64,000 nucleotides of DNA from Halorubellus sp. JP-L1 (GCF_011440375.1 NZ_JAAOIR010000004.1:124001-188000), one strand, 5' to 3'; shown: positions 1 to 64,000, counted from the first letter of the stretch. Translations and numbers: made by a program. The notes: generated by a model from the sequence alone, not told the origin.

Positions 1-1181
1 GTCACGTGCCCGCCGAGCGACCCGACGAACGCCCGACAGTCCGCTATCGCGACCCCGTTCCGCGGCCCGAACTCGAACCCCTCCTTCTGCCAGACCATGT
101 CGTGACCGTCGAGGTCGAACGCGAGCATCCGACCGCGCGTCCCGTCCGGCACGAGGAGGTGGTCGTCGGCGACCGCTGGCGGCGCGACGCCCTTACCGCC
201 ACCGAGTGACACGTCGTACTTCCATCGCTCGCGCCCGTTCTCGACGTCTAGCGCGTACAGGAACGACGCCTGATCGCCGGGCGCCCACGTGTTCACGTAC
301 ACCAGACCGTCGTCGATGGGTTGACTCCCGTAGATCCGGAGGTTCTCGGCGTCGTCGCTGGTGTCGTGACGCCACACCCGGAACCCCTCCGCGGGGTCGA
401 GCGCGTAGAACCGCCCGTCGTTGCAGCCGACGAACACCGTCCCGTCGTGGTACTTCGGCGAGGACTTCACGTCCCGGCCGACCCCCCACTTCCAGAGCTC
501 CTGGCCGCTCTCGAGGTCGAGCCCGACGACGAACGACTCGTTCCCGGCCGCGTACACGCGACCGTCGCCGACGGCGACCGAGGCGTTCACCTCCGGCATC
601 GTCGTCCGCCAGACGTGCTCGCCGGTCTCGACGTCGACGGCGTGGACGTAGTTCTGGCTGGACGTGACCGCGCCGTCGCCGAAGATCACCACCCCGTCGG
701 CGATCGTCGGCGGTGCGTACTCGATCCGCCCGGTCTTGTACTTGCCGCCGCGGACGTGGTCGACGCTCACGTCGAACTCCCAGACCTCAGAGGCCGACCC
801 AGTGACCGCGGACGCGTCCGGCGCGTACCTGGTGTTCGCGACGTCGAACCCGTCCATCACCCACTCCGTCGGCGTCGCGTTTGCGGCGGTCGGCGTCGCG
901 TTCGCCGCCGTGGACTCGCCAGCACGCTCGCGGCCCACGCCGGGCGACGACTCGCTCGCGTCCGCGGCGGCGGACGAGACTGTCGCGCCGACCCCGAACG
1001 CAACTGCGGCGCCCGCCGTCGCACTCAAGACCGTCCGGCGACCCAAGCCACTGCGAGCGTCCGCCCCGTCCATCGTCACCACCTTCGACCGGTCGAGTGT
1101 CCCCCGCGATGCCCCACCGTCGGATTCCACGGTCGACTCGCGTGCCCCGCCCGCGTCCTCCTGCCCATGATCGCTCGACAT
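1..1181 (-). CDS. Exported PQQ-like beta-propeller repeat protein (3' end outside window)
   Basis: The minus-strand frame is open from position 1181 to the left edge, so at least 393 residues are present and the C-terminus is missing. The N-terminus has an acidic lead, then a twin-arginine-like segment (GRRTVLSATAGAAVAFGVGA), which suggests Tat export. The body contains repeated blades of the type VYAAGNESFVVGLDLESG followed by ELWKW, the signature of PQQ-like/WD40-type beta-propellers. The start at 1181 is favoured because a TATA-like element lies about 30 nt upstream; an internal ATG at 1073 would leave a shorter Tat leader and is the alternative. In haloarchaea such proteins are usually surface-bound and of unknown substrate. 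No catalytic function can be assigned. Confidence 0.85.
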   Translation of the reverse strand, partial: MSSDHGQEDAGGARESTVESDGGASRGTLDRSKVVTMDGADARSGLGRRTVLSATAGAAVAFGVGATVSSAAADASESSPGVGRERAGESTAANATPTAANATPTEWVMDGFDVANTRYAPDASAVTGSASEVWEFDVSVDHVRGGKYKTGRIEYAPPTIADGVVIFGDGAVTSSQNYVHAVDVETGEHVWRTTMPEVNASVAVGDGRVYAAGNESFVVGLDLESGQELWKWGVGRDVKSSPKYHDGTVFVGCNDGRFYALDPAEGFRVWRHDTSDDAENLRIYGSQPIDDGLVYVNTWAPGDQASFLYALDVENGRERWKYDVSLGGGKGVAPPAVADDHLLVPDGTRGRMLAFDLDGHDMVWQKEGFEFGPRNGVAIADCRAFVGSLGGHV

Positions 1182-1208
1182 TGCGGTTCGAACCGACCCA
1201 TGCATCGA

Positions 1209-1220
1209 ACACACATATAC
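1209..1220 (-). promoter_or_regulatory. TATA-like box of the beta-propeller gene
   Basis: On the minus strand the sequence GTATATGTG is centred about 34 nt before the ATG at 1181. This fits a haloarchaeal TATA box driving a transcript with a leader of only a few nucleotides, and it supports the upstream start codon over the internal one at 1073. Confidence 0.5.
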
Positions 1221-1345
1221 GTTGCAGACTGCATCCACTCGGTGGCCAATTCGCAATCGCCCACAGCTGACCGACGAGCGCCGTCCGGGCATTCAAGTGC
1301 GATCGGGCGGCGACGGTCGACATGACTGGACGGAGGCGGTCGTAG

Positions 1346-1879
1346 GTGGGGCATCGTGCACTCGTCGCGTACGAACGACCGACGGGCGGGTACACGGTGC
1401 GGTACTCGCAGTGGGGCGCCCACGGCTACCGGTTGCTCGACGCCGTGACCGAGTCGACGCCGCTGGGCGGACGCGGTCGCGGCGGGGACGCACCCAGGGT
1501 TCGGCCGGGTCCGCTCGGCGTCGCGGACGACCTCGCGGACCTCGCGGCGACGTACGTCGATCCGCTCGCGCACGAGGCCGCGTTCGTCGTCACGCCATCG
1601 TTCTGCGTCCGCGCGTTCGAATCGCTCGCGTTCTGGCTCGACGACCCGACCGTCGAGTACGGCGGCGCGCTCGTTCCTCTCAGACGGGATCGCGACCCCG
1701 AGCACGACGCCAGCGAGTTGCGCGCGTGGCGCCGCGGCGCCACTGCCGCTCACGCTCGAGCGGTGGGCGACGCACCCCGTCGCGTTCACGAGGACCTCCT
1801 GGACGCGCTCGACGCCGAGGTCGCGGACCGGACCGTCGTCGCCATTCCGCCCGATTCGACGGACGCAACCGGACTCTGA
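1346..1879 (+). CDS. DUF6735-family haloarchaeal protein
   Basis: This is a 177-residue soluble protein starting MGHRALVAYERPTGGYTVRYS, followed by QWGAHGYRLLDAV. That opening (MGHRALVAYER...YSxWGA) is the hallmark of the DUF6735 family found across Halobacteria. The rest is a mix of short hydrophobic strands and charged loops, with no membrane segment or signal peptide. Members have no established function. It is followed by the nucS gene on the same strand about 80 nt away, but nucS has its own promoter-like sequence, so a shared job is not implied. Confidence 0.75.
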   Translation: MGHRALVAYERPTGGYTVRYSQWGAHGYRLLDAVTESTPLGGRGRGGDAPRVRPGPLGVADDLADLAATYVDPLAHEAAFVVTPSFCVRAFESLAFWLDDPTVEYGGALVPLRRDRDPEHDASELRAWRRGATAAHARAVGDAPRRVHEDLLDALDAEVADRTVVAIPPDSTDATGL

Positions 1880-1961
1880 GACCAGTTGGATTCGCTCTCA
1901 GTCGGAAGGTACGGCCAGCGCGGTCGCGACGCTTAACTGCGGGCGATGGTTACGCTCGTTC

Positions 1962-2804
1962 GTGACGCTCGACAGCGGGCCCACTCCGTCCGAGCCATCC
2001 GGCCAGTCGGGCGTACGGACAGTCTCGGACCCGGACGCGACCACGGCCGCCGACGTTCTCGACGACGCGCGGCGGTCGGGCGCGTACGCGACCGTCGTCG
2101 GCGAATGTACCGTGGCCTACGATGGGACGACGTCGAGCACGCACGCGCTCGCGTGCCGCCACGGGACGTTCAAGCCCGACGGGACCGTGCTCGTCCACGA
2201 CGCCAGCGGACACCGACCCGTTCACCCGCAGCCGTCGAGCGACCGCGTCGTCGTGGAGGCGACAGACGACGGCGACCTCCGGGTCCTCCTCGGCGACGGT
2301 CGCGTCGGCGGTGACGATGCCGAAGGTATCGAGGACGGCTCCGAGTGCCTCCGCGTGACGTGGACGTCGCTCGACCTCGTGTCGGTACTCGCCGTCGACG
2401 ACCCGGACGCCGCGACCGAATCGGGGACCGAGGCGGACCTGAAGTCGCTGGTGCTCGACGACCCGGACCGCGTCGAACCCGGCCTCGTCCCGCTGGCGAC
2501 CGAACGCCGGACGCGCGCCGGCCCCGTCGACGTCTACGCGGAGGACGCGACCGGGCGCCCCGTCGTCCTGGAACTCAAGCGCGACCGCGCCGGGCCGGAC
2601 GCCGTCGGCCAACTCGACCGGTACGTCGAGGCGCTCGCCAGGGATTCCCACGCCGACGCCGACCCCCGTGGCGTCCTCGTCGCGCCCGGTCTCACCGACC
2701 GCGCCCGCCAGCTGCTCGCCGAACGCGGGCTCGAGTTCGCGCGGGTCGACCCCAGGGACTCCGCGGAGAGCAGCGATATCTCGACGCACGCGTTCGACGG
2801 GTGA
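1962..2804 (+). CDS. nucS: Endonuclease NucS (EndoMS)
   Basis: The 280-residue product matches NucS/EndoMS, the archaeal and actinobacterial nuclease that cuts both strands at mismatches or trims branched DNA with PCNA. Catalytic residues of the RecB-like C-terminal domain are all visible with the family spacing: D190, E204, K206 (LELKR), Q217 and Y221 (QLDRY). The N-terminal domain (about residues 30-145) includes the HALACRHGTFKPDG segment typical of the family. GTG is used as start, with an AT-rich element (CTTAACTGC) about 28 nt upstream, so the mRNA is probably leaderless. A 25-residue Ser/Thr/Pro-rich N-terminal extension is slightly longer than usual. Confidence 0.93.
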   Translation: MTLDSGPTPSEPSGQSGVRTVSDPDATTAADVLDDARRSGAYATVVGECTVAYDGTTSSTHALACRHGTFKPDGTVLVHDASGHRPVHPQPSSDRVVVEATDDGDLRVLLGDGRVGGDDAEGIEDGSECLRVTWTSLDLVSVLAVDDPDAATESGTEADLKSLVLDDPDRVEPGLVPLATERRTRAGPVDVYAEDATGRPVVLELKRDRAGPDAVGQLDRYVEALARDSHADADPRGVLVAPGLTDRARQLLAERGLEFARVDPRDSAESSDISTHAFDG

Positions 2805-2897
2805 GGGCGGCTCGCATCCCGAACGGCGTGACGGCGGAACCAGCAGGCGGCGGGGTGAACCGGAACGCCTTCCACGCTCGATTCCGCAGTGGGGTGC

Positions 2898-3359
2898 ATG
2901 GAGAAAGTCGACATCGACGACGTCGAACCGCGGTTCTTCGGCGGCGAGGACGTGGACCGACGCGGCCTCACCGAGCACCTGAACGCCGAGCACCTCGCGA
3001 TCAACTACTACCGGCTGGAGCCCGAGCAAGCGCTCTCCGGCGGGATGCACACGCACATGGACCAGGAGGAGGTGTTCTACGTCGCCGAAGGCACGGTCAC
3101 GTTCCAGACGCCCGAGACCGAGGTCGAGGTCGGTCCGCACGAGGCCATCCGGTTCGCGCCCGGCGACTACCAGACGAGCGGGAACCAGACCGACGAGGAC
3201 GCCGTCGTCATCGCCCTCGGCGGACCCCAGGAGAGCACGGACGTCCGCGTCCCGATGGCGTGCCGCGAGTGCGGCGACAGCGACACCCTCCAGTTCGTCA
3301 TGACCGCGGACGGCCAGCACCTCGAGTGCCCCGAATGCGGGAACACCGTCGACGTCTGA
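2898..3359 (+). CDS. Cupin-domain protein with C-terminal zinc ribbon
   Basis: This 153-residue protein has a cupin fold at about residues 20-105, with metal-binding motif HTHMDQEEVFYVAEG and the second motif around APGDYQTSGNQ. It is followed by a short rubredoxin-like CxxC...CxxC zinc ribbon (MACRECGDSD and LECPECGNT). The cupin-plus-zinc-ribbon arrangement is frequent in haloarchaea, where it is annotated only as a cupin-domain protein; the ligand is unknown. ATG at 2898 is preferred over the GTG at 2889 because it is the first strong start before the conserved part. It is convergent with the TrmB-like gene. Confidence 0.85.
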   Translation: MEKVDIDDVEPRFFGGEDVDRRGLTEHLNAEHLAINYYRLEPEQALSGGMHTHMDQEEVFYVAEGTVTFQTPETEVEVGPHEAIRFAPGDYQTSGNQTDEDAVVIALGGPQESTDVRVPMACRECGDSDTLQFVMTADGQHLECPECGNTVDV

Positions 3360-3401
3360 ACGCCGACGTGCAGAACGTTCGGTCGAAGCGATACCTCGCG
3401 T

Positions 3402-4229
3402 TCAGATCGGCGACGGGTCGCCGGTCGTCTGCGCCTCCCCGCGCACCGCCCGTTCCAGCAGCGGTCTGAGCAGTCCGACGAGCGGCGTGTTCGCGCCGTC
3501 GGTCCACACCGCCCGATGGCCCTCCCGCCCCGGTAGCGACGCTGGGTCGTCGCTGCTGACGAGGAGCGCACGCCCGTCGACCAGCAGGACGCTCGACACC
3601 GCGCCCGGTCGGATCGGGAACGTCTCCCACCACGTCCAGGTCTCCTGGACTGTCGCCGCGGGGACGGCGTCCGCGACGCGTTCGCGCACCGGCTCGCCCG
3701 GCGACCCGACCGTCACGTCCACGCCGCGGTCCGCCGCCGCCACGAGCGCGGAGAGGAGTTCCTCCGTGAGCAGTCCCTCCGCGCCGACCGCGACGATCAC
3801 GGACGCCTCGGCGTCCCCGACGAGCGTCGTCATCCGTTCGGCGACGTCAGCCCCGCCCTCGATCACCCAGACGTCGTCGTCCTCTGTCTCCGTCGCCGTC
3901 GCGTGTAGCGACGGCAGGAGCGCGTCCAGTCGCTCGAAGCGGTCCTCGAACGCACGCCGCAGCGTCGCCACCGCCGTCTCCGGCCGAACGACGCGATAGC
4001 GCTTCGGGTTCGCCTCCTGGACGTCCACGAGGCCGCGTTCGCCGAGCGACTCCATGCAGTCGTACACTCGCGCCCGCGGCACGTCCGCGACCTCGCTCAC
4101 CTCCTTGGCCGTGCCCGTCCCGACGCGCGTCGCGGCGACGAAGCACTTGGACTCGTACTCGGTGAACCCGAGGGCTTCCAGGACCGCCTCCGTCTCGCCG
4201 ACGGCGTCGTCCGTGTCGTACTCGGTCAT
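3402..4229 (-). CDS. TrmB-family transcriptional regulator
   Basis: This 275-residue protein has an N-terminal winged helix (about residues 15-85: LEALGFTEYESKCFVAATRVGTGTAKEVSEVADVPRARVYDCME) typical of TrmB-type regulators, then a coiled linker and a C-terminal phospholipase-D-like/TrmB regulatory domain (AEASVIVAVGAEGLLTEELL). TrmB proteins bind sugars or other small effectors and control transport and central metabolism genes in archaea. The ATG at 4229 is chosen because the helix-turn-helix follows directly; an in-frame upstream start at 4280 would add residues unlike the family. No neighbouring transporter or sugar gene reveals the target. Confidence 0.88.
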   Translation of the reverse strand: MTEYDTDDAVGETEAVLEALGFTEYESKCFVAATRVGTGTAKEVSEVADVPRARVYDCMESLGERGLVDVQEANPKRYRVVRPETAVATLRRAFEDRFERLDALLPSLHATATETEDDDVWVIEGGADVAERMTTLVGDAEASVIVAVGAEGLLTEELLSALVAAADRGVDVTVGSPGEPVRERVADAVPAATVQETWTWWETFPIRPGAVSSVLLVDGRALLVSSDDPASLPGREGHRAVWTDGANTPLVGLLRPLLERAVRGEAQTTGDPSPI

Positions 4230-4360
4230 GATGTTCCTCGGCGTGCAGGCATTCGTTTCCAGGTGATTGCCATCGCGCACTGAAATACGTTACTCGGCGA
4301 CGGCCACGACGACGCCACCGAGGACCATAGAACCCCGACGCCGTCGCGGACCGAAGCGAT

Positions 4361-4447
4361 CGCGCCGGACGGGCGATTCAGTCAGCAGTCGCGCCGGACG
4401 GGGGGTTCAGTCAGCAGTCGCGCCGGACGGGGGGTTCAGTCAGCAGT
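4361..4447. repeat. 29-bp tandem repeat, three copies, covering the tfb stop codon
   Basis: Three exact-length 29-bp units lie at 4361-4389, 4390-4418 and 4419-4447. The last two are identical and the first has two changes. The third unit contains the last three codons and the stop codon of the adjacent TFB gene (minus strand), so the other two are copies of the gene's 3' end placed downstream of it. Confidence 0.9.
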
Positions 4448-5446
4448 CGCGACGTTCCGGTCGTCGGCTGCCCGCAGGAGTTCGCGGTAGCGGCTCCGGA
4501 TGGTGACGGCACTGACGTCGGCGACGTCCGCGACCTCCTCCTGCGTGAACTCCTGGTCGAGGAGCCTGGAGGCGGCGTAGATCGCGGCGGCGGCGAGCCC
4601 GGAGGGACTCTTGCCGCTGTGGACGTGCGCGCGCTTCCCGGCCGACAGCAAGTCCGTGGCGCGACGCTCGAGTTCTTCGGACGCGTCCAGTTCGGAACAG
4701 AATCGAGGGAGGAAGTCGTCTGGGTTCGTCGGCTCCATCGCCAGTTCGAGTTCGCGAGCGACGTACCGGTACGCGCGAGCGAACTCGCGGCGGTCGACGC
4801 GACTGACGGGCTCGAACTCGTCGAGGCTCCGCGGGACGTCGGACTGGCGCGCGGCGGCGTACACGGCCGCGGTGGCGACGGCCTCGATGCTCCGGCCGGG
4901 GAGGAGGTCTTCCTCGAGCGCGCGGCGGTAGACGACGCTCGCGGTCTCCGCGACGGGGTCCGGGAGCGAGAGCGCGCTCGACAGCCGCTCGATCTCCCCG
5001 AGCGCCTGCTTGAGGTTGCGGTCCTTCGCGCTCGTCGCGCGGAACCGCTCGTCCCACGCCCGGAGGCGCTGCATCTGCTTGCGCTTGCGCGCGGAGAGTT
5101 GACCGCCGTACGCGTCCCTGTCCTGCCAGTCGATCACCGACGACAGGCCCTTGTCGTGCATGAGGTTCGTCGTGGGTGCGCCGACGCGGGACTTCTCGGC
5201 TTTCTCCTGGCTGTCGAACGCACGCCACTCGGGGCCGCGGTCCACGGCGTCCTCGTCGACCACGAGGCCGCAGTCGCGGCACGCCGTCTCGCCGTGGGTC
5301 TCGTCGGCCTCGAGGCGGCCGCCGCACTCCGGGCACTCGTCGACCGCCTCCGACTCGTCGGTCCGCGCTGCTTCGCGACCGCCCGTCGCCTGCTCGCGGT
5401 CGGTGCGATCCCGCTCGGACGCCGTCTCGAATCTGGTTCCTGTCAT
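4436..5446 (-). CDS. tfb: Transcription initiation factor IIB (TFB)
   Basis: This 336-residue archaeal TFIIB homologue recruits RNA polymerase to TBP-TATA complexes. The zinc ribbon uses C38, C41, C56 and C59 (CPECGG...CRDCGLV). It is followed by the B-reader/linker segment ([28 protein letters not shown]) and two cyclin folds (about 130-230 and 235-330). The C-terminal recognition helix (VTIRSRYRELL) contacts the BRE. ATG at 5446 is chosen because it sits just before the ribbon and downstream of an AT-rich promoter, although the frame stays open to 5818. It is one of two TFB genes in the window; multiple TFBs with partly specialised roles are normal in haloarchaea. Confidence 0.95.
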   Translation of the reverse strand: MTGTRFETASERDRTDREQATGGREAARTDESEAVDECPECGGRLEADETHGETACRDCGLVVDEDAVDRGPEWRAFDSQEKAEKSRVGAPTTNLMHDKGLSSVIDWQDRDAYGGQLSARKRKQMQRLRAWDERFRATSAKDRNLKQALGEIERLSSALSLPDPVAETASVVYRRALEEDLLPGRSIEAVATAAVYAAARQSDVPRSLDEFEPVSRVDRREFARAYRYVARELELAMEPTNPDDFLPRFCSELDASEELERRATDLLSAGKRAHVHSGKSPSGLAAAAIYAASRLLDQEFTQEEVADVADVSAVTIRSRYRELLRAADDRNVATAD

Positions 5447-5486
5447 CGTCGGTCCTCGGGCGCCGATAGCCCTGCTACAACCCAAC

Positions 5487-5512
5487 GTAGTATCTATACT
5501 ACTATAATAGTG
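5487..5512 (-). promoter_or_regulatory. Promoter with 16-bp inverted repeat upstream of tfb
   Basis: An AT-rich stretch contains a perfect inverted repeat GTAGTAT-CT-ATACTAC (5487-5502) abutting TATAATAG (5503-5510). It lies 40-65 nt upstream of the tfb ATG. The AT-rich part is the likely TATA region on the minus strand. The palindrome could be an operator, possibly autoregulatory. Confidence 0.5.
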
Positions 5513-5656
5513 TCGCTCCGAGACTACTGAGATAGTAACAAAACGTGTGGCCGTCGCGGTCGCCGTCCGATCCGTCGAACGGCGGCTGGAGTCCGTCCCG
5601 GTCCTCCGCGTCCCGACTGGGTGATGGGTGCTCGACCCGCCGCGGGTCGATTCGTG

Positions 5657-5740
5657 GGGTGATTCATCAGTGGGATTGGGTGAATCGTCGGTGGGCTTGG
5701 GTGATCCGTGGGTTGGATTGGGTGATCCCTGGGTGGGATG
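5657..5740. repeat. 21-bp tandem repeat, four copies
   Basis: Four consecutive units of 21 bp each begin GGGTGA (5657, 5678, 5699, 5720), with 60-80 percent mutual identity. The unit length is a multiple of three. Read on the minus strand it would give a seven-residue repeat of the SPNPTHG / SPKPTDD / SPNPTDE type in the frame that continues into tfb. Confidence 0.85.
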
Positions 5741-5990
5741 ATGTGGACAATTCCTCGGTGGGCAGATCGGACCGAGAGCGGTCACGTGACGCAATCGTCT
5801 CGCGACGCCACAACACATGGTCGGACGTACACGGAAAAGGCGTCGATACCCGACTAGTTAGGGGTCCGTCGCTGCGGTCCGCTTCGCTCCCCGCAGAACG
5901 GGCTCGAAGCCAACGAATACAGGCGAAGAGAACCCGTCAAAGTGGAACGGAACGGACCCCGAAGCGGGAACTGACGCGGACCCGCGACGG

Positions 5991-8663
5991 TCAGTCGTCG
6001 AGTTCGCGTTTGAGTTCGTCCAGGAGCGCGAGCGCGTCCATCGGCGTCGTGTCCGCGACGGTCACCGACCGGAGCCGGTCGACGACCGACTCGGGGACGG
6101 CGACGGTGTCCGCCGCCGCGAACTCGTCGAGCGTCGCGTGCTCGCTCGCAGGGTTCGCGGCCGCGTCGGCCTCGTCAACACCGACGTCGACGACGTCCGC
6201 GTCGACCGCCTCGCTACGGGCGAGCAACTCTCGAGAGCGCGCCAGCACGCTGTCCGGGACGCCCGCGGCCTGCGCCACCTCGACGCCGTAGGACGCCGTC
6301 GCAGCACCGCGAGAGACCTCGTGGTCGAACCGGACCTCGCCAGTCGTCTCCGTCGCCGAGAAGTGCAGGTTGAACGCCCCATCGAGGTCGTCCGCCACCG
6401 CCGTCAGCTCGTGGTGGTGGGTCGCGAACAGCGTCACCGCCTCCACCTCGTCGTGGAGGTACTCCGTCGCCGCCTGCGCGATCGCGAGCCCGTCCGTCGT
6501 ACTCGTCCCCCGTCCGACCTCGTCCAGGAGCACGAGCGAGTCCGCGGTCGCGTCCGCGAGGATGTCCGCGAGCTCCGTCATCTCCACCATGAACGTCGAC
6601 TGGCCGCCCGCGATATCGTCGCTCGCGCCGACGCGCGTGAACACGCGGTCGACCACGCGGAGGTCCGCGGACGCCGCCGGCACGAAGCTGCCCGCCTGCG
6701 CCATCACGCAGATGCACGCCACCTGCCGCATGTACGTCGACTTCCCGCTCATGTTCGGGCCCGTCACGACCGCGAGGAACTCCTCGCGGTCGAACTGTGC
6801 GTCGTTCGGCACGAACGACTCCTGCGTGCGCTCGACGACCGGATGCCGACCGCCCTCGACGTCGATGCCAGCCCCCGAGAACGTCGGCCGACAGTAATCG
6901 AACGTCGCCGCAACGGCCGCGAACGACACCAGGACGTCCAGGCGCGCGACCCGGTCCGCCACCCCCTGCACGCGCTCGGTCTCCTCCCCGACGCGCTCGC
7001 GGACGTCCCGGAACAGCTCGTATTCCAGCGCGTCCGCGCGCTCCTCGGCGGAGACGATCTCTTCCTCGCGCTCCTTGAGCGCCGGCGTGTAGTACCGCTC
7101 GGAGTTCTTCAGGGTCTGCCGGCGCTGGTAGTCCTCGGGCACCGCGTCGAGGTTCGGGTTCGTCACCTCGATGTAGTACCCGTGGACCTGATTGTGGCCG
7201 ACTTTCAACGAGTCGACGCCAGTGCGCTCGCGTTCGCGCGCCTGGAGGTCGTCGATCCACTGCTTGCCGTCGCGCTCGGTCGCCCGCAGTTCGTCGAGTT
7301 CGTCGTCGTAGCCCTCGCGGATCACGCCGCCCTCCGTCACCTCGATCGGCGGCTCCGCCCGGATGGCGTCCCCGATCAGCTCGCGGACGTCCGCGAGCTC
7401 GTCGAGATCCTCCCGAATGTCGACGAGGAGGGGACTCTCCGCGTCCGCGAGCGTCTCCTTCAGCGTCGGGACGACGTCGAGCGTGTCCTGCAACGACCGG
7501 AGGTCCCGCGCGTTCGCTCGACCGCGGGAGACTCGCGAGATGAGTCGCTCCAGGTCGTAGACGTCCCGAAGCGCGTCGTGGAGCGCCTCGCGCGTGACGA
7601 CGTCGTGCTTGAGTTCCCCGACGGCGTCGTGTCGGCGCTCGATGCGTGCTGGGTCGAGGAGCGGTCGCCGCAGCCACTCCTGGAGCCGGCGGCGACCGAG
7701 CGCGTTCGCGGTCTCGTCGAGCACGCCCGAGAGCGTCGCGCCCTGGACGCCGCGGACGCTCCGTCGCTCGAACAGCTCGAGGGACTCGAGTGCGGTCGGA
7801 TCGAGCACGACGTACTCGCGCGGGTCGTACCGCGTCAGGTGATTCAGGTACCCGAGTCGCTCGCGTTCGTCCGCCGTCTCGGGGTCCTCGGGAATCTCGC
7901 CCGAGGCCGCCGCGCCACCGCCGCGCGTGTACTCGGCGTACGCGAGGAGCGCACCGCAGGCTCGAACTTCTGCCTCGGTCATGGCGTACTCGTCGGGGTC
8001 GCCGAAGTACTCGCGGACGCGCTCGGCCGCCGTCTCGCGGTCGAACGCCGACTCGTCGTACGGAGACACCATGCAGTCTGCATCGAACGCGTCCGCGGCC
8101 ACGTCCGGGCCGACGATCGCTTCCGCGGGCGCGAACCGCCCGATCTCGTCAGCGACCGCCGCCGGCGAGGACGGGTTCGTCGCGTAGAAGTCCCCCGTCG
8201 AAACGTCCAGTACCGCGAGCCCGTAGCCCTCTGCGAGCGCGGCGACGAAGTTGTTCTCCGCGCCCCCGAGGAGTTCGTCCTCCGTGAGCGTTCCCGGCGT
8301 CACGACCCGAGTCACGGCGCGGTCGACGACGCCACTGGTCTCCTCGGGGTCCTGGACCTGGTCCGCGACCGCGACCCGGTAGCCGGCGTCGAGCAGTCGC
8401 TCGATGTACGACTCCGCGTTGTCGATCGGGACGCCCGCCATCGGGTACCGGCCCGTGTTGTCCTCGCGCTTCGTCAACGTCACCTCGCACGTGCGGGAGA
8501 CCGCGCGCGCCGCGTCGCAGAACGCCTCGTAGAAGTCGCCGACTTGGAAGAGGACGAGCGCGTCGTCGTACCGGTCGGTCAGCTCGAAGTACTGGCTCAT
8601 CATCGGCGTCAGCTCGGCTTCCTTCTGGGCCATCTCCGGCGGCGGCCCGAGCGCCGATTCCAT
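5991..8663 (-). CDS. mutS: DNA mismatch repair protein MutS
   Basis: This 890-residue MutS1-type protein recognises mismatches and recruits MutL. The mismatch-contacting Phe-X-Glu motif is present (GDFYEAF, F44 and E46). The connector, lever and clamp regions follow. The ATPase domain has Walker A ([14 protein letters not shown]), Walker B ([10 protein letters not shown]), the ST signature (STTDGLAIA) and a dimerisation HTH with [13 protein letters not shown]. Length is close to bacterial MutS plus an acidic haloarchaeal linker near the C-terminus (about residues 805-855). ATG at 8663 is used; a GTG/ATG farther upstream would add unrelated residues. mutL, its frequent neighbour in haloarchaea, is not in the window. 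Confidence 0.95.
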
Positions 8664-8765
8664 GCACGCGACTCCGGTACGGTGCGGGAAGAACTTCACG
8701 GAACCCGCGTGCGTCGAGTCGACGATACCCCTCTGTCCGCCGACGAACGCCAGGCGGTTCCGTAC

Positions 8766-8777
8766 GGTTTTTTACGG
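8766..8777 (+). promoter_or_regulatory. TATA box of the CBS-domain gene
   Basis: GGTTTTTTACGG is centred 27 nt before the ATG at 8798. This is exactly the spacing expected for a leaderless haloarchaeal transcript and confirms that start codon. Confidence 0.65.
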
Positions 8778-8797
8778 GGACCCGAGTATCGTTCCGT

Positions 8798-9202
8798 ATG
8801 GACGACGTTTTCGTCGCGCAACTGATGACGTCAGACCCGGAGACCGTCGCGCAGGACACGCTCGTGGAGGACGCAGCGAACACGATGCTCGACCGCGGCA
8901 TCGGGAGCGTCCTCGTCGTCGACGACGACGACCGCCTGCGGGGCATCCTCACGACCACGGACTTCGTGAAGATCGTCGCGGAACGCAAGCCCAAGGACGA
9001 GACGCCGGTCTCGGAGTACATGTCGACGGAGGTCCTGACGACGAACGCGCAGGAACCCATCGAGGAGGTCGCCAACCGCATGCTCGAGGCCGGCATCCAC
9101 CACATGCCCGTCGTCGACGACGACGGCACGCCGATGGGTATCGTGACCACCACCGACCTGGCGGCGTACGTCTCCACGATCTACGACCCCAGCCCGAACT
9201 GA
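8798..9202 (+). CDS. Tandem CBS-domain protein
   Basis: This 134-residue protein consists only of a pair of CBS motifs (about residues 5-60 and 70-128), each with the TTTDFVK / TTTDLAA end characteristic of the fold. A CBS pair forms a Bateman module that binds adenosyl nucleotides such as AMP, ATP or SAM. As a stand-alone protein it presumably acts as an energy or ligand sensor on a partner that cannot be named from context. It is transcribed divergently from mutS with about 130 bp between start codons. Confidence 0.92.
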   Translation: MDDVFVAQLMTSDPETVAQDTLVEDAANTMLDRGIGSVLVVDDDDRLRGILTTTDFVKIVAERKPKDETPVSEYMSTEVLTTNAQEPIEEVANRMLEAGIHHMPVVDDDGTPMGIVTTTDLAAYVSTIYDPSPN

Positions 9203-9310
9203 CGGGTTCGCGCGGACGAATCGACGGGCTCGAAGCCCCCTGTCACCCTGGGTGCAATCGGCGTTTGAGGCTACCCAAGGCCCTTACCGATCGGTGGTCA
9301 CTGCCAGAGT

Positions 9311-10855
9311 ATGCGCCGCCGATCCCTCCTCGCGGTCCTCGGCTCGACCGCGGTCGCCGGCTGTGCGAGTCGCTCCGGCGAATCGACGACGAGCCGGACG
9401 ACCGCGACCGACGAGACGGCGACTGCGACGACGACCGAGCCCGACACCACGCGAGCGACGACCGCCGACGACGACGGTCCCGACGGGCCAGCCCCGCCCG
9501 AGGACCAGCTGTCGTTCGACGCCCTGGACCTCGAGACCGCTCCGAAGACGTACTGCATTCCGCGTACCGGCGAGTTCGTCGACGGCCGCGTCACGTTCCA
9601 GGTACAGTGGGCGTCGACCGCCACGGAGTCTTCGCCCGCAGTCCTCCGCTCGTGGGCGGTCAATGAAAGGGACCACGAGCAGGTCGTGGACCTGTCGAAT
9701 CTCCCCGCGTTCGGTCGCGCCGAGAGTGACACCCCGCACGCGGTCGGGCGACCGCACGAACGGTTCACGCAGCACTGGGAGACGCGGCTGTTCCTCGTCC
9801 CGACCGCGAACAATCCCCTGGTCGAGGACGCACCGGGCGTCGAGCGGGACGCGGACGGCCGCTGGCGGGCGACGCGACTCGACGACTGGTCGGTCGAGCG
9901 AGCGACCCTCGGCGCGGGCGAGTACGCGTTCGGCGAGTACCACGTCGTCGCGCACCCCGAGCGCGAGCAACCGTTCCCGCGGAGTGCGGTATACGAGTTC
10001 GAGGCGGGCGACGCCGAGATGGCGATCGCGACGTGGCGGACCAGCGAACCGGGGCCGACGACCGAGTCGCGGTTCGCTGGCGAGCGCGTGCCGGCGCACC
10101 GGGGCGATTCGACGCGTTCGTGGTACCACGACGCCGACGAGACGACCGCGGTGTTCGTCGAACCCGACGTCGAGCGCGGGACCCTCCCCGAGCAGGTCGA
10201 GTTCGTCGCCGTGAACCGCTCGCGGAGCGTCGCCCAGTGCGGGCACTGGAACCTCTACAAGCTCGTCGACGGCGAGTGGTTCCACGTGACGCCGTACATT
10301 CACACCGCGGACTGCCGCGGCCTCGCGCCGGGGACCGGGAAGCGGTACGTCCTGAACGCGTACCACGGCGAGGCGCTCCCGGACCCGGAGTACTACGGGC
10401 CGGGCGGGAGCGTCGGCTGGCTCGGCGGCGGCACGTACGCCGCGGTCGCCGGCTACGGCGCCGGCACCGACGAGAGTGCCGCGCTCGTCGAACTCGTCGG
10501 CCCCGAGCGCTCGATCGTTCCGACCGAGGACGCGTCGGCGACCCGCGACGGCGACGCGGTCACGGTCGCGACGGACGCGCACGCCGCCGAGCGCGAGTCG
10601 ACGGAGCCGGCGGTCCTCTCGCTCGAACGCTCGTCAGGTGGATCGGAACCGCGTCGCGTGATCGCAGAGCAGGTGATGCGCGACCGGTACCGGGCGCTCC
10701 GCAACGCGCTCGCTGTCTTCGACGACGACGTGACGCGCGTCGACGTCGAGACGAGCGACCGGTACGCCGAGCGCACGACCGGGTACGACAGCAAGACGAT
10801 CGCGTTCGAGTTCCGGGGGGAGCAGTACGAGGTCTCGTGGGAACTCGACGAGTAG
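9311..10855 (+). CDS. Predicted lipoprotein of unknown function
   Basis: This 514-residue protein begins with a Tat/lipoprotein signal: MRRRSLLAVLGSTAVAGC, with a lipobox ending at C18. It is followed by a long Thr/Asp-rich linker (about residues 20-70) typical of haloarchaeal cell-surface lipoproteins. The remainder looks like an all-beta extracellular protein with two Cys/His-containing loops (QCGHWNLYKLVDGEWFHV and HTADCRG), but I do not recognise a named domain. It is probably membrane-anchored on the outer face. A 10-bp palindrome (ACCGATCGGT, 9286-9295) lies just upstream of the start. Neighbouring genes do not suggest a pathway. Confidence 0.8.
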   Translation: MRRRSLLAVLGSTAVAGCASRSGESTTSRTTATDETATATTTEPDTTRATTADDDGPDGPAPPEDQLSFDALDLETAPKTYCIPRTGEFVDGRVTFQVQWASTATESSPAVLRSWAVNERDHEQVVDLSNLPAFGRAESDTPHAVGRPHERFTQHWETRLFLVPTANNPLVEDAPGVERDADGRWRATRLDDWSVERATLGAGEYAFGEYHVVAHPEREQPFPRSAVYEFEAGDAEMAIATWRTSEPGPTTESRFAGERVPAHRGDSTRSWYHDADETTAVFVEPDVERGTLPEQVEFVAVNRSRSVAQCGHWNLYKLVDGEWFHVTPYIHTADCRGLAPGTGKRYVLNAYHGEALPDPEYYGPGGSVGWLGGGTYAAVAGYGAGTDESAALVELVGPERSIVPTEDASATRDGDAVTVATDAHAAERESTEPAVLSLERSSGGSEPRRVIAEQVMRDRYRALRNALAVFDDDVTRVDVETSDRYAERTTGYDSKTIAFEFRGEQYEVSWELDE

Positions 10856-10876
10856 ACGGGGCGCACGCGGTGGCGT

Positions 10877-11161
10877 TCAGAGGACGTCACCGGGGTCGTG
10901 TTTCGCGGCCATGCGCGACGCTTCGGTCGAGAACCACTCGACCTGCTCGGGGTCGTCGACGGGCCCGAGGTTCTTCGGGTCGGCCAGCACTGATACCTCG
11001 GTCTCGCGCGCGTCGCTGAACGACGTCAGGGCTCGCTCCTTCCGGAAGTACCGTCGGCCGTCGGGCGTCGCGTACGTCAGGATGACGAGGTTCTGTTCGT
11101 CGTCCGAGTACGTCCGCTCGACGAGCCACGTCCTGACGCCGTCATCGCTCTCGTCGGTCAC
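10877..11161 (-). CDS. Small conserved haloarchaeal protein, function unknown
   Basis: This 94-residue acidic protein reads VRTWLVERTYSDDEQNLVILTYATPDGRRYF and ends with WFSTEASRMAAKHDPGDVL. The start is taken as the GTG at 11161 because a TATA-like element lies 25 nt upstream; the longer frame starting at 11287 would begin with an Arg-rich stretch not plausible for a haloarchaeal protein. No domain is recognised. The short basic-free beta-rich pattern suggests a small globular cytoplasmic protein. It is convergent with the lipoprotein gene, only 21 bp away. Confidence 0.75.
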   Translation of the reverse strand: MTDESDDGVRTWLVERTYSDDEQNLVILTYATPDGRRYFRKERALTSFSDARETEVSVLADPKNLGPVDDPEQVEWFSTEASRMAAKHDPGDVL

Positions 11162-11181
11162 GTTCGAACGTCGGTCCGTCG

Positions 11182-11192
11182 ACGTATCAACG
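11182..11192 (-). promoter_or_regulatory. TATA-like element deciding the GTG start at 11161
   Basis: On the minus strand GTTGATACG is centred about 26 nt before the GTG at 11161, consistent with a leaderless transcript. Confidence 0.5.
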
Positions 11193-11384
11193 TACCGTGA
11201 GACCCGAGAGGCGACCATCATTCGACGTCGTCGGTGCGTCTCTCTCTGACGAATCGACCGGCTTCGACGGCGTCGGTTCGTCTTCACTCCAGCGAGTAAA
11301 CGCTATATACCGCTGTGGTAGTGTCCCGCAGCGCTCACTTAGCCGACGCATAGTAATGCCCGGCAGCGAGCAAGGGGCGTATCC

Positions 11385-12575
11385 ATGCAGACCGTGCTCC
11401 TCGCCGCCGGGGACGGGTCGGGCCTGGAACCGGTGTCGTCGTCCGTACCCAAGCCCCTGCTCCCGGTCGCCGGCGAACCCCTCCTCCAGCGTGCCGCGCG
11501 GCGAGCGGTCGCCGGCGGCGCGACGGACCTCGTCGTCGTCGTCCCGCCCTACTATCAACCGTTCACGCGCGCGCTCGGCGAAACCGTCGACGGCGTCACC
11601 GTGACCTACGCCGTCCAGCCCCGACCCGTGGGGACGGCGAACGCGCTCGTCGTCGCACGCCGACATCTCGACGACGACTTCGTCGTCCTGCCCGGCGACG
11701 CCCTGTTCGACGTCGACGACCTGGCGTCGCTGTACGCGACCGTCCCCGCCGTCGGCGTCACCGCCCGCGCCGAGGGCGGCGACGAGGCGATGATCGTCGG
11801 CGACGGCGGCCCCATGGACGTCGCCTCGCTCTCGGACGATTCGGCCGGAACGTACGTCGACGCCGGCGCGTGCTCGCTCCCCGGCGAGGCCTGCGAGTGG
11901 ACGCGCGTCCCCGCGAACGACGACGGCGAGCGCGACATCGCCGGCATCGTCGAACGGACCGCCGACGGGCACGACGTCCGCCCCGTCCACCTCGGCGACT
12001 ACGTCGACGTCGACACGCCCGGCGACCTCCTCCGCGCGAACCGGGTCGCGTTCGACGAGTGGGCAGACGCCACCGACGACCCCGTCGTCGAGGGCGACGT
12101 CGACTCGCAGTCGCGCCTCCACGGAGCTGTCCGCGTCGAATCCGGTGCGAGCGTCGCCACCGGCGCGGTCGTCGAGGGACCGGCGATCGTCGCCGCGGAC
12201 GCGACCGTCGGTCCGAACGCGTACGTCCGGCCGTACACGTACGTCGGCCCTGGCGCGACGCTCGGGCACAGCGTCGAAGTCCGGCACTCGATACTGCTCT
12301 CCGCAGTCCACCTCGGCCCGCACGCGTTCGTCGCCGACAGCGTCCTCGCGCCCGACGTCGACTTCGGGAGCGGGACGCGCGTCGCGAACCTCCGGCACGA
12401 CGCCCCGTGCGTCGTCGCTCACGACGACCACGAGCGGCGGTCCACCGACCGCGACTGCATCGGCGTCGTCGCTGGCGAAAGCGCGAGCACCGGCATGGAG
12501 GCGACGCTCGACGCCGGCGTCACGCTCGAGCGGTACGCGTCCATCGACGACGGCGCGACCGTCTCCCACGACTGA
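11385..12575 (+). CDS. Sugar-phosphate nucleotidyltransferase-like protein with left-handed beta-helix domain
   Basis: This 396-residue protein has an N-terminal nucleotidyltransferase fold (about 1-225) and a C-terminal hexapeptide beta-helix (about 235-396), the GlmU/Agl-type arrangement used to make UDP-GlcNAc or NDP-hexoses. The PKPLLPVAGEPLL segment is canonical. However, the preceding loop reads AAGDGSGLEPVSSSVPKP, where the family has AAGxGTRLxPL: the conserved Thr-Arg is replaced by Ser-Gly. The loop PGDALFDVDDL corresponds to the metal-binding GDxLF motif. It may therefore be a weak or changed enzyme, or a regulatory paralogue. No sugar gene is adjacent. Confidence 0.85.
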   Translation: MQTVLLAAGDGSGLEPVSSSVPKPLLPVAGEPLLQRAARRAVAGGATDLVVVVPPYYQPFTRALGETVDGVTVTYAVQPRPVGTANALVVARRHLDDDFVVLPGDALFDVDDLASLYATVPAVGVTARAEGGDEAMIVGDGGPMDVASLSDDSAGTYVDAGACSLPGEACEWTRVPANDDGERDIAGIVERTADGHDVRPVHLGDYVDVDTPGDLLRANRVAFDEWADATDDPVVEGDVDSQSRLHGAVRVESGASVATGAVVEGPAIVAADATVGPNAYVRPYTYVGPGATLGHSVEVRHSILLSAVHLGPHAFVADSVLAPDVDFGSGTRVANLRHDAPCVVAHDDHERRSTDRDCIGVVAGESASTGMEATLDAGVTLERYASIDDGATVSHD

Positions 12576-12703
12576 CCGCTCTCCGAGCGGAGACAGTCGC
12601 CGGCTACCGGGGGCAGCGATCCGCTAGGCGGAATGTAACTAACGGGTGACCGACTGACCGATACGAACGTCGAGTCGGTCTCGAACACGCCACATCTGAC
12701 ACC

Positions 12704-15097
12704 ATGGAACTTACCGTCAAGCCACTCCGAGAGGAGAACGTCGGGAACGGCCTCGCGGCGGTCGACATCGCCGCGATGTCTCGCATGGACCTCCTCAGCG
12801 GTGAGTTCGTCGAAGTGACGAGCGACGAGGGAACGGTCCTCCCGCGCGTCTGGCCGGGCTACCCCGAGGACGAGGGGACGGCCATCGTGCGACTGGACGC
12901 CGACCACCGCGACGAACTCGAGGTGGACGTCGACGACGTCGTCGACGTCGCCGCCGCGTCGCCGACGCCAGCCGACGCGGTACTCGTCGGCGTCGAGGAA
13001 CCGTTCGCGTCCCTGTCGTCGTTCGAGCACTCGCTCCTCGCGGACCTCGAGGACTGTCACCTCGCCGCGGGGACGACGATCGCGACGACGTACGAGGGCG
13101 CGCCCGAAAGGGAGTCGATCCCGGTCGCGGTCGCGGCGACGCGCCCCGAGGGCGTCGTACGCGTCACGAACGACACGGAGCTCGAGGTGCGCGCGTACGA
13201 CCACGCCGGACGGAACGAGGGTCCCGGTGCTCGCGACGACGAGCCCTCGGGCGGCGACGACGGAGCGAGCGGCGGCGACCGTGCGGCCCGCAGCGACGGC
13301 GGGGAGACGAAGGTACAATCCGGTGGCGGCGGGACGGACGTCCAGCGGACTCGTCCCGGGACGACGTACGCCGACGTCGGCGGTCTGGACGAGGCGATGC
13401 AGCGCGTCCGCGAACTCGTCGAACTCCCCTTCCAGCGACCCGACCTCTTCGACGACCTCGGCGTCGACCCGCCGACGGGCGTCCTCCTCCACGGTCCGCC
13501 CGGGACGGGGAAGACCCTGCTCGCGCGCGCCGTCGCGAACGAGGTCGACGCCGAGTTCGTGTCGCTGCCCGCCGCCGAAGTGATGAGCCGCTACTATGGC
13601 GAGTCCGAGGAGTACCTCCGCGAGGTGTTCGAGGAGGCCGAGGAGAACGCACCCGCGGTCGTGTTCATCGACGAGGTCGACGCGATCACGCCCGAGCGCT
13701 CCGAAGCCGCGGGCGACGTCGAGCGCCGCGTCGTCGCGCAATTGCTCACGCTCATGGACGGCCTCGACCAGACCGCGGGCGTGGTCGTCATCGCGGCGAC
13801 GAACCGCCCCGACGCCATCGACCCCGCGCTGCGTCGCGGCGGGCGCTTCGACCGCGAGGTCGAGGTGTCGATCCCCGACCGCGACGAGCGCGAGGAAGTG
13901 CTCGCGATTCACGCGCGCGACGTCCCGCTCGCGGACGACGTCGACCTGGAGTCGATCGCGGACAGCACGCACGGGTTCGTCGGATCGGACCTGGCGAGCG
14001 TCGTCCAGGAGGCCGCGATGGCCGCCCTCCAGCGGTCGCACGACGGCGACCTCACCGAGACGTCGCCCCGCACCGCGCCCGAAGTGACCGCTGCGGACTT
14101 CCGAACCGCGCTTGAGGACGCCGACCCGAGCGCGCTCCGGGACATGCAGGTCGAAGTGCCGACGGTCACGTGGGAGGACGTCGGCGGCCTCGGCTCCGTG
14201 AAGCGCACGCTCCGGGAGGCCGTCGAGTGGCCGCTCAAGTACCCGACCGTCCTCGACCAGGCCGGCCTGGACACCACGAGCGGCGTCCTCCTCTACGGGC
14301 CGCCCGGCGCGGGGAAGACGATGCTCGCGCGCGCCGTCGCCACCGAGTCCGAGTGCAACCTCCTGTCGATCCAGGGCCCCGAGTTGCTCTCGAAGTGGGT
14401 CGGCGAGTCCGAATCCCGGGTCAGGGACGTCTTCGAGCGCGCTCGGAAGAACGCGCCAGCGATCGTGCTCTTCGACGAGATCGACGCGGTCGCGGCCGAA
14501 CGCGGCCGCACGTCCGGCTCGGGCGTCGGCGAGCGCGTCGTCGGCCAGCTGCTCACGGAACTGGACGGCCTCGGCGAGGCAGAGGACGTACTCGTGGTCG
14601 CAACCACGAACCGACCGAGCCTCATCGACGACGCGCTCCTCCGCCCCGGTCGCATCGAGCGCCAGTGTCACGTCCCCGTCCCCGACGAGCGCGCTCGCCG
14701 CGAGATCTTCGACGTCCAGACCGCGGACGTCCCCCTCGCCGCAGGCGTCGACCTGGGCGCGCTCGCGGCTCGTACCGACGGGTATGTCGGCGCGGACATC
14801 GAGGCGATCTGTCGGACTGCGTCGGCGCGCGCGACGCGGTCGTTCCTCGAATCGCACGAATCGCCGGCGAGCACCACCGCGGACCCGACTGCCGGTGCGG
14901 AAGCGACTGCCGGTGCAGAAGGGACCGCCGGCGCGGACGCCGTGGACGGCCTGACCGTCGACCGCGGCGACTTCGAAGCGGCACTGGACGAGGTCGATCC
15001 GAGCGTCACCGACCGAACCCGCGAACGGTACGCGGACTACCGGTCCCGACAGCGCCAGCAGCGCGTCGACGCGAACACCGGCGCCGGCTTCCAGTAG
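12704..15097 (+). CDS. cdc48: CDC48/VAT-type AAA+ ATPase
   Basis: This 797-residue protein has the CDC48 layout: a substrate-binding N domain (about 1-165), an acidic Gly-rich linker (170-215), and two AAA modules. D1 has Walker A GPPGTGKT (264-271) and Walker B VVFIDEVDAI. D2 has GPPGAGKT (about 532-539) and IVLFDEIDAV. Both have the second region of homology with Arg fingers (RRGGRFDREV and RPGRIERQ). The family unfolds proteins and feeds the proteasome. Near the C-terminus there is a Thr/Ala-Gly-Ala repeat (TAGAEATAGAEGTAGA) from an 18-bp duplication. The linker between N and D1 is longer than in VAT, suggesting one of the several haloarchaeal paralogues. Confidence 0.93.
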   Translation: MELTVKPLREENVGNGLAAVDIAAMSRMDLLSGEFVEVTSDEGTVLPRVWPGYPEDEGTAIVRLDADHRDELEVDVDDVVDVAAASPTPADAVLVGVEEPFASLSSFEHSLLADLEDCHLAAGTTIATTYEGAPERESIPVAVAATRPEGVVRVTNDTELEVRAYDHAGRNEGPGARDDEPSGGDDGASGGDRAARSDGGETKVQSGGGGTDVQRTRPGTTYADVGGLDEAMQRVRELVELPFQRPDLFDDLGVDPPTGVLLHGPPGTGKTLLARAVANEVDAEFVSLPAAEVMSRYYGESEEYLREVFEEAEENAPAVVFIDEVDAITPERSEAAGDVERRVVAQLLTLMDGLDQTAGVVVIAATNRPDAIDPALRRGGRFDREVEVSIPDRDEREEVLAIHARDVPLADDVDLESIADSTHGFVGSDLASVVQEAAMAALQRSHDGDLTETSPRTAPEVTAADFRTALEDADPSALRDMQVEVPTVTWEDVGGLGSVKRTLREAVEWPLKYPTVLDQAGLDTTSGVLLYGPPGAGKTMLARAVATESECNLLSIQGPELLSKWVGESESRVRDVFERARKNAPAIVLFDEIDAVAAERGRTSGSGVGERVVGQLLTELDGLGEAEDVLVVATTNRPSLIDDALLRPGRIERQCHVPVPDERARREIFDVQTADVPLAAGVDLGALAARTDGYVGADIEAICRTASARATRSFLESHESPASTTADPTAGAEATAGAEGTAGADAVDGLTVDRGDFEAALDEVDPSVTDRTRERYADYRSRQRQQRVDANTGAGFQ

Positions 15098-15336
15098 GCG
15101 GGCCACGCCGGTCCGACCGACGCCTGATCGCCAGACATCGTCCCGTAGTAGACCACTTGCGGTGGCGTGCGGACTCTTTTCGGACGGTAACCCGCGTTTA
15201 CGGGAACCGTTCGGGACCGTTCTGGATTTACTCGCGGATACTGCACGAATAACGATACCCGTTCGACGCCTGTCCCGAAACGACAACGCCTGGGGTGGCG
15301 TCGTTGGGAACGACCACGTCCAGCGCATCGCTCACA

Positions 15337-15825
15337 ATGCCACTGACAGACAGCACACTCGCAGCCGATGGAACAGTCCACGTCGACCTCTACCACTGCG
15401 CGTCGATGTACGGGACGCACGAACAGCAACGAACGGTGATCGACCGCCTCGAGTCGCTCGCGGAGGCGAACGCAATCGATAGCGTCGACCGGCACGCGTG
15501 GGCGCGCACGCTCTCGCCCGACGCCGCCGACGACTGGTGTCGCGAAGCACGCTCGAAGTACGGTCGATTCTGGGCGTGGGCGCGCGAGCACGACCGGACG
15601 CTCGAACCCGCGTTCGGGACGCGCACGGTCGGGTCGATGATCTCCGACGACACCCACGAGGTCATCGAGTTCCCCGTGCTCTGTCTCGCCGTGTACGTCG
15701 ACGACGCCCTCGTCCACGTCGCGCCGTCGACGGACGCGACCACCGGCGAGACCGCGACCGTCGCCGACAGCCTCGCGGAACTGGAGGAGACGGCGAACGT
15801 CCAGCACGCCCACGCGAGGACCTGA
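15337..15825 (+). CDS. Conserved haloarchaeal protein, HTH-domain-protein-like
   Basis: This 162-residue protein has the pattern VDLYHCASMYGTHEQQRTVI, then DRLESLAEANAIDSVDRHAWAR. That resembles a family of haloarchaeal proteins, often labelled HTH-domain proteins, with a beta strand, a long helix (EQQRTVIDRLESL) and a second strand. I cannot see a clear DNA-binding helix-turn-helix, so that label is uncertain. A second acidic domain (IEFPVLCLAVYVDDALVHVAPS) follows. ATG at 15337 is chosen over an earlier in-frame start at 15295, which would add a Ser/Thr run. Confidence 0.65.
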   Translation: MPLTDSTLAADGTVHVDLYHCASMYGTHEQQRTVIDRLESLAEANAIDSVDRHAWARTLSPDAADDWCREARSKYGRFWAWAREHDRTLEPAFGTRTVGSMISDDTHEVIEFPVLCLAVYVDDALVHVAPSTDATTGETATVADSLAELEETANVQHAHART

Positions 15826-15942
15826 TCGCGTGCAGTCACGTCTCGCGTCCACGCAAGGCAACCGACCGACGATTCCCGTTCTCGTCGCAGTTACTCACGT
15901 AGAGACCCACGCCGTTACACCGACCAGGAGCCAGCCACACGC

Positions 15943-16233
15943 ATGAACGCCCCTAGCTTCGAACCGACGTTCGACGCCGACGACGGCCGCTACCACCTCG
16001 AGTGCTCGTGGGACGGCCGCGACCAACCAGGACTCGTCGTGATCCAGGCAGTCGCCGACGTCCTGGGGCGCGACCCGCTCGACCTCGAGCCGCTCCAGGC
16101 GACCGTCGACGTGGACGCGCTCACGAAACTGCTCACGAGGCACGAGACGCCGTCGCTCCTGGTCACGTTCGAGTACGCGGACGCGACGGTCACGATCGAC
16201 CGCTCGGGAAGCGTCACCATCGACCCGGACTGA
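15943..16233 (+). CDS. HalOD1 output-domain protein
   Basis: This 96-residue protein is made of a single HalOD1 output domain: an acidic N-terminus, then VVIQAVADVLGRDPLDLEPLQATVDVDAL and a C-terminal beta hairpin (TFEYADATVTIDRSGSVTID). HalOD1 occurs in haloarchaea as the output module of response regulators and as free-standing proteins like this one. Its partner and effect are unknown. A second HalOD1 protein lies at 43464-43778. Confidence 0.88.
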   Translation: MNAPSFEPTFDADDGRYHLECSWDGRDQPGLVVIQAVADVLGRDPLDLEPLQATVDVDALTKLLTRHETPSLLVTFEYADATVTIDRSGSVTIDPD

Positions 16234-16322
16234 CCGCCATTCGACCGTCCGTCGTTGACTCGCCGACGACCGACCGGCTCGTCGACGTCCGACCGGCTCG
16301 CCGCTCCGAGTCGTCGCCGCTC

Positions 16323-17348
16323 CTACTCGTCGTCGCCGATGTTCAGGACCGAGAACAGTCGCTTGGTGACGACGCGCTCGACGACGTCGACGAGCGGCGC
16401 CCCCTCGTCGCCGTAGTCCGCGAAGATGCCGAGCGGGATCTCGCCGCCAGCCATCTCCTGATGGCCCCCCGCGGACCCGACGTCGCCGAACGCCTCCGAG
16501 AGGACGGACCCGACGTTCACGCGCGAGTCCGTCGACCGCCCGCTCAACTGGATGTCGTCGTCGACGATCCCGAACACGATCGCGGTCGACACGCCTTCGA
16601 GCGTCACCAGGTAGTCCGCGGCCTGCGGGAGCGCGTCCCGCTCGCTCGTCCGCCCGACGTGCGACAGCAGTACCGACCCCGTCACCGTCCGGTTGTCGAT
16701 GGCGTCCGCGATCGCGTCGACCGTCGCGCCGCTCACCGCCGGCCGCGACAGCCGCTGGAGGAGGTCGTCGTCCGCGAACGGATGCAGGAATCCGGCCGCC
16801 GCGTACTCCGCGTCGGTCACGCCCCGGAGGAAGTCGAGCGTCTCCCGGCGGATCGCGAACAGGAGCGCGGTCGCGAGCGTGTCGTCCACCGGGACGTCGA
16901 GTTCGCGCACGTACTCCGCGAGGATCGTCGCCGTCGCCCCGACCTCCTCGCGGTGGTCGACGTACCTCGCCGTCACGTCCTCGGCGGGATGATGATCGAT
17001 GACGACGTCGACGTCGACGTCATCGGGGACCTCGTTGTTCGAGCCGGGTTTCGAGTGGTCGACGAACGCGAGGAGGTCGCTCGGCGCGCGGTCCCGCACC
17101 GCGTCCTGGTCGAACTTCGCGAGATCGATGTCGAGGAGGTTCACGAACGCGCGGTTCTGCTGGTGGCTGATGTCGCCGCTGTAGATGATGTCGTACTCGT
17201 CCATGCCGACGGCCATGGCGATGCGGCCGAGCGCGAGCGCGCTCGCCAGACAGTCCGGGTCCGGGTTGTTGTGACAGACGATGGTGAGGGACGTCCCGTC
17301 GGCGAGGAGGTCTCGGAGTTCGCTCGCGGCCATTGCGTCGGCGTTCAC
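16323..17348 (-). CDS. DHH-family phosphoesterase (RecJ/NrnA-like)
   Basis: This 341-residue protein has the DHH superfamily motifs: HNNPDPDCLAS (D30, D32), DHSKPG (97-102), IDHHPA (D118-H119-H120) and, in the DHHA1 domain, GGHQEMAGG. Such enzymes hydrolyse phosphodiesters of nanoRNA, pAp, cyclic dinucleotides or inorganic pyrophosphate. The compact size and the DHHA1 motif fit an NrnA/MgpA-like exonuclease rather than a full RecJ. There is no membrane or CBS segment. It is transcribed divergently from the membrane protease gene with about 115 bp between starts. Confidence 0.88.
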   Translation of the reverse strand: MNADAMAASELRDLLADGTSLTIVCHNNPDPDCLASALALGRIAMAVGMDEYDIIYSGDISHQQNRAFVNLLDIDLAKFDQDAVRDRAPSDLLAFVDHSKPGSNNEVPDDVDVDVVIDHHPAEDVTARYVDHREEVGATATILAEYVRELDVPVDDTLATALLFAIRRETLDFLRGVTDAEYAAAGFLHPFADDDLLQRLSRPAVSGATVDAIADAIDNRTVTGSVLLSHVGRTSERDALPQAADYLVTLEGVSTAIVFGIVDDDIQLSGRSTDSRVNVGSVLSEAFGDVGSAGGHQEMAGGEIPLGIFADYGDEGAPLVDVVERVVTKRLFSVLNIGDDE

Positions 17349-17463
17349 GCGCCAGCGTCATGTGGGTGTCGCCGACACGACCGATTCCAGCCCGCTCGTG
17401 GCGTGGGGTCGCGTCGACGCAGTACCGTACTTTCATTGTCCGCCGGCCCGGGGATTCGTAGTG

Positions 17464-18600
17464 ATGTACAACTATCGGGTGGCGACGGTCTGGGGTATCC
17501 CCATCAAGATCAACATCTCGCTCATCGTGTTCCTGCCGGTGCTCGCGTGGATCATCGGCGGAGGGGAGCAGATCGAGTTCTACGCGGGACTCGTCGACGG
17601 CCTCGCCGGCACGAGCCTCGACGTCTCAGCGCTCCAGGACGGCTCGACGCCGTGGGTGGTCGGCAGCGCCGCCGCAGTCGGCCTGTTCCTCTCCGTCGCC
17701 GTACACGAACTCGGGCACGCCGCCGCCGCGCGACGTTACGGGATCGAGACGAGCGCCATCACGCTCTGGATCCTCGGTGGCCTCGCCAGCCTCGACCGCA
17801 TCCCGAAGGAGCCCGGTCGCGAACTCGTCATCGCGCTCGCCGGCCCCGCGGCGAGCGTCGTCACCGGCGTCGCGTGCTACGCCGCGCTCGTCGCGCTGCC
17901 AGCGTCCACGACGCCAGCGGTCGTCTTCGTCCTCGGGTGGCTCGCCATCACGAACATCACGCTCACCGTCTTCAACCTCGTGCCCGCGTTCCCGATGGAC
18001 GGCGGACGCGTCCTCCGCGCGTTCCTCGCCCGCAACCGGCCGTACGTCGACGCGACCCGGATCGCGGCGCGCATCGGCACCATCTTCGCGCTCCTGTTCG
18101 CCATCCTCGGCATCTTCGCCGCAGCACCGATGCTCCTCCTGCTCGCGCTCTTCATCTACAGCGCAGCGAACGGCGAGAGCCGCGTCGTCGCACTCGAAGC
18201 GATGCTCGACGGATTCGTCGTCCGCGACGTCTACCAGGCCGATCGCCCGACCGTCGACGCCGACGTCTCCCTGGACGCGTTCGCCCAGCACGTCCTCGAA
18301 GACCGCCAGGACCACCACGTCGTCCGCGACCGGAGCGGCCGCGTCGTCGGCCTCGTCGGCCTCGACGCGCTCCGCGAACACGGCCGCGACGACGGCGTCA
18401 CCGTCGGCGACGCCGCCGACACCGACCTCCCCACCGTCGACCTCGACACGCCAGCGTTCGACGCCCTCCGCGCCATGGAGAAGTCACCGTACGCGTTCGT
18501 CGCCGACGACGGCGAACTCGTCAGCGTCGTCGAACGCGACGACTTCGCCTCCCTCCTGGAACTTACCGGCCTCAGCAAGAAGGACCGCTTCGCGCAATAA
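17464..18600 (+). CDS. M50-family intramembrane metalloprotease with CBS domains
   Basis: This 378-residue site-2-protease-like protein has the zinc motif HELGH (H81, E82, H85) and the second ligand motif NLVPAFPMDGG (171-181), both within predicted membrane helices (about 10-32, 65-90, 120-148, 150-175, 200-225). A cytoplasmic CBS pair (about 245-375: DVYQADRPTVDADVSLDAFAQHV... DGELVSVVERDDFASLL) follows, as in ATP-regulated SpoIVFB-type enzymes. It probably cleaves a membrane-bound regulator within the bilayer, with activity gated by nucleotides. ATG at 17464 is chosen; the frame is open upstream, but the hydrophobic N-terminus starts here. Confidence 0.93.
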   Translation: MYNYRVATVWGIPIKINISLIVFLPVLAWIIGGGEQIEFYAGLVDGLAGTSLDVSALQDGSTPWVVGSAAAVGLFLSVAVHELGHAAAARRYGIETSAITLWILGGLASLDRIPKEPGRELVIALAGPAASVVTGVACYAALVALPASTTPAVVFVLGWLAITNITLTVFNLVPAFPMDGGRVLRAFLARNRPYVDATRIAARIGTIFALLFAILGIFAAAPMLLLLALFIYSAANGESRVVALEAMLDGFVVRDVYQADRPTVDADVSLDAFAQHVLEDRQDHHVVRDRSGRVVGLVGLDALREHGRDDGVTVGDAADTDLPTVDLDTPAFDALRAMEKSPYAFVADDGELVSVVERDDFASLLELTGLSKKDRFAQ

Positions 18601-18641
18601 CGGGACGCCGAGCGGAGAAGTCGTCGTTCGACCCGACCATA

Positions 18642-18701
18642 CGAATCAGTCGCTTGCGTCGCCGCCGCGACAGTCCGAATCAGTCGCTTGCGTCGCCGCC
18701 G
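18642..18701. repeat. 26-bp direct repeat, period 34 bp, covering a stop codon
   Basis: Two identical 26-bp copies lie at 18642-18667 and 18676-18701. The right copy contains the last codons and stop of the AI-2E-family gene (minus strand), so the left copy is a duplicate of that gene's 3' end in the 79-bp convergent gap. Confidence 0.9.
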
Positions 18702-19813
18702 TCGGAGACGGGGTCGCCGCTCTCGGGATCGACGGGCGGATCCCCGGCGTTCTCGTCGTCGCCGCTCACGTCCGGCTCCGATTCGTCGGGGCGTGGGTCG
18801 CCGGCTTCGAGCGGCAGTGATTCCCGTTTCTCGACGCCGTACGCGACGAGTTCGAACGTCTCGACGAGGAGGCTCAACGCGAGCGGGCCGGCGATGATGC
18901 CGATGGGACCGATCGTGAACACGCCGCCGATGAACCCGACGAAGTAGAGGCTCGCGGGCATCCCCGCGCTGTACTTCGCGAGTCGCGGCCGCAGGATGGC
19001 GTCGGGGAGGAACCCGATCAGGGTGAACCCCAGCACGAGGACGAGCACCGCCTCCGCAACGTTCCCGTTCGCGACCTCGACGGCCGCGAGCGCGACGACG
19101 AGCACGGACGGCCCGATGACGGGGATGAACTGGAGGATGCCCGCGACGACCGCGAGCGAGAAGAACGCGTCGTACCCGATGATCCCGAACACCGCGAGCG
19201 CCAGGACGAACGTCAGCACGCCCGTCGCCGCCTGCACGAAGTACAGCCCGTAGAGCGTCTCGCGAACGCGCTCGTGGTACGCCGTCAGTTCCTCCTGGAC
19301 GGGGCCGTCGACGACCGCGAACACGAGCGACCGCACGCCCCCGGGCCGGTACAGGACTGCGTACACGAGGAACACGAACAGGAACACCTTCATCGCGAGC
19401 TCCGGCGCGGCGCTCGTCGCCGCCACCGCGAACGACGACAGCGCGTTGCGGACCACGGGCACGAGCGACTGAAGTTCGATCGCGTACGTGAACCCCGCGA
19501 ACGACATCTCCATGGTCTGCGGGAGGTTCCGGAGGAAGTCCAGGATCGGCTTCCGTCGCTGGTAGACGACGAGCAGGACGGGCACGAACAGCCCGACGAC
19601 GCCCGCGAACGCCACCGCGGTCAGCACGCCCGCGGCCGCTCGCGGATGCAGCCCGCGGTCCACCAGCTCCTCGCGCCACGGATAGAGCACGTAGACGAAC
19701 GTGAGCGCGAAGAACACCGTCCAGACGATCTGCCAGAGGACGTACAGCGAGACGATGGAGACGACGATGGCCGCCAGCCCGAGCCGGTGTCGCCTGTCAT
19801 CGAGCCAAGACAT
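18680..19813 (-). CDS. AI-2E family transporter (permease)
   Basis: This 377-residue polytopic membrane protein of the UPF0118/AI-2E transporter family has about eight membrane segments. An N-terminal pair (RLGLAAIVVSIVSLYVLWQI and VFFALTFVYVLYP) and a C-terminal cluster (VLVVALAAVEVANG...) flank a central soluble loop. The conserved PVIGPSVLVV segment is present. Family members export autoinducer-2 or act as cation/H+ antiporters; the substrate here is not determinable. An acidic, Asp/Gly/Pro-rich tail of about 45 residues closes the protein and ends GDASD. Confidence 0.88.
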   Translation of the reverse strand: MSWLDDRRHRLGLAAIVVSIVSLYVLWQIVWTVFFALTFVYVLYPWREELVDRGLHPRAAAGVLTAVAFAGVVGLFVPVLLVVYQRRKPILDFLRNLPQTMEMSFAGFTYAIELQSLVPVVRNALSSFAVAATSAAPELAMKVFLFVFLVYAVLYRPGGVRSLVFAVVDGPVQEELTAYHERVRETLYGLYFVQAATGVLTFVLALAVFGIIGYDAFFSLAVVAGILQFIPVIGPSVLVVALAAVEVANGNVAEAVLVLVLGFTLIGFLPDAILRPRLAKYSAGMPASLYFVGFIGGVFTIGPIGIIAGPLALSLLVETFELVAYGVEKRESLPLEAGDPRPDESEPDVSGDDENAGDPPVDPESGDPVSDGGDASD

Positions 19814-19920
19814 AGTCGTTCGTTCGCCGCGAGACCCCTTAGTACGGCGGGTTCCAAGCGACCGTCACGCGACCGGTCTCACCGGTCGCTACGTTCCGCC
19901 GACCCCGTCGGGAGTCACCG

Positions 19921-20889
19921 TTACTGGATGCCCATCGCCTCGATCTGCTCCTGGTAGCGGTTGCGGATCGTGACCTCCGTGACCTGCGCGACCTCCGCGA
20001 CCTCGCGCTGGGTCTTCTTCTCGTTGCAGAGCAGCGAGGACGCGTAGATCGCCGCGGCCGCGAACCCAGTCGGGGACTTCCCCGAGAGCAGGCCCTTCTC
20101 GGCGGTCACGTCGATGATCTCGTTCGCCTTCATCTTCACCTCCTCGCTCACCTCGAGCTCCGAGCAGAACCGCGGGACGTACTCCTTCGGGTCGACGGGC
20201 TCCATGCGGAGGCCGAGGTTCTTCGAGACGTACCGGTACGTCCGCCCGATCTCCTTCTGTTCGACGCGCGAGACCTCCGAGACCTCCTCGAGACTCCGCG
20301 GGATGCCCTCCTGTCGGCACGCCGCGTACAGGCAGGACGTCGCGACGCCCTCGATGGAGCGCCCGCGGATGAGGTCCTCGTCGAGCGCGCGCCGGTAGAT
20401 CACGGACGCGACCTCGCGGACCGACCGCGGGACGCCGAGCGCCGAGGACATCCGGTCGATCTCGCTGAGTGCGAACTGGAGGTTGCGCTCGCCGGCGTCC
20501 TTCGTGCGGATTCGCTCCTGCCACTTCCGGAGGCGATTCATCTGGCTGCGCTTCTCCGAGGAGAGCGAGCGCCCGTACGCGTCCTTGTCCTTCCAGTCGA
20601 TCTGGGTGGTCAACCCCTTGTCGTGCATCGTCTGCGTCGTCGGCGCACCGACGCGGCTCTTGCTCTGACGCTCGCTGTGGTTGAACGCGCGCCACTCCGG
20701 CCCGCGGTCGATGGACTGCTCCTCGATGACGAGGCCGCAGTCGTCGCAGACGAGCTCGTCGCCGTCGCCGCTCGTCACGAGCGTCTCGGACTCGCACTCC
20801 GGGCAAGAGTCCGTCTCCGTCTCCCCTTCTTTCGCCGTCGTCGTCGAGGATTCCTCTTCGGTCTCTCCCTGTCGATTGAGACGAACCAT
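19921..20889 (-). CDS. tfb: Transcription initiation factor IIB (TFB), second copy
   Basis: This 322-residue TFB has a zinc ribbon with C29, C32, C48 and C51, B-reader/linker motifs ([35 protein letters not shown]) and two cyclin folds. The C-terminal helix is [15 protein letters not shown]. It is closer to the canonical, highly conserved haloarchaeal TFB (Lys-rich core, little divergence) than the one at 4436-5446, so it may be the housekeeping factor. An AT-rich element (ACATATTAACG, about 20922-20932) lies some 37 nt upstream of the ATG at 20889, implying a short leader. Confidence 0.95.
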
Positions 20890-21050
20890 CTAGTTCTACA
20901 GTACCCAAACGGTTGGAGCCGTTAATATGTTACAGCCGAATGGCCATGGTCAGCACGAATCACGACCTTCGGCACCCCCCGAACGTGGCGTCCCGTTCGT
21001 CCGCCCCTCCGATCGGGGCTCGCCCCCGTTCGTCGGCCGCCGCGACCGAG

Positions 21051-21060
21051 CGATTTTCAC
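21051..21060 (+). promoter_or_regulatory. TATA-like box of the helicase gene
   Basis: CGATTTTCAC is centred about 29 nt before the GTG at 21084 and supports that start for a leaderless message. Confidence 0.45.
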
Positions 21061-21083
21061 GCGCTCGCTGTGAACGGGGGGTA

Positions 21084-23423
21084 GTGAGTTCGCCGCTTTC
21101 GTCGGTCGTGGAGTGGGTTCGGTCGCGACCGTACTACGACGGGCAGGTGGTCGCTGACCGGACGGTCCCCGGGCGGGAGGCGTCGTTCGCGGACGTGGAC
21201 GTTGATCCGCGGGTGGCGAGTACGCTCCTCGGGGCCGGCATCGAGGACGTGTACGCGCACCAGGCCGAGGCCGTCGACGCGGTCCGCGAGGGGAAGGACG
21301 TGGTGCTGGCGACGCCGACGGCGAGCGGGAAGAGCCTCGCGTACACGATCCCGGCGTTCGAGCGCGCGCTCGACGACCGCGCGACGACGCTGTACGTCGC
21401 GCCGCAAGTCGCGCTCATCAACGACCAGACGGAGACGCTGTCGGAGCTCGCGCACGGCCTCGGGTTCGGGAGTGGCGTGAACGTCGCGCAGTACACGGGC
21501 CAGCTCTCGAAGACCGAGAAGCGGTCGGTGCGGGACCGCCAGCCGACGGTGCTGTTGACGACGCCGGACATGCTGCACTACGGCATCCTCCCGCACGCGC
21601 ATCGGCTCTGGGACTGGTTCTTCCAGCGCCTGGAGACGGTCGTGATCGACGAGGTGCACGCGTACCGCGGCGTGTTCGGGAGTCACGTCGCGCTCGTGAT
21701 GCGCCGGCTCCAGCGGCTCTGCGACCGGTTCGACGCGGACCCGGAGTTCGTCTGCTGTTCGGCGACCATCGGGAACCCCGTCGAGCACGCTGCGACCGTG
21801 ACGTGTCGCGACGAAGCGAACGTCGCGCTCGTCGACGAGGACCGGAGTGCCACGGGACCCCGCAGGTGGTTGCTGTGGAATCCACCGGAGTACGACGCCG
21901 ACGACGGCTGGGGCGACGACGGCGGCCGGCGGCGGTCGCCGCACGTCGAGTCGAAGAACCTCTTCTGCGACCTCGTCCAGCGCGGGCTCCAGACCGTCGT
22001 GTTCACGGGGTCGCGCCAGATCGCCGAGCGGTACGCCCAGGAGAGCGCGGACGAACTCCGGCGACGCGGCGAGACCGAGGCGAGCCAGCGCGTCGCCGCG
22101 TACCAGGCTGCGCTCCGCGACGACGAGCGCGAATCCATCGAGCGCCGCCTCCACGACGGCGACCTGAAGGGAGTGTGGTCGACGAGCGCGCTCGAACTCG
22201 GCGTGGACGTCGGCGGCCTCGACGCCGTGATCCTCGACGGGTACCCCGGCACCAGGATGAGTACGTTCCAGCGCGCGGGCCGCGCCGGTCGCGGCGAGGA
22301 CCCCGCACTCGTCGTGCTCGTCGCAGGCGAGGACCAGCTCGACCAGTACGTCATGGGCGACCCCGGGTCGCTGTTCGACGCCCCGCCCGAGCGCGCCGTC
22401 TCCAATCCGGAGAACGAGCAGTTGCTCCCCTCGCACGTCGCGAGTGCGGCCCAGGAGAACTGGCTGTCGACCGCCGACCGCGCCTACTTCGGGGACACGC
22501 TCGGGGACGTCGTCAGCGACCTCGTCCGGGACGGGACGCTCGAACGCCGCGACACGAACGATGGGACGCGCTGGACGTACAGCGGCGGTGGAAGTCCACA
22601 GCACGAGACGAGCCTCCGCAGCATCGACGACCGCGAGATCGACCTGCTCGACGAACGCACGAACGACGTGTTCGCGACGCTCTCCTTCGAGGACGCGCTC
22701 CGGGACGTCCACGAGGGCGCGGTCTACTACCACCAGGGCGAGAAGTTCGAGGTCCGCGAGCTGGACCTGGACCGCGACGTCGCGGTCTGTTCGCCGACGT
22801 GGGCGGACTACTACACGCGGACACTCCACGACAAGACCATCGAGGTGCTCGCGGATCACGACGAGCGGGCACCGTTCGCGCGCGAAGACGTCCCCTGCCG
22901 GTTCGCGTCCGTCCGCATGCGAAAGCAGATCACTGGCTACGAGCGCAAGGACGCCCAGACCGGCGAGACGCTCGGCGAGGTCCCACTCGACCTGCCGGAG
23001 ACGAGCCTGGAGACGCGCGCGCTCTACTACACGGTCCCGGCGGACGTCCAGACGACGATCACGGGCGAGTGGGACTTCCCGGGGTCGATCCACGCCGCCG
23101 AGCACGCGCAGATCTCGATGTTCCCGACGACGGTCCTCTGCGACCGTCGAGACATCGGTGGACTCTCCACGCCACTGCATCCCCACACGCGGGAGCCGAC
23201 GATATTCGTCTACGACGGCCACCCCGGCGGCGTCGGCCTGTCGAAGACGGCGTACGAGGACGTCCACGCGCTCTCCGCGCGCACGCTCGACATGCTGGAA
23301 GCGTGCGGGTGCGAGGACGGCTGTCCGGCGTGCGTACAGAGTCCCCATTGCGGGAACGCGAACGACCCGCTCGACAAGGCCGGCGCCGCCCACTTGCTCG
23401 ACGCGCTCACCGCGTCCGAGTGA
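21084..23423 (+). CDS. Hrq1/YprA-like DEAD/DEAH-box helicase with DUF1998 zinc cluster
   Basis: This 779-residue superfamily-2 helicase has motif I TPTASGKS (77-84), motif II DEVH (about residue 190), motif III SATIGNP and motif VI QRAGRAGR. The C-terminal DUF1998/MrfA-type region carries a four-cysteine cluster (CGCEDGCPACVQSPHC). Bacterial MrfA and fungal Hrq1 of this family repair mitomycin-type DNA damage and interstrand crosslinks, so a DNA repair role is inferred. GTG at 21084 is preferred because a TATA-like box is correctly placed and the earlier in-frame sequence (from 20913) is unlike the family. It is divergent from tfb. Confidence 0.88.
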   Translation: MSSPLSSVVEWVRSRPYYDGQVVADRTVPGREASFADVDVDPRVASTLLGAGIEDVYAHQAEAVDAVREGKDVVLATPTASGKSLAYTIPAFERALDDRATTLYVAPQVALINDQTETLSELAHGLGFGSGVNVAQYTGQLSKTEKRSVRDRQPTVLLTTPDMLHYGILPHAHRLWDWFFQRLETVVIDEVHAYRGVFGSHVALVMRRLQRLCDRFDADPEFVCCSATIGNPVEHAATVTCRDEANVALVDEDRSATGPRRWLLWNPPEYDADDGWGDDGGRRRSPHVESKNLFCDLVQRGLQTVVFTGSRQIAERYAQESADELRRRGETEASQRVAAYQAALRDDERESIERRLHDGDLKGVWSTSALELGVDVGGLDAVILDGYPGTRMSTFQRAGRAGRGEDPALVVLVAGEDQLDQYVMGDPGSLFDAPPERAVSNPENEQLLPSHVASAAQENWLSTADRAYFGDTLGDVVSDLVRDGTLERRDTNDGTRWTYSGGGSPQHETSLRSIDDREIDLLDERTNDVFATLSFEDALRDVHEGAVYYHQGEKFEVRELDLDRDVAVCSPTWADYYTRTLHDKTIEVLADHDERAPFAREDVPCRFASVRMRKQITGYERKDAQTGETLGEVPLDLPETSLETRALYYTVPADVQTTITGEWDFPGSIHAAEHAQISMFPTTVLCDRRDIGGLSTPLHPHTREPTIFVYDGHPGGVGLSKTAYEDVHALSARTLDMLEACGCEDGCPACVQSPHCGNANDPLDKAGAAHLLDALTASE

Positions 23424-23455
23424 CGACTGGCGAGACGCCGCGACGGAACGAGTCT

Positions 23456-23465
23456 CTTATGTATC
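23456..23465 (+). promoter_or_regulatory. TATA box of the 64-residue membrane protein gene
   Basis: CTTATGTATC is centred about 26 nt before the GTG at 23486, so the in-frame ATG at 23459, which lies inside this element, is not the likely start. Confidence 0.55.
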
Positions 23466-23485
23466 ACTTTCGAGTACGATTTCGC

Positions 23486-23680
23486 GTGAGCTCTCCACTC
23501 GAGAACCCGATGGTGCGGTACGGTATCGGCCTGTCCGGCGCGCTCGTCCTCGTCGTCGTCGGCGTCCTCTACTTCGACGGCCTGATGCGGTATCTCGTGT
23601 TCGGGATGGCCGTCCTCGACGCCGTCGTCGTCCCGAAGATCCTCGAGATGGCGGTCGAAGGCGACGGGCAACCCGCCTGA
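23486..23680 (+). CDS. Small membrane protein (64 aa)
   Basis: This 64-residue protein has two predicted membrane helices: ALVLVVVGVLYFDGL after an N-terminal SSPLENPMVRYG, then YLVFGMAVLDAVVVPKIL. It has a short acidic tail. The GTG start is placed by the TATA box at 23456-23465; the start codon lies 63 bp after the helicase stop. I do not recognise a named family. The small size and two helices suggest a helper or structural membrane protein. Confidence 0.65.
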   Translation: MSSPLENPMVRYGIGLSGALVLVVVGVLYFDGLMRYLVFGMAVLDAVVVPKILEMAVEGDGQPA

Positions 23681-23757
23681 GCGATGTCGGGACGGACTCA
23701 TCAGACCGGAGCAGCGTCGGAAACGACTTTGACGGACGCGGTCGAACCGTCGGAAAC

Positions 23758-24561
23758 GTGACGACTGCAGACGACGCGACGTTCCTGTCGAGTTCGCCGG
23801 AGCGAGCGCGCGCTCTCGCCGCGCTCAGCGACGCGCCCGCGTCGCCTGCCGCGCTCGCGGACGACCTCGACCTGTCCCGGCGAACCGCGCAGCGACACCT
23901 GTCGGCGTTCGCCGACCGCGACTGGGCGCGGAAGGCCGGCGGGGAGTACGCGCTCACGACGACCGGCGCGCTGGTCGCGCGGACGCACGCGACGTACCTC
24001 GACGCGCTCGACGCCATCGACCGCCACGAACCCCTGTTCGCGCACCTCTCCGACCCCGCGGACGCACCGGATCCGTCGTGGCTCGACGACACCCACCTCG
24101 TCGCGAGCACGCCCGAGAACCCGCAGGCCCCCGTCCAGTACTACCTCGAAGCGGTCGGGGAACTCGACGCGAGCACCGTCCGGATGCTGTCGCCGGTCCT
24201 GAGCCGACTCTACCACGACGCGCACGCCGACCTCGCGAAAGGCGGGACGCACACCGAACTCGTCCTCCCGGCCGGGGCCGTCGAGCGCGCGCGGTCCGAG
24301 AACCCGATCGAGTTCCGCGCGGTCCTCGGGCTCGGCGTCCTCGACCTCTACCGGACCGAGGAGTCGATCGGCGTCGGACTCACGTGCACCGACGACCGCG
24401 CGCTCGTCTGCGCGTACGGCGACGACGGCCAGCTGGCCGCGGTCCTGGACGCTACGGACGACCGCGTGCTCGGGTGGGCGACCGACGTCTTCGAGCGGTA
24501 CCGGGACGGGGCCGAGCGCGTCGGTCCGCCCGGACCCGGACGACGTCGGGGCTCGCGCTGA
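23758..24561 (+). CDS. Winged-helix regulator with FilR1-like sensor domain
   Basis: This 267-residue protein has an N-terminal winged HTH (about residues 12-80: RARALAALSDAPASPAALADDLDLSRRTAQRHLSAFADRDW) followed by a FilR1-like domain (about 110-255: STVRMLSPVLSRLYHDAH... THTELVLPAGAVERARS). This two-part arrangement is common among haloarchaeal and methanogen regulators. The FilR1-type domain probably senses a small ligand or partner. GTG at 23758 is chosen because the HTH begins a few residues later. The target genes are not evident. Confidence 0.82.
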   Translation: MTTADDATFLSSSPERARALAALSDAPASPAALADDLDLSRRTAQRHLSAFADRDWARKAGGEYALTTTGALVARTHATYLDALDAIDRHEPLFAHLSDPADAPDPSWLDDTHLVASTPENPQAPVQYYLEAVGELDASTVRMLSPVLSRLYHDAHADLAKGGTHTELVLPAGAVERARSENPIEFRAVLGLGVLDLYRTEESIGVGLTCTDDRALVCAYGDDGQLAAVLDATDDRVLGWATDVFERYRDGAERVGPPGPGRRRGSR

Positions 24562-24655
24562 GACAGCCTCGGCTCTCGCGGCGTCCGACGCGCGACAGGT
24601 CCCGTCGTCTTGGACGCCCCCTAGCGTAAACCCCCTTCCCGTCGTCGACTCGGGC

Positions 24656-25183
24656 ATGACGACCAGCGTCGAGTCCGACGGGACGGGACGTGGCAGTTCG
24701 AACGGGACGGGGCGTGGCAGTTCGGACGGGACGCCCCCCGGGGACGACGGACCGCTTCGAACCCTCGCGCGCGTCGCCGCGGCGGTCGCCGCGCTCGCTG
24801 GCGTCGTCGGGAGTCTGTTCATGCTCGGCGCGTTCGGTCCAGTCTCGTGCTCGACGTCGCGCGCCACGACCGGCGACGGCGTCGTGACGACCACGCGCGA
24901 GTGCAACGCCGGCATCGACTACCTGTTCGGCGCCGGCGGGAACGCGCCCGTCCTGTTCTTCTGGGCGATGGTCCTCCTCGCGCTCGTCGCCCTTGGCAGC
25001 GCGAGCGCGTGGACCGGTCGCGTCGCCCTCACGTGGGTCGCGACCGTCGTCGGCGCAGTCGTCACGATCATCGGCGTGTTCAGCATCGGTTGGATGTTCC
25101 TCGTCCCCACGCTCGCGCTCCTCACCGCCGCGATCGCGACGACCGTCGACGAGTACCGGCGGCCGAGGGAATCCCGAGACTGA
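24656..25183 (+). CDS. Four-helix membrane protein, unknown function
   Basis: This 175-residue protein has a Gly/Ser-rich cytoplasmic N-terminus, then about four membrane segments (TLARVAAAVAALAGVVGSLF; PVLFFWAMVLLALVALGSA; VALTWVATVVGAVVTIIGVF; IGWMFLVPTLALLTAAIA). An extracellular loop between helices 1 and 2 carries a Cys pair (PVSCSTSRATT...TRECNAG) that may form a disulfide. The N-terminus contains an in-frame 24-bp duplication (24680-24727), giving GTGRGSSNGTGRGSSDGT. No named family is recognised. Confidence 0.7.
   Translation: MTTSVESDGTGRGSSNGTGRGSSDGTPPGDDGPLRTLARVAAAVAALAGVVGSLFMLGAFGPVSCSTSRATTGDGVVTTTRECNAGIDYLFGAGGNAPVLFFWAMVLLALVALGSASAWTGRVALTWVATVVGAVVTIIGVFSIGWMFLVPTLALLTAAIATTVDEYRRPRESRD
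24680..24727. repeat. 24-bp tandem repeat, two copies, in frame
   Basis: Two 24-bp units (24680-24703 and 24704-24727), differing at a few positions, encode GTGRGSSN / GTGRGSSD at the N-terminus of the membrane protein starting at 24656. Confidence 0.8.
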
Positions 25184-25298
25184 GCGGGCGAAAACTGCGA
25201 TTACTCCACGGCACGAACCCGGAGCGACCACGATACCAACGGCCAGCGTGGTTCGCCGTGGCGTACTTTGAAACGGCCGGTCGCCGAACCTCTTCCAC

Positions 25299-25589
25299 AT
25301 GGTCGACACGAAGCGACTCGTCCTCGACGTCCTGAAGCCCCACGACCCCGGCATCCGCGAGTTCGCCACGGAAACCGCTCGCTGCGACGGCGTGGACGGC
25401 GTGAACGCCGCCCTCGTCGAGACCGACCGCGAGGTACAGAACGTGAAGATCACGGTCGAGGGGGAGGCGATAGATAGCGACGACGTGGAGGCGACCGTCG
25501 AGGACCTCGGCGGAACCATCCACTCCATCGACGAGGTCGTCGCTGGCGACGTCGTCGTCGAAGAGAGCGCGACCCCCCAGGACGCGTAA
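25299..25589 (+). CDS. DUF211-family protein
   Basis: This 96-residue protein has the DUF211 pattern: TKRLVLDVLKPHDPGIREFA, then GVDGVNAALVETDREVQNVKITVEG and GGTIHSIDEVVAGD. The fold is ferredoxin-like and the function is unknown. Its stop codon lies four nucleotides before the ATG of the VIT1/CCC1-like gene, so the two form an operon, and a role in metal handling is a reasonable inference. Confidence 0.9.
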   Translation: MVDTKRLVLDVLKPHDPGIREFATETARCDGVDGVNAALVETDREVQNVKITVEGEAIDSDDVEATVEDLGGTIHSIDEVVAGDVVVEESATPQDA

Positions 25590-25593
25590 CGCG

Positions 25594-26172
25594 ATGACGC
25601 GCGCCGAACGACTCCGAACGGTGCTCGCGGACGCGGACGCGAGAGCGCTGTCGCGACGGTACTTCATCTCGAACGGGTTCGACGGGACGTTGACGAGCAT
25701 CGGCGTCGTCGTCGGCGCGTTCCTCTCCGGCGTCTCGGACGGGACGACGGTGTTCGCCATCGGCGCGGGCGGTGCCGTCGGGCTCGGCACGTCGGGGCTC
25801 TGGAGCGTCTGGGAGATAGAGCGCGCGGAACAGCAGGCGGAGACGCTCCAGGTGGAGGCGGCGATGCTCCGGGACCTCGGCGACACGGTCGTCGCCCGTC
25901 GGAAGCGCGACGTCCGCGTCGTGAACGCCGTCGCGAGCGGCATCGGCCCAATCATCGGCGTGCTCGTCCCGCTCTCGCCGTTCCTCGTGTCGCCGGAGTT
26001 GCTCTCGCTCGCCGAAGCGACGGTTCTCGCCGTCGGCCTCGGCGTCTCCCTCCTGTTCGCGTTCGGCGCGTACCTCGGGTCGCTCTCGAAGCAATCGTGG
26101 TACGTCGCCGGCATCCGGATGGGACTGGCGGGCCTCGTCGTCGCCGCGCTCAATATCGTCCTCGGTGCCTGA
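25594..26172 (+). CDS. VIT1/CCC1-family membrane transporter
   Basis: This 192-residue protein has an N-terminal segment RYFISNGFDGTLTSIGVVVGAFLSG typical of the VIT1/CCC1 iron/manganese transporters. Helix pairs follow (residues about 20-45, 48-70, 108-128, 140-165, 170-190), separated by a charged cytoplasmic helix (WEIERAEQQAETLQVEAAMLRDLGD). It is shorter than eukaryotic VIT1, as usual for archaeal members. It probably moves Fe2+ or Mn2+ across the membrane; direction and substrate are not shown. It is co-transcribed with the DUF211 gene and lies just before the P-type ATPase gene. Confidence 0.85.
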   Translation: MTRAERLRTVLADADARALSRRYFISNGFDGTLTSIGVVVGAFLSGVSDGTTVFAIGAGGAVGLGTSGLWSVWEIERAEQQAETLQVEAAMLRDLGDTVVARRKRDVRVVNAVASGIGPIIGVLVPLSPFLVSPELLSLAEATVLAVGLGVSLLFAFGAYLGSLSKQSWYVAGIRMGLAGLVVAALNIVLGA

Positions 26173-26243
26173 CCGTCGGTCACCGTCGACGGGATCCATC
26201 GACTCGTCGTCGACGCATCGCGACGGACTGTCATTCGGCGCAT

Positions 26244-26254
26244 GGTTTTTTGCG
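26244..26254 (+). promoter_or_regulatory. TATA box of the P-type ATPase gene
   Basis: GGTTTTTTGCG is centred about 30 nt before the GTG at 26278. It decides the GTG over an upstream ATG at 26242, which would lie within the promoter. Confidence 0.65.
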
Positions 26255-26267
26255 GTCATCGACCGCA
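26251..26267. promoter_or_regulatory. Operator candidate: 7+7 bp perfect palindrome
   Basis: TGCGGTC-ATC-GACCGCA lies between the TATA box and the predicted transcription start of the P-type ATPase gene. A dimeric repressor bound here would block polymerase. The responsible regulator is unknown. Confidence 0.5.
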
Positions 26268-26277
26268 GTTCCGTGTA

Positions 26278-29121
26278 GTGTCCTGGCACGACCGCGACGT
26301 GGCTGCGGTGCTCGACGCACTCGACGTCGACGCGGACGGCCTGTCGAGCGAAGCCGCGGCGGGACGCCTCGAAGAGCACGGGTCGAACCGACTCGCGTCG
26401 AGCGAGTCCACCTCCGCGCTCGCGCTGTTCGTCTCGCAGTTCCGGGAGGCGCTCGTCTACCTGCTCGTCGTCGCGGCCGCGCTCTCGCTCGCGGTCGGTT
26501 TGCTCCCGGGCGCGGAACCAAAGTACGTCGACGCCGGGCTCATCGTCCTCATCCTGCTCGCCAACGGCGCGTTCGGGTTCGTGCAGGACTACCGCGCGGA
26601 GCGGTCGTTGGCGGCGCTCCGCGCGATGTCGGTGCCGGACGCGACCGTCGTCCGCGGCGGCGAGGAGCGGACGATACCGGCGCCGGACGTCGTCCCGGGC
26701 GACGTGATCGTCGTCGGTGCCGGGGACGCGATTCCCGCGGACGCTCGCGTACTCTCCTCGCAGGCGCTGTCAGTCGACGAGTCGGCGCTCACTGGCGAGA
26801 GCGTCCCCGTCGAGAAGCGCTCGGACCCGGTGCCCGCGGACGCGCCGCTCGCGGAACGCTCGAACATGCTCTACATGAACACCGCGGCGACGAAGGGACG
26901 GGCGCGAGCGGTCGTCGTCGACACGGGCATGGACACCGAAGTCGGCGACATCGCGACTGGGCTGGCGGCCGTCGAGGACGAGGAGACGCCGTTCGCCGCG
27001 GAGGTCGACGCACTCGGTCGGCGCATCGGCGCTGGCGTCGTCGGCCTCGTCGTGCTCGTCGCCGTAATCCAGTTCCTGTTCACCACCACGGACCCGCTGG
27101 CCGTCGCACTCACCGCGATCACGCTCGCGGTCGCCGCCGTCCCCGAGGGTCTCCCGGCGGTCGTGACGTTGACGCTCGCGCTCGGCTCGCAGCGATTGCT
27201 CGCGAAGAACGCGCTCGTTCGACGACTCCCGGTCGTCGAGAGTCTCGGGAGCGTCGACACGATCGTCACGGACAAGACCGGGACGCTCACCGAGAACCGG
27301 ATGACGGTCACGCGCGTCCACGCCGGCGGACGCGAGTACGCGGTCACCGGGGATGCGACCGACGTCGACGGCGACTTCGAGCCGGCCGACGCGCCCACGG
27401 CGGACGGCGGCGCGGTCCAACCGCAGGAGGTCGCCGACGACCCGGCGCTCGAAGCGGTGCTTCGATGCGGCGCGGTCTGCAACGACGCAACCTTCGACCC
27501 CGACGCCGACGACCCCCTCCGCGGCGACCCGACCGAGTCCGCGCTCCTCGTCTCGGCCGCGAAAGCCGGCTTCGACCCCACGTTCGACCGCCTCGGCGAG
27601 GTCGCGTTCACGTCGGAACGCAAGCGCATGACAGTCGTCGGTCGCGAACCCCGCAGCCACGCCCCGACGACGGACGATCGGGTCGACGGGTCCCCGAGCG
27701 ACGACGATGACGGCCGCCGCGACGCCGAGGGCGAGTCGGTCGTGGCGTACACGAAGGGTGCGCCGGAAGCCGTTCTCTCGTGCTGCGACCGCATCCTCCT
27801 CGACGGCGAGGTCAGAGCGCTCGAGGACGCGGACAGGGAGGCGGTGCTCGCGCGGACGGAGTCGTTCGCCGCGGACGCCCTCCGCGTGCTCGGGTTCGCA
27901 GTCCGGTCCCTCGACGGCGAGCCCGGAGGAGGGGTCGCTCCCGTCGACGAAGACGGCGTCGCCGACCCCGAGGTCGAATCCGGGATGACGTTCCTCGGCC
28001 TCCAGGGGATGCTCGACCCGCCGCGCGCCGAAGTCGCCGACGCCATCGCGGACTGTCACGACGCCGGCATCCGCGTCGTCATGGCGACCGGCGACAACGC
28101 CGTCACGGCGCGAGCGATCGCCGACGCGGTCGGCATCGACGGCAGCGAGTCCCGCTCAGGACCCGAGGTCGACGAACTGTCCGACGACGCGCTCGTGGAC
28201 GCCGCGATGTCCGTGGACGTGTTCGCGCGGATGTCCCCGGACGCCAAGGTACGCGTCCTCGAAGCCCTCCAGCGGTCCGAGCAGACGGTCGCGATGACCG
28301 GCGACGGCGTCAACGACGGACCCGCGCTCCGGCGCGCCGACGTCGGCATCGCGATGGGACAGCGCGGTACCGACGTCGCGAAGGGCGCGGCCGACGTCGT
28401 GCTCCGCGACGACAACTTCACGACGATCCGGGACGCCGTCGCCGAGGGCCGGGGGATCTTCGACAACGTCCGGAAGTTCGTGAACTACCTGCTGTCCGCG
28501 AACGCCGGCGAGGTGCTCGTCGTGTTCTTCGGCGTCCTCCTCGGGAGCGCGCTGTTCCCGGCCGTGTTCGCCGGGGGCGGCGACGCGCTCGTGCTCACGC
28601 CCGTGATGCTCCTCTGGATCAACCTCGTCACGGACGGCCTGCCGGCGCTCGCGCTCGGCTCGGACACCCGCAGTAGCGACGTGATGCGTCGACCGCCGCG
28701 CCCATCCGGCGAGCCCGTGATCCACGCGCGGATGGCGGCGTCCGTCCTCGGGATAGCCGCGACGATGACCGTCACCGGCCTCGGGGCGTTCTTCTACGCG
28801 CTCGACGCCACCGGCGACCTCCGGTACGCGCAGACGGTGCTGTTCGCGTTCCTCGTCGCGGTCGAGATGGCTCGCATCCAGCTCGTTCGACGGCGGTACG
28901 GCCAGTCGCCGCTCTCGAACCCGTGGCTCGTTGCGGCCGTGCTGGCGTCGCTCGCCCTGCAGGCGCTCGTACTGTACACGCCGCTCGCGGACCTCTTCGA
29001 CGTGGTGGCGCTCAGCGCGAACGGGCTCGCGATCGTCGCCGTCGCCAGCGTCGGCTTCCTCGTCGTCGGCACCGCCGTCGAGCGCGCGCTCGACGTGCTC
29101 GTCACGAACAGGACGCAGTGA
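26278..29121 (+). CDS. Cation-translocating P-type ATPase (P2/calcium-type)
   Basis: This 947-residue P2-type ATPase has an N-terminal cation-ATPase domain, TGES (172-175) in the actuator domain, the phosphorylated Asp in DKTGTLT (D332), and PEGLPAV in transmembrane helix 4. The hinge is GDGVNDGPAL, and NLVTDGLPALALG in helix 6 carries calcium-type ligands. There are about ten membrane helices. These motifs match SERCA/PMR-like calcium pumps or closely related Na+/K+-type archaeal pumps; the exact ion cannot be fixed. It is encoded with cation genes on both sides and has a palindrome in its promoter. Two acidic surface loops (after the DKTGT region and around residue 475) are haloarchaeal insertions. 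Confidence 0.92.
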   Translation: MSWHDRDVAAVLDALDVDADGLSSEAAAGRLEEHGSNRLASSESTSALALFVSQFREALVYLLVVAAALSLAVGLLPGAEPKYVDAGLIVLILLANGAFGFVQDYRAERSLAALRAMSVPDATVVRGGEERTIPAPDVVPGDVIVVGAGDAIPADARVLSSQALSVDESALTGESVPVEKRSDPVPADAPLAERSNMLYMNTAATKGRARAVVVDTGMDTEVGDIATGLAAVEDEETPFAAEVDALGRRIGAGVVGLVVLVAVIQFLFTTTDPLAVALTAITLAVAAVPEGLPAVVTLTLALGSQRLLAKNALVRRLPVVESLGSVDTIVTDKTGTLTENRMTVTRVHAGGREYAVTGDATDVDGDFEPADAPTADGGAVQPQEVADDPALEAVLRCGAVCNDATFDPDADDPLRGDPTESALLVSAAKAGFDPTFDRLGEVAFTSERKRMTVVGREPRSHAPTTDDRVDGSPSDDDDGRRDAEGESVVAYTKGAPEAVLSCCDRILLDGEVRALEDADREAVLARTESFAADALRVLGFAVRSLDGEPGGGVAPVDEDGVADPEVESGMTFLGLQGMLDPPRAEVADAIADCHDAGIRVVMATGDNAVTARAIADAVGIDGSESRSGPEVDELSDDALVDAAMSVDVFARMSPDAKVRVLEALQRSEQTVAMTGDGVNDGPALRRADVGIAMGQRGTDVAKGAADVVLRDDNFTTIRDAVAEGRGIFDNVRKFVNYLLSANAGEVLVVFFGVLLGSALFPAVFAGGGDALVLTPVMLLWINLVTDGLPALALGSDTRSSDVMRRPPRPSGEPVIHARMAASVLGIAATMTVTGLGAFFYALDATGDLRYAQTVLFAFLVAVEMARIQLVRRRYGQSPLSNPWLVAAVLASLALQALVLYTPLADLFDVVALSANGLAIVAVASVGFLVVGTAVERALDVLVTNRTQ

Positions 29122-29122
29122 C

Positions 29123-29178
29123 CGAGGTCACGCGAACCAAGTCGCGTGAAGGAAGTCACGCGAACGAACTCACGTGAA
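29123..29178. repeat. 14-bp tandem repeat, four copies, with alternating inverted core
   Basis: Four 14-bp units begin at 29123, 29137, 29151 and 29165. Alternate units carry TCACGCGA and its reverse complement TCGCGTGA, so adjacent units can form hairpins. The last unit contains the stop codon of the antiporter gene (minus strand). The array fills the 48-bp convergent gap and may act as a bidirectional transcription terminator. Confidence 0.85.
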
Positions 29179-30192
29179 CGAGAACAGGTTCGCGAGGAAG
29201 ATCGCGTACAGGAGCAAGAGCGCCACGCCGTCGTAGGGCGTTATCTCGCGGTCCTGCGCGATGAACAGGTAGAGGACGGACGCGATAACCATCACGGGGA
29301 GCGCGAACTCGCGGATGCTCGGCGGGACCGCGAGCGGCCCGACGAAGCTCGAGACGCCCATGACGGCGAACGCGTTGAAGACGTTCGACCCGAGGACGTT
29401 CCCGACCGCGATGTCGACGCTCCCCTGGCGGACCGCCGCGACGCTCACGGCGATCTCCGGGAGCGACGTCCCGACCGCGACCGCGGTGATCGCGACGAAC
29501 TCGGTACCGACGCCCGCGACGGCAGCGATCGCGAGGATCGCCTCGACGAGGTAGTTCGCGCCGACGACGACGAACGCGAGCGACGCCACCGCGACGACCA
29601 CGGTACGGACGCCGACGTCGACGCGCTCGGAGACGTCCGCTGGCTCGGCCGGCGGAGGGTCGACGGTGACCTCGGCGTTGCCCGAGAAGTCGGCGAGCTG
29701 GTCGCCGAGCACGGACTGGACGGGGCCGCGCAACCGCCCCGGGTTGGAGACGCTGAACTCGACGTACGCCACGAGACCGACGAGCGCGAGCACGCCCTCG
29801 TACCACGCGAACGCGCCGTCCCACGCGGCGATCAGGAGGAACACCGCGGACGCCGTGAGGAGCGGGAGGTCGACGCGCATCACCTCGCGGTCGACGACGA
29901 TACCGCCGCCGACGACGGAGACCGTCCCGAGGACGAGGAAGACGTTCGCGACGTTCGACCCGACCACGTTCCCGGCGACGATCCCGGGTTCGCCCGCGAG
30001 CACCGCGAGCACCGACGACGCGAGTTCCGGGAGCGACGTGCCCGCGGCGACGATAGTGGCGCCGACGACGAACGGCGAAATGCCGAGTCCGAGCCCGATG
30101 CGCTCCATCGAGCTCGTGAACGCGTCCGACGCCTTCAGGAGCACCGCGAGCGAGACGACGAACAGTCCGACGCCGGGGAGCAACGCGGCCAT
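29170..30192 (-). CDS. Calcium/sodium antiporter (CaCA family)
   Basis: This 340-residue, roughly ten-helix membrane protein has the two inverted alpha-repeats of the Na+/Ca2+ exchanger superfamily: GATIVAAGTSLPELASSV with GNVVGSNVANV in the first half, and AITAVAVGTSLPEIAVSV with GNVLGSNVFNA in the second. A central acidic loop (about 160-205) links the halves. It probably exchanges Ca2+ for Na+ or H+. ATG at 30192 is chosen over 30222 because a TATA-like GTTATGGG lies about 30 nt upstream. It is convergent with the P-type ATPase gene. Confidence 0.9.
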   Translation of the reverse strand: MAALLPGVGLFVVSLAVLLKASDAFTSSMERIGLGLGISPFVVGATIVAAGTSLPELASSVLAVLAGEPGIVAGNVVGSNVANVFLVLGTVSVVGGGIVVDREVMRVDLPLLTASAVFLLIAAWDGAFAWYEGVLALVGLVAYVEFSVSNPGRLRGPVQSVLGDQLADFSGNAEVTVDPPPAEPADVSERVDVGVRTVVVAVASLAFVVVGANYLVEAILAIAAVAGVGTEFVAITAVAVGTSLPEIAVSVAAVRQGSVDIAVGNVLGSNVFNAFAVMGVSSFVGPLAVPPSIREFALPVMVIASVLYLFIAQDREITPYDGVALLLLYAIFLANLFSFT

Positions 30193-30270
30193 CGTGTCCC
30201 CAACGACCGGCGCGCGACCCATAACTCCGATGCAGACGTGGTCGGGTCGGCCCACCACCCTCGCCTGCGG

Positions 30271-31425
30271 TCACTCGTCCCCGTAGAGGACGTCCTCGGC
30301 GTCCTCGCGGAGGCGTTCGGCCTGCACCTCCCGGTAGCTGTCGTGGGTGGTGGTGACGCTCTCGTGCCGGAGGACCTCCTGGGCGAGTTCGGCCTTCTCC
30401 GAGTAGAGTTCGTGCCCGAGGCCGCGGCGGCCGCCGTGGGGTTTGAGGTACTCGCCGTCGACGCTGACGTCCGCGGCCTCGCATCGGCGCTGCATCATCG
30501 ACCGCGCGCCCTGGAGCGAGATGGCTCGCGGCGTGACGTCTTCGGCGCGAGCGAGCGCGAGCGGGCCGTCCGCGTCCAGCCGCGATTCGATCCGGTCTTC
30601 GGGCCAGCCGCAGTCGGCGAGCGTCTCCCGGACGACGCGGTACAGCGACGGCCGATGCAGCGAGACGAACACCGGCCAGTCCTCGCTGGGCGGGTCGAGC
30701 AGTCGCCGGAAGCGCTCCAGGCGCTCCAGCGCGGGCGTCATAACCTGCATCGTCTGGTGCTCGCGGGTCTTCCCGAACACGCGGACGACGCTCGCGTCGA
30801 AGTCGACGTCCGCCCACGTGATGCCGTTCCGGCGGTCGTCGTCCGGGTCCCGAAGGATCTCCGCACCGCGCGCGCCCGACAACCCGAGCGTGTAGAACAG
30901 CGCGCGGTCCCGATGAGCCTTCAACTGGTCCCACGTCGCGCCGGAGCGATCGCCGGCGGTCCTGAAAGCGGCGTCGCCGGGGGCGTTCTTCGCTTCGTCG
31001 TTCGCGCCGTCGACGAGTGCGTCCAGCGCGGCGAACATCGCCTCGCGCTCCTCGGGCCACCAGTACTGCCGGTCCGCGTCCCCCGCGTCCGTCGGGAGGT
31101 CCTCGGTCGCCCGGAGCGTGTCGGCGGGGTTCTCCGCGATGCGGCCGTCGCGCACGCACCACCCGAGCCACGCTCGCACGACGTCGTAGTACGTGTTCGC
31201 CGTGCTCGCAGCGACCTCGCCGTCGCGCACGCGGTCGGCGAGGTGCTGGGCGTAGCGTCGACAGTCCGTCGCGTCCAGGTCCGCGAGCCGGTCGATACCG
31301 CGCGAACGCTGGAAGTCGACGAACGCCTCGAGGACGAGCTCGTTGTTCCGCCGGTAGTTCCCCGATTCGAGTCGGCGAAGGCGCGCCTCGACGGCGGCCT
31401 CGAGCGACGTCGTCCCATCCACCAT
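30271..31425 (-). CDS. Tyrosine recombinase / site-specific integrase
   Basis: This 384-residue XerC/D-type recombinase has an N-terminal SAM-like DNA-binding domain (about 10-110: NELVLEAFVDFQRSRGIDRLADLDATDCRRYAQHL) and a C-terminal catalytic domain. Catalytic positions are visible: R in LSGARGAEIL, a Lys in VFGKTREHQ, HxxR in KPHGGRRG, the second His in LRHESVTTTH, and the Tyr nucleophile in HDSYRE. It could serve chromosome dimer resolution or integrate an element; there is no tRNA, att-like repeat or mobile cargo next to it, so a resident recombinase is more likely. Confidence 0.9.
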   Translation of the reverse strand: MVDGTTSLEAAVEARLRRLESGNYRRNNELVLEAFVDFQRSRGIDRLADLDATDCRRYAQHLADRVRDGEVAASTANTYYDVVRAWLGWCVRDGRIAENPADTLRATEDLPTDAGDADRQYWWPEEREAMFAALDALVDGANDEAKNAPGDAAFRTAGDRSGATWDQLKAHRDRALFYTLGLSGARGAEILRDPDDDRRNGITWADVDFDASVVRVFGKTREHQTMQVMTPALERLERFRRLLDPPSEDWPVFVSLHRPSLYRVVRETLADCGWPEDRIESRLDADGPLALARAEDVTPRAISLQGARSMMQRRCEAADVSVDGEYLKPHGGRRGLGHELYSEKAELAQEVLRHESVTTTHDSYREVQAERLREDAEDVLYGDE

Positions 31426-31522
31426 GTACCGCTACGAACGCCCGCCGTCGACAAGAATCCACCTCCCAATCGCCCCAATGACGACAATAGTTAACACGAC
31501 ACAGCACGTCCTGTCGCTTGCA

Positions 31523-31765
31523 ATGGCAGATACCAAAGACGGACGCGAGAAGAAGGCCCACCGCGAGGCCCGCGCCGCCGAGCTGCGAGTCGCCGAAGCC
31601 GACGTCGCCGCGTTCGAGGACGACACGCCCGACCCCGACCACTTCGAGGCCGAAGACGCGGACGTCGACGAATCCGACCTGATGCCCTACCTCGTCGACG
31701 ACGCCGGGCGAGCCCTCACCATCGCTGCCGACCGAACCGAGTACGACGTTCCCGAACAGGACTGA
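31523..31765 (+). CDS. Acidic small protein, function unknown
   Basis: This 80-residue, strongly acidic protein starts MADTKDGREKKAHREARAAE and ends with DLMPYLVDDAGRALTIAADR. A helical, charge-alternating N-terminus is followed by an Asp/Glu-rich region. The ATG at 31523 follows an AT-rich element (CAATAGTTAAC, about 31483-31493) by a suitable distance. No domain is recognised. It is divergent from the recombinase with 97 bp between starts. Confidence 0.7.
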   Translation: MADTKDGREKKAHREARAAELRVAEADVAAFEDDTPDPDHFEAEDADVDESDLMPYLVDDAGRALTIAADRTEYDVPEQD

Positions 31766-31940
31766 TCCCGGCGTCCGCTCCGTCCGCGGCAGTCGCGATG
31801 TCGATGCGAACGCACTCGGTGCAAACGCACCGGCTCAAACGCGCTCGACGCGGGAACGCTCGACAACGTGCCGCCCGTGACTGACGGCGAGCGCTTCCGG
31901 GACCCGAGCCCCATTACCTCGCCGTCGTCCATCCCAGAAC

Positions 31941-32951
31941 GTGACAGACACCAACCGACAGTTCGTCCTGGCGAAGCGACCGAGCGGCGTCCCCGACCAC
32001 GACACCTTCGAACTCGTCGAGACCGACGTCCCCGAGCCCGCGCCGGGCGAGGTCGTCGTGAAGGCGCGCTACCTCTCCGTCGACCCCTACATGCGCGACC
32101 GCATGAACGCCGGCGAGTCCTACGCGGAGGCCTGGGACGTCGGCGACCCCCTCCAGGGAGGTGTCGTCGGCGACGTCGTCGCGGAGAACGGCACGCAATT
32201 CGACGAGGGCGACGTCGTCGTCGGCAACCTCGAGTGGGCGGACTACACCGCCGCCGACGCCAACACGCTCACGCAGATCGACCCCGACCTCGGCCCGGTC
32301 TCGACCGCGCTGGGCGTCCTCGGGATGCCCGGCCGGACCGCGTACTTCGGGACGCTCGAGGTCGCGAACGTCGACCCAGGCGACACGTTCGTCGTCACCG
32401 GCGCCGCCGGCGCCGTCGGCTCCGTCGCCGGCCAGATCGCGAGCGAAGCCGGTGCGCGCGTCGTCGGATTCGCCGGTAGCGACGAGAAAGTCGCCGTCCT
32501 CGAGGACGACCTCGGGTTCGACGCCGCGATCAACTACAAGGAGACCGACGACTACCGCGCAGCACTCGACGACGCCGCCCCCGGTGGCGTCGACGCGTAC
32601 TTCGACAACGTCGGCGGCCCCATCACGGACGCCGTCTTCGCGCGCCTGAACGTCGACGCGCGCGTCGCCGTCTGCGGCCAGATATCGCTGTACAACGCAA
32701 CCGAGATTCCGACCGGACCGCGGAAGCTCCCCGCACTCATCGAGTCTCGCGCGACCGTCGAGGGGTTCCTCGTGAACGACTTCCAGGCGCGCTTCGAAGG
32801 AGCGACCCGCCAGCTCGCCGAATGGGTCGGCGACGGCACCGTCCAGTACCGCGAGACCGTCACCGAGGGCCTGGAGAACGCGCCCGACGCGTTCCTCGGT
32901 CTCTTCGAAGGCGAGAACGTCGGGAAGCAACTCGTCGCCGTGGACGCCTGA
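31941..32951 (+). CDS. NADPH-dependent oxidoreductase (PTGR/CurA-like)
   Basis: This 336-residue medium-chain dehydrogenase/reductase has an N-terminal GroES-like domain and a Rossmann domain. The nucleotide-binding motif is GAAGAVGSVAGQIA (family form AxxGxxG). The early motif LSVDPYMRDRMN is typical of zinc-independent leukotriene B4 dehydrogenase / CurA-type enzymes, which reduce activated double bonds of enones using NADPH. GTG at 31941 follows a TATA-like CCATTACC by about 27 nt, so the message is probably leaderless. No co-transcribed gene points to the substrate. Confidence 0.9.
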   Translation: MTDTNRQFVLAKRPSGVPDHDTFELVETDVPEPAPGEVVVKARYLSVDPYMRDRMNAGESYAEAWDVGDPLQGGVVGDVVAENGTQFDEGDVVVGNLEWADYTAADANTLTQIDPDLGPVSTALGVLGMPGRTAYFGTLEVANVDPGDTFVVTGAAGAVGSVAGQIASEAGARVVGFAGSDEKVAVLEDDLGFDAAINYKETDDYRAALDDAAPGGVDAYFDNVGGPITDAVFARLNVDARVAVCGQISLYNATEIPTGPRKLPALIESRATVEGFLVNDFQARFEGATRQLAEWVGDGTVQYRETVTEGLENAPDAFLGLFEGENVGKQLVAVDA

Positions 32952-33011
32952 ACCACGACACCGATCACTGCTCGAATTCCAGAGAAGAGCGGTGCGGCGC
33001 GAACCCAGCTA

Positions 33012-33353
33012 TCAGTCAGCGAGTGTCGCGCCGAGGTCGCCGTCGTCCTCGAGTTGCTCGAGGACGTCGCTGCCGCCGACGAACTCGCCGTCGACGAACG
33101 TCTGCGGGATCGTCTCCCATCCGCTGTGGGACTCCAGGGCCTCGCGGAACGCGTCGAGTGCGGGGAGGACGTCGACTGTCTCGTACTCGTCGCGGTGGCG
33201 CTGGATCAGCCCGAGGGCCTTCTTCGAGTACCCGCACTGGGGCATCAGTTCGTTGCCCTTCATGAACAACACCACGTCGTTCTCCGCGATGGCGTCGTCG
33301 ACGGTCGCCTGTACGTCGTCGGGCGCGAGGTCAGTCTCCGGGTCGAACGTCAT
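33012..33353 (-). CDS. Monothiol glutaredoxin
   Basis: This 113-residue glutaredoxin-fold protein has the monothiol active site CGYS (C40) in NELMPQCGYSKKAL, and the conserved TIPQTFVDGEFVGGSDVL segment that contacts glutathione-like thiols. Monothiol glutaredoxins (Grx4/GrxD type) carry [2Fe-2S] clusters, often bridged with BolA. The bolA-like gene lies directly upstream on the same strand, 101 bp away, supporting a joint role in iron-sulfur trafficking. ATG at 33353 is used; the frame upstream is unlike the family. Confidence 0.93.
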   Translation of the reverse strand: MTFDPETDLAPDDVQATVDDAIAENDVVLFMKGNELMPQCGYSKKALGLIQRHRDEYETVDVLPALDAFREALESHSGWETIPQTFVDGEFVGGSDVLEQLEDDGDLGATLAD

Positions 33354-33454
33354 GCCATCGACTCCGGCGGCCGGACGCATATGGCTTGCGTCGAGAATAT
33401 CGGTTGTCCTCGGTCAGGTGGGGAGTGTCGATTGCCGTCGGTCACGTCCGGCCG

Positions 33455-33700
33455 TCAGTCTTCGACCTGGTCTGGCGTGCGCGTGGTGAGTTCGATCGCG
33501 TGGATGTCGGTCGTCATGTGGTCGCCGAGCGCGTCGTACACGCGCTCGTGCTGCGCGACGACGGTCTCGCCCTCGAACGCGGGCGAGACGACGCGCGCGG
33601 CGTAGTGGTCGTCGTCGTCCGGGCCGCGCGGTCGCGTGACCGTCGCGCTCGCGTTCGGGATTCCGTCCTCGATGAGTGCCTCGATCTCGTCGGCGTTCAT
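33455..33700 (-). CDS. bolA: BolA-family protein
   Basis: This 81-residue protein has the BolA pattern MNADEIEALIEDGIPNASA, then VVSPAFEGETVVAQHERVYDALGDHM and DIHAIELTTRTP. The class has a KH-like fold, and the conserved His (in AQHERVY and DIHAIE) supports [2Fe-2S] binding with monothiol glutaredoxins. It lies just upstream of the glutaredoxin gene on the same strand. Such a BolA-Grx pair fits the well-described partnership in iron-sulfur cluster delivery. Confidence 0.92.
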   Translation of the reverse strand: MNADEIEALIEDGIPNASATVTRPRGPDDDDHYAARVVSPAFEGETVVAQHERVYDALGDHMTTDIHAIELTTRTPDQVED

Positions 33701-34137
33701 GCGTCGAACCACGGCGGTGGACGGGAAAGGGCTTTGCGAACTGCGCGGCTCGGACCGTCGGCGCCCGAACGCCTGTGATTCCACGCTCTCGTCCGCTCGA
33801 AGCCCGGTTCTCGCCATGCGTACTGACACCGCTGTGGGGGCAAGCAGCGCCTCAGAGTGAGCCACTTGTTCTTTCTACACAAAGCGAAAGTGGGATGCGT
33901 CCGTGGTGATTCTCCCGATATCACTACTGACGAGACCGCTATGGCCGGATTAGGGCATTCATAAAGTGTATGACGCGATATTAAATCTATGCACGCGGTG
34001 CGCCCTGGCGCTTTCGACGAAGGCCGGAAGCCGTCACGGCGGACGGCAGAAGTCGTCACCGCCACGGTCAGAACTCGACGCGGTGGTCGTCGGAAGTCGT
34101 CGCGTCGCGCGCTCGGACTAGCCGCCCCCGTCGACGT

Positions 34138-34311
34138 AACGGACTCCTACCCAGGGTCGGCCACTTGGCGAGGGGAAGCATCACGTCCTGTCGGTCGACA
34201 CGCCGCGAGGTTCCTCCTCGTCGGTCACCATCGTCACGGACCGCCCCGGCGTCACTCCCATCGGTCGGGACGAGGGCGTACTCCTCGGAGCACTCGAGGT
34301 GCTCGCGCGCT
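34138..34311 (+). pseudogene. Possible decayed coding fragment
   Basis: After an in-frame stop, the frame ending at 34311 reads through LSVDTPRGSSSSVTIVTD and RPGVTPIGRDEGVLLGALE with strongly G/C-biased third codon positions, like real haloarchaeal coding DNA. It has no plausible start or upstream continuation in frame. It may be the 3' remnant of a lost gene; the family is not recognised. Chance openness in GC-rich DNA is the alternative. Confidence 0.25.
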
Positions 34312-34419
34312 GAACCCAGGAGTGAGGACTACGGCCCGGTCGTGAACGTGCTGGCACGAGTCGAGGTGCGTGATCGGTGCGATTCCCGTCGAGAACGTCT
34401 CGGCCTCTCCATATAGTTC

Positions 34420-34442
34420 GTAAATAATAATGTATATTTATC
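34420..34442 (+). promoter_or_regulatory. AT-rich promoter of the DUF7344-DICT operon
   Basis: A 20-bp run almost free of G/C ends in TATATTTA, centred about 32 nt before the ATG at 34469. It is the most AT-rich promoter in the window. Confidence 0.6.
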
Positions 34443-34468
34443 GTGGTTGGGGACGACGTTCACGTACG

Positions 34469-34855
34469 ATGACTCGGGACGGTCACCGGTCCGATAGCCC
34501 GGACGACGTGGCTCGGACCGAACGCGACCGGGACGCGGAGTACCGAGCACTGGCCGAGACGAACCGCCGACGCGTCCTCCGCTACCTGCGGAACGTCGAG
34601 GACGGGAGCACGCTCCAGGACCTCGCGACGGTCCTGGCCGGCTGGGAGTCCACCGAGTCCGATCGGGTGGTCTCGAACGACCGTCGACGGGAGCTAATGG
34701 TCGCACTCCACCACGTCCACTTGCCGGTCCTCGCCGACGCGGGACTGCTCTCCTACGACTCGAACGACGGGACGGTCGCCCTCGAGTCGATCCCCGATGC
34801 CGTCGAAGAGGCGCTAGCGGACGAGGAGACCAGCCAGACCGATCCCGGCGCGTGA
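34469..34855 (+). CDS. DUF7344-domain winged-helix-like protein
   Basis: This 128-residue protein has the DUF7344 domain (about residues 25-105: YRALAETNRRRVLRYLRNVEDGSTLQDLATVLAGWE, then LMVALHHVHLPVLADAGLLSYDSNDGTVAL). This is a haloarchaeal HTH-type module that resembles winged-helix regulators. There is no membrane segment. It overlaps the DICT gene by four nucleotides (GTGA), so the two products are probably made together and may form one regulatory switch. Confidence 0.85.
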   Translation: MTRDGHRSDSPDDVARTERDRDAEYRALAETNRRRVLRYLRNVEDGSTLQDLATVLAGWESTESDRVVSNDRRRELMVALHHVHLPVLADAGLLSYDSNDGTVALESIPDAVEEALADEETSQTDPGA

Positions 34856-35562
34856 CGATGCTCGACGCCCTCTTCGAGTCGGTGCGCGAGTCGCGAAAGC
34901 AGTTCAGCGTGTACGCGCACGCGGACGACGCCGCGGACGTCGACGGGTTGTTCGCCGGTCACAACGTCGCGGTGGAGCGCCGGCCGCTACCACCCGACGG
35001 GCCGCCGCCGTTCCTCGTCGTCGAGGAGGACGACGAGTTCGTCGGTGCCGTCGGACTCGAGACGCTCGAGGCGCTCCTCGAACCTCCGCGTCATCGACCG
35101 TCGGAGAGCGTGCCGGGGATCTCGGCAGCCTACCGCGTGCTGTTCGAGGCGCTCGACGAGACGGTGTTCGCGGCGATGCGCCGACGCGAGCTGGTCGCAG
35201 TGAGTCGCGAGATAGAGGAGCGCGCGTACCGCGTCGGCGAGGGGACGCTCCGGGTGGGATTCCAGAACCTTTCGACGTTCAGGCACCAGGTCGGGGTGTA
35301 CCGTGGTCTGGCGTCGCGGTCGATGCTCGACGTGCACGTCTACGGGGCGAGTGACTGGGAGCCGCCGACGATACCGGGCGTCTCGTACCACGAGTACCCC
35401 GATCGGTCGCTGGAGGCGTACTGGGTGGTGGCGTTCGACGAGGGCGCGCCCGGTGGGCAGACGACGGCGCTCGTCGCCCGCGAGACGGCGGACGGCTACG
35501 AGGGATTCTGGACTGACGATCCGGAGATGACGCGAGAGGTCACGGCGGCCCTCGAGAGCTAG
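34852..35562 (+). CDS. DICT sensory-domain protein
   Basis: This 236-residue protein begins MLDALFESVRESRKQFSVYAH (counting from the ATG at 34858) and contains the DICT domain (diguanylate cyclase and two-component associated; about residues 120-235: ELVAVSREIEERAY, then RVGFQNLSTFRHQVGVYRGLA). DICT is a sensor or partner domain that in haloarchaea often occurs with HTH modules. The GTG at 34852 overlaps the stop of the DUF7344 gene. Ligand and target are unknown. Confidence 0.85.
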   Translation: MTMLDALFESVRESRKQFSVYAHADDAADVDGLFAGHNVAVERRPLPPDGPPPFLVVEEDDEFVGAVGLETLEALLEPPRHRPSESVPGISAAYRVLFEALDETVFAAMRRRELVAVSREIEERAYRVGEGTLRVGFQNLSTFRHQVGVYRGLASRSMLDVHVYGASDWEPPTIPGVSYHEYPDRSLEAYWVVAFDEGAPGGQTTALVARETADGYEGFWTDDPEMTREVTAALES

Positions 35563-35658
35563 CAGCGACGTCCCGGCGCCGTCGGCCTCGCGACCTGGAT
35601 TCGAACCGTCGGCAACCTATTTCTCCCGCGGGTGCTTCGATCTAGGTGAGGCCCAACC

Positions 35659-35808
35659 ATGCCCAAAACTATCGAATTCGACGACGACCTCGTGGACCGA
35701 CTGGAATCGCACCTCGAGGAGGACGAATCCATCCAGGAACTCGTCGAGGAACTGGTCTCGATGTACGAGACGGATGGGACGTTCCTCCAGGAAGGCTACA
35801 GCGAGTGA
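35659..35808 (+). CDS. 49-residue small protein, DUF7557-like
   Basis: A short gene with G/C third positions encodes MPKTIEFDDDLVDRLESHLE and a helical acidic tail ending LQEGYSE. It resembles small archaeal proteins of the DUF7557 type (MPKTI...DDDxxDRLxxHxEEDES), which look like ribbon-helix-helix or antitoxin-like proteins. I saw no toxin gene beside it. A CCTATTT element lies about 40 nt upstream of the ATG at 35659. Confidence 0.7.
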   Translation: MPKTIEFDDDLVDRLESHLEEDESIQELVEELVSMYETDGTFLQEGYSE

Positions 35809-35878
35809 GTCGTCGACGAGTCCGGGACGCTACCCGTACGTCCGGACAACGTTGCGCATGGTGGATGGTGGGTCGGTA

Positions 35879-35930
35879 GCGCGACGAGCGCGGGACGGTC
35901 GCTCTACGGCGCGACGAGCGCAGGACGGTC
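35879..35930. repeat. 22-bp direct repeat, period 30 bp, at the end of the deleted USP
   Basis: GCGCGACGAGCGC(G/A)GGACGGTC occurs at 35879-35900 and 35909-35930 with one difference. The right copy ends at the stop codon of the USP remnant (minus strand), so the left copy duplicates sequence at that gene's 3' end. Confidence 0.85.
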
Positions 35931-36122
35931 AGCGGACGACGGTGACCGTGTGGGTCGCGCGTGCGACGAAATTCTTCGTTACGGGCCCGAGTACGTGCTC
36001 TGCGCGGTCGCTCTTCGCGCGGTCGCTCTTCGCGTGGGTGCCGACGAAGACGCCGTCGACGTCGCGTAGTCGATGGCGGTGTCGCTGGCGTCGGAGCCGT
36101 CGAACGCGATCGGGAAGTGCAT
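35929..36122 (-). pseudogene. Universal stress protein remnant with internal deletion
   Basis: Reading the minus strand from ATG at 36122, the first frame gives MHFPIAFDGSDASDTAIDYA, a typical USP N-terminus. It then shifts frame into GVFVGTHAKSDRAKSDRAEH and VLGPVTKNFVARATHTVTVV plus a stop, a typical USP C-terminus (usually VDGVFVGTHGR...GSVAENVVR...VTVV). About 80 central residues are missing and the two ends are in different frames (total 194 bp). A 15-bp duplication (SDRAKSDRA) lies inside. It sits next to an intact USP gene. Confidence 0.85.
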
Positions 36123-36176
36123 CGTTCGAATGTGGCGTGTCGGGACGGGTGCTCGAGTGGTTCCTGTGTCGAGTCG

Positions 36177-36596
36177 TCAGGCCGGTGCGGGCGCGACGAG
36201 GACGTTGCGGTCGGTGCGGCCGGCGACGCGTCGGCCGACGCCGCCGAGGTGGACGTCGTGGTCGCCGTGTTCGCCGACGACGATGGGGTCCGCGTCCAGG
36301 TCGTCGGCGTACGCGAGGATCTCGTCGACCGGGATGCCGTGGACGACTCTCCCGTCGACGGCGATGTCGCGTCGGGTGGCGGCGTCGCGGATCTCGTCGA
36401 CGAAGTCGTGTGCGCGATCCTCGGCTTCGATCGCGGTCAGTTCCCCGGTGCTGAGTCCCGGTTCGCCGTGGACGCGGGTGTCGACGACGCAGAGGACGTG
36501 GAGGTCCTCGCCGAGGTCGGCGGCGTGGTCGATCGCGGCCGTCGCGGCGCTCCGGGCGTAGTCGCTGCCGTCGGCTGCGAGGAGTACTGGAGCCAT
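36177..36596 (-). CDS. Universal stress protein (UspA family)
   Basis: This 139-residue USP opens MAPVLLAADGSDYARSAATAAIDHA and contains VLCVVDTRVHGEPG, then VDEILAYADDLDADPIVVGEHGDHD and GRRVAGRTDRNVLVAPAP. The ATP-binding G-2X-G-9X-G(S/T) signature is degenerate: EHGDHDVHLGGVGRRVAGRTD has no clear GS/T pair at the end. Members are small cytoplasmic proteins linked to stress survival. It may be an ATP-independent type. An AT-rich stretch (ACTTATTACC) lies within 20 nt upstream of the ATG at 36596. Confidence 0.88.
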   Translation of the reverse strand: MAPVLLAADGSDYARSAATAAIDHAADLGEDLHVLCVVDTRVHGEPGLSTGELTAIEAEDRAHDFVDEIRDAATRRDIAVDGRVVHGIPVDEILAYADDLDADPIVVGEHGDHDVHLGGVGRRVAGRTDRNVLVAPAPA

Positions 36597-36718
36597 GTGT
36601 GGTAATAAGTCACAATCGGTATTGAGTGTTCCCGATGGCTCCCAACAGATGCTATCCAGACGGGTTCAGAGCGGCGAGCGGGACTGCCCCCGTGAGAGCG
36701 AATCGTTCCCGAGTCCGG

Positions 36719-37063
36719 CTACAGCACGGCGATCTCGTTCGAGCAGTCGACGACGCGTTTCCGGTCGCGGTCGTACTCGACGAGCCCTGCGTCGGCCAAC
36801 CGTGGTAGGTGGTTGTGGTGCAGTGCGACCGTGGTCTGCTCGACGACTTCGTCGGGGGGGTCCCCCGACGAGTATCGCGCCGCGGCGGCGTCCCGGGCGA
36901 GCGACTGGAGGGCCACGGGTGCAGCGGTGTCGTCGAGGACGGTGAGTACGGCCCGCCGCGTCGAATCGGCGAGGAGCCGGTATCGCTCCGACTCCCCGAG
37001 GTCCACAGCGATTCCCCCATCAGCGGTTTGCTCGACGGTGCGAGCAGGCATGTTGTCAGTCAT
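36719..37063 (-). CDS. DUF7344-domain protein (no membrane segment)
   Basis: This 114-residue DUF7344 protein has the core SERYRLLADSTRRAVLTVLDD, then VVEQTTVALHHNHLPRLADAGLVEYDRDRKRVV. It corresponds to the HTH-like module without a membrane anchor. It is one of five such proteins within 13 kb. It is divergent from the BAT-type regulator (about 200 bp apart), so the pair may share a regulatory region. Confidence 0.83.
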   Translation of the reverse strand: MTDNMPARTVEQTADGGIAVDLGESERYRLLADSTRRAVLTVLDDTAAPVALQSLARDAAAARYSSGDPPDEVVEQTTVALHHNHLPRLADAGLVEYDRDRKRVVDCSNEIAVL

Positions 37064-37236
37064 GGTAGTGGAGGCATATCGGCTCCCCCATAGGATTCAC
37101 TGACCCCGGGTAGTGCTAAGTGTCGCCTAGAACATCGTAGGTGGTTTCGGCGCGCTCGGCGCGGTGGTTGTGGTCGACCATGGACTAATCGATGGCCGGG
37201 TGCATACCAGTTCGAGACGGACTCCGGACCGAGAGG

Positions 37237-37256
37237 AGACTCCGCCAGCGGAGTCT
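37237..37256. promoter_or_regulatory. 9+9 bp inverted repeat before the BAT-type regulator gene
   Basis: AGACTCCGC-CA-GCGGAGTCT is a perfect 20-bp inverted repeat ending 8 nt before the ATG at 37265 and 32 nt before the ATG at 37289. It could be an operator overlapping the start or a hairpin in the mRNA leader. A related ACGGACTCCGGA lies just upstream. Confidence 0.5.
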
Positions 37257-37264
37257 TCTTGCGG

Positions 37265-40171
37265 ATGCGCCCCGTAGACGATTCGAGAATGGCGTCCCTT
37301 ACACCGGCACTCGAGGAGACCCTCGCCGTGTTCGAGCCGGGCGGCGAACCGCTATCCACGGGCGAGGTAACGGACGTGCTCGACGTCGGCCGCCGGAGCG
37401 CGTACGACCGACTCGACAGGCTCGCGACGCGCGACCGCGTGCGGACGAAGCCGGTCGGCGCCAGCGGCCGCATCTGGTGGCGTCCCGAGACCGACGGACC
37501 GAACGACGACACGAACGCACTCGCGGACGCGATGCCGTCGGCCCGGACGCTCCTGGAGTCCGCGCCCGTCGGTATCGCGGCGTTCGCGCCCGAGGGCGCG
37601 TTCGCGTACGCGAACGACCGCTTCCGGTCGCAACTCGGCCTCCCGCGAGACCCGACGGCTACAGATCTGGACGAGGTCGCGCTCGAGCGGGCGAACGGGG
37701 ACGCGGTGGGCAGCGGCTCGACGCCGTTCCGGCGGAGTGCCGCCGACGACTCGTCGACCGGCGGCCGTCGCCTCCGCGTCGAGGACTCCGGACGATGGCT
37801 GTCGGTCGTCGGGGAACCGACGCCCGATGGCGGCGGCGTGGTCGTCGCCAGGGACGTCACGAGCGCCGTGGACCTACAGACGGAGCTCTCGGGTGCGTAC
37901 GCGGCAGCCGAGGACGAACTCTCGGGGTTCCGCGAACGAGCGGTCGACGGGTACGCGAACGTCGACGAGGACGGGTTCGTCGTGGACATCGACGAGCGGG
38001 CCGCGTCGGTCTTCGGTGACGGCACATCGGCGCTGACTGGAGAGCACGTTCGGGCGGCGTTCGGCGACCACGACCCCGCGGTCTCCATCGTCGAGCGATC
38101 GCTCGCGGATGGACGGACGACCGAGACGAGCGACCCCATCGCGACCGACGATCGGTGGTTGACCGTCGAGGCCGTGCCACGCGATGGCGGGGTTTCAGTC
38201 TACGTCCGGGACGTCTCCAAACGCGTCGAACGCGAGCGGGAACTGGAGCGGTACACTCGGCTCGTCGACGCGCTCGGCGAAGCGGTGTACGAGCTCGACG
38301 CGGCCGCGAACATCACGTTCGTGAACGACCCTGGCGTCGAGATGTCGGGGTACGCTCGCGAGGAGCTCGTCGGCTCGCACGTCTCGATGGTCATGGACGA
38401 GGACGCGATCTCGGCCGTCGGGTCGCAACTCGTGGACATGCTCGACGACGACGGCCCGGACCGGGTTCGCACCGAGTACGACCTCCAGCGGAAGGACGGA
38501 TCCGCGATCCCCGTCGAGAACCGTCTCGCGGTCCTCGGCGACGACGAGGGCGACGTCCGCGGGTCCGCGGGCATCCTCCTCGACGTCTCCGACCGGCGAG
38601 CTCGCGAGCGCGAACTGGAGCGGTACGAGCGCATCGTCGAGACCGTCGAGGACGGCATCTACGTCCTCGACGACGACGACCGGTTCGCAGTCGTGAACGA
38701 CGCGTTCGCGAGCATGCTCGGGACCTCGCCCGACGACATAGTCGGCGTCCACGCGACCGACGTCTTCGACGAGTCGTTCGTCGATCGTGCCACGAGCACC
38801 CTCGAGGCGGCCGGTGGCGAGCACTGCTCGGCACGATTCCAGGAGCCCGTGTACACCGTCGGTGGAGAGTCGTTCGTCGCCGAGGTCCAGTTCGCGGCGT
38901 TCGGGGACGACGTGCGCTCGCGCGTCGGCGTCGTCCGGGACGTCACCGAGCGCGTCCAGCGAGAGGCCCGCATCGAGCGCCAACGCGAGCGCCTCGAGGC
39001 CCTCAACGCCGTGAACGGTGTCGTCAGGAACGTCGCGACGGCGGCCGTCGAGGGGTCGACGCGATCGGCCATCGAGTCCCTCGTGTGCGAGGAACTCGGC
39101 GCGTCCGAGGTATACGGGTCCGCGTCGATCGTCGAGTCCGACGGTCGCGCGGACGACGACGGACGTCGGTCGACCGCGGACGCAACCGCGGGCCCGATCG
39201 AACGCGCGATGCGGACCGGATCGATAGAGACGGCTGCCGACGTCTCGGCTCGCGACCTCGACCTGGCTGGGCGGGACGTGCCCGCTGAGTCGTCGTGGTC
39301 CGTCGCTGCGATTCCGATAACGTACGAGAGCACGCTCTACGGCGTGCTCGCCGTGACAGCCGACCGAGAGGCGGCGTTCACGGGTGAGGAACGAGCCGTG
39401 CTCGAAACCGTCGGCACGGTCGTCGGGAACGCGATCGCGGCGGTCGAGCGCAAGCGCGCGCTCACCAGCGAGGAGGTCGTCGAACTCGACTACCGCGTCT
39501 CGAACCCCGAGGACCTCTTCGACGTCGACGTGACGCTAGCTGGCCGGATCACGTTCGAGGAGATGATGTACGTCGGCGACGACGAGCTGCTCGTGTACGG
39601 GACCGTGACGGACGACGGCCGCGAGACCGTCCACGCGCTCGTCGACGCCTTCCCCTCGTGGAACGCCGTGTCGCTCCTCGGACCGACGGGAGAGGACGCG
39701 ACCCGGTTCGAGATTCACATGGACAGTCCGCCCGCGTTCCTGGAGGCGACCGCGAACGGCGGGTACGTCGAACGTGCGACCATCGAACCCGAGGAGACGC
39801 GCATCGTCCTGCACGTCCCGCCGGAGACGGACGCGCGGTCGATGACGGCGGTCATCCGGGAGGCGTACCCGGGTGCGTCGCTCCTCGCAAAGCGCCAGTT
39901 CTCGCGGCCCGACCCGTCGATGCTGGGCCTCCAGCAGCAGGTCGCCGACCAGCTGACGGACCGCCAGCGCACGGTGCTGAAGGCGGCGTTCTACGCGGGC
40001 TACTTCGAGTGGCCGCGCGACGTGACCGGCGAGGAAGTCGCGGCGTCGCTCGGCGTTGCTCCGTCGACGTTCAGCCAGCATCTCCGCAAGGCGGAGGAGA
40101 AGCTGCTGGCGTTGCTGTTGGCCGATGCGGACGCCCGCGTCGACTCGACTCGGGTCGACGCGGAGGAGTGA
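37265..40171 (+). CDS. PAS/GAF sensor regulator with BAT and HTH-10 domains
   Basis: This roughly 968-residue cytoplasmic regulator has an N-terminal HTH (about 29-62: LSTGEVTDVLDVGRRSAYDRLDRL), four PAS-like domains (about 92-205, 218-320, 322-450, 452-575), a GAF domain (about 585-735), a bacterio-opsin activator (BAT) domain (about 745-890) and a C-terminal HTH-10 (about 900-955: LTDRQRTVLKAAFYAGYFEWPRD, then LGVAPSTFSQHLRKAEEKLLALL). This layout matches Bat-family regulators that respond to light or oxygen. No histidine kinase domain is present. The start is uncertain: 37259 (TTG), 37265 (ATG) or 37289 (ATG, MASLTPALEE) are all in frame. Confidence 0.88.
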   Translation: MRPVDDSRMASLTPALEETLAVFEPGGEPLSTGEVTDVLDVGRRSAYDRLDRLATRDRVRTKPVGASGRIWWRPETDGPNDDTNALADAMPSARTLLESAPVGIAAFAPEGAFAYANDRFRSQLGLPRDPTATDLDEVALERANGDAVGSGSTPFRRSAADDSSTGGRRLRVEDSGRWLSVVGEPTPDGGGVVVARDVTSAVDLQTELSGAYAAAEDELSGFRERAVDGYANVDEDGFVVDIDERAASVFGDGTSALTGEHVRAAFGDHDPAVSIVERSLADGRTTETSDPIATDDRWLTVEAVPRDGGVSVYVRDVSKRVERERELERYTRLVDALGEAVYELDAAANITFVNDPGVEMSGYAREELVGSHVSMVMDEDAISAVGSQLVDMLDDDGPDRVRTEYDLQRKDGSAIPVENRLAVLGDDEGDVRGSAGILLDVSDRRARERELERYERIVETVEDGIYVLDDDDRFAVVNDAFASMLGTSPDDIVGVHATDVFDESFVDRATSTLEAAGGEHCSARFQEPVYTVGGESFVAEVQFAAFGDDVRSRVGVVRDVTERVQREARIERQRERLEALNAVNGVVRNVATAAVEGSTRSAIESLVCEELGASEVYGSASIVESDGRADDDGRRSTADATAGPIERAMRTGSIETAADVSARDLDLAGRDVPAESSWSVAAIPITYESTLYGVLAVTADREAAFTGEERAVLETVGTVVGNAIAAVERKRALTSEEVVELDYRVSNPEDLFDVDVTLAGRITFEEMMYVGDDELLVYGTVTDDGRETVHALVDAFPSWNAVSLLGPTGEDATRFEIHMDSPPAFLEATANGGYVERATIEPEETRIVLHVPPETDARSMTAVIREAYPGASLLAKRQFSRPDPSMLGLQQQVADQLTDRQRTVLKAAFYAGYFEWPRDVTGEEVAASLGVAPSTFSQHLRKAEEKLLALLLADADARVDSTRVDAEE

Positions 40172-40274
40172 TGCCCGAAAACCGTCGCCTACCGACCGGG
40201 TAGGGGCGTGCTGTATAGAGACGCTTCGACGTATGCTAGCAATTACTAACGGTGTGTTCGGCGGTTGGTAACGT

Positions 40275-40451
40275 ATGGTGGAACGACTGACTGACGACGA
40301 CTGGCGACGCATCGAAGCGTTCGCCGCGACGCCCGCGTACGCTCGCGAACCCGAACAGCTCCTCCCGGAAGACGCGGAGACGGACGACGACGCGGACCAG
40401 TCTCCGCGGCCGACACCGCTCGCCGACGGCGGCGGTTCGCCCGGACCGTAA
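40275..40451 (+). CDS. 58-residue acidic small protein
   Basis: A short gene with G/C-rich third positions encodes MVERLTDDDWRRIEAFAATP, then EQLLPEDAETDDDADQSPRP and a Gly-rich end. An AT-rich element (CAATTACTAACG, about 40240-40251) lies 25-35 nt upstream of the ATG. I do not recognise a family. The combination of promoter, codon bias and acidic composition supports a real gene. Confidence 0.6.
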   Translation: MVERLTDDDWRRIEAFAATPAYAREPEQLLPEDAETDDDADQSPRPTPLADGGGSPGP

Positions 40452-40905
40452 TTCCGACGGTCCGGCGGCGCAAAGTCACGATACTTCTCGACAAACGCTC
40501 TCATTGCGGCGCCCGCAACACGCTCGAGGACACCTGGTCGCCGTCCGACTCAGCATCGACTAGCGACGATACCGACGACACCGACTAGCGACGACACCGA
40601 CGACACCGACTAGCGACGACACCGACGACACCGACTAGCGACGACACCGACGACACCGACTAGCGACGACACCGACGACACCGACTAGCGACGACACCGA
40701 CGACACCGACGACACCGACGACACTGACGACACCGACTAACGACGATACCGACGACATCCGGCATCGATCAACTGCGCCGAGGAGCGTCCGCGGTCGAGT
40801 GCGGAGTGCTCGGGGACGCGCTCGCTGGTACTCGCGTCCGGTCGTCGAAGAGAACGTGCGAGGGGATCGAGTGGGTCGAGTTCGCGACCCGCGGCAGCCG
40901 TTCGG
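40452..40905. other. 454-bp gap dominated by a minisatellite
   Basis: It contains the 25-bp repeat array (40548-40760), then about 145 bp without recognised features up to the stop of the winged-HTH gene. No open reading frame with haloarchaeal codon use is seen. Confidence 0.6.
40548..40760. repeat. Minisatellite: 25-bp unit, at least six near-perfect copies
   Basis: The unit CGACTAGCGACGACACCGAC followed by GACAC recurs at 25-bp steps (TAG at 40561, 40586, 40611, 40636, 40661, 40686), ending in a degenerate stretch of 9-bp GACGACACC subunits. There are no unique spacers, and every unit has an in-frame TAG in one frame, so it is neither a CRISPR array nor coding. Confidence 0.92.
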
Positions 40906-41184
40906 TCACTCTGCGAGGTTCTGGGACTGCATCTCCTTCCAGATCCGCTCTCCCTTCTCCGTGATGCCGTAGACTCGGCCCTTGCGGCGGTTCTCCGGGA
41001 CGAGGAGTTCGACGAGGTCGCGCTCGCCGAGCTCGCGGAGCGCTCGCGACACGTGCGTGATCGCGATGTCCTCGTCGTTCGCGATCTGGGACGGCGTCGC
41101 CGGCCCTTCGTTCAGCCGTCGGAGCACCGTCACGCGGTAGTTCGAGCTGATGACGAACCCGATGGCGTTCCACTCGTCGCTCAT
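40906..41184 (-). CDS. Winged helix-turn-helix regulator (MarR/PadR-size)
   Basis: This 92-residue wHTH protein opens MSDEWNAIGFVISSNYRVTV, then has LRRLNEGPATPSQIANDEDIAITHVSRALRELGERDLVEL and RRKGRVYGITEKGERIW. The recognition helix (ITHVSRALREL) and the beta-wing (RKGRVYGIT) are clear. The start at 41184 is supported by a TATA box 26 nt upstream. It is probably an autoregulated repressor of its own promoter and possibly of the divergent zinc-finger gene. Confidence 0.87.
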   Translation of the reverse strand: MSDEWNAIGFVISSNYRVTVLRRLNEGPATPSQIANDEDIAITHVSRALRELGERDLVELLVPENRRKGRVYGITEKGERIWKEMQSQNLAE

Positions 41185-41203
41185 CCTACCAGCCCCGTAG
41201 TCC

Positions 41204-41214
41204 TCGAATAACAA
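41204..41214 (-). promoter_or_regulatory. TATA box of the winged-HTH gene
   Basis: TTGTTATTC (minus strand) is centred 26 nt before the ATG at 41184, indicating a leaderless transcript. Confidence 0.6.
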
Positions 41215-41245
41215 AGCCACAGAGCCGAGTCTTCGAACACGTACC

Positions 41246-41428
41246 ATGGACGAACTCCGTCCCACCCCGACCGAACAGTACGCCGCGTGCGCGAACTGCG
41301 GCCGGCACGTCTCCTCGAGCTACGTCCGCGTCTTCGGCGACAACAGCGGGACGCTCCACCGGTGCTCGACGTGCGCCACCGTAAGCGACGTGATGGACGG
41401 TCGCGGAAGCGGTGTCGACGGTCGGTAA
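41246..41428 (+). CDS. Small zinc-finger protein (DUF7563-like)
   Basis: This 60-residue protein has CANCGRHVSSSYVRVFGDNS, then HRCSTCATVSDVM. The two CxxC pairs (C15/C18 and C40/C43) and the HVSxxYVRVFGDN motif match the DUF7563 zinc-finger family common in haloarchaea. It probably binds one zinc ion. It is divergent from the wHTH gene with 61 bp between starts, so the two promoters overlap. Confidence 0.85.
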   Translation: MDELRPTPTEQYAACANCGRHVSSSYVRVFGDNSGTLHRCSTCATVSDVMDGRGSGVDGR

Positions 41429-41467
41429 CGTGACGATCGATGCGGTCGCGTGAATGGGTAGTGTCGT

Positions 41468-42019
41468 TCATGATTTGTCTTCTACGGAAAGGTTCTCCGC
41501 GATAGGTGCGACGCGATTCCGTTCGAGGTAGTGTGCGAGCGAGAGCGCCGCGAACGCGACGACGACGACGATGCCCGCGACGGCGTCTGGAATCGCCGCG
41601 AGCACCGGGACTCCTGCGGCGACGGCCGCGTAGAACGCAGCCGAGACCACCGCCAGCACCGCGTAGTAGCGATGCCAGGGACGTTCGTCGTCGCCGTCGG
41701 GCATGTAGCGCTCTATCTCGCTGGCGCGGTCCGCGAGCTCGATCAGTCCGCTGTCGGAGTCGTACTCGATGAGTCCGGTCGACACGAGCTTCGGGACGTG
41801 TGTCTGGTAGACGGAGACGTACACGCGCTTGGATTGCTTGTCGGTGAGCTCCTCGACCGTGGTGTCGTTCTCCCAGGCGGCGATCTCGTTGGCGAGGTCC
41901 ATGAGGTCGACCGGACCGTCGTGCTCGTGAAGGTACGACAACATGAACCGTCGTCGTGAGTTGCTCAGGATCTCGAAGACGGTGTCCTGTGTCAACTCTC
42001 CTCCCTCGGTTTCTGACAT
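41468..42019 (-). CDS. DUF7344 protein with C-terminal membrane helices (paralogue A)
   Basis: This 183-residue protein has a DUF7344 HTH-like domain (about 12-105: TVFEILSNSRRRFMLSYLHEHD, EEIxAWEN-like NEIAAWENDTTVEEL, then YQTHVPKLVSTGLIEYDSDSGLIEL) followed by two membrane helices (about 122-142 and 146-168). It is probably a membrane-tethered one-component regulator. The same plan recurs at 42629-43231 and 46913-47533. ATG at 42019 is used; the frame upstream adds only five residues. Confidence 0.85.
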   Translation of the reverse strand: MSETEGGELTQDTVFEILSNSRRRFMLSYLHEHDGPVDLMDLANEIAAWENDTTVEELTDKQSKRVYVSVYQTHVPKLVSTGLIEYDSDSGLIELADRASEIERYMPDGDDERPWHRYYAVLAVVSAAFYAAVAAGVPVLAAIPDAVAGIVVVVAFAALSLAHYLERNRVAPIAENLSVEDKS

Positions 42020-42628
42020 CGATCTTGGATTCACCGGGCCTCGTTGGGCATGCGATTACGTTCTACCACGACCGTCGGACCCTTTGTTAAGTTCCGAATA
42101 GGTCCGGTAGGAGTGCGGTACTCGACGGGGTCGCACGCTCGATGGTGACCGCTCGCCCGGTCGGGCCGGCCGCGAGTTCCAGGACCCGTAAACGGAGTGA
42201 GCCCGTCCCCCCGATCCCGGTGGACGTGACAGCCGGCTGGTGTCCCGGGCGGCGGCCGGTGGTGGCCTGCTCGACCGGGAGGAGGTCCGACCCCGAGGGT
42301 TCGTGGGTCTCCCCGTCGCGTCGGTCGCGACGGGCTCCAGCGAGCGAGTCGTGGTCGTGTCGGCCGCACCGTCGATCGCAGCGAGCGTGTCGCGGTCGCT
42401 CCCTCGTAGCGCGCGCGCTGCAGCGGTGGCGTCCAGAGTCGACGCGTCGGTGATCGTGTGGCTGGTTCGAACATGGCTCGATGGTGCGTCCACGACTTCG
42501 CAACACGGACGCTACGATACCGGAACGTGTCGGAGAATGACTTTAGTTATGCGTCAATTTGAGTGTGACAGAACCGTATTATTCCGGGTAGCAGACGGGT
42601 AACTCCCCGATTCGTCCACACGTCGCGG
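42020..42628. other. 609-bp gap without recognised gene
   Basis: AT-rich islands at about 42055-42110 and 42530-42600 flank a GC-rich centre. A plus-strand frame (about 42240-42485) has mostly G/C third positions but no recognisable product. It may be old decayed coding sequence. No RNA gene is seen. Confidence 0.5.
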
Positions 42629-43231
42629 TCAGCTGTCGGGGGACCGGTACTCGACGGCGAGGACCGCGACGATAGCGGCGAACAGGACGATACCCCCGGC
42701 GAGCGCGCCACCGGGCGCGACGAGGACGCTCAGAACGTACGCGAGTACCGCTGCGCCCGTGAATGCGAGGTAGTGCACGGGCATCGGCGAGTTCTCGTCG
42801 GTGTCGGTGACGTCCAAGTACGGGCGGATCTGGTCCAGATTCTCCCCGTCCCTCACCGTCCCCCTGTCCTTGTCGAAGTCCACGATGTCTGCGTTCGCCA
42901 TCTTCGGGAGGTGACACTGGTAGAGAGCGACGTAGACGCGCTTTCGTTGCTGCGAGGAGAGTCGGTTTACAGGAACGCCGTTCTCGATCGCGGCGATGTG
43001 TTCCGCGAGATCCCCGATCTTCGCGGGTTCCTCGTCGCCGACGGCGACGTACGCGAGGACGTGCTGTCGTCGTTCGTTCCGGAGCACGTCGAAGACGGTC
43101 TCGAGCGGGAGGTTCGCGTCCGCGCTTTGACCGGCGAGAGGAGTCGTCGTCGTCGGGCGATGCAGGGATCCCGTGGTCGTACGGCCCTGGATGTCGCCCT
43201 CGTTCGGGTCGTGGTTCGTGGATTCTGTCAT
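42629..43231 (-). CDS. DUF7344 protein with C-terminal membrane helices (paralogue B)
   Basis: This 200-residue protein has an extended Thr-rich N-terminus (about 1-40), a DUF7344 domain (about 42-130: LETVFDVLRNERRQHVLAYVAV, RLSSQQRKRVYVALYQCHLPKMANADIVDFDK) and two C-terminal membrane helices (about 150-170 and 173-193). The YQCHLPKM...VxF motif matches paralogue C at 46913 closely. It has a possible promoter with a long AT-rich stretch about 115-135 bp upstream, so its leader would be long. Confidence 0.85.
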   Translation of the reverse strand: MTESTNHDPNEGDIQGRTTTGSLHRPTTTTPLAGQSADANLPLETVFDVLRNERRQHVLAYVAVGDEEPAKIGDLAEHIAAIENGVPVNRLSSQQRKRVYVALYQCHLPKMANADIVDFDKDRGTVRDGENLDQIRPYLDVTDTDENSPMPVHYLAFTGAAVLAYVLSVLVAPGGALAGGIVLFAAIVAVLAVEYRSPDS

Positions 43232-43345
43232 TGTCCCCCTGACTGCTGCCCGTCGAGTGCGTCGGTGCCCCGACCGACGACGGCGCGACTTGGTCGACTG
43301 GACCGAAGGACCGCCTCGGTCGTTCGACTAATCCAACGAATACGC

Positions 43346-43368
43346 CGTAATTATATAATAATTTCGTA
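43346..43368 (-). promoter_or_regulatory. Very AT-rich promoter candidate before DUF7344 paralogue B
   Basis: A run containing AATTATATAATAATTT between the HalOD1 gene end and the DUF7344 gene could be a TATA region on the minus strand. If so, a leader of about 90-110 nt precedes the ATG at 43231. Confidence 0.4.
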
Positions 43369-43463
43369 CCTTCTGTGGCACTACACCACGATTGCCAATG
43401 GAAATCGTCAATGTGTCTTTTGATTCCGTCGTCGCCAATGTGCAACCGACGACTGGACCGTCC

Positions 43464-43778
43464 TCACTCGACTTCAAGCGAGTCCGGCGTGACGACGATG
43501 CGACCGACGTTCGATACGAACACCTGGCAGTTCTCGAACTCGAAGGACAACGAGAGCTCGTTCGCGTGATCGTGCCCAGCGAACAGCTGTTCGATGGCGT
43601 CGCAGTCCACCCACTCCCCGAGCGGCGGCAGTTCTGTGACGTCGCGGTCCGTCGCATCGGCCACCGCGGTCGCCATTCGCGCCGTGACGGAATCGGAGCC
43701 GACCGGATCGAACTCGACTATCTGCTTCGTCGGCCGGTCCCCTGCCACCGGCTCGGTCTGGACGTTACTCTCGTTCAT
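43464..43778 (-). CDS. HalOD1 output-domain protein (second copy)
   Basis: This 104-residue protein has a HalOD1 domain: VTARMATAVADATDRDVTEL, then PPLGEWVDCDAIEQLFAGHD and a C-terminal beta hairpin with FEFENCQVFVSNVGRIVVT. Residues 1-25 are a short charged lead. It is transcribed toward, and 232 bp before, the DUF7344 paralogue B gene. It is the same family as 15943-16233. Confidence 0.85.
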   Translation of the reverse strand: MNESNVQTEPVAGDRPTKQIVEFDPVGSDSVTARMATAVADATDRDVTELPPLGEWVDCDAIEQLFAGHDHANELSLSFEFENCQVFVSNVGRIVVTPDSLEVE

Positions 43779-44641
43779 CGTACCCTCGCTGGAATCGAAT
43801 CGACATGGATCATTGTATCTGTCCCGTTGCCCATGGACGGGAGCCCATCTGCCGGGTCTGCCCTACCCGTCCACTCTTCTTCGAGACCTAATGGCCCATG
43901 TATAAAAATCGTTCGAAGAACGTCCGAATGAACGAGAGGGGCGTTTCGTCGGGTTCTGCCCGACGGGGTCGGGTTGGCATGGAAGTCCATGGAGGTGGTA
44001 ATCGCCTGGTCGACGGCAACCATTCGGTGGTACGAAGAGGTCGTCGTCCCGATACAGCCGACCGGCCGTTGGACGCTGTCGATCGAGCGACGAGCGGGAC
44101 CGAAGCGCTCGCGCTAGCGCGACGTCCGAGATGACTCCAAAACGGAATAGGGGGATCTCCCCTACGCACAGCGGTGGAAACGTCCTCCTTGGGTGGGTAG
44201 ATGGGGGATTCGACTGACTGAGTCTGGGGTGGCTGGTGGACGGGTGGGGTGTCGTCCGTGGAGTGACGTTTCGTTGCCACCCAGAAAGTCCTACGAGCGA
44301 AACCCGTTTTGTTATAAGGCAATTTCGCGTTCGAGAGAACGGGTAGGCATCGACCCCCCAGCGACGGCGTTCCAGTAAGCATCGACCTCTGAACGCCGAT
44401 ATTCGAGTACGTACGGACTCCGGATCGGAGGCGGAACCGTGTGGGGTGCTTACTACTGACGTGGCGTTCGTTACCGGGCGAAGAACTCGTGACACGGTGA
44501 GCCGTTCGGTTCGTGCGCACGGTGGACCGATTCGGATCGTTGGGGACTCGCCGAGCGAAGGGGCGCCTCCATATCGATTGTGCGCCGCGACGCTGGAGCC
44601 GCCCCTGCTGCCGGGGAGCTGTTGCTACGCAGGGGCTGCCC
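43779..44641. other. 863-bp gap with TATA-like elements but no firm gene
   Basis: Two AT-rich promoter-like elements on the plus strand (TATAAAAATC at 43901-43910; GTTATAAGGC at 44311-44320) and a GT-rich stretch (44195-44260) are present. A 68-codon open frame (43928-44134) follows the first element, but its Arg-rich composition and weaker codon bias are unlike its neighbours. Small hairpins occur (44147-44163). Nothing is firmly assigned. Confidence 0.5.
43901..43910 (+). promoter_or_regulatory. Strong TATA-like element facing an unassigned region
   Basis: TATAAAAATC is followed directly by the small palindrome CGTTCGAAGAACG and, 24 nt from its centre, an ATG at 43928. It may drive a small protein or an RNA; no product is recognised. 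Confidence 0.4.
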
Positions 44642-45583
44642 CTACTGCCGGACCGGTTGGCCGCGCAGTACGGTCCGGAGGCCATCGGAGAGGGAGACGG
44701 TGGGTTCGAACCCGAGGTGTTCGCTGGCCTTGCGCACGTCCGCGCGACTCTCGGCGATGTCGGCTGGGCGCGGATCGTCGTGCGTGACGGGGACGTCCGC
44801 GTCGACGACGTCGCGAACCATATCGGCGAGTCCGCGGATGCTGGTCGAGCGACCGGTGCCGACGTTGTACGCCTCGCCGGTGACGTCGGCGGCGGCTGCC
44901 AGGAGGAGCGCCTGCACGACGTCGTCGACGTGCACGAAGTCCCGCGTCTGCTGACCGTCGCCGTCGACGACGAGCGCGTCCCCGTCGAGCGCGCGGTCGG
45001 CGAACGCCGGCACGACGCCTCTGGTCTGGCGAGGACCGTAGACGTTGAAGAACCGGAGTGCGACCGTGCTGGCGTCGTACCAGTCGGCGTACCGCCGGAC
45101 GTACTGGTCGGCGGCGAGCTTCGAGACGCCGTAGGGGCCGCGTGGCGTCTTCCGTTCGGTCTCGGGAATGGGCGTGTCCGTCGGGTCGCCGTAGATCGCG
45201 CAACTGGACGCGAACACGAACCGCGCGTCGCGTTCCGTGGCGCGTTCGAGGAGTCGCGCGGTGGCGGTGGCGTTGACGTCGAGCGTGCGCGCGGGCGCCG
45301 CCATCGCGTCGGGGACGGCCGAGATGGCGGCGAGGTGGAAGACGTAGTCGACGTCGTGCGTTGCCTCGTCGATCGCGTCCTGGCTGGCGACGTCGCCGAC
45401 GAGGAGCGTCGCGTCGTCGTGGACGTTCCGCGGGTCGCCAGTCGAGCAGTCGTCGAGGACGCGGACGTCCGCGATCGGTGCGAGCGCATCGACGAGGTGA
45501 CTGCCCACGAATCCGGCGCCGCCGGTGACTAGCACCGTCGCGTCGGCGAGGTCGCTGCGTGCGGGGTGTCGAACGGGTGGCAT
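44642..45583 (-). CDS. NAD-dependent sugar-nucleotide epimerase/dehydratase
   Basis: This 313-residue extended short-chain dehydrogenase has the NAD-binding glycine motif TGGAGFVGSH (20-29) and the catalytic YxxxK (Y150, K154) with the upstream Ser in SSCAIYG. The fold and size match UDP-glucose 4-epimerase-like or dTDP/GDP-sugar dehydratases. It probably supplies an activated sugar for the glycan locus, which starts about 2 kb away on the other strand. The precise reaction cannot be read from the sequence. Confidence 0.9.
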   Translation of the reverse strand: MPPVRHPARSDLADATVLVTGGAGFVGSHLVDALAPIADVRVLDDCSTGDPRNVHDDATLLVGDVASQDAIDEATHDVDYVFHLAAISAVPDAMAAPARTLDVNATATARLLERATERDARFVFASSCAIYGDPTDTPIPETERKTPRGPYGVSKLAADQYVRRYADWYDASTVALRFFNVYGPRQTRGVVPAFADRALDGDALVVDGDGQQTRDFVHVDDVVQALLLAAAADVTGEAYNVGTGRSTSIRGLADMVRDVVDADVPVTHDDPRPADIAESRADVRKASEHLGFEPTVSLSDGLRTVLRGQPVRQ

Positions 45584-46031
45584 TGGCGGACCGTCGATGC
45601 CACCGTGGTTTGTTATGGTCTCGCTTCGAGCGCCTCGAGTCGCCGTGGAGACCGACAGGCAGTGTCTGTGCCGGCTACAGTGTGTCCGCTACTCGGTCGT
45701 GGGAGAGCGGTCGACGATCGGGCGACTGTATCTCGCGACGCGGGCACACGGCAGTCTATAGCCGGTGAACGTACTGGGGCCGTCCGTGACTATCCGGTAG
45801 GCGACGTCCGACCTACCGACGGTAACGGGCGTCTATCTGACGCCCGCCATCACCGTAAGCCATGGTTTCTAGCGAGCGCTCACAGTGCCCACACCGTGCC
45901 ACATCTTCCCACCCCCGCTGGTGCGTCTGTCGGCGATCGGTCACGAGCCGGTATCGAACCTCGGCCAGTATACGGTAACTGGTCACTAACTCGGCAATAC
46001 CATTAATGCGAGTAGGCCATTGTTTCGAGAT
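45584..46031. other. 448-bp gap with promoter of the small-gene pair
   Basis: It is mostly unassigned GC-rich sequence. The right end becomes AT-richer and contains the TATA box of the 35-residue gene. A minus-strand open frame with a CGHC motif (ending at 45813) was examined but lacks support. Confidence 0.5.
45999..46008 (+). promoter_or_regulatory. TATA box of the small-gene pair
   Basis: ACCATTAATG is centred 28 nt before the ATG at 46032, which supports a leaderless transcript beginning at that codon. Confidence 0.55.
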
Positions 46032-46139
46032 ATGCTTGGAAAATGGGTGTTCCAGCAGGCAATGTGCACGGCGGTTTCTGGGTGGGTCCAGACCGTATTC
46101 GACCATTACTCCCCGCGTACGGTGGGTGAGTGCGCGTGA
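46032..46139 (+). CDS. Candidate 35-residue small protein
   Basis: A short open frame encodes MLGKWVFQQAMCTAVSGWVQ and a 15-residue end. Two facts support it: a TATA box 28 nt before its ATG, and its stop codon overlaps the GTG of the next gene by four nucleotides (GTGA), as expected for translational coupling. The amphipathic, Trp-containing sequence could associate with membranes. Codon bias is weaker than average, so a leader peptide is an alternative. Confidence 0.4.
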   Translation: MLGKWVFQQAMCTAVSGWVQTVFDHYSPRTVGECA

Positions 46140-46351
46140 GCAAGTCAGCAGTCGAGTCCTGGGAGTCGGTCTCGTCGGATCCCGACCCGAAGGAGGACCT
46201 CGGTTACGACCTTCAACCGCTCAGCGTCATCACCGTCGGCGAGCGCGACGAGCAGTGCATGATCCTCCCCAGCGACGCCGACCACCTGGCCGACGACGAG
46301 TTCATGGTCGCCGACCCCGACGTCGTCTGCGACCTCCACGAACGACGGTAG
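46136..46351 (+). CDS. Small conserved haloarchaeal acidic protein
   Basis: This 71-residue protein starts MSKSAVESWESVSSDPDPKE (from GTG at 46136), then has LGYDLQPLSVITVGERDEQCMILP and DDEFMVADPDVVCDLHERR. The order of segments (acidic helix, GYDLQPLSVI strand, MILP strand) resembles a small haloarchaeal family without a known function. Strong G/C third positions support it. It overlaps the 35-residue frame by four nucleotides. Confidence 0.75.
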   Translation: MSKSAVESWESVSSDPDPKEDLGYDLQPLSVITVGERDEQCMILPSDADHLADDEFMVADPDVVCDLHERR

Positions 46352-46615
46352 GAACGACGAGCGACCACTCGAGCGCCCGCGACCGCTCGACGCTCCCGTG
46401 CCACACCGGCCGCGTCAGCGTCAGAGCCGACCGACGACGAGCCGCCACCCCCACAGTGGTGGCCACGTGCAGCTAGTTACTTACCACCTTCCCCGTCGTT
46501 ACTCTCAGTAAACGACCATGACGAAACTGCCACAGGGCAGTATGAATCCAATACACAATGATAGAAGCGGTCTAACAAAGAAGGTGGGTAGGGTAGACGG
46601 GTACTGTCGCGGGTT

Positions 46616-46676
46616 GCGGCCCGACGACTCGTCGAGCGAACGGGGACTCGACGACGCGCCGCAGTAATCGGGCCGC
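46616..46676. ncRNA. Candidate structured RNA: nested inverted repeats
   Basis: An outer perfect 9-bp pair GCGGCCCGA (46616-46624) / TCGGGCCGC (46668-46676) encloses an inner 7-bp pair CGTCGAG (46630-46636) / CTCGACG (46647-46653) with a 10-nt loop. This could fold as a stable two-stem RNA, or may be a DNA-binding site. No homologue is recognised; strand is unknown. Confidence 0.3.
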
Positions 46677-46830
46677 ACTCGACCGACGCAGTCCGCTCGC
46701 GCGGACGCGACGAGATGCACGCCACCGACGTCGCCATTGGCGCCCTGGCGGCTCGACCGGAGCCACCGGAGACGAACGCTACGCCCTGCGGGCGACGTCG
46801 CGAAGGGGGGACGCATCGACGCGACAAACG

Positions 46831-46840
46831 GAAATATAAC
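46831..46840 (+). promoter_or_regulatory. TATA box of DUF7344 paralogue C
   Basis: GAAATATAAC lies 73-82 nt before the ATG at 46913, implying a leader of roughly 50 nt, longer than usual here. Confidence 0.5.
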
Positions 46841-46912
46841 CCATGAACCACAGCCTACCGGATACCACGGACACCTACGCACGAGCGCACAGGGGGACCG
46901 AACTCAACACCC

Positions 46913-47533
46913 ATGTCGACTGAACCATCAGCGACTGCGACGACCGACAGCGGCGTCGCGGACCTGGACGAGGCCGCGGATCGACTGGAGACCGACGCGA
47001 TGCACGAGTCCGAGGAGGCCCTCGAGCTCGATCAGGTCTTCGAGATACTGAAGAACCAGCGCCGCCGGTACGTCCTCCAGTACCTCAGAGAGATCGACGA
47101 GACCGTCTCGATGAGCGACCTCGCCGAGGAGATCGCCGCCTGGGAGAACGGGAAGGAGGTGAGTCAGCTCTCGTCGAGCGAACGCAAACGCGTGTACGTC
47201 GGCCTCTACCAGTGCCACCTCCCGAAGATGGACAGCATGGGCGTCGTCGAGTTCAACAAGCCCCGTGGCCGTATCGAGCGCGGCCCGAACGCCGACGTCT
47301 TCGATCGATACCTGGAGACCGACGAGGAGGACGAAGGGCCGGCGTGGCATCGGATCCACGCGGCCACGGCCGCGGCGAGCGCCGTGGTCCTGGGCGTGGC
47401 ACTGGCCGCGCAGACGATGGTCGCCGGCCCGCTCGTCGCGATGGCTGGCCTGCTCGTCGTCGCCGGGAACGCCGGCTGCTCGGCCGCTCACTACCAGTGG
47501 GCGCGTACGGCGGCCGACGACGACGACACCTGA
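46913..47533 (+). CDS. DUF7344 protein with C-terminal membrane helices (paralogue C)
   Basis: This 206-residue protein has an acidic, Thr-rich N-terminus (1-38), a DUF7344 domain (about 40-130: LDQVFEILKNQRRRYVLQYLRE, LAEEIAAWENGKEVSQL, YQCHLPKMDSMGVVEFNKPRG) and two membrane helices (about 150-170, 172-192). It is the closest relative in the window of paralogue B. It is a predicted membrane-anchored regulator; the ligand is unknown. Confidence 0.87.
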   Translation: MSTEPSATATTDSGVADLDEAADRLETDAMHESEEALELDQVFEILKNQRRRYVLQYLREIDETVSMSDLAEEIAAWENGKEVSQLSSSERKRVYVGLYQCHLPKMDSMGVVEFNKPRGRIERGPNADVFDRYLETDEEDEGPAWHRIHAATAAASAVVLGVALAAQTMVAGPLVAMAGLLVVAGNAGCSAAHYQWARTAADDDDT

Positions 47534-47781
47534 TCTCGGGGCGTTCGACCGACGTTGCTCCTTCACCGTTCCGACCGCCCGCAGCAACGCATAGCGGCCT
47601 GTGACGGTCGCTGACAGTCTGAAGGCGCTGCATAACAAACCGTGACTGGTGACTATCCGCGGCCAGAGCGGGGGTTCGCAGACGCCGCCGCGTGAAGATA
47701 CATGAGAGGAACGACCACGAACGGACGAGGCGCTGCCACCGCATCGATGCGCGCGACCGTCGACGCAGCACGGAGGCGTCG

Positions 47782-48366
47782 ATGACGGTCGCGGAGGTCG
47801 GCGAGAACGTGACCGTCGAACCGGGTGCGACCGTCGGGTACGAGTACGACGACGACGTCGGCCCGGCGGTCCTCCTCGGGGACGCGACGGTCAGGCACGG
47901 CACCATCGTGTACGCGGACACGGAACTGGGGTACGGACTGCAGACCGGCCACAACGCGCTGATTCGGGAGCGCTGCATCGTCGGCGACGACGTGCTCGTC
48001 GGGACGAACGCCGTCCTCGACGGACTCCTGACGGTGGGCTCGAACGTGAGCATCCAGACGGGCGTGTACGTCCCGCCCGAGACCGCGATCGGGGACGACG
48101 TGTTCCTCGGCCCGCAGGTGACGATGACGAACGACCCGTACCCGCTCCGTCGGGACGTCCCGCTCCAGGGGCCGACGGTCGAGGACGGCGCGTCCGTCGG
48201 CGCGAACGCGACGCTACTGCCCGACGTCACCGTGGGCGAGAACGCGTTCGTCGCCGCGGGCGCGGTCGTCACCGAAGACGTTCCGCCGGACACGCTCGCG
48301 GTCGGCGTGCCGGCGACGCATCGACCGCTCCCCGAGGAACTGGCGGCCCGGAACGTGGTGGCATGA
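47782..48366 (+). CDS. Hexapeptide-repeat acyltransferase (WbbJ/WlbB-like)
   Basis: This 194-residue left-handed beta-helix protein has repeated hexapeptides (VGENVTVEPGATVG, IGDDVFLGPQVTMTND, VGENAFVAAGAVVTEDVPP). The pattern fits O- or N-acetyltransferases acting on nucleotide-linked sugars, such as WlbB/PglD-type enzymes that acetylate an amino sugar. Its partner is the overlapping aminotransferase gene (ATGA overlap), which would make the amino sugar first. ATG at 47782 is chosen because the beta-helix starts here. Confidence 0.88.
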   Translation: MTVAEVGENVTVEPGATVGYEYDDDVGPAVLLGDATVRHGTIVYADTELGYGLQTGHNALIRERCIVGDDVLVGTNAVLDGLLTVGSNVSIQTGVYVPPETAIGDDVFLGPQVTMTNDPYPLRRDVPLQGPTVEDGASVGANATLLPDVTVGENAFVAAGAVVTEDVPPDTLAVGVPATHRPLPEELAARNVVA

Positions 48367-49454
48367 TCCCGGTCGCGAACCCGACGTTCGGAGAGGCCGA
48401 GCAGGAGGCGGTCGCGGACGTCCTCGAATCCGGGATGGTCGCGGACGGCCCGGAGGTGCGTCGGTTCGAGGACGAGTTCGCCGCCGCGTGCGACGCCGGG
48501 CACGCGGTCGCGACGTCGAACGGGACCACGGCGCTGGTCGCCGCGCTGAAGGCGCTCGGCGTCGGCGAGGGCGATGCGGTCGTGACGACGCCGTTCTCGT
48601 TCGTCGCGAGCGCGAACGCCATCCGACTGGTCGGCGCGACGCCGGTGTTCGCGGACGTGGACCCGGAGACGTACAACCTCGACGCGGACGCGACGCGTGC
48701 GGCCGTGCGCGAGGCGGACGCCGACGGTATCCTCGCGGTACACCTGTACGGCCTCCCGGCGGACCTGTCCGCGCTCGCGGACGTCGCCGAGGAGGAGGAC
48801 GCCTTTCTCCTGGAGGACGCTGCGCAGGCCCACGGCGCGCGCTTCGATGGGTCGCCGGTCGGGTCGTTCGGCGACGCGGCCGCGTTCTCGTTCTACCCGA
48901 CGAAGAACATGACGACCGGCGAGGGCGGGATGGTGGTGACGAACCGCGAGGGCGTCGCCGAGGCGGCCGCGAGTTACGTCAACCACGGCCGCGGGGGCGA
49001 GGGCGGGTACGCGCACCGCGAGGTCGGGTCGAACCATCGGATGACGAGCATCGCGGCGGCCATCGGTCGCGTCCAGCTGGAGCGACTGCCCGCGTGGGTC
49101 GAGGCCCGGCGGGAGAACGCCGCGGCGCTTTCGGCTGCAGTCAGTGGCGTCGACGGCATCCATGCGCCGGTCGAGCCGGACGGTCGACGGCACGCGTACC
49201 ACCAGTACACCGTCAGGTGCGAGGACCGCGAGACGCTCGCCGACCACCTGGAGGCCGCGGGCGTCGGGACCGGCGTCTACTACCCGACGGCGATCCCGGA
49301 CCTCGAGGCGTACGACGACTTCGACGCGGACGTCCCGGTCGCGCGAGAGCTCGCCGAATCCGTGCTGTCGCTCCCCGTGCATCCGAACCTCTCGGACGCG
49401 GACCTCCTGCAGGTGGTGGACGCGGTCCAGAGCGCCGAGGTCGAGGCGCGATAG
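48363..49454 (+). CDS. DegT/DnrJ/EryC1/StrS-family aminotransferase
   Basis: This 363-residue PLP enzyme has the family pattern, with the PLP Lys in FYPTKNMTTGEGGMVV (K181) and the substrate segment HGRGGEGGYAHREVGSNHRM. Such enzymes transfer an amino group to a 3- or 4-keto sugar nucleotide. Its start overlaps the acyltransferase stop by four nucleotides, so the pair probably makes an acetamido sugar for the surface glycan. Confidence 0.93.
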   Translation: MIPVANPTFGEAEQEAVADVLESGMVADGPEVRRFEDEFAAACDAGHAVATSNGTTALVAALKALGVGEGDAVVTTPFSFVASANAIRLVGATPVFADVDPETYNLDADATRAAVREADADGILAVHLYGLPADLSALADVAEEEDAFLLEDAAQAHGARFDGSPVGSFGDAAAFSFYPTKNMTTGEGGMVVTNREGVAEAAASYVNHGRGGEGGYAHREVGSNHRMTSIAAAIGRVQLERLPAWVEARRENAAALSAAVSGVDGIHAPVEPDGRRHAYHQYTVRCEDRETLADHLEAAGVGTGVYYPTAIPDLEAYDDFDADVPVARELAESVLSLPVHPNLSDADLLQVVDAVQSAEVEAR

Positions 49455-49459
49455 CCCCG

Positions 49460-50050
49460 ATGTGGCCGTGGGAGCACGCCGCCGTCGGGTACGTCTGTTA
49501 CTCTATCGTGAGCCGGCTCCTCTCGGGAGAACCACCCGACGGCGACCCCGTACTCGCGCTCGCCGTCGGCACCCAGTTCCCGGACGTCGTCGACAAGACG
49601 CTATCGTGGGGGCTCGGCGTGTTCCCGACGGGGTACGCCGCCGGCCACTCCGTCCTCGTCTCCGTTCCCGTCGGCGTCGCGCTCGTCGCCGCAGCAGCCA
49701 GGGGGACACAGCGTCGGGTCGCCGTCGCGTTCGTCTTCGGGCACTGGTCGCACGTCGCCACCGACGTGCTCGTCACCCTCCGCGGCGGAGGCGACCCGGA
49801 GTGGGGGATCGCTCTGTGGCCGATCGTCGACCGCGAGCCCTACGGCGACGACCTCGGACTCGGACGTGGCCTCGTCTACTTCGCCGAGTACCTCGCGGAC
49901 GTCGCGCGGAGCGACGTCCAGACCCTCCTCGTCGTTCACCTCGGGCTGACGGCGCTCACGGTCGCGCTCTGGCTCGTCGACGGCGCACCCGGCCTCCACG
50001 CACTCGGTGCCCGCGTGCGGTGGTTCGCGCGGACCGTCCGCAGTCGCTGA
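49460..50050 (+). CDS. YdjM-like membrane protein (metal-dependent hydrolase annotation)
   Basis: This 196-residue protein has several membrane helices and the YdjM signature: MWPWEHAAVGYVCYSI, FPDVVDKTL, and GHSVLVSV with GHWSHVATDVL. His/Asp residues suggest metal binding. Members are often called LexA-binding or metal-dependent hydrolases, but their reaction is not established. It starts six nucleotides after the aminotransferase stop, so it is in the same operon. Confidence 0.82.
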   Translation: MWPWEHAAVGYVCYSIVSRLLSGEPPDGDPVLALAVGTQFPDVVDKTLSWGLGVFPTGYAAGHSVLVSVPVGVALVAAAARGTQRRVAVAFVFGHWSHVATDVLVTLRGGGDPEWGIALWPIVDREPYGDDLGLGRGLVYFAEYLADVARSDVQTLLVVHLGLTALTVALWLVDGAPGLHALGARVRWFARTVRSR

Positions 50051-50203
50051 CCGCGACCGTAGTAGCTCGATTCCTCGCCCATACGAACGGACTACTCGAC
50101 GACAGTCAGCGACTGTCGAACGCACCGGAATCGGGGGCAAGCGGTGCCGTCCAGGGGTATGCGATTCATTACTAACCGCGTCGTGGTCCGTCTCCGAAGT
50201 AGC

Positions 50204-50935
50204 ATGGAAGAATCTCCCGAACAGGTACAGCGGCCCATGGAGTTCACGTACGACTGGTACGCGGACTTCCTCTCGGACCTCCAAGCTGACGGCTACACCT
50301 GCAGGACGTTCCACGAAGACCTCGGCGACGGCGACGTGGTGCTCCGGCACGACGTCGACCTGTCCGTCGACGCTGCCGCCAGGATGGCGGCACTCGAGGC
50401 GGCCCAGAACGTCCAGTCGACGTACTTCTTCCTCCTGTCCTCGATGCTGTACAACCCGATGCGGGGGGACGCCCGGCGGACCATCCGGGATATCTCGTCG
50501 CTCGGCCACCAGGTCGGGCTGCACTTCAGTACGCACGAGTACTGGGGCGCGGACGAGGAGCCGTCGCGAGCCGAGCTCGAGGCGCGCGTCGCCGACGAAC
50601 TCGAGACGTTCGAGACGGTCCTCGGCGAGTCGACGGACGTGGTGTCGTTCCACAAGCCGCCGTCGTGGGTGTTCGGCGAGTCCTACGACGGGTTCGAGAG
50701 CACGTACGCGCAGCGGTTCTTCGAGGACGTCGAGTACGTCGCGGACTCGCGGATGCGGTGGCGTGACGACCCGCCGGACGTCGCCGACTTCTCCGGTCCC
50801 GTCCAGGTGCTCTCGCATCCGGGGCTCTGGCGCGAGGACGACGGGACGTTCCGCGACCGGATCGGCGAGGCGGTGATGGAGTCCTGCCAGACCGCCGGTC
50901 GCGAAGCCGACCGCGAGTTCCTCGGGGGGCGGTGA
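50204..50935 (+). CDS. Polysaccharide-deacetylase-like protein
   Basis: This 243-residue protein has the opening MEFTYDWYADFLSDLQADGY, then VVLRHDVDLSVDAAARMAAL and GHQVGLHFSTHEYW. The HDVD motif and LHFSTHE segment match the NodB-type deacetylase fold, but the second zinc motif HxxxH is not canonical (it reads HFSTHEYW). Catalytic activity is therefore likely but not certain. The start is chosen at 50204, as an AT-rich CATTACTAACC precedes it by about 32 nt. It is the first gene of an overlapping four-gene unit. Confidence 0.82.
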   Translation: MEESPEQVQRPMEFTYDWYADFLSDLQADGYTCRTFHEDLGDGDVVLRHDVDLSVDAAARMAALEAAQNVQSTYFFLLSSMLYNPMRGDARRTIRDISSLGHQVGLHFSTHEYWGADEEPSRAELEARVADELETFETVLGESTDVVSFHKPPSWVFGESYDGFESTYAQRFFEDVEYVADSRMRWRDDPPDVADFSGPVQVLSHPGLWREDDGTFRDRIGEAVMESCQTAGREADREFLGGR

Positions 50936-52374
50936 GCATGTACCGGGACATGACCGTCGCCGTCGTCGTGCCGGCGTACAACGAGGAGGGGTTCGTCGGT
51001 GACGTCATCGACGACTTCCCCGGGTTCGTCGACCGCGCCTACGTGATCGACGACGGGTCGACGGACGGGACCTGGGACGAGATACTGACCCACACGGAAC
51101 GGAAGAACGCCGAGCACGACGGGCACTACGACGACCTCGTCGTCCCGATCCAGCACGAGGAGAACCGCGGCGTCGGTGGCGCCATCAAGACCGGGTACGA
51201 GCACGCGCTCGAGGAGGGCGTGGACGCGACGGCGGTGCTGGGCGGCGACGACCAGATGGACCCCCACGAGCTAGAGAAGTACCTCGACCCGATCGCGGAC
51301 GGCGTCGCCGGGTACGCGAAGGGGAACCGGTTCGTGCGTTCCGAGGACTGGATCCACATGCCGAAGTTCCGGCTGCTCGGGAACGTCGTGCTGTCGCTCC
51401 TCACGAAAATCTCGAGCGGTTACTGGGGATCGATGGACTCCCAGAACGGCTACACCGCGATCTCCCACGACGCCCTCGAGCGCACGGAGTTCGAGGGGAT
51501 GTACGAGTACTACGGGTACTGCAACGACCTGCTCGCGCGACTGAACGCCGCGGACGTGGTGGTCGCGGACGTCCGCCGGAAGACGGAGTACGCGTACCAG
51601 GAGGGCTGGAAGAGCCACATCGACTACAAGGAGTACATTCCACGCGTGTCCGCGATGTTGTTCCGGACGTTCCTCTGGCGGCTCTACCGGAAGTACCTCG
51701 TCCGGGACTACGACCCGCTCGCGCCGCTGTACGGCGTCGGGATGGCTTCGATGGCCGGGGGCGTGGTCGGGTTCGTCAACTCGCTCGTCCGTCGCGACGG
51801 CGAGGACGCGGGGTCGTGGGCGGTCGCGACCGTCCTCGGCGCGCTCGCGTTCGTGTACGCGACGCTGCGGGACGCCGATGACAACGAGGAGAACGTGGTC
51901 GTCGTCGACCCGGAGGCAGATGCGGAATCGGACGAGGTGACGCAGTCCCGATCGGCGACGCAGTCGGTGCCGGCGGCCGCCGACGGCGGCACCGTCGCGT
52001 CCGGCGACGGTAGCGATACGATCGCGGACACCGGCGGGGAGTCGGTCGCGGACGCCGACGCGCTCCCGTTCGACGCCGTGACCGACGCCGCGACGGACGG
52101 CCGCGACGCGGCCGACCTGGACCTCGACGACGACGCGGCGCTGGCGGCCGCACTCGAGGACGCGAGCGACGCCGACCACCTCGCCGACGTCTCCCTCCAG
52201 GAGGTGCTCGACGCGGTCCCGGACGCCGCGGATGCGATCCCGGACGCCGAGGACGCCACGGTCGAGAACCTGAACCCGACCGACGGCGACCTCGGCTCGC
52301 TCGACGTCTACGACGGGACCGACGCTCGCGACGAGGAACCGAGTCGCGACGACGAGGGGGCGGACGATGTCTAG
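50932..52374 (+). CDS. Family-2 glycosyltransferase with acidic C-terminal tail
   Basis: This 480-residue GT2 enzyme has VAVVVPAYNEEGFVGDVI, then VIDDGSTDGTWDE and the metal-binding GGDDQMD. A roughly 30-residue hydrophobic region (about 260-310: GVGMASMAGGVVGFVNSL, WAVATVLGALAFVYATL) probably forms two membrane helices. It resembles dolichyl-phosphate sugar synthases (DPM1/AglJ type). The last ~160 residues are an Asp/Ala-rich acidic tail with a short amphipathic part (DVSLQEVLDAVPDAADAIPD), unusual for the family. The GTG at 50932 overlaps the deacetylase stop by four nucleotides. Confidence 0.9.
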   Translation: MSMYRDMTVAVVVPAYNEEGFVGDVIDDFPGFVDRAYVIDDGSTDGTWDEILTHTERKNAEHDGHYDDLVVPIQHEENRGVGGAIKTGYEHALEEGVDATAVLGGDDQMDPHELEKYLDPIADGVAGYAKGNRFVRSEDWIHMPKFRLLGNVVLSLLTKISSGYWGSMDSQNGYTAISHDALERTEFEGMYEYYGYCNDLLARLNAADVVVADVRRKTEYAYQEGWKSHIDYKEYIPRVSAMLFRTFLWRLYRKYLVRDYDPLAPLYGVGMASMAGGVVGFVNSLVRRDGEDAGSWAVATVLGALAFVYATLRDADDNEENVVVVDPEADAESDEVTQSRSATQSVPAAADGGTVASGDGSDTIADTGGESVADADALPFDAVTDAATDGRDAADLDLDDDAALAAALEDASDADHLADVSLQEVLDAVPDAADAIPDAEDATVENLNPTDGDLGSLDVYDGTDARDEEPSRDDEGADDV

Positions 52375-53515
52375 CGTGCGACCCGAGCACGGCGGCGACC
52401 GCGACCCGATCACGGTCGTGATGACGGGCGCGGGCGCGCCGGGGGCGTCCGGCATCGTCCGCAGTCTCCGCGGTGCGCCGGACCGCGAGGTCGAGGTCGT
52501 CGGCGTGGACATGGACGCGAACGCGTACGGGTTCGCGCTCGTCGACGACCACGACGTCGTCCCACCCGGCGACGACCCCGAGTTCGTCGAGGAGCTCGCC
52601 GCGGTCGTCGATCGCGTGGACGCGGACGTCGTGCTGCCGCTCGTGACTGCGGAGCTCCAGCCCCTCGCGGAGAACCGGGACCGCATCGACGCGACCGTGA
52701 TGGTCTCCGAGGCCGAACGGCTCGCGGTCGCGAACGACAAGGCCGCGCTCTACGGGTTCCTCGGCGACGAGGGGTTCGCGTCCGCGCCCGAGTTCCGACT
52801 CGTCGAATCGCGCGAGGCGTTCGTCGACGCCGTCGGGGCGCTGGGGTACCCCGACGAGCCGGTGTGCTTCAAGCCGCCCGTCGGGAGCGGGAGTCGCGGG
52901 TTCCGCGTCCTCGACGAGCGCGGCGACGACCTCCAGCGGTTCCTGGAGGAGAAGCCAGACGTCGCGACGACGACGCTCGACGACGTCCTCCCGGTGCTCG
53001 ACTCCGGGGATTCGTTCCCCGCGCTCGCGGTCATGGAGTACCTGCCCGGCGAGGAGTACAGCGTCGACGTGCTCGCGACGGACGACGGGGCGCACGCGGT
53101 GGTGCCGCGCTCCCGGTCGCGCACTCGCGCCGGCATCTCGTTCGAGGGCACCATCGAGCGCCGCGAGGACCTGATCGAGGAAGCCGCGGCGATCTGCGAG
53201 GGCCTGGGCCTCGAGTACAACGTGAACCTCCAGTTCAAGTACGCCGCCGACGGCACGCCGAAGGTCATCGAGATCAACCCGCGCGTCTCGGGGACGATCG
53301 TCCTCTGCGTCGGCGCCGGCGCGAACCTCCCCTACCTCGCCGTGACGCACGCGCTCGACGAACCGCTCCCCGAGGTGGACGTCGCATGGGGGACGAGCAT
53401 GGTCAGGTACTGGGACGAGGTGTTCACGAGCCCTGACGGCGACCGCTACCACGTCGACCCGCCGGCGTTCCGACGAACGAACGGCGAGGTGTTCGACGAG
53501 ACGCCGTCGCGATGA
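52367..53515 (+). CDS. ATP-grasp ligase (carbamoyl-phosphate-synthase-like)
   Basis: This 382-residue ATP-grasp protein has an N-terminal Rossmann-like part (VVMTGAGAPGASGIVRSL), a lid with FKPPVGSGSRGFRVL, and the ATP/metal site NLQFKYAADGTPKVIEINPRVSGT. Such ligases couple an acid to an amine or other nucleophile through an acyl phosphate. The neighbours suggest an amide or amino-acid decoration on a sugar, but this is inference. The gene overlaps the GT2 by eight nucleotides. Confidence 0.9.
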   Translation: MSSVRPEHGGDRDPITVVMTGAGAPGASGIVRSLRGAPDREVEVVGVDMDANAYGFALVDDHDVVPPGDDPEFVEELAAVVDRVDADVVLPLVTAELQPLAENRDRIDATVMVSEAERLAVANDKAALYGFLGDEGFASAPEFRLVESREAFVDAVGALGYPDEPVCFKPPVGSGSRGFRVLDERGDDLQRFLEEKPDVATTTLDDVLPVLDSGDSFPALAVMEYLPGEEYSVDVLATDDGAHAVVPRSRSRTRAGISFEGTIERREDLIEEAAAICEGLGLEYNVNLQFKYAADGTPKVIEINPRVSGTIVLCVGAGANLPYLAVTHALDEPLPEVDVAWGTSMVRYWDEVFTSPDGDRYHVDPPAFRRTNGEVFDETPSR

Positions 53516-54192
53516 CCGGGACCGCCGTCTGCTTCGACCTCGACGACACGCTCTTCGACTACCACGAGTACGCTCGCGCCGGCCTCCGGTCCGCGGCGAC
53601 GCTCGTGGAGCGCCGCACCGGCCGGCGCGTCCACGACGACCTCGTCGACCTCTACTTCGACCAGTCGGTCGACGAGGGGACGTTCGACCTCCTCCTGGAG
53701 CGCTATCACCTCCCGCGATTGGACGTCGAGATGCTCGTCGAGGCGTTCCACGACTCGTCTGGCGAGCTCCCGCCGTACCCCGAGACGGAGGCGGTCCTGG
53801 ACGCGCTCGGCGAGAACCATCGCCTGGGCGTCGTCACGGACGGCCGCGGCGGACACGGAAAGCTCGACAGGCTCGGCATGCGCGAGCACTTCGACGTCGT
53901 CGTCGTCACGCCGAACGGCGACCACTCCAAGGAGCACCGCGTCGTCTTCGAACGCGTCCTCGACGACCTCGGCGTCGCCCCCGGGGACGCGGCGTACGTC
54001 GGCGACGACCCGCGCGTCGACTTCCACCACCCGAACGACCTCGGGATGACGACCGTCCGCCTGCGCCGCGGCCGCTACGTAGACCTCGACGCCCCGACCG
54101 CCGCGCACGAGCCCGACCACGAGATCGACCACCTCGGCGACCTCCTCACCGACGTCCCCGCAATCGCCACGGAACCGCGACGCGCCGACTGA
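53512..54192 (+). CDS. HAD-family hydrolase
   Basis: This 226-residue HAD-superfamily protein has motif I VCFDLDDTLFDY (D9, D11), motif II VVTDGRGG, Lys in NGDHSKEHRVVF and motif IV YVGDDPRVDFHHP. The cap is small, as in phosphoglycolate-phosphatase or sugar-phosphate phosphatase subtypes. It overlaps the ATP-grasp gene by four nucleotides, so it probably dephosphorylates a sugar or intermediate of the same pathway. Confidence 0.9.
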   Translation: MTGTAVCFDLDDTLFDYHEYARAGLRSAATLVERRTGRRVHDDLVDLYFDQSVDEGTFDLLLERYHLPRLDVEMLVEAFHDSSGELPPYPETEAVLDALGENHRLGVVTDGRGGHGKLDRLGMREHFDVVVVTPNGDHSKEHRVVFERVLDDLGVAPGDAAYVGDDPRVDFHHPNDLGMTTVRLRRGRYVDLDAPTAAHEPDHEIDHLGDLLTDVPAIATEPRRAD

Positions 54193-54519
54193 CGGGCGCG
54201 CACGACTCGTCGACGCCTCTTCGTCGGACCACTCGAACCAGCGCCTCGGTAGCGACTCGCATCGCCCGGACGAGACTCGTAGCGACGTCTCTCGACTCTC
54301 GGCCGCGGCCGGCACCGTATCTCGACTGGAACGTACGGCGACGGCTGCTCGAGTCGCTCGCAACCAGGATGATGGAGTCGCTCGCAACCAGGATGATGGA
54401 GTCGCTGGCGACCGGGCTGATGGTGTCGGCCGGCGCTCCCGATTGGGACACGAGAGTCGCCGTCGAACGTGGCGGGCGAAAGAAGGGGAGGGCCGAGCGT
54501 CGTCGTGGACGACGGTGGG
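54193..54519. other. 327-bp convergent gap with a 24-bp repeat
   Basis: It lies between the HAD gene and the end of the surface-protein gene. Its only notable feature is the three-copy 24-bp repeat at 54351-54422. No gene is seen. Confidence 0.6.
54351..54422. repeat. 24-bp tandem repeat, three copies
   Basis: GAGTCGCTCGCAACCAGGAT followed by GATG recurs at 54351, 54375 and 54399; the first two units are identical and the third differs at four positions. It is located in the convergent gap. Confidence 0.9.
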
Positions 54520-56586
54520 TCAGCGGCGGCGAGCGGCGACGAGCGCGGCGGCGAGGAGTGCGACGAGCGCGATCGCGACCGAGAACCCTGGCGTCGAGTC
54601 GGTGGGTTCGGTGGTCGATCCGTCGTCGTCGACAGCGGTCGTCGTTGGCTGCTCGGTGCTGGCGGCGGTCGTCGGGGCCGACGCCGTCGAGACGTTCAGG
54701 GTGCCCTGGTCGGTGCCGGCTATCGAGAGGTCGTACGTGCCGGCGTCCGCGACGGCGTGGGAGAGCGACACGTCGACGGACTCGCCGGCGGGGACGGTGA
54801 CGGTCCTGGACGTGACGACCTCGCCGTCGAGCGAGAGCGTGGCGTCGTAGGACTGCTCGGCCGTTCCGTTGTTCGTGACGGTGACGGTGGACGTGATGCG
54901 GTCGCCCGTCTGAACGCTCGTGGAGCCGACGGCGACGTCGGCGACCGTCAGCTCGGGGTCCTCGACGACGAGCGCGAACGTCGACAGCTGGTCCGTGCCA
55001 GCGACGACGTGCCCGGGCGCACCGTCGACCGAGCGCTGTTCGAGCGCTTGCCACGAGCTACTCGCGTCGTCGAACCGGTACAGCGTCACGTCGTCCCCCG
55101 TCTTCGCGTACTCGAACACCACCGACTGGAGTTCGGTCGCGTCGAGCGACGACGTCACGTTCAGGTACCTGACGGCGCGCGCGTCGCTGTCGAGCGACGG
55201 CGTGCCCGCGGGCGGTCCCTCGAGGCGTTCGAGCGTCACGTCGAACGCGAGGTCGTGCGAGGGCGTGACGATTCCCCTGGTCGACCGGACCGTCACGGAC
55301 TCCATCTGGTTCCCGGTTCCCGAGAGCAGCGAGGACTCGGGGAGGTCGAGGATGACCGGCGAGCCGGCGCGAGCGTCCGTGACGGACACTCGCATTCGGT
55401 CGGCGCCGTCGTTCGTCGAGACGTCGACGCTCGGCGGGTCGGGATCGCGGACGTCGACGTTGTCGACGCGTTCGTTCGAGACCACGACCTGGTACTCGCC
55501 CGGGTCCTCGAAGGTATGCACGAGCGTCACCGTCCGTTCGGAGAGCCGGTCGACGGTGATCGTCTTCTCGCCGAGCAACTCGCCCTTCGAGGTGAGGTAC
55601 GCCGTGTACGATCCCTCGACGATGCCGTCGTTCCGCACGGTGAGGTTGAACGCGACCGGGTCACCGATCTCGACGTCGGTCCGGTTCGCGCTCCGGTCGA
55701 CTGCCGAGACGTCGGGGCCGACCTCCAGTTGCGTGGAGCTCTCGCTCCCGGACGACTCTTTGGCGTTGGTCGCCTCGTACACGGTCTCGGCGACGTGCTT
55801 CATAGCGTCGTCGGCGTCGGTGTGCACGTCCATCCACTCGCCGCCGGTCATGTCGGCGTACGTCTTGAGTTCGTTCGTCGTGGAGTTGTCGCACGGCGGC
55901 GAGTGCAAGTGACAGCCGCTCGTGGCCGGGTCCGAGGGCGAGAGCGTGACGAACGTCATCCCGCTCAGTCGACCGATCGCTTGGCGACGCGCCGTGGCGT
56001 CGCTGTCGTCGTCCTCGTCGGTGACGAGCACGATCACGCGCTCGGCGTCGTCGCGGAACTCCATCTCCGTGGCCGTCAGGACGGCGTCGGACGCGCGTTC
56101 CTCGTCGCCGCTCGGCTCGAAGATCATCGCCCGCTCGATGGCGTCGAAGTCGTCGGTGAGCGGCTGGCGGACGCTCGCGCGCTTCGTGTACGTCACGAGC
56201 CCGAAGCGGGCGTCGACGCCGCGTTCGGTTAGCGACCGCTGGAACGTCCGCATCTCGTTGGCGAGCTTGTACCGTTCGTCGTTCATGCTCTGCGAGCGGT
56301 CGAAGACGAACACGACGTCGACCGCGTCCGACGCGGCCGTCGTCGATTCCGTCGAGTCGTTCGCGTCGATTGATACGTCCGGGCGGTCGTCGGTCTGTGC
56401 GTGCGTCGCGACTGTGGGATCGACGTCCGCCGGGGTCGGGCGGGCGTCGGCGGCGACGGCTGCTGCCGCGGCGAACGTCGAGGTGACGACGAGGACGGCG
56501 ACGACGACGACCGCGAAGCGCGCAGGCAGCGACGTTCGAGCGAGTCCACGGGTGGACTCGCGACCGCGAGTCTGGTCGGATGACAT
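54520..56586 (-). CDS. von Willebrand factor A surface protein with PGF-CTERM anchor
   Basis: This 688-residue exported protein has a signal peptide (about 16-45: FAVVVVAVLVVTSTFAAAAA), a vWA domain (about 95-280) with an intact MIDAS (VFVFDRSQSMND), a CARDB-like/Ig region (about 300-400), a PGF-pre-PGF domain (about 470-565: RYLNVTSSLDATELQSVVFEYA, then TFALVVEDPELTVADVAVG), a second CARDB-like domain, and a Thr-rich stalk ending in a PGF-CTERM signal (TPGFSVAIALVALLAAALVAARRR, last 24 residues, with arginines after the helix). PGF-CTERM proteins are processed by archaeosortase A and lipid-anchored. The vWA domain suggests adhesion or protein-protein contact. Confidence 0.9.
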   Translation of the reverse strand: MSSDQTRGRESTRGLARTSLPARFAVVVVAVLVVTSTFAAAAAVAADARPTPADVDPTVATHAQTDDRPDVSIDANDSTESTTAASDAVDVVFVFDRSQSMNDERYKLANEMRTFQRSLTERGVDARFGLVTYTKRASVRQPLTDDFDAIERAMIFEPSGDEERASDAVLTATEMEFRDDAERVIVLVTDEDDDSDATARRQAIGRLSGMTFVTLSPSDPATSGCHLHSPPCDNSTTNELKTYADMTGGEWMDVHTDADDAMKHVAETVYEATNAKESSGSESSTQLEVGPDVSAVDRSANRTDVEIGDPVAFNLTVRNDGIVEGSYTAYLTSKGELLGEKTITVDRLSERTVTLVHTFEDPGEYQVVVSNERVDNVDVRDPDPPSVDVSTNDGADRMRVSVTDARAGSPVILDLPESSLLSGTGNQMESVTVRSTRGIVTPSHDLAFDVTLERLEGPPAGTPSLDSDARAVRYLNVTSSLDATELQSVVFEYAKTGDDVTLYRFDDASSSWQALEQRSVDGAPGHVVAGTDQLSTFALVVEDPELTVADVAVGSTSVQTGDRITSTVTVTNNGTAEQSYDATLSLDGEVVTSRTVTVPAGESVDVSLSHAVADAGTYDLSIAGTDQGTLNVSTASAPTTAASTEQPTTTAVDDDGSTTEPTDSTPGFSVAIALVALLAAALVAARRR

Positions 56587-56963
56587 GCACGTGGAAGACG
56601 CTCCCACAACCACGTTGTAACGGGTAACATACCGGTCAGGACGTGTCACAGAGCCGTCGATATGCCGCGCCTATCGGTCGGTATCGGTCACGGCGGGGTC
56701 TGTTGGGTTCGGCGCGGGTACCGTCGCTCTCCGGAGCGTCGTCGTGTGACCGTTCCACGCCGACGGCGACCGGCGAGCGGCTAGGCGACGAATAACTATG
56801 CGCGCAACGGCGGTGGGTCCGACAGGACGTCGACCGTCCCTGGCGGATCGTGGGTCGACGCCGTACAGGAAACGATGAGAGTACACGACACGCGCGGACG
56901 CGGTGGTCTGAACACACGCGGACGCAGTGGTCCGGACGCACGCGGACGCGGTGGTCCGTAGGG
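56587..56963. other. 377-bp divergent gap with 24-bp repeat
   Basis: It separates the surface-protein gene and the flippase gene, which diverge. Its right end is the 24-bp repeat (56889-56960). The rest shows no recognised feature. Confidence 0.6.
56889..56960. repeat. 24-bp tandem repeat, three copies, just before the flippase start
   Basis: Units at 56889, 56913 and 56937 share the core CACGCGGACGC(G/A)GTGGTC. The array ends three nucleotides before the ATG of the flippase gene (56964) and therefore occupies its leader or promoter. Confidence 0.88.
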
Positions 56964-58487
56964 ATGGCTGGCTTCGAGAACTTCACGGAGCGACTGGCGT
57001 CGATCGTGAGCGCGCGCGTCCTGAAGCTCGTGGTCACGTTCGTCTCCACGCCCATCGTCGTCCGCCTCCTCGAACCCTCCGGGTACGGGGACTACGCAGT
57101 CCTCCTGTCCGTGTTTGCCGTCTTCATCCTCCCCGTGAGCGCCGCGGTGACGGAGGGCGTCCAGAAGTACGTCGGCGAGGAGCGCGCGGACGAGGTGGAC
57201 TGGCAGGAGCGCGTCGTCGCGTTCTACGCGATCTTCGGGGGCGTGCTCATCGTCGGCGCGGTGCTCGTCATGCTCGCGTTCACCGCCCTCGGTGGTGCGG
57301 CGTGGCTATTCGGGGACGCGTTCACGCTGTACTTCTACCTGCTCGCCGGGCACGTGTTCTTCGCGCAGTTCCGCGCGATCGGCTACCACGCCGTGCTCGG
57401 GTTCGGGAACGAGAAGGCGACCGCGACGTTCGACGTGGCGAAGAAGCTCTTGACGATGGTCGTCGGGATCGGACTCGTCCTCGCGCTCGGCGTGGGCGTC
57501 GAGGGAATGCTCGTCGGGCACGTCGTCGCGAACCTGATCATCGCAATCGCAGCCGGCGCGCTGGTCCTGCGAACGATCGACGTCACGCGGTTGTCGCTCC
57601 CGTCGCTCCGGGACCTCCCCCTCCGCGAGCTCGCGGCGTTCAACGCGATGAACATCGTCCTCGTTCTGCTCGTGCGGTCGATGGCGCACGTCGACGTCGT
57701 CATGCTCCGCGTCATCACCGAGTCGTCGACGACCGGGTTCTACAAGGCGGCGCTGAGTACGGCCGAGTACATCTGGATCGTCCCGATGGCGCTCCAGACC
57801 GTCCTCCTGCACTCCAGTTCCGGGCTCTGGAGCGAGAACCGGACCGACGAGATTACCGATATCGCGACCCGGATCACGCGGTACAACCTCCTGCTCGTGA
57901 TCCTGCTGGCGATCGGGATGGCGACGCTCGTCGACCGGTTCGTCCCGCTTTACTTCGGGAACGAGTACACTGCGTCCATCGTCCCGTTGCTCGTCCTGCT
58001 CCCCGGCGTCGTCGGGTTCGCGGCCGCGCGCCCACTGCAGGCGATCGGACAGGGGTCCGGGCGGATGCGGACGCTCGTGCTCGCCGTCGGCGGTGCGGCC
58101 GCCCTGAACCTCGCCCTGAACGCCCTGCTCATCCCGACCTATGGAATGATCGGTGCGGCCGCGGCGACCAGCATCGGGTACGGGTCGATGTTCGGGTTCC
58201 TCACGTGGTCCGCGTACCGCCTCGGCTACGACCCGCTCGCCGACGTCCGCGCGGTCCGCATCGGTCTCACCGCCGCCCTCACCACGCCAGTCGTCTGGGG
58301 CGTCGACCAGCTCGTCGCCTCCGATATACTCGCGCTCTTCGTCGTCCCACCGATCGGGCTCGTCGCGTACCTCGTCGTCGCGGTGAACGTCCGCGCGATC
58401 GACGTTGACGAGATCCTGGCCATCGTCGACCGCGCCCCCCCGCGCATCGGGGGGCCCATCAGGACCGCGCTCGCGTGGGTCGACTGA
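56964..58487 (+). CDS. Oligosaccharide flippase (polysaccharide biosynthesis family)
   Basis: This 507-residue protein of the MATE/RfbX-like oligosaccharide flippase family has about 12-14 membrane helices. Conserved elements include LVVTFVSTPIVVRLLEPSGYGDYAVL at the N-terminus, and TTGFYKAALSTAEYIWIVPMALQ in the middle. It should flip lipid-linked glycans across the membrane (Wzx or AglR-like role), linking the transferase operons to the exterior. The ATG at 56964 is preferred, as it is followed directly by the family N-terminus. A repeat array abuts it. Confidence 0.92.
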   Translation: MAGFENFTERLASIVSARVLKLVVTFVSTPIVVRLLEPSGYGDYAVLLSVFAVFILPVSAAVTEGVQKYVGEERADEVDWQERVVAFYAIFGGVLIVGAVLVMLAFTALGGAAWLFGDAFTLYFYLLAGHVFFAQFRAIGYHAVLGFGNEKATATFDVAKKLLTMVVGIGLVLALGVGVEGMLVGHVVANLIIAIAAGALVLRTIDVTRLSLPSLRDLPLRELAAFNAMNIVLVLLVRSMAHVDVVMLRVITESSTTGFYKAALSTAEYIWIVPMALQTVLLHSSSGLWSENRTDEITDIATRITRYNLLLVILLAIGMATLVDRFVPLYFGNEYTASIVPLLVLLPGVVGFAAARPLQAIGQGSGRMRTLVLAVGGAAALNLALNALLIPTYGMIGAAAATSIGYGSMFGFLTWSAYRLGYDPLADVRAVRIGLTAALTTPVVWGVDQLVASDILALFVVPPIGLVAYLVVAVNVRAIDVDEILAIVDRAPPRIGGPIRTALAWVD

Positions 58488-58590
58488 CAGCAAGACGGGA
58501 CGGGGATCCCTATTCGATTGACAGCTAGCCGGACCGAACCCGTCCGTAATCGCTCTATTACATTGCCACATGCGGCCCTTGTCGAGAGCG

Positions 58591-59652
58591 ATGACCACCG
58601 TACGTGGGTTCCGGCCGGGGGACGTCGACGCGTTCCTCTCCCTCATGGAGACCGTTTTCGGCCAGACACGGGATCGCGAGTGGTTCGAGTGGAAGTACGA
58701 GCTGAACCCGTACGCAGAGGCCCCCCACATCGTGGTGGCCGAGCGCGACGGCGACCTGGTCGGCGCCCGACCGTTCCTCCCCCTCGAGATGGCCGTGGGC
58801 GACGAGACCCATCTCGCGCTCGAACCCGTCGACGCGATGGTGCACCCCGACCACCGCCGCGAGGGCGTGTTCACGGCGATGACTCGGGAGGGGATCGACC
58901 GGTACGAGGCCGGCGAGCCGTCGTTCTTCTTCAACTTCCCGAACGAGGCGGTCGCGGCGGGGAGCCGCGAACTCGGCTGGGAGAAGGTCGAGGACCGCGT
59001 GACGTACTATCGGTTCGCGGACCTCCCGGAGGTCGCGGAGCGGAACGAACTCGGGACGGGCGTGCAGCTCGCGGCGTCCGCGGTGGAGCCGGCGAGTACG
59101 GGATACTACGCGCTCCGAGAGGCGCTCGCGCCCGTGTCGGACGCGACCCCGGTCCGGCGGGATTCAGGCGTCCACGCTGCCGAGTTTGCGGCGCTCGCCC
59201 GGCGGGACGTCCCGGATCGCATCCACGCCGTCCGCGACGAGACGTTCTACGAGTGGCGGTTCCAGAACCCGGACTGGGAGTACGAGGTGTACGTCGCCGA
59301 ATCCCGTGAGCCGGCGGGGCTCGTCGTCGGAACGAACGGCGACGTCGTGAAGATCACTGACGTCGCACCCGTCGGTCGCCCGGGGCCCGAGGAGGTATTC
59401 GGGACGCTCCTCCGGGCCGTGCTCGACGACCACGACGACGCGGCGCTCCTGATCGCGCCGCCGCTGGCGACGGCTGACTACTCCGCGGGGACGTTCGGGT
59501 TCCACTCCGACCGGTCGTATCCCGTCAAGCACTTCGCGACGCCGACCCGGCACTTCGTGCGGTCGCTCACCGGCGAGTGGGAACTGAACGGTCATGACCT
59601 CACCGATCCCGCCGACTGGGCGCTCACGTTCGCCGAGCACGACACCAGTTGA
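58591..59652 (+). CDS. GNAT/FemAB-like acyltransferase
   Basis: This 353-residue protein has two GNAT-like halves. The first has VRGFRPGDVDAFLSLMETVFG, then EWKYELNPYAEAPHIVVAERDGDLVG and VDAMVHPDHRREGVFTAM (acetyl-CoA-binding RxxG region). The second has EWRFQNPDWEYEVYVA and TLLRAVLDDHDDAALL. This layout resembles haloarchaeal GNAT proteins near glycan genes and FemAB-like transferases. It may acylate or aminoacylate a sugar. ATG at 58591 is chosen; an AT-rich TCTATTAC lies about 35 nt upstream. Confidence 0.82.
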   Translation: MTTVRGFRPGDVDAFLSLMETVFGQTRDREWFEWKYELNPYAEAPHIVVAERDGDLVGARPFLPLEMAVGDETHLALEPVDAMVHPDHRREGVFTAMTREGIDRYEAGEPSFFFNFPNEAVAAGSRELGWEKVEDRVTYYRFADLPEVAERNELGTGVQLAASAVEPASTGYYALREALAPVSDATPVRRDSGVHAAEFAALARRDVPDRIHAVRDETFYEWRFQNPDWEYEVYVAESREPAGLVVGTNGDVVKITDVAPVGRPGPEEVFGTLLRAVLDDHDDAALLIAPPLATADYSAGTFGFHSDRSYPVKHFATPTRHFVRSLTGEWELNGHDLTDPADWALTFAEHDTS

Positions 59653-59733
59653 CGAACGACCGGGGATGGTCGAGAGCGAGACGGGTCAAGTCCGAGGATC
59701 GGGCCCAGTCCGCGAACTGGACCGTTCTACAAA

Positions 59734-60789
59734 TCACGCGAAGTCGGCCTGCGCCTCGGGGACGGGGCCGGCGTCCACGACCTCGATCTCCTCGAGCGGG
59801 TACGTCGACTGCGGGGCGGCGGGGTCGAAGAGGCCGACGGTGGCGCCGACGACGCCGAACGACTTCGTGAGGAGGAACTGAACGGCTTCGCGAACGCCGA
59901 GTTTCCGCGCGACGATCGCGAACCCGAGCGTGGACGCGGCGAGCCACGCGAAGATACCGAACCCTGTGGCGAGCGAGAGCACGCCGAGGGTCGCCCACGC
60001 GACGAGCGCTGCCTTGTAGTGCTGGCGGCGGAGGAGCCGCAGGAGGACGCGCGGCGAGTCCGACGCGTACCGAATCGCTTGCCCGACGCCGTGATAGTAG
60101 CCGGCGCGCCAGCGCCTGAACGGCTCCGAGATCGGGTCGCCGAGCGGATGGACGGCGGAGACGTGAGGCAGTCGAACGAGCCGGTAGCCCGCGGCGGTCA
60201 GGCGATAGCCGACGTCGATGTCCTCGTAGGACTGGAGGTACGGCGCCCACCCGCCGATCGACTCGAGCGCGTCGCGGTCGTAGAGCATGACGCCACCGAG
60301 CTTGTCGACGACCATCGGCTCGGTCGCATTGGACTCGTTCAGCCACCCTTCGACGCCGGCGACGTCGTGCTCGCGGAGGTAGGAGACGGCGTGCCCGAGC
60401 CAGTCCTCGGTCAGCTTCATGTCCCCGTCGACGTGCAGGACGACGTCGCCCCGCGCGACCTGGTCGCCGACGTACCGGCCGGCGCCACAGGAGACGACGT
60501 GCTCGGCGGGGATGCGCAGGACCGTGACGGGGTACTGGCGGGCGATGTCGACGGTTTCGTCCGTCGACGCGGAGTCGACGAGGATGACCTCGAAGGGCGC
60601 GACGCCGTCGGCCGCGCGAAAGACCGACTCCAGGCAGGTCGCGATGCGGTCGGCCTCGTTCTTCGCGATGACGACCACTGAGAGCTCGGGGATATCACCG
60701 GGTTCGACGGCGTCCGTGGTGCGGGCTGCGTCTGTGGTGTAGTCTGTGCTCTTGGCGGGCCGGTCGTGGGAGTGAGTGCGGTCGGTCAT
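59734..60789 (-). CDS. Family-2 glycosyltransferase with C-terminal membrane helices
   Basis: This 351-residue GT2 has ELSVVVIAKNEADRIATCLE, VILVDSASTDETVDIA and the DxD motif VLHVDGDMKLTE. A long acceptor-side motif (LQSYEDIDVGYRLTAAGYRLV) fits an inverting transferase. Hydrophobic segments (about 275-315) indicate membrane attachment. The start overlaps the stop of the upstream beta-helix gene by four nucleotides (ATGA). It probably adds a sugar to a lipid-linked glycan. Confidence 0.9.
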   Translation of the reverse strand: MTDRTHSHDRPAKSTDYTTDAARTTDAVEPGDIPELSVVVIAKNEADRIATCLESVFRAADGVAPFEVILVDSASTDETVDIARQYPVTVLRIPAEHVVSCGAGRYVGDQVARGDVVLHVDGDMKLTEDWLGHAVSYLREHDVAGVEGWLNESNATEPMVVDKLGGVMLYDRDALESIGGWAPYLQSYEDIDVGYRLTAAGYRLVRLPHVSAVHPLGDPISEPFRRWRAGYYHGVGQAIRYASDSPRVLLRLLRRQHYKAALVAWATLGVLSLATGFGIFAWLAASTLGFAIVARKLGVREAVQFLLTKSFGVVGATVGLFDPAAPQSTYPLEEIEVVDAGPVPEAQADFA

Positions 60790-62291
60790 CGTGGATTCAG
60801 TACTTCGTCTTGCAGGATCTGGCTCCCGATGCGGCGGGTGCCGTCAGGCGTGTGGACGGTCGTGTTCTGGACGAGGATCGACGAGCGGTTGGCGATGATT
60901 GGTTCCTGGTCGGCCGCGATGACGCAGTCCTTGATGACGCAGTCCTCGGCGTCGACGAGGCGGATGCCGCCACGGTCGTCGCCGCGCTGGTCGAACCTGC
61001 AGTTCTCGAACATGGCGCCGTCGCGACCGATGAGGTTCGCGCCCCACTCGCCGTTCGCGTTCCCGGTGACGGTGACGTTCTCGAAGACGAGCGGGTCGTT
61101 GTCGTCGGCGTTCGGCTCGAACGAGAAGATGGCGGGCGTCTCGGGCGTGTCGACGTGGAGGTCGGTGTTCCGGACGGTCGCGCCCTTGTTGTCGCCGTGG
61201 AAGACGACGGCGCCGAAGCTGTTCCCGGCGTGCGGGCCGAGCTGCACGCTGCAGTCCTCGACGAGGATGTCGCGGCGGTTCCGGAGGCGGATCCCGCGCG
61301 CGTTCACGTCGTCGCCGGGCGGGACGGTGTCGACGACCACGTCGACGTTCCGCGCGGTGGACCCCGTCGTCCCGAGGCGGACGCCCGAGATGTTGTTGTT
61401 CACGTACGAGCCGCCGACGGCGTGGACGGTCCCGTTGGGGGCGTCCGGGAGCCCTGGCGCGGACGCGTACAGACCGTTGTCGGAGAACCCGGCGGCGCGA
61501 CAGTTCTCGAACGTCACCTCGCCGGCGTGTTTCTTCCCGACGTAGAGCCCGATGAGTCGGTTCCGTCCGATGTGCTCGATGTTCAGGTTCTTCACGAGAC
61601 CGACGCCCTCCGGGTCCCTGACGTCGACGCGGAACAACGCGATCTGGGGCTCACAGCTCCCGGAGATGGAGACGTTCTGAACGGTCACGTCTCCGTCGGC
61701 GATGAACCGTATCTCGCCGCCGGCACCTGGCTTGCTGAAGTCGAAGTTGATGCCGTCGACGAGGCAGTTGGAGACGTTCTGGAACGTCAGGTACGTCTCC
61801 TGGTCGCAGTACCCGGGCTCCGGGACGAACGTCGGACGGCGGGTTGAGGCGGCCGCGATCGTGAAGTTGTCGCGGTCCTGCACGGTCATCGGTTCGAAGC
61901 GGTACGTCCCGGGTGGGAACGACAGGAGCGTGTCCCCGCTCGCGTATTCCTCGAGGAGTTCGTTGACCGGAACGGTCCCGGACGGGTCCGCGCCCACCTC
62001 CACTGCGTTGACCACGTTGTCGTGCCGGTCGACGTGCCGGACCTCCTGCTGGGCCGGCCCCTCCTGTGGGTCCTGGTCGTCGGGTACCTCCGTCGAGGGA
62101 GGTGACCCGTTCACGTTCTCCGCGGGCCCCGGCGAGGGGTCGTCCGACCGCGCCGAATCGGTCGCGTACTGGCCGACGCCGTATCCGAGGGCACCGACGC
62201 CGCCGACGACGCCGACTCGCTTCAGGAGCTGTCGGCGGTCCATCTCGAGCGTCGAGCCGTCGGTTCCCGCGTCGGGGTCGTCGTTACGCAT
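60786..62291 (-). CDS. Tat-exported right-handed beta-helix protein
   Basis: This 501-residue protein carries a Tat signal (MDRRQLLKRVGVVGGVGALG, about residues 18-37). An acidic linker follows, then a parallel beta-helix (about 110-490) with typical repeats: NVSNCLVDGINFDFSKPG, VTFENCRAAGFSDNGLY, DILVEDCSVQLGPHAGN. The fold is common in pectate-lyase-like enzymes and carbohydrate epimerases. No catalytic residues are assignable. The gene overlaps the GT2 gene by four nucleotides, so the secreted protein probably acts on the glycan made here. ATG at 62291 is selected. Confidence 0.85.
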   Translation of the reverse strand: MRNDDPDAGTDGSTLEMDRRQLLKRVGVVGGVGALGYGVGQYATDSARSDDPSPGPAENVNGSPPSTEVPDDQDPQEGPAQQEVRHVDRHDNVVNAVEVGADPSGTVPVNELLEEYASGDTLLSFPPGTYRFEPMTVQDRDNFTIAAASTRRPTFVPEPGYCDQETYLTFQNVSNCLVDGINFDFSKPGAGGEIRFIADGDVTVQNVSISGSCEPQIALFRVDVRDPEGVGLVKNLNIEHIGRNRLIGLYVGKKHAGEVTFENCRAAGFSDNGLYASAPGLPDAPNGTVHAVGGSYVNNNISGVRLGTTGSTARNVDVVVDTVPPGDDVNARGIRLRNRRDILVEDCSVQLGPHAGNSFGAVVFHGDNKGATVRNTDLHVDTPETPAIFSFEPNADDNDPLVFENVTVTGNANGEWGANLIGRDGAMFENCRFDQRGDDRGGIRLVDAEDCVIKDCVIAADQEPIIANRSSILVQNTTVHTPDGTRRIGSQILQDEVLNPR

Positions 62292-62749
62292 CCGGGAAGC
62301 GTCCCGGCCCTCTCCCCGGGTGACGGGCGCGTTCGAGTGAGTATTCGACGAGCGAGCCCGTGAGGTCGGCGACGAGCGAGCCCGTGGTCCCGGTCTCGCC
62401 GGTCGACGGCCAACTGTCCCGCGACGCTGCACCCGCTTGCGTCGCTGCACGTTCGGGAGTCGCTGCCCGTTCGAATGTCGCGGGCCGTGTCCCGGTCGCT
62501 GGAACGAGACCGGGTTGGCGAGTCGAATCGAGGAGGAGGCTGTCGAGAGCGGTCACGAGAGGAACACTCTCCAGCGGCCGCTTTGTTATGCCATCCCTAT
62601 CCCCGTACCGGAGGGCACAAACACTGGCATCCCCCGTGGCTGCGAGAGGGCGACTCGGCCCCCGTTACGCGTTCGCGAGTTCGATGCGAGCCGAGTCGGA
62701 ATCCAGTCGTTGCGTCAGCAGGGAACTGAGTCGCGACCGGACTGGGGCG
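62292..62749. other. 458-bp gap between two beta-helix genes
   Basis: Short repeated blocks (CGACGAGCGAGCCCGTG at 62347-62363 and 62370-62386; and a CGTCGCTGCAC-type pair near 62420-62450) occupy the left half. An open minus-strand frame (62284-62556) spans these repeats but has no recognisable product. An AT-rich stretch (62580-62600) could hold a promoter. Confidence 0.5.
62347..62386. repeat. 17-bp direct repeat, period 23 bp
   Basis: CGACGAGCGAGCCCGTG occurs at 62347-62363 and 62370-62386, upstream of the Tat beta-helix gene. Confidence 0.75.
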
Positions 62750-64000
62750 TCAGTTCGACCGCCAGCCGTCGTACCCCGGGATGACGTCCGAGAACGAGAC
62801 GTTCGCGTCCTCGCCGTACGCGTTCGAGGAGAACGACATGTTCGTCCAGTCGGAGACGTTCTCCTGAACGATCGTCTGCCCGCCCTGGTCGGTCGGGCCG
62901 TCCGGGTCGGGCGCGTTCGGGTTCCAGAACCAGTTGTCAGTGATGACGGCCTGGTCCGGGACGTCCCGGATGTCGATCGCGTGGTTCAGGTTCCCGTCGT
63001 ACTCGCGGTGGACGGTCTCTACGACGTTGTTGTGGATGTCGTAGACGCCGCCAGCAGGCGGGTGCACGTCGATGTTGTGCTGGACTTCGGTCGGCCCGAA
63101 GTGATTGTACCGGCACGTGTAGCTCCCGGTCCCCTGACTCATCGCGACCGAGTGGCGGTTGTAGTTGAAGTAGTTGTACTCGATGATCGGGTCGCCGTCC
63201 TCGACGCAGACGCCGTACCCGAGTCCGGACTTGTTGTTCTCGACGATGACGTTGTGGTGGACGTGCACGCGCGACCCGTCCTCCACGCCGATGCCGTCGT
63301 ACGTGAACCCGGAGATGCGGTTGTTGTCCACCTCGCCGTCGCCAGTGGCCTTGATGCCGGTGCCGTCGGACGACCCGCTTTGGTCGTCACCGGGGTGTGC
63401 GCCGCGAAGGCGGATGCCCGTGAAGCGGCCGCTGCCGCGCAGGAAGAACGATTCGTCGAGGTCGTCCGAGGAGAGGAGACCGCCCGGGGAGTCGTCCACG
63501 CCACGGTTCGACGCGAGCGTGACGCCGGAGGGGACGTCGATGTCGCCCGAGGTGATGTCGATGCGCTCGTCGCCGGGCACGAACACGATCTCGCCCGAGC
63601 TCGCCGCGTTCAGGCCGTCCACGAGTTCGGACTCGTTGTGGACGACGATGTTCGCGTCCGAGCGCGTGACCGTCCGGTCGTAGCCGCTGCCACCGCCGAG
63701 GGGGCCGTTGTCCGCCGTCGAGTCGCTCCCGCCGTCGCTGCCGCCATCGCTCCCGCCGTCGCTGCTCCCGTCGTCGGTCGGCGGTTCCTCGCCGAGCATC
63801 TCGTACGTCGTCGTCTGCTGGCCGTTCAGGTAGACCGAGAACGTGCCTTCCATCGGACTGAAGTCCCGGGGTTCGCCCTCGAACTCGAAGGAGTCGCCGT
63901 AGCCGTTCCCGGTGAGGCCCGTGACCGTCCACGTGCCGTCGGCGTTCTGCGTGATCTTGTCGTTGCGCTTCTCGGCGGAGTTCTTCCCGTTGTCGAGATT
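62750..64000 (-). CDS. Right-handed beta-helix protein (5' end outside window)
   Basis: The frame is open from the right edge to the stop at 62750, giving at least 416 residues; the N-terminus is missing. The product contains a beta-sandwich-like start (TWTVTGLTGNGYGDSFEF), an Asp/Gly/Ser linker (SDGGSDGGSDGGSDS), and a parallel beta-helix (about 135-380) with NRISGFTYDGIGVEDGS, VHVHHNVIVENNKSG and YDIHNNVVETVH repeats. This resembles pectate-lyase-superfamily surface proteins. The fragment resembles, but is not identical to, the Tat-exported protein at 60786-62291. The reaction is unknown. Confidence 0.83.
   Translation of the reverse strand, partial: NLDNGKNSAEKRNDKITQNADGTWTVTGLTGNGYGDSFEFEGEPRDFSPMEGTFSVYLNGQQTTTYEMLGEEPPTDDGSSDGGSDGGSDGGSDSTADNGPLGGGSGYDRTVTRSDANIVVHNESELVDGLNAASSGEIVFVPGDERIDITSGDIDVPSGVTLASNRGVDDSPGGLLSSDDLDESFFLRGSGRFTGIRLRGAHPGDDQSGSSDGTGIKATGDGEVDNNRISGFTYDGIGVEDGSRVHVHHNVIVENNKSGLGYGVCVEDGDPIIEYNYFNYNRHSVAMSQGTGSYTCRYNHFGPTEVQHNIDVHPPAGGVYDIHNNVVETVHREYDGNLNHAIDIRDVPDQAVITDNWFWNPNAPDPDGPTDQGGQTIVQENVSDWTNMSFSSNAYGEDANVSFSDVIPGYDGWRSN

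Follow-up and report, generated by a model that had tools for sequence, protein, structure and literature searches.

An overlapping deacetylase, GT2 glycosyltransferase, ATP-grasp ligase and HAD phosphoesterase cassette in Halorubellus: a candidate pathway for glycan decoration

To our knowledge, few archaeal glycan pathways are known, the archaeal enzymes that add amino acids or other acids to sugars are mostly unidentified and no gene is known for the N-glycyl-glucosamine of Halococcus. In the Arn system, amination by ArnB and formylation by ArnA are followed by ArnC, which loads the sugar onto undecaprenyl phosphate, and by ArnD, which takes the formyl group off again (PMC12650200). The Wbp/Wlb route to UDP-GlcNAc(3NAc)A and UDP-ManNAc(3NAc)A employs a dehydrogenase, a Gfo/Idh oxidoreductase, a DegT aminotransferase and a hexapeptide N-acetyltransferase. 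Amino acids attached to sugars occur in the archaellin N-glycan of Methanococcus, which contains GlcNAc3NAcA and a 6-threonine-substituted mannuronic acid (PMC2952790), and N-glycyl-glucosamine was described in the cell wall of Halococcus morrhuae (Steber and Schleifer 1979, as cited in PMC4187196).

The window analysed here, the whole stretch of 64,000 nucleotides from Halorubellus sp. JP-L1, carries a cassette of four genes encoding a deacetylase-like protein (DEAC), a glycosyltransferase (GT2), an ATP-grasp ligase (ATPG) and a HAD phosphoesterase (HAD). The cassette and the genes before it share with Arn a DegT aminotransferase, an N-acyl/formyl transferase, a predicted DPMS-like GT2 for transfer to polyprenyl phosphate and a CE4 de-N-acylase. 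They differ from it in being archaeal, in the sugar, probably a 2,3-diamino-hexuronic acid as against the pentose of Arn, in an acetyl in place of a formyl group and in the extra ATP-grasp ligase and phosphoesterase; the annotated genes of the cassette and its surroundings include neither a formyltransferase nor an ArnT-like protein. By analogy, the cassette would work like ArnC/ArnD but is not Arn. With the Wbp/Wlb route it has the sugar-making enzymes in common, but the genes are split here between two loci, and deacetylation and ATP-grasp ligation are absent from the classical pathway. The Methanococcus N-glycan is likewise archaeal and contains a diacetamido uronic acid as well as a bound amino acid, but that amino acid is at position 6, whereas the sugar amine is the site proposed here. 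The Halococcus polymer, as far as the citing source describes it, is a haloarchaeal case in which the amine of a sugar carries an amino acid.

Table 1. Features of the cassette and its surroundings in the window
Feature	Position	Strand	Evidence
DUF7344 (winged-helix-like) putative regulator	46913-47533	+	PF24035 2.4e-31
ACT, hexapeptide sugar N-acetyltransferase	47782-48366	+	Domain and PDB matches
DEGT, DegT/DnrJ PLP sugar aminotransferase	48363-49454	+	PF01041 5e-114
YdjM-like membrane protein	49460-50050	+	PF04307; syntenic across cassettes
DEAC, deacetylase-like	50204-50935	+	ORF, CE4/NodB fold by model, motifs
GT2 glycosyltransferase	50932-52374 (start GTG 50932 or ATG 50938)	+	PF00535
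ATPG, ATP-grasp ligase	52367-53515	+	ATPgrasp_Ter, fold, catalytic residues
HAD, HAD-IA phosphoesterase	53512-54192	+	HAD_2, motifs
FLIP, Polysacc_synt (Wzx-like) candidate flippase	56850-58487	+	PF01943 3.2e-8

A preliminary description of the region had claimed four overlapping genes at 50204-54192, and these were recovered as open reading frames with overlaps of 4 nt (DEAC/GT2), 8 nt (GT2/ATPG) and 4 nt (ATPG/HAD), the first of which is uncertain because of the two possible starts of GT2. All four have the high GC3 and the acidic composition of genuine haloarchaeal genes. The boundary then drawn was too short, the ACT, DegT and YdjM-like genes (47782-50050) being part of the same block. The order ACT-DegT-YdjM-DEAC-GT2-ATPG-HAD is kept in at least 12 genomes (the window, L038, L039, L040, L043, L094-L097, L149, L150 and L155), and the true unit therefore begins upstream, at about 47782.

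In synteny searches that started from the proteins of the window, the deacetylase, GT2, ATP-grasp and HAD genes were found together in at least 14 haloarchaeal genomes from four families, the window included and L148 and L152 equated with L094 and L097, which is more than chance. Thus, the four families do co-occur elsewhere, the point on which the preliminary description had let its reading depend. The cassette is rearranged in L098, and L151 has the four genes without the other three. Spacing between DEAC and GT2 varies (an 8-nt overlap in L038, a 24-nt gap in L040), so that gene order is conserved rather than the exact overlap. The distribution is patchy, since among the 391 genomes of the class 24 have a match to ATPG at 1e-40. 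Outside the window, genes were called heuristically, from stop-to-stop frames and profile searches.

DEAC is recognisable by fold and motif and not by Pfam cut-off. Single-protein scans of Pfam and NCBIfam gave nothing at 0.001, and the best Pfam match, Polysacc_deac_1 (E 0.033), reached 14.6 bits against a gathering score of 23.1. The top 26 PDB fold matches of its AlphaFold model (pLDDT 92.7) are all CE4/NodB deacetylases, including ArnD (8t0j). The motifs R48-H-D50-V-D52, H107-F-S-T-H111 and H205-P correspond to the catalytic and metal Asp, the HxxxH pair and the C-terminal His, and their residues are invariant in the alignment except for H111 in a divergent clade. These features point to a divergent member of the CE4/NodB family, which, lacking a hydrophobic segment, should act in the cytosol.

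GT2 (PF00535, 1e-18) has the motifs GGDDQMDP and GNR as invariant columns and a single hydrophobic window (294-312) followed by a C-terminal acidic tail of 150 aa. Its matches to PDB 5mlz (E=1.6e-4) and to the AglJ model TIGR04182 (1.4e-13) support a dolichyl-phosphate sugar synthase type; AglJ itself was rejected, as the score of 50.9 bits is far under the equivalog cut-off of 325. HAD (HAD_2, 1e-14) conserves the DxDxT nucleophile motif (FDLDDT) and the C-terminal GDD (GDDPRVD), which place it in HAD-IA. The earlier assignments of a deacetylase-like protein, a membrane GT2 of the polyprenyl-phosphate sugar synthase type and a HAD phosphatase are in agreement with these results.

ATPG was matched by ATPgrasp_Ter (6.9e-35), and against PRK12767 it scored 128 bits, the curated cut-off being 218. 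Its model (pLDDT 90.9) matches 2pn1 first, followed by PurK, PurT, PylC and RizA, all of the latter being carboxylate-activating enzymes. PRK12767/ATPgrasp_Ter (2pn1), for which we know of no determined activity, is thus its best match in both sequence and fold, with catalytic residues conserved: K125, K169, E224, E302, N304 and R306, the residues for nucleotide and metal, do not vary across a wide alignment. ATPG is predicted from the model to be a PylC/PurT-like carboxylate-amine ligase with an intact catalytic apparatus. It had been called CPSase-like, of which the ATP-grasp fold stands and any closer kinship does not; a carbamoyl-phosphate synthase was rejected, the fold alone being in common. 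In Haloferax-type copies, where both partners are missing, catalytic residues are lost, and a large group in the Chitinophagaceae consists of solitary ATP-grasp genes outside a glycan context, indicating that the ligase has other uses.

The genes upstream of the cassette suggest the sugar on which it acts. ACT is closest among PDB entries to QdtC, a 3-N-acetyltransferase, and was also matched to the WlbB-like 3mqg, while the closest entries to DEGT, whose gene overlaps that of ACT by 4 nt, include the 3-aminotransferases QdtB and WbpE. Genes for a Gfo/Idh oxidoreductase and a UDP-HexNAc dehydrogenase, searched with the proteins of the related locus L065, were found mutually adjacent in 13 of 13 genomes, including 10 of 10 cassette genomes, at 6-37 kb from the cassette. 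In the genome of the window the pair occupies C4:194.4-197.0 kb, which is 6.4 kb beyond the end of the window and about 17 kb downstream of the four genes, and is followed by a DUF354 protein gene (L141). Two relatives (L062 and L065) have ACT-DegT-Gfo/Idh-dehydrogenase-GT2-CE4 in one run. A PDB neighbour of the dehydrogenase is UDP-ManNAcA dehydrogenase; the best PDB match of Gfo/Idh is the Gfo/Idh oxidoreductase 7bvj and not a chain named WlbA or WbpB. The Wbp/Wlb set of UDP-HexNAc dehydrogenase, Gfo/Idh, DegT and hexapeptide acetyltransferase is therefore linked in one genome and, as most of the ACT and DEGT matches are 3-amino-sugar enzymes, a Wbp/Wlb logic leading to UDP-2,3-diacetamido-2,3-dideoxy-hexuronic acid is indicated. 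From the sequences, a 2,3-diamino-hexuronic acid of gluco or manno configuration is the probable sugar, with amination at C4 in place of C3 left as an option. The chemistry proposed in the preliminary description largely holds, but it had missed the upstream aminotransferase and acetyltransferase and the distal Gfo/Idh and dehydrogenase.

Beyond the haloarchaea, two peptide patterns searched across 84,980 species genomes gave at least 80 loci (L148-L227), the counts of which are not to be read as frequencies. From methanogens to Bacteroidota, ATPG adjoins, usually with overlapping genes, a PIG-L de-N-acetylase and a PHP or HAD phosphoesterase; such triads were found in Thermoplasmata, Hadarchaeota, Methanothrix, Micrarchaeota, Bacteroidota, Bacillota, Acidobacteriota and others, with Pfam checks on some, and refute the notion of an isolated haloarchaeal oddity. 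A deacetylase was assigned in 52 of the 104 loci listed (35 PIG-L within 400 nt and 17 CE4), and a HAD or PHP lies within 400 nt of ATPG in 46. The combinations are CE4 with HAD (17), PIG-L with HAD (14), PIG-L with PHP (10), PIG-L alone (11) and PHP or HAD alone (5), the remaining 47 having neither and being mainly solitary Chitinophagaceae and Haloferax-type copies. A few genomes are present twice in this set, and assignment by distance is rough: L220, scored as CE4, also has a PIG-L at 733 nt, and in L157 and L223 the PIG-L is more than 400 nt away. Chance adjacency was ruled out, PIG-L being at most 400 nt from the ATP-grasp gene in 35 of the listed loci and elsewhere in only 5.

In a quick maximum likelihood tree built without bootstrap, the partners of ATPG switch several times; the CE4 and HAD members are compatible with a single group, with low branch support (22). 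A fresh sample, obtained after the triad had been noticed by searching the phylum with the cassette ATPG profile, gave PIG-L-ATPG-PHP in 7 of 7 loci, one of them in the previously seen G104 and the others in six genomes belonging to further archaeal families. The methanogen-type operon of G627, GT2-DUF354-PIG-L-ATPG-PHP-UGDH, appears by sequence to repeat the four roles found in the window, two of them by unrelated folds. A second divergent ATP-grasp gene is found beside PHP and CE4 genes in L242. The CE4 gene, in turn, changes its partners. In haloarchaea without ATPG and HAD its overlapping or adjacent partner is a formyltransferase (L045, L054-L059) or else an LpxD-like N-acyltransferase (L046, L049 and the relatives L047-L051; at a greater distance in L042 and L044), with Pfam run on L045, L054-L057, L059, L046, L049, L042 and L044 and the others assigned by sequence resemblance. 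CE4-GT2 pairs without ATP-grasp and HAD are present in L041, L042 and L044, which speaks against the proposal made below. The association of CE4 with changing N-acylating enzymes and of the ATP-grasp ligase with changing deacetylases is the main argument that both act on the same nitrogen. The sequence of deacetylation followed by ATP-grasp amidation that had been suggested for the cassette fits these PIG-L/CE4 and HAD/PHP swaps, the reactions themselves being predictions.

Gene order, protein families, folds, catalytic motifs, conservation and partner swaps form the basis of a proposal in which the four genes would supply that half of a surface-glycan pathway which concerns the lipid carrier and the exchange of N-acyl groups, an explanation that, taken whole, we hold with slightly better than even confidence. 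From this basis we infer each reaction and the order of the steps. DegT and ACT, with the distal Gfo/Idh and UDP-HexNAc dehydrogenase, would produce UDP-2,3-diacetamido-2,3-dideoxy-hexuronic acid, which GT2 would load onto polyprenyl (dolichyl) phosphate at the cytosolic face. The CE4 deacylase may then take an N-acetyl group off the lipid-linked sugar, as ArnD deformylates after ArnC. ATPG would activate a carboxylic acid with ATP (an amino acid, a hydroxy acid or formate, perhaps phosphorylated) and couple it to the freed amine, the presumptive acceptor nitrogen. In the weakest step, HAD, or PHP elsewhere, may dephosphorylate the acyl group or some other intermediate; the phosphate removed may sit on the acid, the acceptor or an intermediate. 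The product would be flipped and used in a surface glycan, its candidate destination.

The pairing with de-N-acetylases favours acylation of the amine over the formation of a uronamide, in which ATPG would link the uronic acid through its C6 carboxylate to an amine or an amino acid and the deacetylase would separately expose a charged amine; the sugar carboxylate could be an alternative ATPG substrate. A UDP-HexNAc 6-dehydrogenase accompanies every cassette tested and, in some archaea (L235 and L240), is the immediate neighbour of ATP-grasp triads, and a 6-threonine uronic acid occurs beside GlcNAc3NAcA in M. voltae and M. maripaludis, the responsible enzyme being unidentified as of 2010 (PMC2952790). 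Nevertheless, a uronamide appears unlikely in view of the tight tie of the ATP-grasp gene to the PIG-L and CE4 deacetylases in the loci listed and of ATP-grasp/deacetylase clusters with no dehydrogenase in view, in Bacteroidota and elsewhere (L161). The order of steps may also be reversed, because a formyltransferase or LpxD-like partner could add the very group that CE4 removes. In such a protection scheme the N-acyl group would be added before transfer and removed afterwards to leave a free amino sugar, with ATPG adding a temporary group or acting at another position. This agrees with the established order of formylation by ArnA, transfer by ArnC and deformylation by ArnD (PMC12650200), with the haloarchaeal CE4 genes that overlap formyltransferases and with ArnD among the fold matches of DEAC. 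It is made distinctly improbable by the acetyltransferase of the cassette, which already provides protection and renders a second, ATP-consuming ligase redundant, and by PIG-L/ATP-grasp pairs that occur without any GT2.

Mycothiol synthesis uses MshB, MshC and a phosphatase, the same set of activities as a deacetylase, an ATP-grasp ligase and a phosphatase, and a soluble metabolite could be made in a similar manner, with GT2 nearby only by operon convenience. The Chitinophagaceae copies outside glycan clusters would agree with this, but in haloarchaea, methanogens and Bacteroidales the triad lies among glycan genes and GT2 is of the membrane polyprenyl-phosphate type, which leaves such a metabolite very improbable. 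Returning to N-acyl exchange, the swaps permit a wider and rather doubtful generalisation, in which a three-enzyme module of a de-N-acetylase of any fold, an ATP-grasp ligase and a phosphoesterase of any fold might exchange the N-acyl group of lipid- or nucleotide-linked amino sugars across the Archaea and many bacterial phyla, with a phosphorylated acid as donor and the third enzyme removing its phosphate.

The enzyme families are known, and the module that combines them looks undescribed; a literature search, with subscription papers outside its scope and thus a weak sign of novelty, found no paper naming both PIG-L and ATP-grasp. The cassette offers named candidate genes and a predicted substrate sugar for the attachment of acids to sugars in archaea. 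That unrelated enzymes recur in equivalent steps gives a strong hint to the function of a large family at present annotated as 'carbamoyl phosphate synthase-like protein', through which many bacterial and archaeal surface-polysaccharide clusters would become readable. Among the flanking genes, that for the DUF7344 protein has counterparts (53-74% identical) directly upstream in several cassette loci, with such neighbours in L094-L097 and L039. A FLIP-type gene is near the cassettes in L038, L040, L094 and L096; the true start of FLIP in the window is probably internal to the called ORF.

Catalytic residues are lost, with E302 and N304 among those changed, in the Haloferax-type orthologues of the cassette ATP-grasp (comparison loci L100-L108 and L156), which have neither a deacetylase nor a phosphoesterase partner. 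Genes for DUF354 and a UDP-sugar dehydrogenase still adjoin these copies despite the loss. A large Bacteroidota clade (Chitinophagaceae and relatives; L166-L212) carries an intact, solitary ATP-grasp of the same family in a housekeeping neighbourhood, adjoined by genes judged by eye to be TraB/GumN-like and UbiD-like; its role is probably a separate one. Halapricum CBA1109 (L155) has both its ATP-grasp gene and its DegT gene broken across two frames, reflecting either an assembly error or decay.

The gene for the CE4 deacetylase is overlapped or adjoined by a formyltransferase gene in L045 and L054-L059, a pairing that recalls the formylation/deformylation pair ArnA/ArnD, here in archaea. An LpxD-like hexapeptide N-acyltransferase lies beside or near the deacetylase in the haloarchaeal loci L046-L051, L042 and L044.

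The GT2 tail, much longer than those of its relatives, is alanine-rich and 30% acidic, and is probably disordered. Just past the window end, the same glycan island holds both a second ATP-grasp and a second polysaccharide deacetylase.

Coordinates of the GT2 tail and of the second ATP-grasp and deacetylase
Feature	Location	Positions	Remarks
GT2 tail	window	51920-52374	150 residues
Second ATP-grasp	L141 (G000:C4)	3477-4718	very divergent; ATPgrasp_Ter 7.3e-6
Second polysaccharide deacetylase	L141 (G000:C4)	5802-6731
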